Part shown: one piece after another, positions 1-41,320 of the stretch
How positions within the stretch are numbered: position 1 is the first letter of the stretch
How the letters are laid out: the number at the start of each line of letters is the position of its first letter
Assembly: GCA_944388105.1 (NCBI GenBank)
Contig: CALXHN010000011.1
Coordinates: 1-41,320, forward strand
DNA: 41,320 nt
Source: an uncultured Gemmiger sp.
Lineage (GTDB): Bacteria > Bacillota > Clostridia > Oscillospirales > Ruminococcaceae
Direction: 5' to 3'
Translations under genes and position numbers: made by a program
The notes under the pieces: model-generated
What the model saw: the letters and a program-made list of their open reading frames with translations, nothing else
Told to the model about the DNA's origin: nothing
The model's database searches: none

Positions 1-1106
1 TGCTGGGTCAGGTCGGCGCCCAGGTTTTCCCCGGAAATGGTGGCTTCCAGGTTGGACACCGGGTTCTTGCCCTTGTTCACAAAGTTCAGGGTCACGCTGG
101 TGGAGTTGCCCACATAGATGGTATCGCTGATCTGCAGCTGGCCCACCTCAAACCGATCGGGCTGGCTGATGGGCACCGAGATCACGGTGGAGCCGGTGAC
201 CGAATTGCCGCTGAGAGCGCCGGCCCCCACCAGGTTCACGGTGATGTCGGCCACGCCGCCGGTAAAGCCCGCGGAGGCCTGCAGGCTGAAGCTCACATCC
301 CGGGTGGACTGGGGGCTCATGGACCCCAGATAGGTGGACAGGCTGCCGCCGGTCATGGTCACGCCCTCGGGCAGGGTGAGGGAGGCCACCACGTCGGACA
401 GGCTCTCGGTGCCGGAGGCGGCATAGACGGTGAGGGACAAAGTGAAGGGGCTGCCGGCGGTGATGGTCTCATTGCCGTAGCTGGACTGCCGTACGATCAG
501 GCTGGGGGCCCGGGCCTTGCTGGGGTCGTTGGGGTCCTCGTCCACACACTGGCCGATGTTCACCGAGAACTGCTGCATGGGCAGGGCGTTGTCGATGTAG
601 CTCAGGTCGATGGGCAGGCTGGTGCCGCCGCCGTTGTAGATCACGTCCCGGAACAGCAGCACATAGCTGTAATAGTTGTAGGCAGGGTCATTCTGGCCGG
701 TAGGGTCATCGTTCTCCTCATAGAACTGGCCGATCTCCGCCGTGCCGGTGAAGGTGAACACCGAGGAGTTCACCCGGGCCACGATCTCCTCCGGCTTGAC
801 GTTGAACTTGGCCGAGGCCCGGTCCACGATCTTCAGCACGATGTTGACCTTGTCGCCCCAGTTCACGGTGGACACTTCGCCCCCCGCCACGTCGGTGACG
901 GTGGCCGCCACCACATAGGCCGCCCCCTGGGGGCTGGCCGTGCCGGGTTCCTGGGGGATGGGGGTGGGGTCCGGGGTGCTGGTCTGCTGGCTGCTGGACG
1001 GGGCAGAAGCTGTGTCTTCCGCCAGGGCCGGGGCCATGACCGGGCCCGCAAACAGGGCGGCCGCCAACAGCAGGCTGGCCGTCAGTTTCAGTACAGAGCG
1101 TTTCAC
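1..1106 (-). CDS. Secreted CARDB/NEW3-like domain protein of an ABC efflux operon (3' end outside window)
   Basis: The start is a GTG at 1106-1104, preceded by an AGGAGGAA ribosome site seven bases upstream. About 368 codons are visible and the reading frame runs off the left edge without a stop. Residues 1-29 form a clear signal peptide (Lys/Arg start, Leu/Ala core, cleavage after ALA). A Ser/Thr/Pro-rich linker follows, then beta-rich repeats with conserved Asn-x-Gly turns that resemble CARDB/NEW3 Ig-like folds, as in COG1361 S-layer-like proteins. It lies 88 bases downstream of a MacB-type ABC ATPase on the same strand, so it is probably the extracytoplasmic partner of that transporter. 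The permease would be expected just outside the window. The family assignment comes from sequence character; the link to the transporter is inferred from position. No enzymatic motif is visible. Confidence 0.7.
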   Translation of the reverse strand, partial: MKRSVLKLTASLLLAAALFAGPVMAPALAEDTASAPSSSQQTSTPDPTPIPQEPGTASPQGAAYVVAATVTDVAGGEVSTVNWGDKVNIVLKIVDRASAKFNVKPEEIVARVNSSVFTFTGTAEIGQFYEENDDPTGQNDPAYNYYSYVLLFRDVIYNGGGTSLPIDLSYIDNALPMQQFSVNIGQCVDEDPNDPSKARAPSLIVRQSSYGNETITAGSPFTLSLTVYAASGTESLSDVVASLTLPEGVTMTGGSLSTYLGSMSPQSTRDVSFSLQASAGFTGGVADITVNLVGAGALSGNSVTGSTVISVPISQPDRFEVGQLQISDTIYVGNSTSVTLNFVNKGKNPVSNLEATISGENLGADLTQ

Positions 1107-1194
1107 GGGTGGGTTCCTCCTCTTGTTTTCTTCTTTCTCTTCTCGTTTTGAAAATTCCTTGGGAATTTCTCGTTTCTCTCTCTCGTGGGAGCCG

Positions 1195-1971
1195 TCAGGC
1201 TTCCTTGGCCGCGGCGCCGCCGATCTCCAGGTTGTCCCGGATGGAGGCAAACAGCTCGTCGCGGTGTTTCTGTTTTACGTCCTCCGGCTGGCGGACGTTG
1301 GACTGGACCTTGCCGTCCAGAATGGTGATGATCCGGTCCGCACAGGCCGCCAGGGACGGCTCGTGGGTGACCATGACAAAGGTGATCTGCTCCTGCTTGG
1401 ACAGTTCCAGCATCCGGTGCAGCACCTGCTTGGAGGTGGTGGAGTCCAGGTTGCCGGTGGGCTCGTCCGCAAAGATCACCTTGGGCCGGCTCACAAAGGC
1501 CCGGGCAATGCCCACCCGCTGCTGCTGGCCGCCGCTCATCTCGGTGGGCAGGTGGTTGGCGCGGCCGCCCAGACCCATGGTCTTGAGCTCCTTGCGGGCC
1601 ATGGCCAGCCGCTCTTTGGGCGGGATGCCCTTGAACATCAGGGGCAGGGCGACATTCTCCGCCGCCGTCATGCTGGGCAGCAGGTTGTAACTCTGGAAGA
1701 TGAACCCCAGATGCTGCTGCCGGAACTTGGCCAGCTGGTCCTCGTCCATGGCACTGATCTCGTGTTTGCCGATGAACACCCGCCCTTTGGTGGGCTTTTC
1801 CAGTCCGGCCAGCTGGTTCAGCAGGGTGGATTTGCCGCTGCCGGACTGGCCCACGATGCAGCAGAATTCCCCTTTTTCGATGTTGATGTCCACGTCGTTG
1901 AGGGCAATGACCCTCTCCTTGCCGACGGCGTAGACTTTGCGCAATTTTTCGGTGTGGATGATTGCCGCCAC
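1195..1971 (-). CDS. ABC transporter ATP-binding protein, MacB/LolD type
   Basis: This 258-residue ATPase energises an ABC transporter at the inner face of the membrane. Visible motifs are Walker A GQSGSGKST, the signature MSGGQQQRVGIARAF, Walker B VIFADEPTGNLDS and the switch histidine in VMVTHEP. The order and the TGNLDS D-loop are typical of the MacB/LolD/FtsE branch, whose members work with FtsX-like permeases in efflux or lipoprotein release. The start was set at GTG 1971 because AAAGGAGG lies about eight bases upstream; an open frame continues to an ATG at 2040 but has no ribosome site. The next gene downstream encodes a secreted beta-rich protein. The substrate cannot be read from the sequence; antimicrobial peptide or cell-envelope export are the usual roles. 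Confidence 0.92.
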   Translation of the reverse strand: MAAIIHTEKLRKVYAVGKERVIALNDVDINIEKGEFCCIVGQSGSGKSTLLNQLAGLEKPTKGRVFIGKHEISAMDEDQLAKFRQQHLGFIFQSYNLLPSMTAAENVALPLMFKGIPPKERLAMARKELKTMGLGGRANHLPTEMSGGQQQRVGIARAFVSRPKVIFADEPTGNLDSTTSKQVLHRMLELSKQEQITFVMVTHEPSLAACADRIITILDGKVQSNVRQPEDVKQKHRDELFASIRDNLEIGGAAAKEA

Positions 1972-2035
1972 GAAGGCGCCTCCTTTCGGGCAAAAGAGCC
2001 GCCGCAGCGGCAATTGTCGAAACAGATATAACCTT

Positions 2036-2064
2036 ATCATACCATAGCCGGAGACAGGCGGGAA
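2036..2064 (-). promoter_or_regulatory. Promoter of the ABC ATPase operon, extended -10
   Basis: On the minus strand TTCCCG (2064-2059), a 17-base spacer and TATGAT (2041-2036) are preceded by the extended -10 TGG. The predicted transcript begins about 60 bases before the GTG start of the ABC ATPase. Confidence 0.6.
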
Positions 2065-2069
2065 CCCCC

Positions 2070-2085
2070 TTTCCCGGCCGGGAAA
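2070..2085. terminator. Perfect 16-bp palindrome after the methyltransferase gene
   Basis: TTTCCCGGCCGGGAAA is a perfect inverted repeat ten bases past the stop of the methyltransferase gene and just before the ABC promoter. It lacks a loop and a long T-run, so it is either a weak terminator or a protein-binding site. Confidence 0.35.
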
Positions 2086-2094
2086 TGTAAATTT

Positions 2095-2805
2095 TCAGTG
2101 CCCCATTCCTGTTTTTGCCTCCGGGGCGCCATACAGAGCGGCGCCATCGGCAATCAGCACGTCGGGCAGGAACTCCAGCCCCGGCTTGCCGCCCTTGCGG
2201 GCCTGCAGCAGGAACAGCCAGGGGCGGTCCCCGGCCCGGTTCTTGACCAGCGCCAGCCGCTTGGGCTCCAGGCCGGCGGCACAGAGCACCGCGCAGACCT
2301 CGGCCAGCCGCTCGGGGCGCTGGCACAGGGCCAGCCGGCCCCCGTGGCGCAGGGCCCGGGCAGCACAGGCGGCCAGGTCGGCCAGGGTGCAGGTATCGTC
2401 ATGGCGGGCGGCGGCCCTGCGGGCAGCGGGACTCTGGATGCCGCCGTGGAAGTAGGGCGGGTTGCAGGCCACCAGGTCGAACCGCTCCCGCTCCGGACCG
2501 GGCAGACAGAACTGCCGCAGGTCCCCGCACACCGGGGTGATGTGGGCGGCCAAGGGGCCGTTGTCCGCCGCCGAGGCGGCGCACAGGGCCGAGGCCTCCG
2601 GGTCCAGTTCCAGGGCGGTGCAGGGGCCCCGGTGGCCCATATCGTGCCAGCACAGGGCCACGATGCCGCACCCGCTGCACAGGTCCAGGGCCCGCTCCCC
2701 CGGGCGGGGCGGGGCAAACCGGGCCAGCAGCAAGGCGTCGGAGCCGAAGGTGGCCCCGGGGGCGGTGTGTACCCGGGTACCGTTGTCCAGAATCTCAACA
2801 GACAT
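2095..2805 (-). CDS. tRNA1(Val) (adenine37-N6)-methyltransferase-like protein (COG4123)
   Basis: This 236-residue class I SAM-dependent methyltransferase has the binding motif DLCSGCG at residues 41-47 and the adenine-N6 catalytic tetrad NPPY at 115-118, followed by FHGG. That combination marks the TrmN6/YfiC family, which methylates A37 of tRNA(Val) in E. coli. The start ATG 2805 sits seven bases after AAGGAG; an ATG two codons upstream overlaps that ribosome site, and the longer open frame upstream is unsupported. The gene has its own promoter with an extended -10 and is divergent from the metallopeptidase operon. The exact tRNA target in Gram-positives is less certain than the family. Confidence 0.85.
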   Translation of the reverse strand: MSVEILDNGTRVHTAPGATFGSDALLLARFAPPRPGERALDLCSGCGIVALCWHDMGHRGPCTALELDPEASALCAASAADNGPLAAHITPVCGDLRQFCLPGPERERFDLVACNPPYFHGGIQSPAARRAAARHDDTCTLADLAACAARALRHGGRLALCQRPERLAEVCAVLCAAGLEPKRLALVKNRAGDRPWLFLLQARKGGKPGLEFLPDVLIADGAALYGAPEAKTGMGH

Positions 2806-2827
2806 GACCATTCTCCTTATTGGATGA

Positions 2828-2849
2828 CCGGCGGCTGATGAACCGCCGG
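2828..2849 (-). other. Hairpin in the leader of the TrmN6-like gene
   Basis: CCGGCGG and CCGCCGG form a perfect seven-pair stem with an eight-base loop. It lies between the predicted transcription start and the ribosome site. Its role is unknown; mRNA stability is possible. Confidence 0.4.
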
Positions 2850-2862
2850 AATTCTGCCCATT

Positions 2863-2891
2863 ATTATACCATAAGCGGCGCAGCATCGGAA
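2863..2891 (-). promoter_or_regulatory. Promoter of the TrmN6-like gene
   Basis: On the minus strand TTCCGA (2891-2886), 17 bases, TATAAT (2868-2863), with extended -10 TGG directly before the hexamer. Confidence 0.7.
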
Positions 2892-2905
2892 GAAAGGGGA
2901 AGGAT

Positions 2906-2934
2906 TTGCCTTTGGGGAGCAAAACGTGTACAAT
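2906..2934 (+). promoter_or_regulatory. Promoter of the metallopeptidase-flippase-aroD operon
   Basis: TTGCCT (2906-2911), a 17-base spacer and TACAAT (2929-2934) precede the start at 2972. It is divergent from, and only about 15 bases away from, the TrmN6-like promoter. Confidence 0.65.
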
Positions 2935-2971
2935 AGGCAAAGAAGAATGGGGTCGAAAGGGGGCGGTGGCC

Positions 2972-3553
2972 ATGACCCAAGGCAAAACCACCCGGCGCAG
3001 CGCCGGCGGGGTGGAGTATGCCCTGACCCGGCGGCGGGTGCGCAACATCAACCTGCGGGTGCGGCCGGACGGCAGCGTGGCGGTCTCGGCGGCCGGTTGG
3101 GTGCCGGTGTCGGCGGTGGATGCCTTTGTGGCTTCCCGGGCCGACTGGGTCCGGCAGGCCCGACAGCGGCTCACCCTGCGCCGGCAGACGGAGGAAAAAA
3201 CGCCTCTGCCCGCCAGAACCGAAGCCCTGGCCCGGATGCAGGCCCTGTGCGAGGCCTATTACCCCGTGTTTGCCTCCACCTGCCCCGGCGGGCGGATGCC
3301 CAAAGTGGCGGTGCGGGACATGCATACCCGGTGGGGGTCCTGCAGCCTGCGCACCGGGACCCTGGCCTTTTCGCTGCGGCTGTGCACCATGCCTGCCGCC
3401 GCCCAGGAATATGTGGTGGTGCATGAGTTCTGCCACTTTGCCCACCCTGACCACAGTCCGGCTTTCTGGGCCGCCGTGGGCCGGGTGCTGCCCGACTACA
3501 AGGCCCGCCGTGCGCTGCTGCGCACCCCGGTGCCCCCACCGGGCATAGAATGA
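2972..3553 (+). CDS. YgjP-like zinc metallopeptidase (DUF45/SprT-like)
   Basis: This 193-residue protein matches the YgjP/DUF45 metallopeptidases. It has the zinc-binding HEFCH at residues 151-155, a third ligand histidine at 161 in HSPAFW, and the family signature TRWGSCS at 119-125. Members are small cytoplasmic SprT/M48-like metalloproteases of unclear substrate. The ATG at 2972 was chosen because AAAGGGGG lies upstream and because the longer reading frame from 2906 would start inside the predicted -35 box. The N-terminal half is rich in Arg and beta-strand. It is the first gene of a same-strand run with the flippase (33 bases later) and aroD. Confidence 0.85.
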   Translation: MTQGKTTRRSAGGVEYALTRRRVRNINLRVRPDGSVAVSAAGWVPVSAVDAFVASRADWVRQARQRLTLRRQTEEKTPLPARTEALARMQALCEAYYPVFASTCPGGRMPKVAVRDMHTRWGSCSLRTGTLAFSLRLCTMPAAAQEYVVVHEFCHFAHPDHSPAFWAAVGRVLPDYKARRALLRTPVPPPGIE

Positions 3554-3586
3554 CCCAATCCTATCAAAAGCAGGGAGGCCCGCCCT

Positions 3587-5026
3587 TTGTCTGACAATAA
3601 AAAGTATTCCATGCTGGTGAGCAACACACTGCTGTTTGCCATCTCCAACTTCAGCTCCAAGCTGGTCAGTCTGTTCATCCAGCCCTACCTGACCTACGCC
3701 CTGGAAAGCCCCGACGTCATGGGCGTCATCAAGCTCATGCAGAGCGTGACCAACCTGCTGATCCCGGTGGTCAGCCTGGGGGTCAGCTATGCGGTCATCC
3801 GTTTCGGCTTGGATAAGACCAAGGACAAATCCAGCGTCTTCATGAACGGTCTGGCCACCATCCTGGCCGGATTTGCCCTGATGGTGCTCTTCTGGCCGCT
3901 GGTGCGGGTGATCCCCAACGCGGCATCCTACCTGGTGCTTTTGTATATGTGCGTGCTGGCCAGCTGCCTGCGCACCCTTTGCACCCAGTTCATCCGCGCC
4001 CGGATGTGCAACCGGCTGGTGGCCATCGACGGTGTGCTCACCACCCTGACCCTGCTGGGGTTCTATTTCCTCTTCCTCAGCGTGCTGAACATGGGAGCCA
4101 CCGGCTATCTGCTGGCCCTCTTCTGCTCGGACATGTGTTCGGCCGTCTTTGTGTTCCTGGCCGGGGGATGCCGGCATTATTTTAACCTGCGCAAGTTCAG
4201 CGCCTCTCTCTGGAAGGAGATGCTGCGCTACTGCGTGCCCATGATCCCGGCATCCATCAGCTTCTGGATCATCAACGCCTCCGACCAGTTCTATGTCCAG
4301 GCCATGTGCGGCGGCTACGAGGGCCGCAGCAGCGAAGCCTGGGTGGGCCTGCTCAGTACCGGGTACTATCTGCCCCAGATCATTACCTTTGTGGGGCAGT
4401 TCTTCTACGAAGCATGGCAGCTCTCCGCCGTGACGGTGGAGGAGGACCGGGAAGCCTTCTTCAGCAAGGTGTTCCGGGTGTACGCCAGCATGCTTTTCTG
4501 CTGTGCGGCGGGCATCATCTGGCTGTGCCAGCCCATGATGCACCTGTTCCGGGCGGACTACTACGACGCATGGCAGTTCGTGCCCTTCCTGGTGCTGGCG
4601 TCCATGTGCACCTGCCTGAACAACTTCCTGAACAGCGTGTACGTTGTGTACAAAAAATCTTCCGGTTCTCTGTACACCATGCTGGCGGGGGCGCTGCTCA
4701 ACCTGGTGCTGAACTATCTGTTTATCCTGTGGATGGGACCGGTGGGGGCCACCTCGGCCAGCTTCCTGTCCCTGCTGCTGGTGTTCCTGCTGCGGGCCTA
4801 CTCCACCCGGGGGCTTTTGTATATCGACTTCCACCCCAAATGGATGATCGTCAATCTGGGGCTCATCCTGGTGGAGATCTGGGTGCTGTTCTATGTGGAA
4901 AACTGGGTGGCCCCGGTGACCATCCTGACCATGGTGGTCTGCGGGCTGAATTTCCGGGAAGTATACAGCATGGCGCAGAAGCTGCTGGGCATGGTGACTG
5001 GACGGCTGCGGCGCAAGAAGTCCTGA
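3587..5026 (+). CDS. Polysaccharide biosynthesis flippase (Wzx/MATE-like, MOP superfamily)
   Basis: This 479-residue polytopic membrane protein has about 12-14 hydrophobic segments and a conserved start (NTLLFAISNFSSKLVSLFIQ) typical of Wzx/RfbX-type flippases. These move lipid-linked oligosaccharides across the cytoplasmic membrane for cell-surface polysaccharide assembly. Translation appears to begin at TTG 3587, with GGGAGG eight bases upstream; no ATG is available nearby in frame. No glycosyltransferase genes are adjacent, so it is an orphan flippase and its glycan cannot be named. aroD begins 13 bases after the stop. Confidence 0.85.
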   Translation: MSDNKKYSMLVSNTLLFAISNFSSKLVSLFIQPYLTYALESPDVMGVIKLMQSVTNLLIPVVSLGVSYAVIRFGLDKTKDKSSVFMNGLATILAGFALMVLFWPLVRVIPNAASYLVLLYMCVLASCLRTLCTQFIRARMCNRLVAIDGVLTTLTLLGFYFLFLSVLNMGATGYLLALFCSDMCSAVFVFLAGGCRHYFNLRKFSASLWKEMLRYCVPMIPASISFWIINASDQFYVQAMCGGYEGRSSEAWVGLLSTGYYLPQIITFVGQFFYEAWQLSAVTVEEDREAFFSKVFRVYASMLFCCAAGIIWLCQPMMHLFRADYYDAWQFVPFLVLASMCTCLNNFLNSVYVVYKKSSGSLYTMLAGALLNLVLNYLFILWMGPVGATSASFLSLLLVFLLRAYSTRGLLYIDFHPKWMIVNLGLILVEIWVLFYVENWVAPVTILTMVVCGLNFREVYSMAQKLLGMVTGRLRRKKS

Positions 5027-5039
5027 AGGAGGCAACAGT

Positions 5040-5825
5040 ATGGCGGATGTGACGGTGTGGGGGACGGTGCTTTCGGCACCGGCCCGGGCCACGGCGGGAA
5101 GCTGCAAGGTGATCGTGCCCCTGACGGCGGCGACCCCGGCGGAACTGGCCGGACTGGCGGTGCAGGCGGCGGAGGCAGCGGACCTGCTGGAAGTGCGGCT
5201 GGACGCCCTGGAAACCCTGACGCCCCGGACGGCGGCCCAGGCCCTGGCGGCGGTGCGCAAGGCGGCGCCCAAGCGGGCCATCCTGGCCACGGTGCGCACC
5301 GCCCGGGAGGGCGGTCCGGCGGACCTGACCCCCGAGGAATATGCTGCCCTGCTGGAAGGACTCTGTGAGGAAGCCCCCGGCGGGTTCGACCTGCTGGATG
5401 TGGAGTTCTCAGTGGGGGAGGCCCTGCGGGGGTCCCTGCTGGGGGCCGCCCATCAGGCAGGGGCGGCGGTGGTGTTCAGCTGCCACGATTTTGACAAGAC
5501 GCCGGTGACCGTCGCCATGACCGACCTGCTGGTATCCATGGCGGATGCAGGGGCGGATGTGGCCAAGCTGGCCGTGATGCCCCGGGACGCGGCGGATGCG
5601 GCCCGACTGCTGCAGGCCACCGCCCAGGCGGCGGCCCGACGGCCGGAGACGCCCCTCATCACCATGGCCATGGGGCCCATGGGTGCGGTGACCCGGCTGT
5701 GCGGCGGGGCTTTCGGGGTGTGCGCCAGCTTCGGCGCCGTGGGCGGCGCCGCCAGCGCCCCCGGCCAGCCCGACGCCCGGGACCTGCGGGCGGCCATGGA
5801 GGCGGTGGGGAAGGCGATGCAATAA
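5040..5825 (+). CDS. aroD: Type I 3-dehydroquinate dehydratase
   Basis: The 261-residue enzyme converts 3-dehydroquinate to 3-dehydroshikimate in the shikimate pathway through a Schiff-base mechanism. The catalytic pair is visible: His149 in FSCHDF and Lys176 in VAKLAVMP. The substrate-binding EVRLD at 51-55 and the Arg in TVRT near 86 are also present. Length and motif order fit the type I aldolase-like barrel. AAGGAGG precedes the ATG. It is the last gene of the metallopeptidase-flippase-aroD run and is not clustered with other aro genes. Codon use is extremely GC-rich, and the C-terminal 60 residues are Ala/Gly-rich. Confidence 0.93.
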   Translation: MADVTVWGTVLSAPARATAGSCKVIVPLTAATPAELAGLAVQAAEAADLLEVRLDALETLTPRTAAQALAAVRKAAPKRAILATVRTAREGGPADLTPEEYAALLEGLCEEAPGGFDLLDVEFSVGEALRGSLLGAAHQAGAAVVFSCHDFDKTPVTVAMTDLLVSMADAGADVAKLAVMPRDAADAARLLQATAQAAARRPETPLITMAMGPMGAVTRLCGGAFGVCASFGAVGGAASAPGQPDARDLRAAMEAVGKAMQ

Positions 5826-6200
5826 AACTTCCTTGCGTAGCCTTTTGGTAAATGGTGGTTGCTATGGCGGACGGCAGTCTGCCGGTTGGTCCTTCCTTTT
5901 TGTCACCAAAAAGGAAGCGAAAAAGTGCCACCGTTTCGATGCGGTGGACGCCGACCAGGGCTGCGGCTTTTCCTATCGTGTCCGGCACGATAGGAAAAAC
6001 AACACGAAGTGTTGATTCCTCTATCACCCGGCCGCGAACAGCGGCCATTGGTTGGTCGAAGAACCTTGCCCCGCTGGGATGCGGCCACCTTACGACGGCC
6101 TTCTCACCGGCTGGGGCCGGTGAGCAAGGAATGGATTAAAATGACGTTTCAGAAGCTTTCCGATAGAGAGGAAGGGCTTCGCGTCTACATAAACAACCAA
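5826..6200. repeat. Intergenic cluster of perfect inverted repeats (hairpin mosaic)
   Basis: No supported gene lies in this 420-base gap. It holds five perfect inverted repeats in a row: 5892-5917 (11-bp arms, CTTCCTTTTTG), 5968-5998 (13-bp arms, TTTTCCTATCGTG), 6000-6014 (6-bp arms, CAACAC), 6030-6046 (6-bp arms, GGCCGC) and 6103-6124 (9-bp arms, CTCACCGGC). Short open frames across it on both strands exist only because the palindromes read alike in either direction. The composition is more AT-rich than the neighbours. It resembles a mobile palindromic repeat unit or a structured RNA; only one copy lies in the window. Confidence 0.6.
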
Positions 6201-6206
6201 AAAATA

Positions 6207-6243
6207 AAGCAGACAGCCCTTTGCGGACTGTCTGCTTTTTTCG
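6207..6243. terminator. Bidirectional intrinsic terminator
   Basis: GCAGACAG and CTGTCTGC form a perfect eight-pair stem around a nine-base loop. TTTTTT follows on the plus strand and a T-rich run (TTTATTTTTTGG) on the minus strand. It ends the L,D-transpeptidase transcript and any rightward transcript from aroD. Confidence 0.85.
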
Positions 6244-6247
6244 GTGT

Positions 6248-7366
6248 TTATCCCCGCGGTGGCACAACGCTGGAATCGGTGCTGTAGCCCTGCAGGTCGG
6301 TGGGGGTCAGGCTGGAGGACCAGCGGCCATCGGCCTGGGCGGCGTTCCATTCGTCCCAGGCGGCCTGACTGCGGATGGCCGTGCCGCTCAGGTACTTGTC
6401 ATCCCAGGGGTTGGCCGGGTCGGGGTCGGTGGGGTCCCAGCCCCGCAGGGTCTCGTCGGCGGGGTCGGTGTAGATGGTGCCCGGTTTGCCCATGGGGCCG
6501 GGGTCGTTCTCGTCGTCATAGATGATGACCCGGGTGCCCAGCTCACAGTTGTCGTAGATCCACTTCACGTCCGCCACGGCCAGCCGGATGCACCCCAGAG
6601 AGGCCAGGGTGCCCAGCTTGTTGTACTCGTCGTATTCCAGGTCGTCCTTGTGCTGGCTGTAGTAGGGCACGCTGTGGAAGAGGTAGGAATCCCAGATGCG
6701 GGTGGAATACTGGCCGTACACATTGCCGCTGAGCAGCCGCCAGGGGTAATCCACCGGGGTGGCGAAGAAGCCCAGGGGGGTGTCCGAACCGCCGGAGCAC
6801 ACCATGGCCATATAAGGCACGGTGTACCGCTTTTCCTCGTCCAGGGTGTAGACGGTGACGGTGGAGGCTGCCCGGTTCACCGCGATCAGGTAGGGAAAGC
6901 CCGCCTTTTCACTGACATTGATGCCTTCCTTGACAAAGAACTCGTCGGAACTCAGCCGGTCCATCAGCTCCTTGCCCCGCTGGTTCCAGGTATCCGGGTC
7001 GGTGACAGCGGGCGCCGTGCCGGTGGTGTTGGCGGACGCTGTGGCGGTGGCCTCGTCGATGCGGGCCTGGGCCGGGTCCGGGGTGGGCTCGGTCACAGGG
7101 GTTTCCGCCTCGGTCCCGGCGGCCACGGCATCGGAGGCGGCGCCGCCGGCGGGGGCGGTGTCCGGTTTGGGACGGTTGAGCAGCAGGAACACGCTGGTGC
7201 AGATCAGCACAAGGGCTGCCAGACAGACGATCAGCCTGACCCGTGCCTGACGGCGGCGGGCAGCCCGACGGGCGGCGGCCCGCCGCTTGGCAGCAGCGGT
7301 CACCGGGTGCTGCGGTACATAGGATGCCCGGTCAGGGCGGCGGTCGGGTCGGCGGGATGTGGGCAT
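6248..7366 (-). CDS. L,D-transpeptidase (YkuD domain), membrane-anchored
   Basis: The 372-residue protein begins with a very basic cytoplasmic stretch (residues 1-43, Arg-rich), a single membrane helix at about 44-63, a Thr/Ala/Pro-rich linker to about 125, then the YkuD catalytic domain. The catalytic signature is complete: His231 in FHSVPYYSQ and Ser256-x-Gly258-Cys259-x-Arg261 in SLGCIRL, where Cys259 is the acylated nucleophile. Such enzymes make 3-3 cross-links or attach proteins to peptidoglycan outside the membrane. After the catalytic domain an extra 80-residue Asp/Pro-rich tail is present that is unusual for the minimal family. The start has AAGGGGAG upstream. Confidence 0.92.
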   Translation of the reverse strand: MPTSRRPDRRPDRASYVPQHPVTAAAKRRAAARRAARRRQARVRLIVCLAALVLICTSVFLLLNRPKPDTAPAGGAASDAVAAGTEAETPVTEPTPDPAQARIDEATATASANTTGTAPAVTDPDTWNQRGKELMDRLSSDEFFVKEGINVSEKAGFPYLIAVNRAASTVTVYTLDEEKRYTVPYMAMVCSGGSDTPLGFFATPVDYPWRLLSGNVYGQYSTRIWDSYLFHSVPYYSQHKDDLEYDEYNKLGTLASLGCIRLAVADVKWIYDNCELGTRVIIYDDENDPGPMGKPGTIYTDPADETLRGWDPTDPDPANPWDDKYLSGTAIRSQAAWDEWNAAQADGRWSSSLTPTDLQGYSTDSSVVPPRG

Positions 7367-7393
7367 AGGAAACTCCCCTTTTCGGTGTGGATG

Positions 7394-7412
7394 GAAAAGC
7401 GCAGGGCTTTTC
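7394..7412 (-). terminator. Weak hairpin between aminotransferase and L,D-transpeptidase genes
   Basis: GAAAAGC and GCTTTTC pair around a five-base loop. It is short and lacks a clear T-run, so it could be partial termination or part of the downstream leader; a TATACT (minus, 7422-7417) lies next to it. Confidence 0.3.
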
Positions 7413-7466
7413 TGTCAGTATATGTGGCGGAAGGGGGAAGGCGGGGCGCTGCCAGTATTTACCGGT

Positions 7467-8657
7467 TTACCGGCCGTAGCAGTCCCGCACAAAGCGGCGC
7501 AGGGCCTCAAAGCTGCGCTCCACCTTTTCGGTCTCGATGCAGTAGGCCATGCGGAAGTAGCCCGGGCAGCCGAAGCCGTCGCCGGGGACCAGGGCCAGGT
7601 CATAGTCCTGGGCCTTGCGGCAGAAGGCGGTGGCGTCCGCCTCCAGGGCCTTGGGGAAGATGTAGAAGGTGCCGCCCGGTTTGAGCACCGTGAAGCCCAG
7701 CCGCACCAGCTCGGCATAGATCAGCTCCATGTTGCGCTCATACACCGAAAGGTCGCTGGTCACGTCCAGGCATTCGGCCACCGCCAGCTGGATCAGGCTG
7801 GGCGGGCAGTTGTGGCCGGTGCCCCGGCTGATCTGGCCGCACATGGGCACGATGAGCTCGGCTTTTTCGCAGGCCGGGTTGGCGGCCACATAGCCGATGC
7901 GCTCCCCGGGCAGGGAGAGGCTCTTGCTGAAGGAATAGCAGGTCAGGGTGTCGGGGTAATAGGCGGCAGGGTGCTGCTGGGCAGCGCCGCCGAAGACGAT
8001 CTCCCGGTAGGGTTCGTCGGAGATCAGGAAGATGTGGTGGCCGAATCTGGCCGAAGCGGCCTGCAGGCAGGCGGCCAGGTTCCGCAGGGTCTCGGGGCTG
8101 TAGGCCACGCCGGAGGGATTGTTGGGGGTGTTGATGAGCACCGCGGCGGTGTCCTTGTCCAGCAGGGCTTTCAGGCCGTCAAAGTCGATCTGGAAATCCT
8201 GTACCCGGGGCGGCACCACCCGCAGGGTCATGCCCGCGCCCTCCACATAGGGGGTGTACTCCGAGAAGAAGGGGGCAAAGGTGATGATGTTCTGCCCCGG
8301 CACCCCCACGCAGCGCAGGGCATGGGCCAGGGCGCCGGCGGCGCCGGTGGTCATGAAGATGTGGTCGGCGGTGTAGGGCACCCCGAACCGGCTGCGCAGG
8401 TTTTCGGCCACGGCGGCCCGCACCGAGGGGATGGTCAGGGTGGGGCTGTACCCGTGCAAAGTCACCGGGTCGCAGGTCTGCAGCAGGTGCAGCATGGTCT
8501 GGGTGAACTTGGGCGGGCAGGGCACGCTGGGATTGCCCAGGGAATAGTCAAAGACGTTCTCGTACCCGATCTCCTTGCCCCGGGCGGTGCTCCATTCGGA
8601 CAGCTGCCGGATGACCGACTTGCCGCCCAGCATGTCCACATAGTGTTGTGCGATCAT
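7467..8657 (-). CDS. Pyridoxal-phosphate aminotransferase, fold type I (aspartate aminotransferase-like)
   Basis: The 396-residue class I/II aminotransferase shows the internal aldimine lysine K245 in SFSKSLSLPGERIG, the cofactor-binding Asp214 in ISDEPY, and the NTPNNPSG motif at 176-183. The N-terminal YSLGNPSVPCP is typical of the AspB/AlaT-like branch acting on aromatic, aspartate or alanine-type amino acids; the precise substrate is not readable. The start ATG 8657 has AAAGGGG upstream. It starts 24 bases after the stop of the HAD phosphatase gene and is probably cotranscribed with it. Length is normal for the family. Confidence 0.9.
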   Translation of the reverse strand: MIAQHYVDMLGGKSVIRQLSEWSTARGKEIGYENVFDYSLGNPSVPCPPKFTQTMLHLLQTCDPVTLHGYSPTLTIPSVRAAVAENLRSRFGVPYTADHIFMTTGAAGALAHALRCVGVPGQNIITFAPFFSEYTPYVEGAGMTLRVVPPRVQDFQIDFDGLKALLDKDTAAVLINTPNNPSGVAYSPETLRNLAACLQAASARFGHHIFLISDEPYREIVFGGAAQQHPAAYYPDTLTCYSFSKSLSLPGERIGYVAANPACEKAELIVPMCGQISRGTGHNCPPSLIQLAVAECLDVTSDLSVYERNMELIYAELVRLGFTVLKPGGTFYIFPKALEADATAFCRKAQDYDLALVPGDGFGCPGYFRMAYCIETEKVERSFEALRRFVRDCYGR

Positions 8658-8681
8658 ACAAACGATACCCCTTTCCGTAAC

Positions 8682-9347
8682 TCAGCGGCCGGGATGGCCC
8701 AGCACGATCTGTTCCAGTTCTTCGGCGTCGGCGGCCAGGTATTTGGCGCCGGCTTCCTCCAGTTCCTCCCGGGTGCGGAAGCCCCACAGCACGCCGCAGC
8801 CGTCCAGGTCCGCATTGCCGGCCGTCTGCATGTCCACGTTGCTGTCCCCCACATAGAGGGTGTTGGCCGGGTCGGCCTTCAGAAAGGCCAGCAGGGCTTT
8901 GGTGCCTTCCGGTGCGGGCTTGGTGGGCACTTCGGGCCGCTGGCCCCGCACCACCGCAAAGAGGGACATATCAAAGTAATCGGCCACCACGGCCTGGGCC
9001 AGGGCGTCCGCTTTGTTGGAAAACACCGCCATCTGCACCCCGGCGGCGTGCAGATGCTGCAGCATGGCCTTGATGCCGGGATAGGGGGCGGTCTTGTCCC
9101 GCATATGGGCGCCGTAGTCGGCCTTGAACCAGTCCAGCGCCGCGGCCAGGATCTCCGGGGTGCGCTGCTCCGGCGGGGCCAGACGCTCGATGAGCTTGGG
9201 GATGCCGTTGCCCACAAAATAGCGGTAGGCGTCCACGGGATGCTGTTCCCAGCCCTGATGGGCACACAGCCGGTTTCCGGCGTCGGCCAGGTCGTCCAGC
9301 GTGTTGAGCAAAGTGCCGTCCAGATCAAAGATCACGGTCTTGTACAT
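8682..9347 (-). CDS. HAD-superfamily phosphatase (phosphoglycolate phosphatase-like)
   Basis: The 221-residue protein opens with the HAD motif I IFDLDGTLLNT, containing the nucleophile and acid Asp residues. It has motif II FSNK, a lysine in TKPAPEG and motif III YVGDSNVDMQTA. A helical cap lies between motifs I and II, as in the Gph/PGMB subfamily. It dephosphorylates a small phosphometabolite; phosphoglycolate is only the family default. ATG 9347 was chosen (AGAGGTGG upstream), but an in-frame GTG at 9356 is an alternative. The aminotransferase follows in the same operon, so a role with an amino-acid or sugar phosphate is possible. Confidence 0.88.
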   Translation of the reverse strand: MYKTVIFDLDGTLLNTLDDLADAGNRLCAHQGWEQHPVDAYRYFVGNGIPKLIERLAPPEQRTPEILAAALDWFKADYGAHMRDKTAPYPGIKAMLQHLHAAGVQMAVFSNKADALAQAVVADYFDMSLFAVVRGQRPEVPTKPAPEGTKALLAFLKADPANTLYVGDSNVDMQTAGNADLDGCGVLWGFRTREELEEAGAKYLAADAEELEQIVLGHPGR

Positions 9348-9378
9348 ACTTTCCACCTCTGCGAATCCTTATGTGTTC

Positions 9379-9384
9379 ATTATA
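9379..9384 (-). promoter_or_regulatory. -10 box for the HAD-aminotransferase operon
   Basis: A perfect TATAAT (minus strand) lies 31 bases before the HAD start codon. No well-spaced -35 is visible. Confidence 0.4.
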
Positions 9385-9431
9385 CCGCGGCTGTCAATCG
9401 GGGCGGAATTTGTAAAAGGTGTAAAAACAGG

Positions 9432-9460
9432 GTGCCAAATGCATAAAAGTATGGTATGAT
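9432..9460 (+). promoter_or_regulatory. Promoter of uppP
   Basis: GTGCCA (9432-9437), a 17-base spacer and TATGAT (9455-9460) with extended -10 TGG. The ribosome site follows 13 bases later, giving a short leader. Confidence 0.65.
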
Positions 9461-9486
9461 AAAGGATACAATAGGGGGATATGACA

Positions 9487-10365
9487 ATGGATTTACTTGT
9501 GGAAATTTTGAAAGCCGTGGTATACGGCGTGATCGAGGGCGTCACCGAATGGCTGCCCGTTTCCAGTACCGGCCACATGATCCTGGCCGAACAGGTGCTG
9601 AAATTCCAGCTCAGCGACGCCTTTATGGAAATGTTCCGGGTGGTCATCCAGCTGGGTGCTATCCTGGCGGTGCTGGTTCTCTACTTCAAAAAATTGTGGC
9701 CCTTCTGCCGGGACAACGGGCGGGACAGCGGCTTCGGCCGGCATTTCCGCTGGCCGGTGATGCGGCTGTGGTACAAGATCATCGTGGCCTGCCTGCCCGC
9801 GGCGGTGCTGGGATTCCTGCTGGATGACTGGCTGGATACCCACCTGTACAACAGCATCACGGTGGCCGCCATGCTGATTATCTACGGCGTGGCCTTCATC
9901 CTCATCGAGCGCCGGCCCCGTCCGCCCCGCACCACCAAGCTCAGCCACATCGGCTACAAGCAGGCACTCCAGGTGGGCGCCTGGCAGGTGCTGGCCATGA
10001 TCCCCGGCACCTCCCGCAGCGGCGCCACCATCCTGGGCGGCATGCTCTGCGGCCTGTCCCGGCCCTGCGCCTCCCAGTTCACCTTCTTCCTGGCCATCCC
10101 GGTCATGGCCGGCGCCAGCGCCCTGAAACTGGTCAAGTTCTTCCTGGACGGCAACACCCTCACCGGCACCGAGGTCATCGTGCTGCTGGTGGGCTGTGTG
10201 GTGGCCTTCCTCATCTCCATGCTGGCCATCCGGTTCCTGATGGACTACGTCAAGCGCCACACCTTCACCGTCTTCGGCTGGTACCGCATCGCCCTGGGCG
10301 TTGTGGTGCTCATCATCTGGGGCGTGCAGACCTTTGTGCTGAAAGCCCCTGCCGCGGCGGCCTGA
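9487..10365 (+). CDS. uppP: Undecaprenyl-diphosphatase
   Basis: The 292-residue integral membrane enzyme removes a phosphate from undecaprenyl pyrophosphate so that the lipid carrier can be reused for peptidoglycan and other wall polymers; loss or excess affects bacitracin resistance. The two family signatures are present: EGVTEWLPVSSTGH at residues 17-30, with catalytic Glu and His, and PGTSRSGAT in the second half, with the essential Arg. About eight membrane helices are predicted by hydrophobicity. Two ATGs are in frame (9481 and 9487); 9487 was chosen because the GGGGG ribosome site ends only two bases before 9481 but eight before 9487. It is monocistronic, with its own promoter and terminator. 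Confidence 0.95.
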   Translation: MDLLVEILKAVVYGVIEGVTEWLPVSSTGHMILAEQVLKFQLSDAFMEMFRVVIQLGAILAVLVLYFKKLWPFCRDNGRDSGFGRHFRWPVMRLWYKIIVACLPAAVLGFLLDDWLDTHLYNSITVAAMLIIYGVAFILIERRPRPPRTTKLSHIGYKQALQVGAWQVLAMIPGTSRSGATILGGMLCGLSRPCASQFTFFLAIPVMAGASALKLVKFFLDGNTLTGTEVIVLLVGCVVAFLISMLAIRFLMDYVKRHTFTVFGWYRIALGVVVLIIWGVQTFVLKAPAAAA

Positions 10366-10390
10366 ATCCGGACGCAGCGACCCCCATACA

Positions 10391-10433
10391 CGAAAAAAAG
10401 ACCCGCTCTGCCAATGGCAGGGCGGGTCTTTGC
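10391..10433. terminator. Bidirectional terminator between uppP and the unknown secreted protein
   Basis: AAAGACCCGCTCTGCC and GCAGGGCGGGTCTTT pair almost perfectly around AATG; A-runs and T-runs flank both sides, serving the two converging genes. Confidence 0.85.
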
Positions 10434-10449
10434 AGTCTTTTGGAAAAAC

Positions 10450-11718
10450 TCAGCGGCGCCGGCGGGAACGGGGGCGCATCTGGTGGGACATGAGGGCGAA
10501 AAACACGATCATGCCAAAGAGGGCGGCTGCGGCGATGACCAGCAGCACCAGCTGGAATACCTGGGCATTGAACCCGGATTTGAGGGTGGCGGTGGCTTCG
10601 TCCAGGGCGTCGGACACGGCGCCGGAGGAAGAATTGGCCGCACCGGCGGCGCTGCTCAGGGCGCCCAGGGCGGCGTTGGCGGCATCACTTTCGCCCAGGG
10701 CGTTCAGGGCGTCGGACAAGGACTGCCCGGACATGGCCTTGAGGGCGCTGCCGTCGGACTTGACCTGCTCCCCGTTGACGGCGGAGGAAAGGTAATCCGC
10801 AAAGACGTAGGCCGCACCCCGCAGGGCGGGTTCGGCATCGCTGTTGATGGTCCAGCCGTCGGAGGTCCACATCCCCTTGAGGTAGAGCAGCAGCTGCATG
10901 CCGGCGTCGGAGGTCAGGGTGGAGTACACCGTTTCCCGGAAATCGTTGGTGTTGCCGGTGTTCACATTGCCGAAGCTCAGGGCGGTGAACCGGTAGGCCC
11001 GGTCATAGTCGGACAGGTCGGCGTAATAGGTGCGCATCAGGTCGGCCAGGTTGGTGTCCGCCGTGAGCTGGGAGCCGATGTTGATGGAGTCCAGGTCGGC
11101 CCGCAGGTCCTCGGCCCCGAAGGTGCTGGTGCCGTCCTCCGAACCCAGGGAACTCTGCATCAGGGAGATGTAGCCGTCCACGTCGGAGGCCTGTCCGCTG
11201 AACTGCTGGGCCAGCTCCATGCAGTCGCCGCCCCAGCTGCCGGTGATGGGCACCCCCCGGTAGACCAGGTTGATGGAGGCCAGCAGATGGCCGAAATCAA
11301 TGGACTGACCGTTGGGCAGGCTGATGCTGCCCATCCCCATCAGGTCGGCCAGGTCCCCGTTCTGGTCCAGCACATAGGTCTCGAAATCCGGGTCCTTGGA
11401 CCCGGCGGTGAGCTGCCAGACCGTGTCGTTGTAGGCGCCCATGCGGGTGTAGGCCAGCATCAGCTCGATGGGGTCGGTGTCATCCCCCTGCTTGTCCGCA
11501 TAGCTTTCGGCCAGGGACTGCAGCTCGCTGAGCTGGTTCAGGGTGGTGTCGAAATCGTCGGCGGCCAGGGCCGGGGTGGGCATTCCTACGGCCAGCAGGC
11601 AGGCCGCTGCGCAGCCCGCCAGGGCGCGGCGCAGACCTTTGCTTGAGAGTATCGTGAAAAAGCACCTCCAAGGCTCAAACCAAGCGCGGCGGAAGATTTC
11701 TCCCGCCGTGCACGGCAA
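10450..11718 (-). CDS. Unknown secreted protein anchored by a C-terminal membrane helix; start codon uncertain
   Basis: I do not recognise this family. The mature region is acidic and helical, rich in Asp, Ser, Ala and Leu. It is preceded by a signal peptide with core CAAACLLAVG and cleavage near ALAA, and followed by one membrane helix near the C-terminus (VFQLVLLVIAAAALFGMIVF). The tail ends in Arg-rich RPRSRRRR, so most of the chain should be outside the cell. The outer bound is TTG 11718, the only canonical start, but that codon has no ribosome site and lies only about 16 bases past the predicted transcription start. A strong GGAGGT sits at 11669-11664, and the only in-frame candidates at suitable distance are ACG 11655 and ATA 11652, which would give an ideal short signal peptide. 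Monocistronic. Confidence 0.75.
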   Translation of the reverse strand: MPCTAGEIFRRAWFEPWRCFFTILSSKGLRRALAGCAAACLLAVGMPTPALAADDFDTTLNQLSELQSLAESYADKQGDDTDPIELMLAYTRMGAYNDTVWQLTAGSKDPDFETYVLDQNGDLADLMGMGSISLPNGQSIDFGHLLASINLVYRGVPITGSWGGDCMELAQQFSGQASDVDGYISLMQSSLGSEDGTSTFGAEDLRADLDSINIGSQLTADTNLADLMRTYYADLSDYDRAYRFTALSFGNVNTGNTNDFRETVYSTLTSDAGMQLLLYLKGMWTSDGWTINSDAEPALRGAAYVFADYLSSAVNGEQVKSDGSALKAMSGQSLSDALNALGESDAANAALGALSSAAGAANSSSGAVSDALDEATATLKSGFNAQVFQLVLLVIAAAALFGMIVFFALMSHQMRPRSRRRR

Positions 11719-11740
11719 TTGTAATCAAATTGTATCCTTT

Positions 11741-11769
11741 AGTATACCATAACCGCCGCGGCCTGTCAC
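11741..11769 (-). promoter_or_regulatory. Promoter of the unknown secreted protein gene
   Basis: On the minus strand GTGACA (11769-11764), 17 bases, TATACT (11746-11741), with extended -10 TGG. It places transcription initiation near 11734, downstream of the only AAAGGA that could serve the TTG start. Confidence 0.7.
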
Positions 11770-11795
11770 GCGGTAAAATGTGAAATTCCAGAAAT

Positions 11796-11824
11796 TTGCA
11801 AAATGGAAACATCGGTCTTATAAT
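11796..11824 (+). promoter_or_regulatory. Promoter of the DUF362-nitroreductase operon
   Basis: TTGCAA (11796-11801), 17 bases, TATAAT (11819-11824); near-consensus, divergent from the neighbouring promoter with about 26 bases between the two -35 boxes. Confidence 0.75.
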
Positions 11825-11882
11825 ACCATCATGGGGTTTTGTCCCCCTGATTCGGAAATTGTCTGGGAAAGGCTGTGTTATC

Positions 11883-13004
11883 ATGGAAAAAGCAACCGTG
11901 TATTATACCGACTTCCGGGTGCATGCGGGCACCAATCTGCAGGAAAAGCTGGAAAAACTCATCAAGGCCGCCGGCATCGGCCAGATCGATATGGACGGCA
12001 AGTTCGTGGCCATCAAGATCCACTTCGGGGAACCGGGCAACCTGGCCTTCCTGCGCCCCAACTGGGCCAAGACGGTGGCCGACGTGGTGAAATCCCAGGG
12101 CGGTCTGCCTTTCCTCACCGACTGCAACACCCTGTACCCGGGCCGCCGCAAGAACGCCCTGGAACACCTGGGCGCCGCCCAGGAGAACGGCTTCTGGCCC
12201 ATGACCACCGGCTGCCAGGTCATCATCGGTGACGGCCTGCGGGGCACCGATGACATCGAAGTGCCGGTGCCCAATGCCGAATACTGCCCCACCGCCAAGA
12301 TCGGCCGGGCCATCATGGACGCGGACATCGTCATCTCCCTGAACCACTTCAAAGGCCACGAGTCCACCGGCTTCGGCGGCGCGCTGAAGAACCTGGGCAT
12401 GGGCTGTGGCTCCCGCGCCGGCAAGATGGAACAGCACAAGTCCGGCAAGCCGGTGGTGCAGCCTGGTCTGTGCCGCAACTGCAAGCAGTGCGCCAAGGAG
12501 TGCGGCTCCGACGCCATCCACTACGACACCGGCAAGGCGGTCATCGACCAGGATCTGTGCAAGGGCTGCGGCCGGTGCATCGGCCGGTGCAACTTTGACG
12601 CCATCTACGCCCCCGACGACAACGCCAACGCCCTGCTGGACTGCAAGATGGCGGAGTACGCCATGGCCGTCTGCCACGGGCGCCCCAACTTCCACATCAG
12701 CCTGGTGGTGGATGTGTCCCCCTTCTGCGACTGCCACGGGGAGAACGACGCCCCCATCGTGCCGGATATCGGCATGTTTGCCAGCTTTGACCCGGTGGCC
12801 CTGGACCGGGCCTGCGCCGACGCCGTGCTGGCCGCCCAGCCCCTGCCCGACAGCCTGCTGGGCGAACACCGGGCGGACAAGAATTTCACCTGCTGCGGTG
12901 ACAACTTTATCGACGTGACCCCCGCCGCCACCTGGCGGGAGTGCCTGGACCATGCGGAGAAGATCGGCCTGGGCACCCAGGACTATGTGCTGAAGAAGGT
13001 GTGA
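11883..13004 (+). CDS. DUF362 domain protein with two [4Fe-4S] ferredoxin motifs
   Basis: The 373-residue protein has an N-terminal DUF362 domain (IKIHFGEPGN near residue 45, HFKGHESTGFGGALKNLGMG near 155-174) and two ferredoxin motifs. The Cys are at 197/200/203/207 and 226/229/232/236, each CxxCxxCxxxC, so it should bind two [4Fe-4S] clusters. Extra Cys in CDCHG and FTCCGDN near the C-terminus may bind metal. DUF362 proteins are common in anaerobes and are of unknown reaction; an electron-transfer role is inferred. ATG 11883 was chosen over the longer frame from 11796, whose first codons overlap the promoter. The nitroreductase starts two bases after the stop, so the two are coupled. Confidence 0.88.
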   Translation: MEKATVYYTDFRVHAGTNLQEKLEKLIKAAGIGQIDMDGKFVAIKIHFGEPGNLAFLRPNWAKTVADVVKSQGGLPFLTDCNTLYPGRRKNALEHLGAAQENGFWPMTTGCQVIIGDGLRGTDDIEVPVPNAEYCPTAKIGRAIMDADIVISLNHFKGHESTGFGGALKNLGMGCGSRAGKMEQHKSGKPVVQPGLCRNCKQCAKECGSDAIHYDTGKAVIDQDLCKGCGRCIGRCNFDAIYAPDDNANALLDCKMAEYAMAVCHGRPNFHISLVVDVSPFCDCHGENDAPIVPDIGMFASFDPVALDRACADAVLAAQPLPDSLLGEHRADKNFTCCGDNFIDVTPAATWRECLDHAEKIGLGTQDYVLKKV

Positions 13005-13006
13005 GC

Positions 13007-13753
13007 ATGACCGACAACCAGACCCTGCGGGAGCTGTACGCCCGCAAGTCGGTGCGGGCCTTCACCGATGAGCCGGTCACGAAGGAGGAGCAGGCCGCCA
13101 TTCTGGAGGCCGCTTTCCAGGCGCCCACCGCCGGCAACCAGCAGCTGTACACCATCCTGAACATCACCGACCCCGACCTGCGCCGGACCCTGGCCGATTT
13201 GTGCGACCACCAGCCCATGATCACCAAAGCGCCTTTCTGCCTGGTGTTCCTGGCGGACTGCCGCCGCTGGCCCCGGGTGTTCCGGACAGCGGGGCAGGAA
13301 ATCCGGGACCCCGGCCCCGGGGACCTGCTGCTGGCCGTGGCGGACAGCTGCATCGCGGCCCAGAACGCCGTGACCGCCGCCGAAAGCCTGGGCATCGGCA
13401 GCTGCTACATCGGGGATGTGCTGGAAAACTGCGAGGCCATGCGCAAAGCCCTGCACCTGCCGGCCCATGTGGTGCCTGCGGCCATGCTGATCTTCGGCCG
13501 CCCCACCCAGCAGCAGAAGGACCGGGCCAAGCCCGTCCGCTTCCCCCGGGAAGCGGTGGTGTGCGAGAACCTCTACCGGGACCGCACCGAGGAAGAACTG
13601 CGGGCGGATTTTGCGGCCCGGGCCGGGGGCGAGTACGATTTTGATGCCAAGATCCCGCCCTTCTGCGCCTTCAAGTACAACAGCGATTTCAGCAAGGAGA
13701 TGAGCCGCAGTGCGGCCGTCTACCTGAAGGATTTCACCTTCGGCGTGGAATAA
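13007..13753 (+). CDS. Nitroreductase-family flavoprotein
   Basis: The 248-residue protein starts with RKSVRAFTDEPVTKEE and has APTAGNQQ, the FMN-contacting features of the nitroreductase fold. The central IAAQNAVTAAESLGIGSCYIGD matches the family helix and glycine-rich segment. Length fits NfsA/Frp-type enzymes that reduce nitro groups, quinones or flavins using NAD(P)H. It is coupled to the upstream DUF362 ferredoxin-like protein, so reduced iron-sulfur centres could be its electron source, which is an inference. The ATG lies two bases after the preceding TGA, with AAGAAGGTG as the ribosome site inside the upstream gene. Confidence 0.88.
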   Translation: MTDNQTLRELYARKSVRAFTDEPVTKEEQAAILEAAFQAPTAGNQQLYTILNITDPDLRRTLADLCDHQPMITKAPFCLVFLADCRRWPRVFRTAGQEIRDPGPGDLLLAVADSCIAAQNAVTAAESLGIGSCYIGDVLENCEAMRKALHLPAHVVPAAMLIFGRPTQQQKDRAKPVRFPREAVVCENLYRDRTEEELRADFAARAGGEYDFDAKIPPFCAFKYNSDFSKEMSRSAAVYLKDFTFGVE

Positions 13754-13763
13754 ACCACAAAAC

Positions 13764-13797
13764 AAAGGAGCCGTCCCGGCCGGGGCGGCTCCTTTTG
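13764..13797. terminator. Bidirectional terminator between nitroreductase and LysR genes
   Basis: AAAGGAGCCG and CGGCTCCTTTT form the stem, with further GC pairs in the loop region CCCGGCCGGGG; converging genes share it. Confidence 0.85.
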
Positions 13798-13811
13798 TCA
13801 TGTGCAAAGCC

Positions 13812-14702
13812 TTACGGCCGGGTCAGGGCTTGGGCCAGCTCCACGAACCGGGCCACGTCCGGGATGGGGTCCAGCTGGTAGAGCAGGCCGTAGGGGATGG
13901 TGAAGTCCCAGTCCACCGGCAGGGTCACCAGGGAGGGGTGGACCTCCGCCCAGCAGTCCAGGGTCATGAGGGGCTGGCGGGTCTGGGCACAGCGGTTGAA
14001 CACTTCCAGGTCGTAGAACTGGGAGGTGTCCTCGATCCGGATGGCCGGGTGGCGCTCGATCTCGTCCCGCACCCGGTCCACCGAGGGGGAATCCCCCCGG
14101 CGTACCATCATCAGGGTCTGCCCGTACAGGTCCCGGATGGTCAGCTTTCCCCGGGCGGCCAGGGGATGGTCCCGGGGTACCGCTATGCAGTGATGGTACC
14201 GTCCCAGGGGCAGGAACCGGCACCGGTCCAGCCACTGGCGGGAATCGCAGGCCCCGATGAGAAAGTCGAACTTCACCCCCAGGGCCCCGATCTCGTTGAG
14301 GATGCCCTGGTGGTCGTCCTCAAAGGGGACGATGTGCAGCCGGTAGCCGGGAAACTGTCCGGACAGCCTGTCCCACAGATCCATGAAGGGCTTGCAGGGG
14401 TTGAGGATGGAGGTGCCCACACAGAAGGTGGTGGCCGCAAAGTCCGCCGCCGCCCGGGCTTCCTGCACCGCTTTGGCCGACTGCTCGAACATCTGACGGG
14501 CATACCGGTAGATGACCTGCCCTTCCGGGGTCAGGGTCACACCCCGGCGGCCCCGCACAAACAGGGTCAGATCCAGGTGCTTTTCCAGGGCGTTGACCTG
14601 CTTCATCACGGCGGTGGGGGAGATGTACAGGTTTTCCGCCGCCTTGTTGAAGCTGCCCAGGTCCGCCACCCGGACAAAAACGGTGAGCTGGGGATTGAAC
14701 AT
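13812..14702 (-). CDS. LysR-family transcriptional regulator
   Basis: The 296-residue protein has the LysR helix-turn-helix in residues 1-60 (LTVFVRVADLGSFNKAAENL, SPTAVMKQVNALEKHLDLTL) followed by the periplasmic-binding-like effector domain. ATG 14702 has AGGAGG seven bases upstream; the longer frame to 14876 is not supported. It is transcribed divergently from a cupin gene, the usual layout in which a LysR protein controls its neighbour and itself. The effector cannot be read. Its promoter (TTGACA at 14770-14765) overlaps that of the cupin gene. Confidence 0.92.
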   Translation of the reverse strand: MFNPQLTVFVRVADLGSFNKAAENLYISPTAVMKQVNALEKHLDLTLFVRGRRGVTLTPEGQVIYRYARQMFEQSAKAVQEARAAADFAATTFCVGTSILNPCKPFMDLWDRLSGQFPGYRLHIVPFEDDHQGILNEIGALGVKFDFLIGACDSRQWLDRCRFLPLGRYHHCIAVPRDHPLAARGKLTIRDLYGQTLMMVRRGDSPSVDRVRDEIERHPAIRIEDTSQFYDLEVFNRCAQTRQPLMTLDCWAEVHPSLVTLPVDWDFTIPYGLLYQLDPIPDVARFVELAQALTRP

Positions 14703-14741
14703 GGGACAACCTCCTGACAGTAGAAACTTTTGGTTGATACT

Positions 14742-14770
14742 ATGGTACAAAACCGGCACTTCCCTGTCAA
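14742..14770 (-). promoter_or_regulatory. Promoter of the LysR gene
   Basis: On the minus strand a consensus TTGACA (14770-14765), 17 bases, TACCAT (14747-14742). Next to it lies an imperfect inverted repeat TTGATAC...GTACAA (14734-14750) that could be part of a LysR operator. Confidence 0.65.
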
Positions 14771-14788
14771 GGGGCGGCGGGGTACAAT
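14760..14788 (+). promoter_or_regulatory. Promoter of the cupin gene, overlapping the LysR promoter
   Basis: TTCCCT (14760-14765), 17 bases, TACAAT (14783-14788). The weak -35 overlaps the LysR -35 on the other strand, suggesting activation by the bound regulator. Confidence 0.5.
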
Positions 14789-14823
14789 AAAGAAAAAGGT
14801 CAGAACAACAGGAGGTCTGCGAT

Positions 14824-15243
14824 ATGGACTGGAACGAACTGAAAGAGACAAGCATCTTCCCCGTGGGGCAGCCCAACGACGCCTACGCCCGGTTTTTTGA
14901 CGGCCAGAGCTGGCTGCAGAGCCTGTCCACCGCCCAGGTGGGCATTGCCAACGTGAGCTTTGAGCCCGGGTGCCGCAACCACTGGCACATCCACCATGCC
15001 AAGCAGGGCGGCGGCCAGATCCTGCTGGTCACCGCAGGCCGGGGCTACTACCAGGAATGGGGCCAGCCCGCCCGGGAACTGCACCCCGGGGATGTGGTGA
15101 ACATCCCGCCGGAGGTCAAGCACTGGCACGGCGCCGCCAGGGACAGCGCCTTCCAGCATCTGGCCATCGAGGTGCCCGGGGTGGAGACCTCCAACGAGTG
15201 GTGCGAGCCGGTGGACGAGGCAGAGTATCAATTGTTACCCTGA
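14824..15243 (+). CDS. Cupin-domain protein
   Basis: The 139-residue single-domain cupin contains both metal motifs: the first with RNHWHIHHAKQGGGQ and a following TAGRGYYQEWG, the second with LHPGDVVNIPPEVKHWHGAA. The His residues should bind a divalent metal. Similar small cupins pair with LysR regulators and may act as isomerases, decarboxylase partners or stress-related enzymes; the substrate is not readable. AGGAGG lies eight bases upstream. It is divergent from, and probably controlled by, the LysR protein. Confidence 0.85.
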   Translation: MDWNELKETSIFPVGQPNDAYARFFDGQSWLQSLSTAQVGIANVSFEPGCRNHWHIHHAKQGGGQILLVTAGRGYYQEWGQPARELHPGDVVNIPPEVKHWHGAARDSAFQHLAIEVPGVETSNEWCEPVDEAEYQLLP

Positions 15244-15250
15244 ATTGCTA

Positions 15251-15280
15251 TTGCAAGGGCTGGTCACAATGTGATACCAT
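15251..15280 (+). promoter_or_regulatory. Promoter of the ECF S-component gene
   Basis: TTGCAA (15251-15256), 18 bases, TACCAT (15275-15280) with extended -10 TGA. Confidence 0.5.
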
Positions 15281-15313
15281 ATTTTTCAGATAGGCCGCAT
15301 TGCGGACCGACAA

Positions 15314-15328
15314 CCTTTTGCAAAGGAG
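15314..15328 (+). promoter_or_regulatory. Small hairpin overlapping the ribosome site of the ECF gene
   Basis: CCTTT (15314-15318), TGC loop, AAAGG (15322-15326): the second arm is part of the AAAGGAG ribosome site. It could mask translation initiation, but the leader is only about 50 bases and matches no riboswitch I know. Confidence 0.35.
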
Positions 15329-15339
15329 AATCCCGTTTT

Positions 15340-15918
15340 ATGGAAAACAAGAACCAAAATTCCCGGGTACAGAACCTGGCCCTGGCCGCTATGTTCATGG
15401 CCATCGGTCTGGTGCTGCCCTTCCTGACCGGCCAGATCCCCCAGATCGGCAGCATGCTGCTGCCCATGCACCTGCCGGTGCTGCTCTGCGGGCTGATCTG
15501 CGGCTGGCAGTACGGCGGTCTGGTGGGCTTTGTGCTGCCCCTGCTGCGCTATCTGCTCTTCGGCATGCCCCCCATCTATCCCACCGGCGCTGCCATGGCC
15601 TTTGAGCTGGCCGCCTACGGCATCCTGGCCGGCTGGCTGTACGCCCACTCCCGCTGGAAGTGCGTCAAGGCCCTGTACGTCTGCCTGATCGGCGCCATGC
15701 TGGGCGGCCGTCTGGTCTGGGGTCTGGCCGAAGTGCTGCTGCTGGGCCTGGGCGGTTCCGGGTTCACCTGGGCGGCCTTCCTGGCCGGGGCCTTCACCAA
15801 CGCCATCCCCGGCATCATCCTGCAGCTGGTGTTCATCCCCGCCTTCATGGTGGCTTTGGACCGCACCGGTCTGCGCCGGTTCAGCCACGCCCACAACCCG
15901 GCCAAAAAAGAAAGCTGA
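15340..15918 (+). CDS. ECF transporter S component (vitamin-type substrate-binding membrane subunit)
   Basis: The 192-residue membrane protein has about six hydrophobic helices and the pattern ALAAMFMAIGLVLPFLTGQI...LLPMHLPVLLCGLICG...YPTGAAMAFELAAYG, which matches S components of group II energy-coupling-factor importers. These bind a vitamin or cofactor precursor and share a common EcfA/EcfT module encoded elsewhere. The substrate cannot be assigned; pantothenate- or folate-type S components look most alike. The start ATG 15340 has AAAGGAG upstream; the longer frame from 15271 is not supported. Single-gene unit with its own promoter and terminator. Confidence 0.8.
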   Translation: MENKNQNSRVQNLALAAMFMAIGLVLPFLTGQIPQIGSMLLPMHLPVLLCGLICGWQYGGLVGFVLPLLRYLLFGMPPIYPTGAAMAFELAAYGILAGWLYAHSRWKCVKALYVCLIGAMLGGRLVWGLAEVLLLGLGGSGFTWAAFLAGAFTNAIPGIILQLVFIPAFMVALDRTGLRRFSHAHNPAKKES

Positions 15919-15942
15919 ACCCCCAAAATCAGGACTTTCCCC

Positions 15943-15981
15943 GGCCCCTTTCGCCCACCCCGCGGCGGAGGGGCCTTTTTT
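15943..15981 (+). terminator. Intrinsic terminator after the ECF gene
   Basis: GGCCCCT and AGGGGCC form a seven-pair stem with a GC-rich loop, followed by TTTTTT. Confidence 0.75.
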
Positions 15982-15994
15982 GATGGCCGGGGGC

Positions 15995-16022
15995 TTGTCA
16001 GCCGCCGCAAAGATGATACAAT
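15995..16022 (+). promoter_or_regulatory. Promoter of the ROK glucokinase gene
   Basis: TTGTCA (15995-16000), 16 bases, TACAAT (16017-16022), followed by a 55-base leader. Confidence 0.65.
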
Positions 16023-16077
16023 AAAATCAAAGTAAGGCCGCGGCTGCGGGTCGGGCCGGAATACAGGAGGAAAACAG

Positions 16078-17040
16078 ATGATCTATCTTGGCGTGGATCT
16101 GGGCGGCACCAACATCAAGGCCGCCCTGGTAGAGGAGGATGGCCGCATCCTGCGGGAGGGCAGCCGTCCCACCCGTCTGCCCCGTCCGGCGGAAGCGGTG
16201 TGTGATGACATCGCCGGTTTGTGCCGGGAACTGATGAAGGAAGAAAAACTGGGCACCGCCGATGTGGCCTGCGTGGGTGTGGGCTGCCCCGGCACGGTGG
16301 ATGACACCACCGGCATGGTGCTGTACTCCAACAACCTGGACTGGGCGGACTTTGCCATGGGGGACTACCTGCACAAGGCCCTGGGCATGCCGGTGCGTCT
16401 GGCCAACGACGCCAACGCCGCCGCTTTGGGCGAAGCTTTGGCCGGCTGCGCCAAGGGCGCCCAGAGCGCGGTGATCATCACCCTGGGCACCGGCGTGGGC
16501 GGCGGTGTGGTGCTGGACGGCAAGCTGCTCACCGGCTACACCGGCGCCGCCGCCGAACCCGGTCACATGGCCATTGACGGCAGTGCCGACGCCCCCCTGT
16601 GCACCTGCGGGCGCCGGGGCTGCTTTGAGGCCTTTGCCAGCGCCACCGCCCTGATCCGCCAGACCCGGGAAGCCATGCAGGCCCACCCCGAAAGCGGGCT
16701 GTGGAAGCTGGCCCCCACCCTGGAAGAGGTCACCGGCCGCACCGTTTTTGATGCCCGGGATGCCGGGGACCCGGTGGCCGCCCAGGTGGTGGACAACTAC
16801 ATCGGCTATCTGGCCGCCGGTGTGGCCAACCTGATCAACATCTTCTTCCCCCAGGTGGTGGGGCTGTCCGGCGGCATCGCCAACCAGGGCGAAGCCCTGC
16901 TGGTCCCCCTGCGGGCCAAGGTGGAGCCCCTGGTCTTCGGCGCGGCCCATGCCCACAAAAAGACCACCATCACCACCTGCACCCTGGGCTATCGGGCCGG
17001 GGTCATCGGCGCGGCGCTGCTGGGCCGCACCGCCCGCTGA
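16078..17040 (+). CDS. ROK-family glucokinase
   Basis: The 320-residue sugar kinase begins with the phosphate-binding GVDLGGTNIKAAL and contains the catalytic Asp111 in ANDANAAALGE. It has ITLGTGVGGGVV and the ROK zinc cluster: His163 in EPGHMAIDG with Cys175, Cys177 and Cys182 in CTCGRRGC. These features fit the Gram-positive GlcK branch that phosphorylates glucose with ATP to feed glycolysis; other hexoses are possible. AGGAGG precedes the ATG. It is monocistronic, with promoter and terminator visible. Confidence 0.92.
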   Translation: MIYLGVDLGGTNIKAALVEEDGRILREGSRPTRLPRPAEAVCDDIAGLCRELMKEEKLGTADVACVGVGCPGTVDDTTGMVLYSNNLDWADFAMGDYLHKALGMPVRLANDANAAALGEALAGCAKGAQSAVIITLGTGVGGGVVLDGKLLTGYTGAAAEPGHMAIDGSADAPLCTCGRRGCFEAFASATALIRQTREAMQAHPESGLWKLAPTLEEVTGRTVFDARDAGDPVAAQVVDNYIGYLAAGVANLINIFFPQVVGLSGGIANQGEALLVPLRAKVEPLVFGAAHAHKKTTITTCTLGYRAGVIGAALLGRTAR

Positions 17041-17054
17041 ACGTACATCTGCAG

Positions 17055-17095
17055 CAAAAAAGGACCGCTGCCCCCTGTGGGGCGGCGGTCCTTTT
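17055..17095. terminator. Bidirectional terminator between glucokinase and HD-GYP genes
   Basis: AGGACCGCTGCCCC and GGGGCGGCGGTCCT pair over 14 bases with one G-T wobble around CTGT; A- and T-runs flank it. Confidence 0.85.
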
Positions 17096-17103
17096 CGGTT
17101 GTC

Positions 17104-19662
17104 TTATCGGGCGGGTTCGGACGAGGGCTCGGGGGCGGCGTCGGCGTGCACCTGGATCTTTCCGCTGCGCACCAGGTCGATGAACAGCTTGCCCAGGCGG
17201 GGGTCGAACTGGGAACCCAAATTGTCCTCGATCTCCTGCAGGGCCCGGTCCACGCTCAGCGCGTCCTTGTAGCTGCGGCGGGAGACCATGGCGTCAAAGG
17301 AATCGGCCAGACACAGGCACCGGGCCCCGATGGGGATCTGCTCCCCCGCGATGCCCCGGGGATATCCCTGGCCGTCCCACCGTTCGTGGTGGCCCAGCAC
17401 CGAAGGGATGACGTAGTCCATGGAGGGCAGGTACCGGATCATGGAGATGGAATCCTCCACATGCTGCTTGATCACATCGTATTCCTCGGCGGTCAGGCGG
17501 CCGGTCTTGGAAAGGATGGTCTCCGGGGTGCCGATCTTGCCGATGTCATGCAGCAGACCCGCCTGCCGGACGATCTCGATGTGCTCGGCGTCCAGACCGG
17601 CGGCCCGGGCCAGGGCGGCGGCGTATTCCGCCACATGCTGGGAATGGCTGAAGGTGTAATGGTCCTTGGCGTCGATGGCGGCGGTCAGGGCGAAGATGGT
17701 GGAAGAACAGCTGTCCGCCAGGGCCCGCTTGGAGGCGTAGCTCTTGGCGATGCGGGTGTCCTCCGGCTCGGGGGTGTACAGGCACACCCGGTTCTTGCCG
17801 CTGTTCTTGGCGGAGTAGACGGCCATGCCCGCATAGGTCAGCAGCTCCTCCACGCTGCGGGCACAGGTGGGATAGCTGCTGATGCCGGCGCAGAAGGTCA
17901 GGAAACGGCGGGTGGTCTGACCGGAGCCCACCACTTCCCGCCGCAGCCACTGGCGGGCCTGCTCTGCGCAGTCGGTGGCGGTGTCCGGCGCACAGAAGGG
18001 GAAGCTGATGACAAATTCCTTGCCGCTGTACCGGGCCACGGTGCCCCGGCTGCCCACCAGCACCCGCAGGGCGTTGGCAAACCGCTTGAGGATGCGGTCC
18101 CCTTCGGCGGCGCCGTACAGTTCGTTGTACAGCCGGAAGTCGTCAAAGCTGATGATGAGCACCGTCAGCTGGTCGTGGCGGGCCAGATCAAAGTCCCGCT
18201 GCAGCACTTCCTGGAAATAACTGCGGTTGTACAGCCCGGTGAGCGGGTCAAACTGGGCCTTTTTGCGCAGCGCCTCATACAGGGAGGCGTTGTTCAGGGC
18301 AATGGCCAGCACCGCCGCCACCGAATCCAGCATGCTCAGCCGGTCCTGGGACAGGGCGCGGCGGGCGGCCGTGTCCTGCCGGGAAAACAGGGTCAGGGCG
18401 GTCATTTCCTCCCCGCTCATGACGGGCAGCAGCAGTTCCACCCGCATCTGGTCCAGGCGGTCCTTCTCCTTCTGCCACAGGGCCCGGAAATACCGGGACC
18501 GGGTGAATTCCGCGTACTGGGAACAGCAGCCCCGGGATTTCAGCCAGACCATCAGCGGATCGTCGGCGGCAAAGCTGTCCCGGCAGGCCACCGACATCTC
18601 GGTGGCATCCCGCATCTCGTAGCAGCCGGTGCGGCTGTCCAGCACAAAGATGCGGGCGGTGTATCCGGGCATGGTGTGCTGCAGGTAATCCCGGTACAGC
18701 TGCAGCAGGGCGTTCATGCTCAGGGTCTTGTTCACGTCGGTGCTGAACCGGCGCAGTTCCTCGTTCTGCTGTTCGGCGCCCTTGAGCAGGATGGCGGTCA
18801 TGAGGCGGCGGACCAGGCAGAACAGCAGCACCGTGAGCACCGACACCGCCACCGAGAAGACGATGGTCTTGTAGGGCATGAAGTTGGCAAAATACCGGGC
18901 ATAGAAGGCGTCCGCCGCACGATAGCAGCTGACCAGCAGCACGCTGGCGCAGATCAGGGCGATGGCAAACACCGGCCCGTTGGAGGCAAAGCTGCGCAGG
19001 GGCACCAGGCGGCGCCGGTACAGCATGTAGTACAGGCAGCAGGCGTTGACCATGCAGGAGAAGGTATCCACCGGCAGCGAGACCATCTGGGGCAGCACCG
19101 CCGATACGGTGCAGGCGAACATGACCGCCACGCCCACCAGCATGGGGCGGAACTGGGCGATGTCCGTCTGGCCGTTCCGGCAGCTTTTGTAAGCCAGACG
19201 CCAGGAGGCCAGCAGGGTGTACACGGCCATGAGGATGGGGATGGCCACCAGGGGCGAGACACCGTACTCAAAGCGGGTCTCGTGGCCCACCGTGACCATG
19301 TGGGGGTCGGTGATGAAGACGTTGCCCGCGTTGAGCAGCAGGATCACCAGCCAGATGGCCCCCTGCACAATGTGGGAGAAGGGCGCCTTGGTGGCGGTGA
19401 ACCGGTAGATGAAGTTGTAGACCAGGAAAGGTACCAGAAAGATGCCGGTGATGGACACCATGTACCAGAACGGGGACCCCGGTGCCAGCTGCAGGCGCAT
19501 GAAGAGGGACCCGCCGGACCACATGGTGAAAGCACCCAGCAGGGCGATGAAGGCATAGACCAGGCGGTCCTTCTTGGTGCTCAGGGCGGTGAGGAACAGA
19601 AACAGGTTGCACAGCAGGGAAAGCAGGGGCACAATGATGAACAGGCGTTCGTTCAGGGTCAC
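17104..19662 (-). CDS. Membrane GAF-GGDEF-HD-GYP cyclic-di-GMP signalling protein with degenerate GGDEF
   Basis: The 852-residue protein has eight or so membrane helices in residues 1-290, resembling a 7TM/histidine-kinase-type sensor. A helical and GAF-like region follows at 300-460, a GGDEF domain at 470-630 and an HD-GYP phosphodiesterase domain at 655-835. The GGDEF active site reads SGKEF (546-550), so cyclase activity is doubtful. The HD-GYP site is complete, with LLHDIGK around 703-709 and GHHERWDGQGYP at 757-768. I infer that it mainly degrades cyclic-di-GMP, with the GGDEF possibly binding nucleotide. It starts with GTG 19662 overlapping the stop of the GH3 gene (GTGA) and is last in a four-gene operon. 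Confidence 0.92.
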   Translation of the reverse strand: MTLNERLFIIVPLLSLLCNLFLFLTALSTKKDRLVYAFIALLGAFTMWSGGSLFMRLQLAPGSPFWYMVSITGIFLVPFLVYNFIYRFTATKAPFSHIVQGAIWLVILLLNAGNVFITDPHMVTVGHETRFEYGVSPLVAIPILMAVYTLLASWRLAYKSCRNGQTDIAQFRPMLVGVAVMFACTVSAVLPQMVSLPVDTFSCMVNACCLYYMLYRRRLVPLRSFASNGPVFAIALICASVLLVSCYRAADAFYARYFANFMPYKTIVFSVAVSVLTVLLFCLVRRLMTAILLKGAEQQNEELRRFSTDVNKTLSMNALLQLYRDYLQHTMPGYTARIFVLDSRTGCYEMRDATEMSVACRDSFAADDPLMVWLKSRGCCSQYAEFTRSRYFRALWQKEKDRLDQMRVELLLPVMSGEEMTALTLFSRQDTAARRALSQDRLSMLDSVAAVLAIALNNASLYEALRKKAQFDPLTGLYNRSYFQEVLQRDFDLARHDQLTVLIISFDDFRLYNELYGAAEGDRILKRFANALRVLVGSRGTVARYSGKEFVISFPFCAPDTATDCAEQARQWLRREVVGSGQTTRRFLTFCAGISSYPTCARSVEELLTYAGMAVYSAKNSGKNRVCLYTPEPEDTRIAKSYASKRALADSCSSTIFALTAAIDAKDHYTFSHSQHVAEYAAALARAAGLDAEHIEIVRQAGLLHDIGKIGTPETILSKTGRLTAEEYDVIKQHVEDSISMIRYLPSMDYVIPSVLGHHERWDGQGYPRGIAGEQIPIGARCLCLADSFDAMVSRRSYKDALSVDRALQEIEDNLGSQFDPRLGKLFIDLVRSGKIQVHADAAPEPSSEPAR

Positions 19663-21287
19663 CGGTCCTCACCCCCTTCTTCCGCCGGACCCTGCATATG
19701 CAGGATGTCCAGCACGATCTCCCGGGGTGCGCCCACCGGCGGGACCCGGCGGCCGGTGCGGGCGGTATAGGCATCCACCGTGCCGGATTTCAGGATGGTC
19801 ACCCGCAGCGGGTCCATGCCCAGCAGGCGTTTCAGGTCCTTGTAATCTCCGTCATAGGAGCGGAAGTAGATGGACAGATGTTCCTGCAGAATCTGCCGGG
19901 ACAGGCTGGCGGCGCCGGGATCGTCCGAGTCCAGCTCCGCGTACAGGTCCAGGTAGGAGTGGCCGTCGGCGTCGTATTCCTTCACCGCGAACCAGTGCCC
20001 GATGGGCAGGCGGGAGAGGGTGATGACCTTTTCAATCTCCCGTTTGGTGATGCGGGTGAAGCCCGCAATGTCGATGACGGTGGGGATGCGGTCCACATAC
20101 TCGAACTGGGGCAGGTCCAGCTTGTCCTCCGGGTTGCGCAGACGCAGGCAGCGGTAGATATCCCCCACCCGATAGCGCAGGAAGGCGCCGCCCTTGAGCA
20201 CCGTGATGACCAGCTCGTATTTCTGGCCGGCCACCAGCTCGTCCATCAGATAGGTGCGGGGCGTGTAGGCGGGATCTTCCAGTTCCCGGAGGTATTCGTG
20301 CTCGGGAATGAACTCATAGAAGCAGGCGTCCGGGAAAAAGACCAGCCCGTTCTTGCTCCAAGTCTCGGTGCCCATGCAGGAAGGCTCGGTGCCGCCGGCC
20401 AGTTCCAGGGGACGGATGCCCCAGGCTTCGGCCAGCTCGTTCTTGTACAGGGCGGTGTCGGTACCCACACAGACAAACCCGTCCAGCTTGAACAGGTCCC
20501 GGGGCCGCAGATGGGTGCCGTCCCGCCGGCAGCGGTACAGGGCCGACAGCAGCCGTACCAGCATGCGGGGACTCATCCCCCACAGAAGGCTCAGACTGCC
20601 GCCGCCCCCGCCGCCGGCCAGACTGTCCAGGTTGCGGGTGGCGCCGTACAGCACGCTGCTCATGCCGAAAAACAGGTTCATGCCGTGCTTGACCGCCAGC
20701 TTGTATCCCAGGCGGGTCTGCTGGCCGAAGCTCATCTTGCGGGCTTCCCGCACCGAGGGCATGAACCGCAGGCGGATCTGCGGGCGGATCAGGTCGGGAA
20801 ACATGCCGGTGGCGTAGGGCATGGGGGCCAGACTGTACAGCACCCGGGCCCCGGGCCGCACATGAAAATGGCCCCGGCCCTTGCTGGTGGACAGGATCAT
20901 GGCCGCCAGAATGTTGCGGGTGTAGGCTTCCAGCATGCTCTCGGTATAAGGAGCGCGCTTGGAGGGAAAATCGCCGCCCTCCCAGGTGGTGTGCAGCCAC
21001 ACCACCGGCTTGGCGGGCAGCATCTCCTCCCGCTGGGGCAGCAGTACGTCGGCGTAATCCTCAAATTTCGTCAGGGGGACCAGGGTGCGGAACTCCTCCA
21101 CATTGCGGGGCACACCGTTCTTGAACAGGCGCTGCCCCAGCGGGCAGGCGGCCATCAGCGACACCTGCTCCATGACCAGGCGGTTCTGGATCTGCATGTA
21201 CTCCGGCAGAGTCAGGTCCAGAAAACCGCAGTATTCCTGCCAGATTTCGGCGGCCGGACATTGTTTCAGCTTTTCCTCAAAGGTCAT
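19659..21287 (-). CDS. GH3-family acyl-acid adenylating enzyme (auxin-responsive GH3-like)
   Basis: The 542-residue protein matches the GH3 adenylate-forming superfamily by overall length, the ATP-binding region near LELAGGTEPSCMGTE, the motif FFPDACFYEFIP, and the C-terminal LRYRVGDIYRCL followed by FEYVDR. In plants GH3 enzymes join acyl acids such as auxin or jasmonate to amino acids; bacterial members are largely uncharacterised but should activate a carboxylate with ATP. The glycine-rich loop GGGGGG inside the N-terminal domain is unusual. It has an ATG with AGGGAT upstream, follows the methyltransferase-like gene by 25 bases, and overlaps the HD-GYP gene. Confidence 0.85.
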   Translation of the reverse strand: MTFEEKLKQCPAAEIWQEYCGFLDLTLPEYMQIQNRLVMEQVSLMAACPLGQRLFKNGVPRNVEEFRTLVPLTKFEDYADVLLPQREEMLPAKPVVWLHTTWEGGDFPSKRAPYTESMLEAYTRNILAAMILSTSKGRGHFHVRPGARVLYSLAPMPYATGMFPDLIRPQIRLRFMPSVREARKMSFGQQTRLGYKLAVKHGMNLFFGMSSVLYGATRNLDSLAGGGGGGSLSLLWGMSPRMLVRLLSALYRCRRDGTHLRPRDLFKLDGFVCVGTDTALYKNELAEAWGIRPLELAGGTEPSCMGTETWSKNGLVFFPDACFYEFIPEHEYLRELEDPAYTPRTYLMDELVAGQKYELVITVLKGGAFLRYRVGDIYRCLRLRNPEDKLDLPQFEYVDRIPTVIDIAGFTRITKREIEKVITLSRLPIGHWFAVKEYDADGHSYLDLYAELDSDDPGAASLSRQILQEHLSIYFRSYDGDYKDLKRLLGMDPLRVTILKSGTVDAYTARTGRRVPPVGAPREIVLDILHMQGPAEEGGEDR

Positions 21288-21312
21288 GGTAGGACATCCC
21301 TTTTTTCAGATT

Positions 21313-21906
21313 TTACTTCGGGGTGCGCAGGGTACGCAGGCAGCGGCGCAGGCTGCGGAGGGTGGGCAGAAACCGGGGCGTGACGGCCCGGTAGGCCGCA
21401 TAGTTCCGGATGCTGCGGGGAAAGACGACGGCGCCCTGCCAGGCGGCATAGGCGGCGTCCAGGGCGGTGAACAGCACAAAGGCACAGCCCAGGGCCCAGC
21501 CGCCCAGCGCGCCCCACAGGCAGGCGTAAAACCCGCCCAGGAACAGGACCCCCGGATGCCGGCACAGGGCGAACACGCCGGTGTCCACCAGAGGGCGGAG
21601 CTCATCCGGTCGGGCGGTGGCAGCGCTGCTGCCGCCCGACGGCAGGGCAAAAAACAGGGTGTAGACCAGAAGGCCCAGCAGCAGCACCGCCCCCGCGCCG
21701 AACACCAGGGAGACGGGACCGTGGGCATACCGGCGCAGGGCGTCGGCAGCCAGCACGGCGGTGACCAGGGCCAGCAATCCGCCGCCCGCCGGAAACAGCG
21801 CTCCGGCGCCCCGGCGGCCGTGCAGTACCTGGGCGTAATCGGAAAGGAACATCAGCCCGAAAGCCAGGGCGCCCAGACCCAGGCAGGCCAGCCGGATGGC
21901 CGTCAT
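21313..21906 (-). CDS. Membrane methyltransferase-like protein (isoprenylcysteine carboxyl methyltransferase / PEMT fold)
   Basis: The 197-residue protein has about five membrane helices. A conserved-looking C-terminal segment, VFALCRHPGVLFLGGFYACLW, resembles the RHPxY motif that binds S-adenosylmethionine in the ICMT/PEMT/NNMT-like membrane methyltransferases, but the Tyr is replaced by Val. Function is therefore provisional: O- or N-methylation of a lipid-like acid is the family activity. Its ATG overlaps the stop of the DegV gene (ATGA), so translation is coupled. The GH3 gene follows 25 bases later. Confidence 0.6.
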   Translation of the reverse strand: MTAIRLACLGLGALAFGLMFLSDYAQVLHGRRGAGALFPAGGGLLALVTAVLAADALRRYAHGPVSLVFGAGAVLLLGLLVYTLFFALPSGGSSAATARPDELRPLVDTGVFALCRHPGVLFLGGFYACLWGALGGWALGCAFVLFTALDAAYAAWQGAVVFPRSIRNYAAYRAVTPRFLPTLRSLRRCLRTLRTPK

Positions 21907-22757
21907 TTCTGGCGGAAGGCCAGACCCAGGCAGCCCGCCCCGGTATAAATGCCGATGACGGCGCCCACCCAGCCGATGGTGATGCGGATCTCCGGGTCGA
22001 TGGCCCGCAGCCGTTCGGCCACGGTCTCGGCCAGCTGGGTGCGGTCGGCGTGAAAGACAAAGACCTCCCCGCCGTAGACCGCTCTCTCCCGGTACAGGTC
22101 CACCACCCGGTCCACCGCCCGGTCAAAGCCCCGGACGATGCCGATATCGCTGACCAGCCCGTCCTTGAACACCAGGATGGGTTTGACCTTGAGCAGGTCG
22201 GCGGCCAGCACCCGGATGGCCCCGGCGCGGCCGCCCTTGCGGGCGTTGGCCAGGGACTCCATGGCAAAGTAGACCCCCACATGAGGACGCAGTTCCTCCA
22301 GTTTTTCCACGATCCGGGCAGCGGTCAGGCCTTCCGCCGCCAGCCGTGCGGCCTCCCGGACCAGGACCGCCAGCCCGTAGGAGACCTGCTGGGAATCATA
22401 GATGGTCACGGGGGTGGCAAAGCCCTGTTCCTCCAGCAGCTTGACGGCGCTGCGGGCGGTGTTGCAGGAACCGGACATCTTGCTGGTCAGGCTCAGGCAG
22501 AGCAGCTCGGTGCAGCCCGGTTCGGCCGCAGCCGCCTGGAATGCCTGCATGAACTGCTCCAGATTGGGATGGGCTGTCTTGGGCAGCTCCTCACAATCCG
22601 CCAGCCGCCGGTACAGGGTGGGCGGGTCGATCTCGATGTTGTTGCGGTATTGCTCGGTGGGACTGAAGGCAATATAATCCGGGATGGCGGTGACGCCCAG
22701 CTCCTCCACCTGCTGCGGGGTCAGATCACAGACCGAATTGGTCAAAATATGTACCAT
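21903..22757 (-). CDS. DegV-family fatty acid-binding protein
   Basis: The 284-residue protein carries the DegV signature: ILTNSVCDLTPQ at the N-terminus, LTSKMSGSCNTAR near residues 90-102, the YDSQQVSYGLA region and the C-terminal GCLGLAF. DegV/FakB proteins bind a fatty acid in a deep pocket and present it to the FakA kinase, making acyl-phosphate for phospholipid synthesis in Gram-positives. AAGGAG lies nine bases before the ATG. It is the promoter-proximal gene of the operon with the methyltransferase-like, GH3 and HD-GYP genes. Its bound ligand could feed those enzymes, which is an inference. Confidence 0.92.
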   Translation of the reverse strand: MVHILTNSVCDLTPQQVEELGVTAIPDYIAFSPTEQYRNNIEIDPPTLYRRLADCEELPKTAHPNLEQFMQAFQAAAAEPGCTELLCLSLTSKMSGSCNTARSAVKLLEEQGFATPVTIYDSQQVSYGLAVLVREAARLAAEGLTAARIVEKLEELRPHVGVYFAMESLANARKGGRAGAIRVLAADLLKVKPILVFKDGLVSDIGIVRGFDRAVDRVVDLYRERAVYGGEVFVFHADRTQLAETVAERLRAIDPEIRITIGWVGAVIGIYTGAGCLGLAFRQK

Positions 22758-22854
22758 CCGCGACAGCTCCTTCTTGTATACAAAACAGAACGGGTCCCGC
22801 CAACTCCCTTTGGAGCGGGCCGGAACCGATTTCAGGACAGACGAAATCTACTTT

Positions 22855-22884
22855 ATTATGCGCGTGGGAGAGGGAACTTGTCAA
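22855..22884 (-). promoter_or_regulatory. Promoter of the DegV-GH3-HD-GYP operon
   Basis: On the minus strand a consensus TTGACA (22884-22879), 18 bases, CATAAT (22860-22855). The predicted leader is about 90 bases. Confidence 0.7.
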
Positions 22885-23071
22885 GAAGTGCACAATCTTG
22901 TCGAAGTCCCAAAAATGACGCGGGGAAAAGCGGCCTCACACAATCTGTTGCGGCAGCGGGGGCGGTGGGTACCAGCCAAAAGGCATATTGCACAACTGTA
23001 CAGGAAAAAGAGCTGGTTTGGGACGGCTGAACGCCAAAAATAGATATAGATCAAGAGTGGACCCCGCTGCC

Positions 23072-23100
23072 TTGCCGGGGACAGCGGATTGTGCTATCAT
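23072..23100 (+). promoter_or_regulatory. Promoter of the small membrane protein gene
   Basis: TTGCCG (23072-23077), 17 bases, TATCAT (23095-23100) with extended -10 TGC. Confidence 0.6.
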
Positions 23101-23137
23101 AGGGAAAAAGCAGAAGAGGCTGCGAGGTGTAAGGAAG

Positions 23138-23686
23138 ATGGAACAATCCAATCCGAAGGCGCGCCGGGTGCTGGCGGCCGGCTGTGTGTGCGGGCTGCTG
23201 GGCAGTCTGGCCCTGCCCTGGGACGCGGTGAGCTGCGTGCTGTACGCGCTGGCGTCGGTGCTGCTGGCGGTGGGCTGCGGCATGCTGCGCAAGATCCGCC
23301 CGGAATACGGCAGCGCCGCCAAGCCGGCGGTGGCGGCCGCGGTGGCCTTTGCCCTGGGCACCGTGCTGGACGGGGGCAGTCTGGCCCAGATGCCCATGGT
23401 GGCGGGAGCGGCGTTTTTGTATTTCAGCATCGCCTACTATGCCAACGGCGCCGTGCAGGAAGCCGGCGTGCGGGAAGCCCGGGGCGGTGCGCCCCGCCCG
23501 CCCAAGGCGGCCATCCGGTTTGAATATGCGGCCGGCCTGTTTGTGCTGGCGCTGCTTGTGGGCGAAATGATGCCCGCCATCCTGCGCCTTGCCCAGGTGG
23601 TGGCCATGGCTGCCATGGGGGTGGGCTTTGTGCAGCTGACCCGGTTCATGCTGAAAGGACCGGACAGGGAAGAACCTGCCGAGTGA
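23138..23686 (+). CDS. Small polytopic membrane protein of unknown function
   Basis: The 182-residue protein has a short basic start, then about five hydrophobic segments (VLAAGCVCGLLGSLALP, CVLYALASVLLAVGCG, AVAAAVAFALGTVL and two C-terminal helices). The cytoplasmic tail is charged (KGPDREEPAE). The pattern ALYASVLLAVGCGMLRKIRPEYG shows no recognisable active residues and I do not recognise the family. The ATG 23138 was taken because GAGGTG lies eight bases upstream; the open frame begins earlier, at 22988, but upstream of the predicted promoter. It is monocistronic and convergent with the AAA-ATPase gene. Confidence 0.65.
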   Translation: MEQSNPKARRVLAAGCVCGLLGSLALPWDAVSCVLYALASVLLAVGCGMLRKIRPEYGSAAKPAVAAAVAFALGTVLDGGSLAQMPMVAGAAFLYFSIAYYANGAVQEAGVREARGGAPRPPKAAIRFEYAAGLFVLALLVGEMMPAILRLAQVVAMAAMGVGFVQLTRFMLKGPDREEPAE

Positions 23687-23709
23687 GGCATCCCCGAAAC
23701 ATCACAGAA

Positions 23710-23752
23710 AAAGACCCCCGTCAACGGATTGCCCGTTGGCGGGGGTCCTTTG
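23710..23752. terminator. Bidirectional terminator between the membrane protein and AAA genes
   Basis: AAAGACCCCCG...CAACGG and CCGTTG...CGGGGGTCCTTT form a long stem with one bulge; T-runs follow on both strands. Confidence 0.85.
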
Positions 23753-23761
23753 TGTTCTGCG

Positions 23762-25810
23762 TCAGTCGTCCAGTTCAAAGTCCCCGGGCAGCAGCAGGTC
23801 CAGGGGAGCGGCCGGGTCGGCCACCAGACGGCGGGACTGGTTCAGGATGGCCCGTTCCAGGGCGTTGCGGGCCATGCGGCCGTTGCCCGCCTTGGCGGCG
23901 TCCTCTGCCTGACGGCGGGCAAACCAGGATTTGAGGGGCAGGGCACAGCCTTCGTCCAGGCGGTAGCCCTTGGCGGCGGCCAGACTCCGGGTGATGGCCC
24001 ACAGCTCGTCGGCGGTGTAGTCGGGAAACTCGATCTGGTTGGGGAACCGGCTGGCCAGACCGGAGTTGGCGGCCAGGAAGGTCTGCATCTCTTTGGTGTA
24101 GCCCGCCAGCACCACCACCAGATCGTTGCGGTGGTCCTCGATGCCCTTCACCAGGGTGTCGATGGCTTCCAGGCCGAAGCTGTCCTCCCCGCCCCGGTAG
24201 AGGCTGTAGGCTTCGTCAATGAACAGCACCCCGCCCAGGGCGCTGCTGATGACCTGGTTGGTCAGGGGGGCGGTGTGGCCCACATACCGGCCCACCAGGT
24301 CGGCACGGCCCACCTCCACCAGCTGGCCGCCCCGCAAGGCGCCGATGGCCTTCAGGTACTTGGCCAGGATGCGGGCGATGGTGGTCTTGCCGGTGCCCGG
24401 GTTGCCGGTGAAGATCATGTGCATGTTGATCTCCGCCACCGGCAGGCCCTGGGCCTTGCGCCGCTGTTGGGCCTGCACGTTTTTGGCGATGTCCCGCACA
24501 AAGGTCTTGACCTGGGCAAGGCCCACGATGCGGTCCAGCTCGGCCTCCACCGCCTCCACGTCACCCCGGTATTGCTGGGGCAGCAGGCTGAGCAGGTCGA
24601 AGGCCTCCCCGCCGTCCACGGCGGCAAAGACCCGGCCCTCCCGCACCGTGAGCACCGCGGGGGTGCCGTCGGCGGGGGCGGTGTCGGTGGAAAGAACATA
24701 TTCCGCCAGGGCGCGGAAGAGCAGGTCCGCAAACTCCCGCATGGCGCTCATGCCGCCCCGCTTGCCGTACTGGGCGGCCAGATAATCCCGCATGTCCGCC
24801 CCCATGGACAGGGCCAGCCCGCACTGGCGGCGGGTCTTCTGGGCCAGGAAGTTCAGTTCCCGGGCGGCGATGGCGGCCAGACTTTCGGGGGTGAAGGGGT
24901 CGGTGCGGCAGATATCCCCGGCCAGGGCGTCCACGAACCGGGCGCCGAACCGGTCGGCCAGGGCGGCCTCATCCTTCTCGGAGAAAAAGACGAAATACTT
25001 GCCCCCGGCACTGAGCTCACCCACGGCCCCCGGGGCCAGGGCGGTGCCCACATCCACCAGGATGCCCCGCTGCAGCACATACCGGCTGGAAAGGGCCAGG
25101 GTGCCGTCCATGGCCAGGTCAGCCACCATGTTCAGGTAGGAGGAGGCACAGGCCTCGTAGTGGTCGAAGGCCAGCACCTGGGCGGGGGACTGCAGGGCTG
25201 CGTACAGGTCCTGCAGAAAGAGCTTTTCCTGGGCGGGGCCGGGGTAGAGGGCCAGGTCCAGGGTCTCGATGTCGGCGTTGGGCAGCAGGCCCCGGTCGGC
25301 CATCTGCCGCACCACACACCGCAGGGTGTAGTGGCGGCCGGTGCCCTCCGGCCCGCAGAGCAGCATGGGCCCCCGGGCTTTGCGGGGGTCGTCAGTGCCC
25401 ATGACAAAGGGACGGCGGAAGGCCTTGACCACATCCGCCACAAAGGCGTCCTGGCCCAGCACCTCGGTGCGCACGGCGGCGGCCAGCCCCTGGAACCCGG
25501 CACCCCGGGCGGGGGCAGGCCCGGGCGCGGAGGCTTTGGTATCGTCCAGCAGACCGTCGCTGCGCAGACTGCGGGTCAGTTCGGTGCTCATCCGGCGGAC
25601 GTTCTCGGTGGTGGCGGCCGCCGCCCGGTCCACTGCGTCCAGGGCGTCGGCGGCAGAGCGGCGGCGCTTGCTGCCGGCGGCCAGGGCATCCAGCTGTGCC
25701 TGCATGTCGGCCAGACTGGCAACGGCCGCATCGGCCTGTTCCTTGCTGCCGGAGCCCCGGGAACCCATCAGGCTCCGGACCCAGGCGTCATACCCGTCCT
25801 CAATGCTCAT
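23762..25810 (-). CDS. Double-AAA ATPase: degenerate ClpB-like module plus active CbbX-like module
   Basis: The 682-residue protein has a helical N-terminus (about 1-100) and a first AAA-like module at about 105-340. There GPEGTGRH (153-160) replaces the Walker A lysine and the Walker B reads VLAFDH, so it should not hydrolyse ATP. A second module at about 420-600 is of CbbX/CfxQ type, with Walker A GNPGTGKT (469-476), Walker B VLFIDEAY (527-534), sensor VVVLAGY and the Arg in GLASRFPNQ. CbbX-like ATPases remodel protein complexes (rubisco activation, type VII secretion EccA). Here the gene overlaps the 3' end of the Cys-tail membrane protein gene by 11 bases, so its likely client is that protein or the radical SAM enzyme, by inference. 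AAGGAGG precedes ATG. Confidence 0.9.
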   Translation of the reverse strand: MSIEDGYDAWVRSLMGSRGSGSKEQADAAVASLADMQAQLDALAAGSKRRRSAADALDAVDRAAAATTENVRRMSTELTRSLRSDGLLDDTKASAPGPAPARGAGFQGLAAAVRTEVLGQDAFVADVVKAFRRPFVMGTDDPRKARGPMLLCGPEGTGRHYTLRCVVRQMADRGLLPNADIETLDLALYPGPAQEKLFLQDLYAALQSPAQVLAFDHYEACASSYLNMVADLAMDGTLALSSRYVLQRGILVDVGTALAPGAVGELSAGGKYFVFFSEKDEAALADRFGARFVDALAGDICRTDPFTPESLAAIAARELNFLAQKTRRQCGLALSMGADMRDYLAAQYGKRGGMSAMREFADLLFRALAEYVLSTDTAPADGTPAVLTVREGRVFAAVDGGEAFDLLSLLPQQYRGDVEAVEAELDRIVGLAQVKTFVRDIAKNVQAQQRRKAQGLPVAEINMHMIFTGNPGTGKTTIARILAKYLKAIGALRGGQLVEVGRADLVGRYVGHTAPLTNQVISSALGGVLFIDEAYSLYRGGEDSFGLEAIDTLVKGIEDHRNDLVVVLAGYTKEMQTFLAANSGLASRFPNQIEFPDYTADELWAITRSLAAAKGYRLDEGCALPLKSWFARRQAEDAAKAGNGRMARNALERAILNQSRRLVADPAAPLDLLLPGDFELDD

Positions 25811-26894
25811 GGGGCGCCTCCTTGTCGCTTTTCACGGTGATGCGGTAAAAATTCTTCACGCTGCAGCCGGCCCGTCCGCCGCCCGCACAGGCGCAGGCAC
25901 AGGCACAGCTGGAAACACAGGCACAGGCACATCCGCCGCCGGTGCGTCCGGCACCGCCGCCCCGGAAGGAACCGCCGTCCGCATGGAAGCCGGCGGGCGG
26001 TGCGGTGGGGGTGTAGCCCGGGGGCGGGACTGCCCCCGGCGCCAGATGGATGACGTGGTGGCCGTTGCTGTACCAGCGGCGGTCACTGCGGCCGAAGCCG
26101 CCCCGCCAGCGGGGACAGGTGGTGGCGTACATCCAGAAGATGAAAAAGACAAAGGCGAAGACGGAGACCATGAAGACCAGGATGATGAGGCTGTCCCTGC
26201 TCTGGATCTCGTCGGGCTGCATGCGGGTGGTGGGGTCGTAGGTGTCGGCCAGGGCGGCAGGGACCTGCACCCGGACGGTGGCTTTCTCCCCGTGGTCCAA
26301 AGCGCCGAAGTCCCACACATAATACCCGTCTTCCATCGTGTCGGTGTCGGCGGTCATGCCGTCGGCAGCCTTCCACCGGATGGTCAGTTGCTCCACGCAC
26401 AGGTCGTCAAACCAGCCGGGGGTGAAATTGTAGCTGGCGGTGCCGTCGTCCGACACGGTGTACAGGTGGCTCTGGTGCACCCGGAAGGAAAAGCGGACCC
26501 GGCTCTGCTGGCCGGACTGGGCCGCATAGACGGGCTCATAGTACCGGTACACAAAGGTGACGCGGGCAAAGGTGTTGCCGTCCTCGGTCTGTACCCGCAC
26601 CCCCGAGACCGTGTCCGGGGTCAGGTTCTCAAATTCGTCCACATGCCCGTTGGCCAGACCAATCTTGACCCAGGACAGAGGCTCGTCGGAACTGCCGCCG
26701 ATGACCTCCCAGTCGATGTCATAGGTGATGTCAGCGCTGCCGTCTGCCCGGGGGTCCACCGTGACGGTGTAGGCGTTGATGCGGTCCAGATCGCCGCTGT
26801 CCGCCCGGGCGGGCAGCGCCGCCAGCAGGCTCAGCAGCAGGATCACAGGCAGCAGGGCGGCCAGACGGCGGGCGCGGAAAAGCAGTGTGTTCAT
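25800..26894 (-). CDS. Membrane protein with DUF2207-like ectodomain and Cys-Ala repeat C-terminal tail
   Basis: The 364-residue protein has a signal peptide (1-31), a beta-rich ectodomain (about 35-225) resembling DUF2207-type proteins, one membrane helix (234-256) and a predicted cytoplasmic tail. The tail is Gly/Pro/His-rich and then carries eight Cys at 322, 324, 326, 330, 332, 334, 336 and 344 (CACACVSSCACACAC, then RAGCS), followed by a short basic/acidic end. The Cys-Ala run is encoded by near-repeated TGTGCC codons. It lies between a radical SAM/SPASM gene (ATGA overlap) and an AAA-ATPase gene (11-base overlap), so the tail is the natural candidate substrate for the enzyme. The start ATG 26894 has AGGAGG seven bases upstream; the longer frame to 27038 is unsupported. 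Confidence 0.85.
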   Translation of the reverse strand: MNTLLFRARRLAALLPVILLLSLLAALPARADSGDLDRINAYTVTVDPRADGSADITYDIDWEVIGGSSDEPLSWVKIGLANGHVDEFENLTPDTVSGVRVQTEDGNTFARVTFVYRYYEPVYAAQSGQQSRVRFSFRVHQSHLYTVSDDGTASYNFTPGWFDDLCVEQLTIRWKAADGMTADTDTMEDGYYVWDFGALDHGEKATVRVQVPAALADTYDPTTRMQPDEIQSRDSLIILVFMVSVFAFVFFIFWMYATTCPRWRGGFGRSDRRWYSNGHHVIHLAPGAVPPPGYTPTAPPAGFHADGGSFRGGGAGRTGGGCACACVSSCACACACAGGGRAGCSVKNFYRITVKSDKEAPHEH

Positions 26895-28279
26895 GATTCG
26901 TCCTCCTGCAAAGGCGTTTCGCCCAGAGGGCAGATGTGCAGCATTTTGGCGCTCTGCCGGCGGATGCGGCGGCAGGCCGGATGGTTCCAGATGCGCCGCC
27001 AGGGCTGGTGCAGGATACTGCCCAGCCCCGGTCCGCACAACCAGCTCTGGCAGGGCAGCACGGTGCCGTCCGGGGCGATGGCCATGTTGGACAGGCAGGC
27101 CCCGCAGCTGGGCAGCTGGGTAAAGCCCAGCTCCCGCAGGGTCTCCTCCTTCAGCCAGCCCGGACTGGTGAAGTCCAGCTCCATGCCGTGCGCCTCCGCA
27201 AAGGCCCGGGCGTCTTTCAGGGTCCGGGTGAGTTCGGCGGGGGACAGGCGGGTGCCCCGGCTCTCGGGGCTCTGGGCGCTGCCCGCGGGGATCAGCCCGG
27301 AACAGGTGGCGTACCGGATGCCCAGTTCATGGGCCAGGGCCAGGGTGGATGCATAGTCCCGGTTCAGGCTGCACAGCGGGGTGTTGATGCTCACGTTCAG
27401 GCCGGCGGCCAGGGCGTTGCGGATACCGGCAATGGTGTCCGCATAGCCCGGGGCCCCCACCAGGGTATTGTGGATGGATTCGTCGGCGGAATACAGGGTG
27501 ACCTGCACGCTGTCCAGGCTGGCCTCATACAGGTCGTGGCACAAAGCGCTGGTGAGCATCCGGCCGTTGGTGTTCAGCCGGGTGACGAACCACTGGGCGG
27601 CGTCCACCAGCTTGACCAGGTCGTGGCGCAGGGTGGGTTCGCCCCCGGTGAAGGTCAGCTGGGGGATGCCCGCCGCCCGACATTTCTGGATGACCGCCAG
27701 CCACTGGTCGGTGTCCAGCTCCTCGGTCTCGCCGTAGGGCTGGCGGGCGGCGTAGCAGTGCAGGCATTTCTGGTTGCAGTGCCAGGCCCCGTCCTTGACC
27801 ATGGCGCTGATGAGCAGGTCCATGCGGTGGGGCGCCGCCATGTGGCGGGCATAGGAACCCAGGTCCATGGGCTGGATCTCCTGGGCGGGGGCCTTGCCTC
27901 TGGCGATGGCGGACAGCGCTTCCATCATGGAGCGCAGGTCGGCGGCGATCTGTTCCGGCGGGGTGCGTTTGTACACGGCGCAGGTGGCCTGCACGGCGGC
28001 GTCGGCGGCCTGCTGCCACTGCTCCTCCCCGATCTCCTGGCCTTCAAAGGGCTGCAGGGTTTCCATCAGGTTGGCCAGCAGAATGGCCCAGGAAACGCTC
28101 AGGGGCAGGATGTCCTTTCCGTTGAGGATGGCCACAAAGGGCACGTCGGTGTGCTGGTGCCGGCTGGGCACCAGATGGATGCGAAGGGCGCCGGGTCCTT
28201 CCGGGTCCAGGGTGATGTGGCACACATGGTCCAGATGGCGGCGCAGAAACTGGGTCTCGGCCCGGCTCAAAAGCGGCAT
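26891..28279 (-). CDS. Radical SAM enzyme with SPASM-like C-terminal cluster domain
   Basis: The 462-residue protein has an N-terminal helical/beta domain (1-155) of unknown type, perhaps a peptide-recognition domain. The radical SAM core follows with CNQKCLHC (Cys168, 172, 175) for the [4Fe-4S]-SAM cluster and TGGEPT (211-216). The C-terminal SPASM-like region has Cys392, 395, 410, 415, 436 and 450 around ACLSNMAIAPDGTVLPC. SPASM enzymes generally modify ribosomal peptides (sactionine, ranthionine and related links), sometimes proteins. AGGAGG lies six bases before ATG 28279. Its stop overlaps the start of the Cys-tail membrane protein (ATGA), which implies coordinated amounts. Single promoter upstream. 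Confidence 0.93.
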   Translation of the reverse strand: MPLLSRAETQFLRRHLDHVCHITLDPEGPGALRIHLVPSRHQHTDVPFVAILNGKDILPLSVSWAILLANLMETLQPFEGQEIGEEQWQQAADAAVQATCAVYKRTPPEQIAADLRSMMEALSAIARGKAPAQEIQPMDLGSYARHMAAPHRMDLLISAMVKDGAWHCNQKCLHCYAARQPYGETEELDTDQWLAVIQKCRAAGIPQLTFTGGEPTLRHDLVKLVDAAQWFVTRLNTNGRMLTSALCHDLYEASLDSVQVTLYSADESIHNTLVGAPGYADTIAGIRNALAAGLNVSINTPLCSLNRDYASTLALAHELGIRYATCSGLIPAGSAQSPESRGTRLSPAELTRTLKDARAFAEAHGMELDFTSPGWLKEETLRELGFTQLPSCGACLSNMAIAPDGTVLPCQSWLCGPGLGSILHQPWRRIWNHPACRRIRRQSAKMLHICPLGETPLQEDES

Positions 28280-28375
28280 GAGATACCCTCCTGTATCGTA
28301 TTCAGAAAAGCAGGCGGCGGCCCCGCGGGCGCGCCCCGGCAAAGATTGTACAAAAGCCCGTGTAAATGTGTGGAT

Positions 28376-28404
28376 ATTATACCACAGAACTGCCCATGGG
28401 ACAA
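28376..28404 (-). promoter_or_regulatory. Promoter of the radical SAM - Cys-tail - AAA operon
   Basis: On the minus strand TTGTCC (28404-28399), 17 bases, perfect TATAAT (28381-28376) with extended -10 TGG. The leader is about 90 bases. Confidence 0.8.
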
Positions 28405-28422
28405 GGAGAGTGCCCAACAAAG

Positions 28423-28454
28423 AAAAACACCCGCCCGCGGTGTGCGGACGGGTG
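28423..28454 (-). terminator. Second of two tandem terminators after prfC
   Basis: CACCCGTCCGC and GCGGGCGGGTG (minus strand) form an 11-pair stem with one mismatch, followed by TTTTTCTTT. It insulates the radical SAM operon from prfC transcription. Confidence 0.8.
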
Positions 28455-28458
28455 AAAC

Positions 28459-28490
28459 CAAAAAAATCCCGCCCGCAGGCCGCGGACGGG
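28459..28490 (-). terminator. First terminator after prfC
   Basis: CCCGTCCGC and GCGGGCGGG (minus strand) pair around GGCCT and are followed by seven Ts. It is ten bases past the prfC stop. Confidence 0.85.
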
Positions 28491-28499
28491 AGATAACGA

Positions 28500-30113
28500 T
28501 CAGAAGGTGAGGTTGCCGAATTCGGACAGGCGCAGGTCGGAATTGTGCTCCTGGGCCCAGTTGATGCTCCACGGGCTGCCGAAGAGCAGCAGGCGGTTGC
28601 CCTTCAGGTCCTCGATGGCCCGGGTGTCGCTGGTCACGTCCAGGGTCTTGGGGTCCAGCTCGTCCGGGGTGTTGAGGATCCAGCGGATATACTCATAGGG
28701 CAGGGTCTGCAGGCGGATGTCCACGTTGTACTCGTTTTTCAGGCGGTACTCCAGCACTTCCAGCTGCAGCACGCCCACCACGCCCACAATGACTTCCTCC
28801 ATGCCGGAACCCAGGTCCCGGAAGATCTGGATGGCGCCTTCCTGGGCGATCTGTTCCATGCCCTTGACGAACTGCTTGCGCTTCATGGTGTCCACCTGGG
28901 TCACCCGGGCAAAGTGCTCGGGGGCGAAGGTGGGGATGCCCGCAAACCGCACATGGGGCTTGCCGGTGCACAGGGTATCGCCGATGGAGAAGATGCCCGG
29001 GTCAAACAGGCCGATGATATCCCCGGCGTAGGCCTCGTCCACAATGGCGCGGTCATCGGCCATCATGCTGGTGCCGGTGGCCAGTTTGATGTTCTTGTTC
29101 TCCTGCACATGGAAGGCTTCCATGCCCCGCTCGAACTTGCCGGAGCAGATGCGCACAAAGGCGATGCGGTCCCGGTGGTTCTTGTTCATGTTGGCCTGGA
29201 TCTTGAAGATGAAACCGGAGAAATCCGGGCTCTGGGGGTCCACCAGCTCGCCGCTCTCGGCGTCCTTGCGGGGCAGCGGGGTGGGGGTCAGGCGCAAAAA
29301 GTCCCGCAGGAAGGGTTCCACGCCGAAGTTGGTCAGCGCCGACCCGAAGAATACCGGGGACAATTCGCCCCGGTGCACCGCGGCCAGATCAAACTCCTCC
29401 GCGGCGCCGTCCAGCAGCTCGATGTCGTCGGCCAGACGCTGGTGGTTGTCCGCCCCGATGAGGTCGTCCAGGGCAGGGTCCCCCAGACCGGCCTCGATCT
29501 CGTCCACCATCTTCACGCCGTTGGCGCGGCCGTCGCCCTCAAAGGCCAGGACCCGGCGGCTGTTGCGGTCGAACACGCCCTTGAAGCCCTTGCCGCAGCC
29601 GATGGGCCAGTTCATGGGGTAGGTCTTGATGCCCAGGATCTCCTCAATGTTTTCCATCAGCTCAAAGGGGTCCCGGGCTTCCCGGTCCATCTTGTTGATG
29701 AAGGTGAAGATGGGGATGTGGCGCAGGGTGCAGACCTTGAACAGCTTGATGGTCTGGGCCTCCACGCCCTTGGCCGCGTCGATGACCATGACGGCAGAGT
29801 CCGCCGCCATCAGGGTGCGGTAGGTGTCCTCCGAGAAGTCCTGGTGGCCGGGGGTGTCCAGAATGTTGATGCACTTGCCCTGGTACCGGAACTGCAGCAC
29901 CGACGAGGTGACCGAGATGCCGCGCTGCTTTTCAATGTCCATCCAGTCGGACACGGCGTGCTTGGCGCTCTGCTTGCCCTTGACAGAACCGGCGGTCTGG
30001 ATGGCGCCCCCGTACAGAAGCAGCTTTTCGGTCAGGGTGGTTTTGCCGGCGTCCGGGTGCGAGATGATCGCAAATGTGCGCCGGCTTTCGATTTCTTCAC
30101 GCAATGAAGCCAT
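28500..30113 (-). CDS. prfC: Peptide chain release factor 3
   Basis: The 537-residue translational GTPase has the G1 loop SHPDAGKTTLTEK (18-30), G2 in KQRGISVTSS, G3 DTPGHQDFSEDTYR and G4 FINKMDRE, plus the RF3-specific domains 2 and 3 near the C-terminus. RF3 recycles RF1/RF2 from the ribosome after termination. Length is normal. The start ATG 30113 has AAGGAG 11 bases upstream; the longer frame to 30161 is not supported. It has its own promoter and ends in two tandem terminators, so it is a single-gene unit. Confidence 0.95.
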   Translation of the reverse strand: MASLREEIESRRTFAIISHPDAGKTTLTEKLLLYGGAIQTAGSVKGKQSAKHAVSDWMDIEKQRGISVTSSVLQFRYQGKCINILDTPGHQDFSEDTYRTLMAADSAVMVIDAAKGVEAQTIKLFKVCTLRHIPIFTFINKMDREARDPFELMENIEEILGIKTYPMNWPIGCGKGFKGVFDRNSRRVLAFEGDGRANGVKMVDEIEAGLGDPALDDLIGADNHQRLADDIELLDGAAEEFDLAAVHRGELSPVFFGSALTNFGVEPFLRDFLRLTPTPLPRKDAESGELVDPQSPDFSGFIFKIQANMNKNHRDRIAFVRICSGKFERGMEAFHVQENKNIKLATGTSMMADDRAIVDEAYAGDIIGLFDPGIFSIGDTLCTGKPHVRFAGIPTFAPEHFARVTQVDTMKRKQFVKGMEQIAQEGAIQIFRDLGSGMEEVIVGVVGVLQLEVLEYRLKNEYNVDIRLQTLPYEYIRWILNTPDELDPKTLDVTSDTRAIEDLKGNRLLLFGSPWSINWAQEHNSDLRLSEFGNLTF

Positions 30114-30205
30114 ATTTCCAATTACTCCTTGTTGATTGTGACAGTGACGGCCCAAACGCATCGGTCACATGGGGGCACACTCCTCTATTCTAAGCATACT
30201 TTTCT

Positions 30206-30234
30206 ATCATACCTTGTTTGGGGCGCAAATGCAA
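30206..30234 (-). promoter_or_regulatory. Promoter of prfC
   Basis: On the minus strand TTGCAT (30234-30229), 17 bases, TATGAT (30211-30206). A second TATGCT lies just downstream. Confidence 0.65.
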
Positions 30235-30257
30235 CGGATTTTTGCCTTCCGGCGCAC

Positions 30258-30295
30258 AAAAAATCCCCCGGACCGCCTTGGAGGGGCGTCCGGGG
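30258..30295 (-). terminator. Terminator after the GNAT-MnmM fusion
   Basis: CCCCGGACGCC and GGCGGTCCGGGG pair with one bulge, followed by ATTTTTT on the minus strand. Confidence 0.75.
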
Positions 30296-30306
30296 TGTGG
30301 TATAAT
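30278..30306 (+). promoter_or_regulatory. Near-consensus plus-strand promoter with no sense gene downstream
   Basis: TTGGAG (30278-30283), 17 bases, TATAAT (30301-30306) preceded by the extended -10 TGG. It points into the 3' end of the GNAT-MnmM gene on the opposite strand. The -35 lies inside the terminator hairpin. Confidence 0.5.
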
Positions 30307-30308
30307 GG

Positions 30309-31187
30309 TCAAAGACCTGCCTGAAAAGGCTTTTTCAGCACAAAGCAGGGCAGGGGCGCCGTGGAGGCCCAGTTGGCAAACTCGCACACCAGCACGGTGT
30401 ACTTGGTCAGGGGCAGGGCGCGGAAAAATTCCAGGACAGCCTGCTTTTCCCCGTCCCCGATGACCTTGCCGCTGTACAGCACCGCCGTCAGCACGCCCCC
30501 GGGCTTGAGGGCATCCAGCGCCGCCTGCAAAGCGGGCAGGGTGCTTTCCGCCGCCGAGTGGACCGCATGGTCCGCTCCCGGCAGCCAGCCGAAGTTGAAC
30601 ACCGCTGCGTCCAGGGTGCCGGGGGGCACCAGATGCCCCAGGTCCCGGTGGTCGCAGACGATGGCCCGCCCCACCCCCTGCAGGCCGTGTTCCGCCAGCA
30701 GCCGGTTGGTGGCTTCCACCGCGGCGGGCTGGATGTCCAGGGCCAGCACCCGGCCGTTGGGAGACGCCTTGCGGCAGAGGAAGAGGGTGTCGTGGCCGTT
30801 GCCGCAGGTGGCATCCAGGAAGGTCCCGCCCGTGGGGATGGTGCCTTCCAGAAACCGGTGGCACAGCTCCACGGCGGTCATGTCCGGGGAACGCACCCGC
30901 TGCCAGGAACCGTCCGCCTCCCCCGTGGGGGAAAAGCCGAACTTGTGCAGCAGGGCCGCCGCCGCGGCATTCTCCGGCGCGGGGGCGGTGAAATGGCTGG
31001 GTGTCTGGCGGGCAAAACCGTCGTTGAGGCGCAGCATCTCCCGCAGAAGATAGCTGCCGTACCCCCGGTTGCGCCACTGGGGCTGCACCGTGAACATGGT
31101 GATGCGGTCCCCGTCCAGTTCGGCCTGACCGATGAGGGTGGATTCCTTGTACAAGAGATAGCGGTTGTCCTGCCGGGTGACCTGCAT
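30309..31187 (-). CDS. Fusion of GNAT acetyltransferase-like domain and MnmM/YtqB-like tRNA methyltransferase
   Basis: The 292-residue protein joins a GNAT domain (1-about 95; acetyl-CoA loop QPQWRNRGYGSYLL at 35-48) to a class I methyltransferase (about 100-292). The latter has DATCGNGHDT (125-134), FNFGWLPGADH, the helical STLPALQAALDALKPGG and a final CFVLKKP. The second part closely resembles Bacillus YtqB/MnmM, which methylates the nm5 group of wobble uridine 34 to give mnm5(s2)U in tRNA. The GNAT half could acetylate the same nucleoside, a tRNA or a metabolite, but that is inference. AAGGAG lies seven bases before ATG 31187. Monocistronic. Confidence 0.85.
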   Translation of the reverse strand: MQVTRQDNRYLLYKESTLIGQAELDGDRITMFTVQPQWRNRGYGSYLLREMLRLNDGFARQTPSHFTAPAPENAAAAALLHKFGFSPTGEADGSWQRVRSPDMTAVELCHRFLEGTIPTGGTFLDATCGNGHDTLFLCRKASPNGRVLALDIQPAAVEATNRLLAEHGLQGVGRAIVCDHRDLGHLVPPGTLDAAVFNFGWLPGADHAVHSAAESTLPALQAALDALKPGGVLTAVLYSGKVIGDGEKQAVLEFFRALPLTKYTVLVCEFANWASTAPLPCFVLKKPFQAGL

Positions 31188-31217
31188 GGCGCGGCTCCTT
31201 TCCTGGGATTTGTCATT

Positions 31218-31247
31218 AGAATACGGCCAAAAACCGGGTTTTGTCAA
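31218..31247 (-). promoter_or_regulatory. Promoter of the GNAT-MnmM gene
   Basis: On the minus strand a consensus TTGACA (31247-31242), 18 bases, TATTCT (31223-31218). Confidence 0.55.
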
Positions 31248-31304
31248 GGGCGGAAAGGGGCTTGCGGGGCGGGCTTTTCACATTTGTTTCACGGTCAGGA
31301 AAAA

Positions 31305-31330
31305 CCAATTTCACAATTGGCATTTATACT
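31305..31330 (+). promoter_or_regulatory. Operator-like palindrome and -10 of the HtrA gene
   Basis: A perfect inverted repeat CCAATT-TCAC-AATTGG (31305-31320) ends four bases before TATACT (31325-31330). It occupies the place of the -35 box, where a repressor or an activator could sit. Confidence 0.5.
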
Positions 31331-31410
31331 GGGAACCAAGCTCAAGGAAAGAGCCGGAGGCGCTTCGGACGCCGATCCTGGTATGAAATAGATTAAAGGA
31401 GTGCACGAAT

Positions 31411-32904
31411 ATGAGCGAATATGATTACTCGGGTCTGTATCACCAGAACCCGCAGAATACTCCGCCCACCGGCGGACAGACGCCGCCGCAGAATCCGGCG
31501 GACAGCGGATATCCCAACGTGGGCAGCAGCGGCATGAACACCGCCAACACCGCCCAGACCGATTTTGCCAGCGACGGACAGGGCGGCCAGCCGGCGGGCG
31601 AGGCCTATGCCGGCTACACCGCCCCCCACAGTGAACCCTACGGCAACCCCGGCAACCCCGGCGGTCCTGCCGGCCCCAACGGTCCGGTGAACGGGTACGG
31701 CGCACAGCCCACCCCGCCCACCCCGCCCCGCAAGAAGGGCGGCAAAAAGATCGGCCTGCGCATCCTGGCCGGTGTGGGCGTTGTGGTGCTGGGCTTCGGC
31801 GGCGGCCTGCTGGGCACGGTGGCGGCTTCCCGCGCCGGACTCACCGGCAGCCAGGTGGTGGTCCAGCAGGTGCAGCGGGACGAAAACGCCACCGCTTCCA
31901 CCCAGGGCAGCACCGGCGGCACCAACCTGTCCATGACCGAGATCGCGGCCAAGGCCCAGCCCAGCGTGGTGGCCATCACCACCGAGCAGATGGTGAGCAC
32001 CAACAGCTGGTTCGGCAACTATGTGCAGAGCGGCGCCGGTTCCGGCGTCATCATCAGCCAGGACGGCTACATCCTGACCTGCGCCCATGTGGTCAACGGC
32101 GCCACCAACATCAAGGTGCAGCTGCCTGACGACACCGAATACACCGCCACCGTGGTGGGGGCGGATACCACCTCCGACATTGCGGTGGTCAAGATCGACG
32201 CCACCGGCCTGAGCGCTGCCACCATCGGTGATTCCGATGCCCTGGCGGTGGGCGAGCTGGCGGTGGCCGTGGGCAACCCCCTGGGTACCCTGAGCGGCAC
32301 CGTCACCGACGGCATCATCAGCGCGGTGAACCGTTCGGTGGAAGTGGAAAGCAATGAGATGAGCCTGATCCAGACCGACGCGGCCATCAGCCCGGGCAAC
32401 TCCGGCGGCGGCCTGTTCAACGGCCAGGGCGAACTCATCGGCATCGTCAACGCCAAGAGCGGCTCCACCACCAACACCGGTGAGGCCACCAACGCCGAAG
32501 GTCTGGGCTTTGCCATCCCCATCAACACCGCCATGGACATTGCCCAGGATCTGATCGAGAACGGCTACGTCAAGCGTCCGGCCCTGGGCGTGACGGTGGT
32601 CACCGTTACCCAGGAGAACGCCATGCAGTTCGGTGTGTCCGACTACGGCGTGTATATCTACCAGATCACCCCGGGCAGCGGTGCGGCCAACGCCGGCCTG
32701 CAGGTGGGCGACCGGATCATCGCCATTGACGACAACTCGGTCTCCCAGAGCAGCGACCTGACCGGCTACCTGCAGCAGAAGGCGGTGGGCGACACCGTCA
32801 ACCTGCAGATCGAGCGGGACGGCAAGATGGCCACCTACCAGGTGGTGCTGGGCGAAGGCACCAACACCAGCGCGGCTTCCACCACCGAGAACGCCGCGGG
32901 CTGA
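31411..32904 (+). CDS. HtrA/DegP-like membrane-anchored serine protease with PDZ domain
   Basis: The 497-residue protein begins with a long Asn/Gly/Pro/Gln-rich cytoplasmic region (1-105), a basic patch and membrane helix (106-140), and then the trypsin-like protease. The catalytic triad is His226 (CAHVV), Asp256 (SDIAVV) and Ser331 (GNSGGG), followed by a C-terminal PDZ domain (about 390-485). Such HtrA proteins degrade misfolded exported proteins at the membrane-wall interface. AAAGGAG precedes the ATG. Upstream is an operator-like palindrome; a strong bidirectional terminator follows. The Gly/Pro-rich N-terminal region is longer than in many HtrA proteins. Confidence 0.95.
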   Translation: MSEYDYSGLYHQNPQNTPPTGGQTPPQNPADSGYPNVGSSGMNTANTAQTDFASDGQGGQPAGEAYAGYTAPHSEPYGNPGNPGGPAGPNGPVNGYGAQPTPPTPPRKKGGKKIGLRILAGVGVVVLGFGGGLLGTVAASRAGLTGSQVVVQQVQRDENATASTQGSTGGTNLSMTEIAAKAQPSVVAITTEQMVSTNSWFGNYVQSGAGSGVIISQDGYILTCAHVVNGATNIKVQLPDDTEYTATVVGADTTSDIAVVKIDATGLSAATIGDSDALAVGELAVAVGNPLGTLSGTVTDGIISAVNRSVEVESNEMSLIQTDAAISPGNSGGGLFNGQGELIGIVNAKSGSTTNTGEATNAEGLGFAIPINTAMDIAQDLIENGYVKRPALGVTVVTVTQENAMQFGVSDYGVYIYQITPGSGAANAGLQVGDRIIAIDDNSVSQSSDLTGYLQQKAVGDTVNLQIERDGKMATYQVVLGEGTNTSAASTTENAAG

Positions 32905-32933
32905 TACGTCTGACCCTTGCGTGAATGAATAAG

Positions 32934-32976
32934 AACACCCCCGGCACGAAGCGTCTGCTTCGCGCCGGGGGTGTTT
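32934..32976. terminator. Bidirectional terminator between HtrA and the COG2509 flavoprotein
   Basis: AACACCCCCGGC-CGAAGC and GCTTCG-GCCGGGGGTGTTTT form a long stem with a single-base bulge on each side around GTCT. Confidence 0.9.
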
Positions 32977-33007
32977 TGCTGTTCAGGCAAAGGTCATCAA
33001 AAGGCCA

Positions 33008-34438
33008 TCAGAAGCCGTGGTTCTCGATGAGCTTGCGGCCCATGAGCACGCCCATGACCGAGGCCATCATCAGGCCGCGGGTCCAGCCGGAGGAGTCGCC
33101 CAGGCAGTGGAGGTTGGCCACGTTGGTCTCCAGGTCGGTGTCCATGCGGACCTTGTTGGAGTAGAACTTCAGCTCGGGGGAGTAGAGCAGGGTCTCGGGG
33201 GCGGCAAAGCCCGGGACCACATGGTCCACCATCTTGATGAACTCGATGATGTTCACCATGGCCCGGTAGGGCATGGCGGCGGTGATGTCACCGGCCACCG
33301 CGTCCTTCAGGGTGGGGCGGACGTTGGAGCGGGCCAGCTCCTGGGGCCAGGTGCGCTTGCCGTTGAGGATGTCCCCGTACCGCTGCACCAGAATGTGCCC
33401 CGCACCCAGCATGTTGGTCAGTTCGCCCACCTTCTGGGCGTAGGCGATGGGCTGGTTGAAGGGCTCGGTGAAGTTGTGGCTGACCAGGATGGCCAGGTTG
33501 GTGTTGGAGCTCTTCAGGTCCTTGTAGCTGTGGCCGTTGACCACCGCCAGGTCGTTGTCGTAGTTTTCCTGGGCCACAAAGCCGCCCGGGTTCTGGCAGA
33601 AGGTGCGGACCTTGTTCTTCCAGGGGTTGGGATAGCCGATGAGCTTGCCCTCATACAAAACGTTGTTGATGGTCTCCATGATCTCGTTGCGGCATTCCAC
33701 CCGCACGCCGATGTCCACGGTGCCCGGACGGTGGGCGATGTTGTGCTCGGCGCAGATCTTTTCCAGCCAGTCGGCGCCCCGCCGGCCGGTGGCAATGACC
33801 ACCTGGCGGCCGGTGACCCGGACTGCCTCGGCGTCCGGCTTGCCGGCCTTGCGGGCCACCACGCCCCGGCAGGTGTCCCCGTCCAGCAGGATGTTGTCGC
33901 ACTCGGTCTCGAACCACATCTCCACCCCCTGGGCAGCCAGATAGTTCTGGATGTTCAGGTAGAGCTGCTGGGCTTTCTCGGTGCCCAGGTGACGGATGGG
34001 GCAGTCCACCAGCTGCAGGCCCGCCTGGATGGTGCGCTTGCGGATCTCCTTGATCTCGGCCCCTTCATACACGCCCTCCACATGGGGATCGGCGCCGAAT
34101 TCCAGGTAGATCTTGTCGGTGTAGTCGATGAGGTCCTGGGCAAAGTCCTCCCCGATGAGTTCGGGCAGCTCGCCGCCCACCTCCCGGGACAGGGACAGTT
34201 TGCCGTCGGAGAAAGCGCCCGCCCCGGAAAAACCGGTGGTGATGGCGCAGTTGGGTTTGCAGTTCACACAGTGGCCGACCTCGGCTTTGGGACAGTGGCG
34301 GCGCTCCACCGGTTTGCCCTTCTCGATGAGCAGGATCTTGAGCTCTTTGGAGCGGCTGCTCTTGCGCAGCAGTTCCAGGGCGGTGAAGATACCGGCAGGG
34401 CCGGCGCCGACGATGATCAGGTCATACTGAGTTTGCAT
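33008..34438 (-). CDS. FAD-dependent dehydrogenase of the COG2509 family
   Basis: The 476-residue flavoprotein has the FAD-binding YDLIIVGAGPAG (residues 5-16), a second dinucleotide motif QVVIATGRRGADW and a C-terminal GDSSG-type FAD contact (LHCLGDSSGWTRG). Residues 49-64 carry four Cys (C-x7-C-x2-C-x3-C, in HCPKAEVGHCVNCKPNC) just before the FSGAGAFSDGKLSL motif, suggesting an iron-sulfur or zinc site. The physiological substrate of COG2509 proteins is unknown. The ATG at 34438 was chosen as the start of the flavin fold, with AAAGGAG about 12 bases upstream; the longer frame is unsupported. It is probably the last gene of the operon from 37.2 kb. Confidence 0.9.
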   Translation of the reverse strand: MQTQYDLIIVGAGPAGIFTALELLRKSSRSKELKILLIEKGKPVERRHCPKAEVGHCVNCKPNCAITTGFSGAGAFSDGKLSLSREVGGELPELIGEDFAQDLIDYTDKIYLEFGADPHVEGVYEGAEIKEIRKRTIQAGLQLVDCPIRHLGTEKAQQLYLNIQNYLAAQGVEMWFETECDNILLDGDTCRGVVARKAGKPDAEAVRVTGRQVVIATGRRGADWLEKICAEHNIAHRPGTVDIGVRVECRNEIMETINNVLYEGKLIGYPNPWKNKVRTFCQNPGGFVAQENYDNDLAVVNGHSYKDLKSSNTNLAILVSHNFTEPFNQPIAYAQKVGELTNMLGAGHILVQRYGDILNGKRTWPQELARSNVRPTLKDAVAGDITAAMPYRAMVNIIEFIKMVDHVVPGFAAPETLLYSPELKFYSNKVRMDTDLETNVANLHCLGDSSGWTRGLMMASVMGVLMGRKLIENHGF

Positions 34439-34485
34439 GGGTCGATGGGTCTCCTTTTGTTGTGTTGTGAAAAAAATCAGCAGGA

Positions 34486-35103
34486 TCAGCTCTGCGGATC
34501 GCTCGGGTCGGGGTCGGCGGGGGCTTCCCCGTCGTCCGTGGGCGCCGGGGCTTCGGCGGCCTTGTCCAGGTCGTGCAGCAGCAGGGCGGTGTACAGGGTG
34601 CATCCGGCGTTGAGCACACCCTCGATAATCAGCAGCAGGCCGGACAGCCAGATGGAATCCACCGGCCAGTCGGAGAAGGGCTGCAGGATGAGCAGGATGC
34701 CCGCAATGCCGGTGACAAAGCCCAGCACAAACAGCACCCACCAGCGCTGGCCCTTGCGGCGCACCAGCGCCCAGGCGCTCTGTTCCCGGGCGGCGCCGTC
34801 CACCAGGAGAAAGACGCCGAACACCACCGGCAGCACCCACTGCACAAAATCGGGGCGCAGCAGGGCAAACAGGCCCAGGGCCAGGGTGACCACACCGCCC
34901 GCCAGGGTGAACCAGGCGGCCAGACCCTTCTCCTTGTTGCGGGAATACCGCCACAGGCTGCGGGCGCCGGTCAGGGCGATGAGAAGGCCGAATCCGGCGC
35001 ACACCCAGGGCAGGCTGGCGGCGGGGGCGGCCAGCAGGGCCAGACCCAGGACAAAATACAGCACACTGAGCACCAGCATGCCGGTACGCAGATGATGAAG
35101 CAT
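34486..35103 (-). CDS. HdeD-like (DUF308) membrane protein
   Basis: The 205-residue protein has about six hydrophobic helices arranged as repeated pairs (GMLVLSVLYFVLGLALL, VCAGFGLLIALTGARSL, VVTLALGLFALL, VVFGVFLLVDG, VLFVLGFVTGIAGILLIL, GLLLIIEGVLNAG). A Pro/Asp-rich tail follows. This is the pattern of HdeD/DUF308 proteins, connected in E. coli with acid resistance; the function in Gram-positives is not known. AAGGAGG lies eight bases before the ATG. It sits 23 bases after the MATE gene stop and 47 bases before the flavoprotein gene, so it belongs to the same operon. Confidence 0.8.
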   Translation of the reverse strand: MLHHLRTGMLVLSVLYFVLGLALLAAPAASLPWVCAGFGLLIALTGARSLWRYSRNKEKGLAAWFTLAGGVVTLALGLFALLRPDFVQWVLPVVFGVFLLVDGAAREQSAWALVRRKGQRWWVLFVLGFVTGIAGILLILQPFSDWPVDSIWLSGLLLIIEGVLNAGCTLYTALLLHDLDKAAEAPAPTDDGEAPADPDPSDPQS

Positions 35104-35126
35104 GACAAAAACCTCCTTGCGGGGCC

Positions 35127-36503
35127 TCAGGCCGCCGCGGCGGCGGTGCGCATGGGGCGGATGATCTTGTTATAGCAGACCCGCTGGAAAATGATGCACA
35201 GCAGGAAAGCCACCACCTCGGCGATGGGGAAGGCCCACCAAACCACATCCACCCGGCCGGCCAGACTGAGCAGCCAGGCGGTGGGCAGCAGCACCACCAG
35301 CTGGCGGATGACCGACACCCACAAAGCCAGCACGCCGTGCCCCAGGGCCTGGAAGTAGGCGGAGGAGATGACGTTGAAACCGGCCATCAGGAAGGAGATG
35401 GAGATGATGCGCAAAGCCACCGTGCCCAGGCTGAGCATGTCCGGGCTGGCGTTGAAGATGCTGAGCATGACCCCCGGCAGGAACTGCCCCGCCAGAAAGC
35501 CCAGCACCATGATGCCCACCGCGTAGATGGCGGCCAGCCGCTTGGTGCCCAGGATGCGCTCCGGCTTGCGGGCGCCGTAGTTGTAGCTGACGATGGGCAC
35601 CATGCCGTTGTTCAGCCCGAACACCGGCATGAACACAAAGCTCTGCAGCTTGAAGTATACCCCGAAAACCGCCACCGCCGTGCTGGAATAGGCAATGAGG
35701 ATGGCGTTCATGCCGAAGGTCATCACGCTGCCGATGGCGTTCATGGCGATGGAGGGGATGCCCACCTGGTAGATGCGCAGGATGGTGCGCGGCGCGGGAC
35801 GGAAGCCCCGCAGGGAGATGTGCACGTCCTTGTTGTACAGAAAATGCAGGGTCAGAGCGGCGGTGGCGCCCACAAACTGGCCGATGACGGTGGCCACGGC
35901 GGCGCCGGCGGCCTCCAGGCGGGGCACCCCGAACAGGCCGAAGATGAAGATGGGGTCCAGCACGATGTTGGTCAGCGCACCGATGAGCTGGGTGGTCATG
36001 GCAAAGGTGCTGCGGCCGGTGGAGACCAGGATCTTTTCCATCATGCACTGGACGCAGCAGCCCAGGCTGAAGATGGTGCAGATGCTCAGGTATTCCGCTC
36101 CGTAGCGGGCAATGAGGGGGTCGGTGGTCTGGGCCCGGATGAAGGCCCCGGCCCCGAACAAACCGAAGATCAGGAAGGCCACGGCGCTGCACACGGCCAG
36201 GAACAGGCCGTTGGCGGCGGCGCGGTCCGCCTCGGCGTGGTTTCCTTCGCCCAGATTCTTGGACAGATAGGCGTTGACGCCCACCGCGGTGCCCACCGCA
36301 AAGGCGATCAGCAGGTTCTGGATCGGAAATGCCAGACTGACGGCGGACAACGCCGCCTCGTTGACATAGGATACAAAGATGCTGTCCACCACATTGTACA
36401 GGGCCTGCACCAGCATGGAAATCATCATGGGGATGGCCAGGGAAAGCAGCAGCGGGTTCAGCGGTTCGGTGCCCATGCGGGCGGCGGAAAGGGTCTTACT
36501 CAT
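35127..36503 (-). CDS. MATE-family multidrug/sodium antiporter
   Basis: The 458-residue protein has 12 membrane helices and the MATE features: MGTEPLNPLLLSLAIPMMISMLVQALYN at the start, the conserved QPIIS-type region here VYFKLQSFVFMPVFGLNNGM, and FNVISSAYFQALG in the second half. MATE proteins export drugs or metabolites in exchange for H+ or Na+. The start ATG 36503 overlaps the stop of the kinase-like gene (ATGA), so the pair is translationally coupled; the longer frame is unsupported. The substrate is unknown. Confidence 0.92.
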   Translation of the reverse strand: MSKTLSAARMGTEPLNPLLLSLAIPMMISMLVQALYNVVDSIFVSYVNEAALSAVSLAFPIQNLLIAFAVGTAVGVNAYLSKNLGEGNHAEADRAAANGLFLAVCSAVAFLIFGLFGAGAFIRAQTTDPLIARYGAEYLSICTIFSLGCCVQCMMEKILVSTGRSTFAMTTQLIGALTNIVLDPIFIFGLFGVPRLEAAGAAVATVIGQFVGATAALTLHFLYNKDVHISLRGFRPAPRTILRIYQVGIPSIAMNAIGSVMTFGMNAILIAYSSTAVAVFGVYFKLQSFVFMPVFGLNNGMVPIVSYNYGARKPERILGTKRLAAIYAVGIMVLGFLAGQFLPGVMLSIFNASPDMLSLGTVALRIISISFLMAGFNVISSAYFQALGHGVLALWVSVIRQLVVLLPTAWLLSLAGRVDVVWWAFPIAEVVAFLLCIIFQRVCYNKIIRPMRTAAAAA

Positions 36504-37108
36504 TCTCGGACGGAAGCCTCCATTGCCTTGGCGGCCTGAACGATGAGCTGGGCGCAGGCTTCCCGGCCCAGGGCGGCGTTCAGGCACAGGTCGTAGTTTT
36601 TGGCCTCGCCCCAACGGTTTTCGGTGTAGTAGTTATAATAGCTCGCGCGGGCGCGGTCATGCTTGGCCAGAGCGGTCTCCCACAGGCGGTCGGGCATGTC
36701 CTTGGCGCCGGGGCGGTCCTTCGCGTTGCGGATGCGCAGGTCCACCGGCGCATAGACGAAGGTGCTCAGCACATTGGGACGGTCCCGCAGCACGTAGTCG
36801 CCGCAGCGGCCCAGAATGACGCAGGAGCCTTTCTGGGCCAGTTCCTTGATGACGTTGGATTGCAGGATGTACACCTGGTCGGCCAGAGGCATGGTGTTGC
36901 CCATCATGTACAGGCTGTAGATCAGGCTGCCGCTGCGCTGATTCTCGCTGGCGGCAATGGCTTCTTCGGTCAGACCGCTTTTCTTGGCAGCCAGGGTGAT
37001 GAGCTCCTTGTTGTACAGGGGCACACCCAGCAGGTCCGCGACCCGCTGCGCGATCTCGCTGCCGCCGGAGGCATATTCGCGTGCCATTGTGATGACCAGG
37101 GGTTCCAT
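36500..37108 (-). CDS. Cytidylate kinase-like protein (AAA_33/PF13189 family)
   Basis: The 202-residue protein starts with LVITMAREYASGGSEIAQRVA. This takes the place of the usual P-loop GxxGxGKS and is typical of the cytidylate kinase-like family, which has the SGGSEIA loop. It continues with YNKELITLAAKKSGL, SCVILGRCGDYVL and RIRNAKDRPGAKD, the expected lid region. It probably binds a nucleotide, but no substrate is established for these small proteins. GAGGTGG lies five bases before ATG 37108. The MATE gene overlaps it, so a link to transport regulation is suggested by position only. Confidence 0.8.
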   Translation of the reverse strand: MEPLVITMAREYASGGSEIAQRVADLLGVPLYNKELITLAAKKSGLTEEAIAASENQRSGSLIYSLYMMGNTMPLADQVYILQSNVIKELAQKGSCVILGRCGDYVLRDRPNVLSTFVYAPVDLRIRNAKDRPGAKDMPDRLWETALAKHDRARASYYNYYTENRWGEAKNYDLCLNAALGREACAQLIVQAAKAMEASVRE

Positions 37109-37179
37109 AAAATCCACCTCACAATTCAATTTTTCGGGGCGGGAAAGACCCGGAAGGCCGTACCACCCCCACTATACCC

Positions 37180-37208
37180 ATTATAACGGCGGACGGGGCA
37201 AAAAACAA
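37180..37208 (-). promoter_or_regulatory. Promoter of the kinase-MATE-HdeD-flavoprotein operon
   Basis: On the minus strand TTGTTT (37208-37203), 17 bases, perfect TATAAT (37185-37180). Confidence 0.65.
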
Positions 37209-37225
37209 GAGGAACTCCTTCCCGT

Positions 37226-37254
37226 TTGCACCCCGGGCCGGGGTGGAGTATAAT
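37226..37254 (+). promoter_or_regulatory. Promoter of the Gfo/Idh/MocA oxidoreductase gene
   Basis: TTGCAC (37226-37231), 17 bases, perfect TATAAT (37249-37254). Only 17 bases separate its -35 from that of the divergent operon. Confidence 0.7.
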
Positions 37255-37318
37255 GGAAAAAACGTCCCGTGCCAACGGGGAACATCAAAGAAAAAACAAC
37301 GAAAGGTGGAAGTTTTCC

Positions 37319-38305
37319 ATGCCGCTGAAACTTGCCGTTCTGTCCACCAGCCGCATTGTGGCGGAGTTTATGGACCATCTGGCCGAAATGCCCGAGATCG
37401 AAGTCACCGCCCTGTGCTGCCGCCCCCAGAGCGAGGCCAAGGCAAAGGCCATGGCCCAGGCCCACGGGGTGCCCCGGGTCTTTACCGATGAGGATGCCTG
37501 CTACGCCGCCGGCGGATTTGAGGCGGTGTACATCGGCACCGCCAACCACCTGCACTATGCGGCGGCCAAAAAGGCCCTGGAAGCGGGGTATCATGTGATC
37601 CTGGAAAAGCCCTTCACCGCCACCGCCGCCGAAGCCCGGGAGCTGTTCGGTCTGGCCGACCGCAAGGGGGTCATCCTCTTTGAGGCCATCACCACTCCCT
37701 ACCTGCCCGCCTACCGCTTCCTGCAGGAGAACATTGCCGCCATCGGTCCGGTGCGGGGGGCCATGGCCAGCTTCTGCGCCCGCAGCGCCCGGTATGACGA
37801 CTACCTCAAGGGCATCTGGAACACCACCTTTGATCCGGCCTGCAACGGCGGCGCCCTCAACGACATGAACGTGTACAACCTGCACTATTTCTGGGGGCTG
37901 CTGGGCATGCCGGAATCCTGCGAATACCACCCCAGCCGGGGAGCCAACGGCATCGACACGGCGGGTACGGTGGTGCTCCACTACCCGGATTTTTGTGCCG
38001 TGGCCCTGGCCGCCAAGGACAGCGAAAGCGAAAAGTTTGCCAGCATCCAGGGCCCCGGCGGCTACCTGGTGCTGCACGGCGGCACCAACAGCCTGGATGA
38101 GGTGTACAGCGTGCTGGGCGGGGTGCGCGGCGGCGGAAAACGCACCGACTGTCCCCCGGCTGCCCGCCACCGCATGGCCTACGAGTTTGCGGAATTCGCC
38201 CGGATCGTGGCGGAAAAGGACCGGGCCGCCGAGGCCGAAGCCCGCACCCGGACCCTGGCTGTGATGGAGCTGCTGGACCGGCTGCACGCCGCTGACGTAC
38301 AGTAA
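37319..38305 (+). CDS. Gfo/Idh/MocA-family NAD(P)-dependent oxidoreductase
   Basis: The 328-residue protein has an N-terminal Rossmann fold (LAVLSTSRIVAEFM; VYIGTANHLHYAAAKKALEAG) and the family motif HVILEKPFTATAAEA, containing the conserved EKP. A C-terminal substrate domain carries GGALNDMNVYNLHYF (a D-x3-H-type catalytic site). Such enzymes oxidise or reduce sugars and inositols; the exact substrate is not readable. The initial GxGxxG is modified to LSTSRI, as in several family members. AAAGGTGG lies about nine bases before ATG 37319; the longer frame from 37226 is unsupported. Confidence 0.85.
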   Translation: MPLKLAVLSTSRIVAEFMDHLAEMPEIEVTALCCRPQSEAKAKAMAQAHGVPRVFTDEDACYAAGGFEAVYIGTANHLHYAAAKKALEAGYHVILEKPFTATAAEARELFGLADRKGVILFEAITTPYLPAYRFLQENIAAIGPVRGAMASFCARSARYDDYLKGIWNTTFDPACNGGALNDMNVYNLHYFWGLLGMPESCEYHPSRGANGIDTAGTVVLHYPDFCAVALAAKDSESEKFASIQGPGGYLVLHGGTNSLDEVYSVLGGVRGGGKRTDCPPAARHRMAYEFAEFARIVAEKDRAAEAEARTRTLAVMELLDRLHAADVQ

Positions 38306-38405
38306 TGCCTCCTGATTTTTAACAGGATTGTACAAGAATTGTGGAAAACTTTCCCTTTGCACCCACAAAAACCCACAAAGATGAACGGAATGTGAACAAA
38401 ATCCC

Positions 38406-38434
38406 TTGACCCGCCGCCGCGGCTGTGCTAGCAT
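38406..38434 (+). promoter_or_regulatory. Promoter of the Amt-PII gene
   Basis: TTGACC (38406-38411), 17 bases, TAGCAT (38429-38434) with extended -10 TGC. Transcription should begin near 38441. Confidence 0.7.
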
Positions 38435-38455
38435 GGGGACAACAAAGCAAATGGC

Positions 38456-38493
38456 AAAGGCGCCGGATGGTGAAATACCGTCCGGCGCCTTTT
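38456..38493 (+). promoter_or_regulatory. Terminator-like hairpin in the Amt-PII leader (possible attenuator)
   Basis: AAAGGCGCCGGA and TCCGGCGCCTTT pair perfectly, with inner GG/CC pairs, and the stem is followed by TTTTGCTATTTGATTTT. It lies between the predicted transcription start and the start codon, about 15 bases into the transcript. No leader peptide or known riboswitch is visible. Confidence 0.7.
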
Positions 38494-38532
38494 GCTATTT
38501 GATTTTGAACATGCAAGAGGGGAGTCATGTAT

Positions 38533-40248
38533 ATGTACAATTCCGCAGACGTAACATGGACGCTGGTAGCGGCGTTTATGGTGTTCTTCATGCAGGCGGG
38601 CTTTGCTTTGTGTGAAGCGGGCCTGACCCGTGCCAAGAACACGGGCAACATCCTCATGAAGAACATGATGGACTTTTGTATCGGCACACCTTGCTACTGG
38701 CTGGTCGGTTTCGGCGTGATGTTCGCCGGTTCCGGCGCACTGATCGGTGGGTTTGACCCGTTCATCCGCGGCAGCTACGATTTCGGTACCCTGCCTGTCT
38801 GGGTGTACGTGGTGTTCCAGACCGTCTTCTGCGCCACCGCTGCCACCATCGTTTCCGGCTCCATGGCCGAGCGCACCAAGTTCAGCGCCTACTGCCTGTA
38901 CTCCGCCGCCATCAGCCTGATCGTCTATCCCATCTCCGGCCACTGGATCTGGGGCGGCGGCTGGCTGGCCCAGCTGGGCTTCCATGATTTCGCCGGTTCC
39001 ACGGCCGTCCACTTCGTCGGCGGCGTCACCGCCATGCTGGGCGCCTGGATGCTGGGTCCCCGTATCGGCAAGTACGACAAGGACGGCAAGCCCCGCGCCA
39101 TCCCCGGCCACAACATGACCGCCATGGCTCTCGGCGTCTTTATCCTGTGGTTCTGCTGGTTCGGCTTCAACGGCGGCTCCACCGTCTCCATGACCGGTGA
39201 CGACACCATGATCTCCGCCGGCCTGATCTGCTTCAACACCAACCTGGCGGCTGCCCTGGCTACCTGCGCCGCCCTGATCACCACCTGGGTGCGCTACGGC
39301 AAGCCCGATGTGTCCCTGACCTTCAACGGCGCGCTGGCCGGCCTGGTTGCCATCACCGCCGGCTGCGACGAGGTCGATCCCTACGGCGCTGCCATCATCG
39401 GCATCGTTGCCGGTGTGCTGGTCGTCTTCTCTGTTGAATTCTTCGACAAGATCGCCCGCATCGATGACCCCGTGGGTGCTGTCTCGGTGCACTGCGTCAA
39501 CGGTGCCTGGGGCACCCTGGCCGTGGGCCTCTTCGCCACCGACGGCGGCCTGTTCTACGGCGGCGGTTTCGCCCGTCTGGGCATCCAGGCTCTGGGTGTT
39601 GTCAGCGTGGCAGCCTGGGTCCTGGTCAGCATGTTCATCATCTTCAGCCTGATCAAGAAGTTCGTGGGCTTGCGCGTCTCCGAGAAGGAAGAGATCGACG
39701 GCCTGGATGTCCATGAACACGGTCTGGCCAGCGCCTACGCCGGCTTCGCCATCGCCGACGCCAGCTACGCCGACCTGTCCGTGAACGAAAACACCGACCT
39801 GGGCCAGAGCGACCTGGCCAAGGCCAGCCCCGCCCAGGTGGCCGCTGCGGTCCGCGTCCAGAAGGAAGAACCGCTGCCTCCCGAGCTGGATTCCGGCATG
39901 CACAAGGTCTCCATGATCGTCCAGCTGGCCAAGTTCGACGATCTGAAGCGCGCCCTGAACGCCGTGGGCATCACCGGCATGACCGTGACCCAGGTCATGG
40001 GCTGCGGCCTGCAGAAGGGCAGCGGCAAGAAGTACCGTGGTGCTGAGATCGACTCCACCCTGATTCCCAAGGTCAAGGTGGAAGTGGTCGTCAGCAAGAT
40101 CCCCGTCGACAAGATCATCGACGCGGCTACCAAGGCACTGTACACCGGCCATATCGGCGATGGCAAGATCTTTGTCTACAACGTGGCCAAGGTCGTCAAG
40201 GTCCGTACCGGTGAGGTGGACTACGACGCCCTGCAGGATGTGGAGTAA
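38533..40248 (+). CDS. Ammonium transporter fused to a C-terminal PII signalling domain (Amt-GlnK fusion)
   Basis: The 571-residue protein has an Amt/Rh channel (1-about 405; pore His160 in AVHFVGG and His320 in VSVHCVNG; DVHEHG before the tail). A linker of about 50 residues follows, then a PII domain (455-571). The PII part has KFDDLKRALNAVGITGMTVTQV, KYRGAE (500-505) and TGHIGDGKIFVYNVAKVVKVRTGE. The residue after AGAE-type YRGAE is Ile506 in place of the Tyr51 that is uridylylated in E. coli GlnB, so covalent control by GlnD is unlikely. PII normally closes Amt when nitrogen is plentiful; here this would occur within one chain. ATG 38533 is chosen over 38527 because the GAGGGGAG ribosome site ends only two bases before the latter. 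Confidence 0.95.
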   Translation: MYNSADVTWTLVAAFMVFFMQAGFALCEAGLTRAKNTGNILMKNMMDFCIGTPCYWLVGFGVMFAGSGALIGGFDPFIRGSYDFGTLPVWVYVVFQTVFCATAATIVSGSMAERTKFSAYCLYSAAISLIVYPISGHWIWGGGWLAQLGFHDFAGSTAVHFVGGVTAMLGAWMLGPRIGKYDKDGKPRAIPGHNMTAMALGVFILWFCWFGFNGGSTVSMTGDDTMISAGLICFNTNLAAALATCAALITTWVRYGKPDVSLTFNGALAGLVAITAGCDEVDPYGAAIIGIVAGVLVVFSVEFFDKIARIDDPVGAVSVHCVNGAWGTLAVGLFATDGGLFYGGGFARLGIQALGVVSVAAWVLVSMFIIFSLIKKFVGLRVSEKEEIDGLDVHEHGLASAYAGFAIADASYADLSVNENTDLGQSDLAKASPAQVAAAVRVQKEEPLPPELDSGMHKVSMIVQLAKFDDLKRALNAVGITGMTVTQVMGCGLQKGSGKKYRGAEIDSTLIPKVKVEVVVSKIPVDKIIDAATKALYTGHIGDGKIFVYNVAKVVKVRTGEVDYDALQDVE

Positions 40249-40292
40249 GCACACATCCCGGCCGGGTTGCGCCATCCCATAACAGCCATCCC

Positions 40293-40332
40293 AAAAGCGG
40301 GACCCCGTTTGTGCGGCGGGGCCCCGCTTTTT
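40293..40332. terminator. Bidirectional terminator between Amt-PII and CorA-like genes
   Basis: AAAAGCGGGACCCCG and CGGGGCCCCGCTTTTT pair over 14 bases with one mismatch around a nine-base loop. Confidence 0.85.
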
Positions 40333-40333
40333 G

Positions 40334-41218
40334 TCATAACATCCCCCGGTGGCGGAAAAACAAAAGGCCCCCCACCACCAGCACCGCACACACCGCCCCC
40401 ACCGTGGGATAGCCCCAGGGCACGCTGGGGGCCAGCATGCCGTCAAAGTTCATGCCGTACCAGCCCACGATCAGGCTCAGGGGCAGAAACAGGGTGGTGA
40501 CCACCGTGAGCATGGTGACCACCTGGTTCTGCTGCAGCTCGATGCGGGACTGGTAGACCTGCCACAGCTGCAGGATGTACTCCCGCAAGGTCTCGGCCTC
40601 GTCCCGCAGGCGGGCGGCCCGGGTGGTGGCCCGCTGCCAGGCCGCCCGCTCCGCCCGGTTCAGCAGCCGGGGGGCGTCGGCCTGGAGCTCGTCCCCCAGC
40701 AGCACCAGCTGGGCATAGGCCCCGTGCAGGGCGGCCAGGGTCCGGCGCTCCGCCATGACGGTGGACTCGAACCCCCGGATGTGTCCGGCGGCCAGGGCTT
40801 CCTCCAGGGAATTGAGCCGCTTTTCCAGCGTCTGCAAAACCAGGGCGTCGGCGCCCATGTGCTGTTCCAGCAAAGCCAGCAGCACCCCGGCGGGGGTGGC
40901 GGGGGCCGCCGCCGGCAAGGACGGGGAGAGGGGCGGGGCGCTGTCCGGACCGGGAATGAGGTAGAGGGCGGTGTCGTTCAGGCAGAAGCAGAACCGCAGC
41001 GGCGCACCCCCGGTGGGCAGACGGATGGTGCCCTGTACACAGTCCCGGTAGGCGGCGGCCCGACAGTAGCGGATGTTTTCCAGGGCGGCGGCCAGGGCCC
41101 GCCGGTGGGAGATGCCGGGGCAGCGGGACAGCTCGGCGGCGCTGAGCACAAACACGCTGCCCCGGTCCCCCGCTGCCGTGTGCAGATGTCCGGCGGGGTC
41201 CAGGCGGTAGCGGCGCAT
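40334..41218 (-). CDS. CorA-like divalent cation transporter
   Basis: The 294-residue protein has a soluble N-terminal domain, a long charged helix (about 130-230, the CorA stalk), and two C-terminal membrane helices. The signature YGMNFDGM sits at the end of the first helix (TMLTVVTTLFLPLSLIVGWYGMN). CorA proteins form pentameric Mg2+/Co2+ channels. The N-terminal domain is diverged and shorter than in E. coli CorA; Ni2+ or Zn2+ transport (ZntB-like) is an alternative. AGGAGG lies seven bases before ATG 41218. The 100 bases upstream hold no obvious gene or consensus promoter. Confidence 0.88.
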   Translation of the reverse strand: MRRYRLDPAGHLHTAAGDRGSVFVLSAAELSRCPGISHRRALAAALENIRYCRAAAYRDCVQGTIRLPTGGAPLRFCFCLNDTALYLIPGPDSAPPLSPSLPAAAPATPAGVLLALLEQHMGADALVLQTLEKRLNSLEEALAAGHIRGFESTVMAERRTLAALHGAYAQLVLLGDELQADAPRLLNRAERAAWQRATTRAARLRDEAETLREYILQLWQVYQSRIELQQNQVVTMLTVVTTLFLPLSLIVGWYGMNFDGMLAPSVPWGYPTVGAVCAVLVVGGLLFFRHRGML

Positions 41219-41320
41219 GGTGCATCCTCCTTTTTTGGATTTCGGCCAGAGTATGGCCCGCCCTTCCCCGCCTTAATCGCCGGACCCCGCATACCGGCGG
41301 CCAAACCGCATATACTGGCA

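Follow-up and report, generated by a model that had tools for sequence, protein, structure and literature searches.

What does a radical SAM (rSAM) enzyme do when it is encoded next to a membrane protein with a cysteine-rich tail, and does the AAA ATPase encoded after them take part? The three genes lie on the minus strand of the window, the 41,320-nt stretch of DNA that was analysed. They encode a 462-aa radical SAM/Twitch enzyme, which is a proposed tail maturase (26891..28279; Pfam Radical_SAM 2e-18, SPASM 4e-8), a 364-aa DUF2207-like membrane protein with a Cys-Ala tail, which is its proposed substrate (25800..26894; from Pfam, alignment A2 and profile comparison), and a 682-aa double AAA ATPase (23762..25810; from profile scores and locus comparison). 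A preliminary description had placed all three within 25800-28279; the rSAM and tail genes are inside that range, but the AAA ATPase gene is outside it. The gene overlaps are as it described them, ATGA at 26891-26894 between rSAM and tail and 11 bases at 25800-25810 between tail and AAA. Upstream of the rSAM-tail pair are two terminator-like hairpins (28428..28491, minus strand), which separate it from prfC, and two overlapping promoter-like sites, of which TTGTCC-17-TATAAT (28376..28404, minus strand) is the better; all of these are consensus matches only. Because the hairpins come first and the promoter-like sites after them, it is plausible that one promoter serves all three genes. We put at about 50% the probability that the first two genes form a maturase-substrate pair, in which the rSAM enzyme modifies the cytosolic Cys-Ala tail, most likely with intramolecular Cys thioether cross-links, and the AAA ATPase is uninvolved.

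The rSAM enzyme and the Cys-Ala-tail membrane protein are a conserved two-gene module in gut bacteria. Leaving out the pattern matches L087, L133 and L139 as chance, there are 120 genuine tails in named genomes, and the surroundings could be judged for 102. An rSAM ortholog lies beside the tail or in the same cluster in 97 of 98 judgeable cases, and in 101 of 102 after four edge-cut cases were resolved by coordinates. The exception, L065, has no rSAM adjoining and none found elsewhere in its 1.7 Mb MAG, and its tail frame also looks disrupted. Among 391 Clostridia genomes, 11 carry both genes and the rest neither; in the window's genus, both occur in the same 31 of 35 genomes and the remaining 4 are without both. 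This adjacency and the shared genomes bear out the earlier suggestion that enzyme and Cys tail belong together. The two frames overlap or nearly touch in 89 of 94 cases, an upper bound since the frames run from stop to stop. Five clusters have two tail proteins per one rSAM, with ectodomains 59-69% identical and both tails retained. Its hosts, MAGs as well as isolates, carry the labels Lachnospiraceae, Oscillospiraceae, Eggerthellaceae, Acholeplasmatales and Bacilli, and many come from gut or rumen. As for a third partner gene, none of the other families seen exceeds 20 of the 116 loci (loci of up to 8 kb): clustering of the neighbours gave mixed signalling proteins in 20 of the 116 and ABC-type proteins in 10. 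Two other neighbour clusters (13 and 20 loci) were rejected as partners, being opposite-strand frames over the pair.

The AAA ATPase appears to be a bystander of the pair, a neighbour outside the conserved module. The description of it as CbbX-like holds for its second half, which is CbbX/SpoVK-like, but the protein stays under the curated family cut-offs (SpoVK 298.7 vs 422.95; CbbX 243.8 vs 459.25). It had also been cast as a chaperone that handles the tail in a three-part system with the enzyme, a reading to which the gene overlaps in the window lend themselves. In all 28 Gemmiger loci that were read (L005-L032) the AAA gene comes after the tail gene, as it does in the Fournierella-type L004, L040 and L151, and in G130 the AAA and rSAM genes are close together on one contig. 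Such a system is nonetheless very improbable, and AAA was rejected as a general third component: of the 100 tails whose downstream sequence extends for 2 kb or more, 94 lack an AAA match, and 14 genomes of the family sample carry the AAA gene without an rSAM. In three of those 14 (G182, G059, G209), AAA is the gene immediately after prfC, without an intervening rSAM or tail gene, and in G116 the rSAM-tail pair is present with no AAA match. Among named loci AAA was seen at 6 of 119, all Gemmiger or Fournierella. The expected co-occurrence elsewhere thus held for rSAM and tail but not for AAA as a general component; AAA may have a lineage-specific role in Gemmiger. A defence role for the locus was rejected as well, PADLOC giving generic viperin-core and AAA similarity only.

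The tail protein is predicted to have a signal/anchor helix, a DUF2207-like beta ectodomain, one transmembrane helix and a disordered C-terminus. Positive-inside charge makes the tail cytosolic in 84 of 97 cases, and we infer that the beta domain is extracellular and the tail cytosolic. The window protein stays below the Pfam cut-off for DUF2207 (PF09972; 19.1 vs 24.4 bits), and 6 of 29 tail proteins have a DUF2207 match at E 0.01; by profile, the ectodomain is homologous to DUF2207 (hhalign 85%, E 6.2e-6, 167 columns, against 24 canonical members). A fold search of the ectodomain ranked ribophorin I, M1 peptidases and LppM highest; the TM-scores were low, and these matches point to no function. 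The canonical DUF2207 members examined mostly have Gly-rich C-terminal tails, and a Cys tail or flanking rSAM was found at 0 of 29 canonical frames, within the flanks in view.

The Cys-Ala tail (residues 322-344, CACACVSSCACACACAGGGRAGC; 25863..25931, minus strand) is conserved in A2. The protein had been described as ending in a Cys-Ala run; the run is real (residues 322-337) but not terminal, with GGGRAGC and 20 further residues after it. The segment that follows the tail (25845..25862, minus strand) reads SVKNFY here and SxKDFY in many relatives; it is a candidate recognition motif. In alignment A2, which comprises 29 tail proteins hand-picked for diversity and has a mean column identity of 24%, 14 of the 15 columns of the tail core, C330-C344, show little or no variation; outside the core this is true of 15 of 349 positions. 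This conservation is partly selected, because a tail pattern was used to collect the majority of the loci and of A2; the rSAM-led searches are the unbiased part, and they returned small core variants (SSGRAGC, GGGRVGC, VGGRVGC). Among 100 genomes scanned as DNA, the pattern CACACACA matched in 30 of the 35 of the window's genus, once in each, and its reversed control matched 0 times in those 35, so that low-complexity chance or an assembly artefact is ruled out for the Cys-Ala run by its conservation. The other two matches were L004, a true tail, and L003, a false one in G077, a genome which also has two control matches. The genus tails have 28 core peptides encoded by 27 distinct DNA sequences, a count in which third-position variety alone is informative, as the search pattern fixes codon positions 1 and 2.

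Adjacency, shared genomes and conservation of the tail core make the tail the probable substrate of the enzyme, as had been proposed with cross-linking or metallation as candidate chemistries, and a protein modification not yet described probably acts on the Cys-Ala repeat. Cys-Ala repeats could also hold metal unmodified, and a zinc-ribbon-like motif precedes the tail in 59 loci. The tail might then stay unmodified and serve as a Cys-rich site for metal or redox chemistry while the rSAM acts elsewhere, for example on a small molecule or cofactor used by the membrane protein. This is unlikely given the strict pairing in the same genomes, with frames that at most overlap or nearly touch as often as counted above, the lack of another widespread gene family at the loci, the RRE-like front domain of the enzyme and the similar pairing found with a second rSAM family.

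The enzyme belongs to the radical SAM superfamily (Radical_SAM 67.6 bits vs a Pfam cut-off of 29.5), and both cysteine features first read from it are present. All 60 aligned orthologs keep the CxxxCxxC cluster motif, C168-x3-C172-x2-C175 (27755..27778, minus strand), unchanged. The SPASM-like cysteines of the Twitch-like auxiliary cluster region (26930..27106, minus strand) are C392 (60/60), C395 (51/60), C410 (60/60), C436 (54/60) and C450 (59/60). The alignment, A1 (n=60), was made from 62 representatives, with L001 swapped for the window protein and L088 and L129 omitted. The Pfam SPASM domain, at residues 392-450, is above its cut-off (33.8 vs 21.5 bits). A full SPASM motif, as laid out in PMC6231123, is C-x9-15-G-x4-C, C-x2-C-x5-C-x3-C and a last C, with seven Cys and two auxiliary clusters. 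The 60 orthologs conserve the first half of this motif together with C436 and C450 and no more of it, so that a Twitch-like region (half SPASM) fits the enzyme better.

In the AF2 model of the enzyme (mean pLDDT 93.5), an RRE-like N-terminal region at residues 16-127 (27899..28234, minus strand) has four strands and then three helices. Against a profile of 28 PqqD-type sequences, this region scores a probability of 5.5% with hhalign, which is not significant, and PqqD is not among the Pfam matches listed for the enzyme. From the model, the enzyme is predicted to join an RRE-like front domain to a half SPASM. Its nearest solved relative is SkfB, by profile (E 1.8e-22) and by fold (Foldseek rank 1), and the Foldseek alignments to SkfB and SuiB are 438-463 columns long. 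Judged from sequence, this likeness leaves the reaction unfixed, because the core also resembles PqqE, NirJ and MoaA and the NCBIfam SkfB model ranks below many others (50.5 bits vs a cut-off of 300). A core similar to many different rSAM families would also suit another radical reaction at the tail by the same enzyme-substrate pair: epimerisation of Ala or Cys to D, C-methylation or Cys oxidation. Ala follows Cys at 810 of 852 positions in the 125 distinct tails, and by analogy with proteusin epimerases a two-residue iteration would suit epimerisation at every other residue. We regard such a reaction as possible but doubtful, the nearest solved relative by both sequence and fold being a thioether synthase.

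A distant second rSAM family also bears on this choice. In 5 of 5 genomes its gene adjoins one for another kind of Cys-repeat membrane protein, and this CHSA-type protein keeps regularly spaced Cys while the Cys-Ala dipeptide is absent, which suggests that Cys is likely the reacting residue and counts against the other reactions. By profile, with five sequences only, no significant match links the CHSA-type protein with DUF2207 or with the Cys-Ala protein; of four CHSA proteins scanned, one has a sub-threshold DUF2207 match. It is an even bet that both systems belong to a general, so far unrecognised class of protein modification, in which dedicated RRE-bearing rSAMs rework the cytosolic Cys-repeat tails of DUF2207-like membrane proteins. 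The class would have at least two forms (Cys-Ala and CHSA/CHDA) and would convert an ordinary Gly-rich tail to a membrane element with cross-links and metal or redox activity, in some lineages near two-component or cyclic-di-GMP signalling genes.

In the maturase-substrate reading, the rSAM would dock on the C-terminal region of its substrate through the RRE-like domain, perhaps at the GRAGC(S/T)xKDFY segment. Enzymes of the rSAM family make a 5'-deoxyadenosyl radical at the CxxxCxxC cluster, and this one would do the same. The Cys-Ala repeat would then be modified with the help of one auxiliary cluster, most likely giving intramolecular Cys thioethers, sactionine- or ranthionine-like, which may leave the tail, at the inner membrane face, rigid or competent for metal or redox chemistry. 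The AAA ATPase would have no part in the core reaction. The pairing is supported by adjacency, co-occurrence, conservation of the tail core, the kept double tails, the second-family pairing and the canonical DUF2207 proteins without tail or rSAM, and the thioether chemistry by SkfB, a thioether-forming sactisynthase with RRE and Twitch that is the best profile and fold match. Counting against the reading are the L065 tail without an rSAM, the low RRE profile probability and the strict Cys-Ala alternation, which to our knowledge is unlike known sactipeptides.

No NCBIfam model for the rSAM-tail pair was found, literature searches gave no paper on it (the broad ones only among the matches listed), and the motif strings gave irrelevant literature matches only. 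Maturases of the rSAM type are best known for small exported peptides. Here, in place of the short leader-bearing precursor and export or protease genes of a RiPP cluster, the candidate substrate is a full membrane protein. If true, this would be rSAM use of a different kind, one that permanently alters the chemistry of a membrane protein's cytosolic tail. The tail sequence could serve at once as the substrate in a direct test by mass spectrometry, and the pair opens a first way into the study of DUF2207-like proteins.

Among known systems, QhpD is an rSAM that cross-links cysteines within a protein, QhpC, and not within a small peptide; the proposed pair is like it in having a protein as rSAM substrate. 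QhpC is an amine dehydrogenase subunit and has no Cys-Ala repeat. The DUF2207 family, whose members include SMU.243 of Streptococcus mutans (PMC10457818), shares a related ectodomain by profile, but in the 29 canonical frames read neither a Cys tail nor an adjoining rSAM was seen. SkfB, the sporulation killing factor sactisynthase (PDB 6EFN), is outlined in PMC6231123 as having an N-terminal RRE, a radical SAM barrel and a half-SPASM (Twitch) with one auxiliary cluster. The window enzyme shares this layout in its predicted RRE-like, barrel and Twitch regions, but it is 18% identical to SkfB in the fold alignment, and the substrate of SkfB is a small peptide that carries a leader, whereas here the candidate is a tail at the C-terminus of a membrane protein about 300-500 aa long. 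SuiB and CteB have a similar three-domain layout and take fold ranks 2-6 (SuiB entries) and 8, 9 and 11 (CteB entries). PMC6231123 gives them an RRE, a full SPASM with two auxiliary clusters and small precursor peptides as substrates, whereas the window enzyme has a Twitch-like region and, as its candidate substrate, the tail of a membrane protein.

In the window, three minus-strand genes follow prfC (28500-30161): a radical SAM enzyme gene (26891-28279), the gene of a membrane protein ending in a Cys-Ala tail (25800-26894) and a double AAA ATPase gene (23762-25810), with a DegV-family gene next on the same strand. The overlaps between them are exactly as described in the preliminary description, and the interval between prfC and the radical SAM gene contains what appear from sequence to be two promoter-like sites and two terminator-like hairpins. 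A GH3-like protein is also encoded on this strand (19659-21287); its GH3 central domain is matched at E 2.8e-12, and it has no NCBIfam match. The GH3 family is best known in plants.

The radical SAM enzyme and the tail protein form a real and widespread pair. The window enzyme was used as query against 391 Clostridia genomes and matched 16 at E 1e-30, 11 with orthologs (one of them truncated where its contig stops) and five with a distant family at 30-34% identity. A profile of the tail protein found the same 11 of the 391, and the tail itself was read in eight of them; the other three have a contig which stops before any tail (G449), a contig which stops within it (G590) and a broken gene (G530). 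In the window's genus the enzyme is present in 31 of 35 genomes, and in 19/19 of those with completeness of 90% or more and contamination of 5% or less. The tail protein is in the same 31, and the remaining four lack both, so the co-occurrence proposed for these two genes was borne out. Thirty of the 31 were found, in single copy each, by the DNA pattern of the tail peptide CACACACA, and one, whose contig stops before the tail (G024), by profile. Across 100 genomes the pattern matched 32; outside the genus these were one true tail (G054) and one sequence which is not a tail (G077). The reversed control pattern matched twice in G077 and nowhere in the 35 genomes of the genus.

Scanning named genomes for the tail core gave at least 119 stretches with at least 123 matches, from Lachnospiraceae, Oscillospiraceae, other Clostridia, Eggerthellaceae, Coriobacteriaceae, Acholeplasmatales, Anaeroplasma and other Bacilli by their record titles. 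Among the matches listed, 120 of 123 are genuine tails and three are chance matches in other taxa. Among these 120 listed tails, a radical SAM ortholog lies directly beside 94 and, for three more, is separated from the tail by a second tail gene within the locus; a locus edge cuts 22, and just one (L065) has room for the enzyme gene with none adjoining. Genome searches on four edge-cut cases found the enzyme adjoining by coordinates, bringing the pairing to 101 of 102 among the matches listed. Among the same matches the enzyme gene is 5' of the tail gene on the same strand in 89/94, 3' in 4/94 and on the opposite strand in 1/94.

Some loci depart from the plain two-gene form. Two tail proteins accompany a single radical SAM gene in L041, L043, L054/L058, L106, L136 and a sixth cluster, L161. 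On contig 1 of G530 (L163, L180, L185) a transposase gene splits the tail-protein gene in two and the adjoining radical SAM gene is still open, a natural break of the proposed substrate. The L065 tail protein (3631-4446, minus strand) comes from a MAG with no radical SAM match; at its front the coding sequence leaves frame and continues into a long, repeat-bearing upstream reading frame. In six loci taken from neighbour-gene clustering, the radical SAM frame has a same-strand signalling gene no more than about 130 bases away: a histidine kinase (L042), GGDEF proteins (L066, L082), a hybrid kinase (L068), a response regulator (L108) and an Hpt protein (L073). A link to signalling is possible; because the six were picked from a mixed cluster, no enrichment is claimed.

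The AAA ATPase, proposed as the third member of the system, did not hold that place generally. It lies 3' of the tail gene at all 28 Gemmiger loci read (L005-L032) and at Fournierella-type loci, and is found in 6 of the 119 named loci listed; among the matches in these loci it is absent for 94 of the 100 tails whose downstream sequence is 2 kb or longer. Its N-terminal half occurs in 18 of 148 genomes of the family, 14 of them without the radical SAM enzyme, and the ATPase family in 14 of the 123 genera sampled from this bacterial family. It directly follows prfC in three of those 14 genomes (G182, G059, G209), prfC being outside the stretch seen in the other 11. The simplest reading is that a two-gene cassette lies between prfC and the AAA gene, which can adjoin without it. 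In this ATPase family (the window copy and L189-L204) the CbbX-like assignment fits the second half but not the first, which has no confident family match, and no NCBIfam model among those shown reaches cut-off for the window copy.

At the level of sequence, the tail is the conserved part of the membrane protein. Across 29 hand-picked, aligned tail proteins mean column identity is 24%; in the stretch C330-C344 (window protein numbering) 14 of 15 columns hold one residue in all or at least 90% of the sequences, against 15 of 349 positions elsewhere, a conservation which is partly selected because most of these proteins were found by their tail. Those found via the enzyme carry small tail variants. 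The 28 Gemmiger tail cores have 27 different DNA sequences. In five of the clusters where one enzyme accompanies two tail proteins, the ectodomains share 59-69% identity and each protein retains its tail. Of the residues that follow Cys in 125 distinct tails, 810 are Ala, 37 Val, 3 Gly and 2 Phe; successive Cys-Ala units may be separated by spacers such as SS, HSS and VSS.

In the predicted fold of the protein, an N-terminal helix precedes a beta-rich ectodomain at residues 37-212 (pLDDT mostly near 90); a membrane helix spans 233-259, and the tail is disordered (pLDDT about 30-40). Mean net charge is -3.1 before the membrane helix and +2.7 after, and greater after it in 84 of 97 proteins; this distribution would place the tail in the cytosol, the same compartment as the enzyme. 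Profile comparison relates the ectodomain to DUF2207 (85%), with the window protein's own ectodomain under the Pfam score. In Streptococcus mutans, deleting a DUF2207 protein lowered tolerance of acid, methyl viologen and peroxide (PMC10457818). For contrast, 245 genomes were searched for DUF2207, 30 loci examined and 29 frames read. Each frame has at most one Cys in its last 60 residues (for L270, L273 and L276 the frame may end elsewhere than the gene does), ends are Gly-rich at 24 of 26 loci checked, and no radical SAM gene was seen in the flanks covered, of which the downstream one was usually about 300 bases long.

The five distant enzyme matches belong to another radical SAM family, with a SPASM motif which by eye is fuller. 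At all five loci (L242-L246, in G436, G304, G364, G585 and G533) the radical SAM/SPASM gene overlaps a membrane-protein gene directly upstream (open frame 572-610 aa) whose product ends in CHSA/CHDA repeats and SGGA(R/K), and a third open frame of about 330-365 aa follows. A relation of this membrane protein to DUF2207 is only suggestive.

The enzyme is a radical SAM protein whose cysteines had been called SPASM-like. Of the SPASM motif it retains the first half, together with two cysteines further on, and is therefore Twitch-like instead. None of the best 25 of 57 NCBIfam models (June 2026) reaches cut-off, the models common to 60 orthologs are the same general ones, and no NCBIfam model of that date names the tail protein. 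A model built from the 60 orthologs (mean pLDDT 93.5) predicts for residues 1-127 a short helix, four strands and three helices, a topology much like that of RRE domains; the direct RRE profile test was not significant. SkfB is the closest solved protein in the sequence-profile comparison (E 1.8e-22, over residues 167-440 only). It also ranks first by predicted fold, followed by SuiB; these alignments cover 438-463 columns and extend into the front domain, but TM-scores are 0.51-0.58 and rmsd is above 8, which may reflect domain placement.

We suggest that the enzyme docks through its front domain and that the Cys-Ala tail is its substrate; more speculatively, thioether cross-links would form in the tail and give it a redox or metal role. 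Against this mechanism we count the orphan tail of L065 (itself with a disrupted frame, in a MAG lacking any radical SAM match), the non-significant RRE test and the strict Cys-Ala alternation, which is unusual. No description of the pair was found in the literature searched, which was covered in part and included few subscription papers. SkfB, which forms thioethers, is built of RRE, radical SAM and Twitch domains (PMC6231123).
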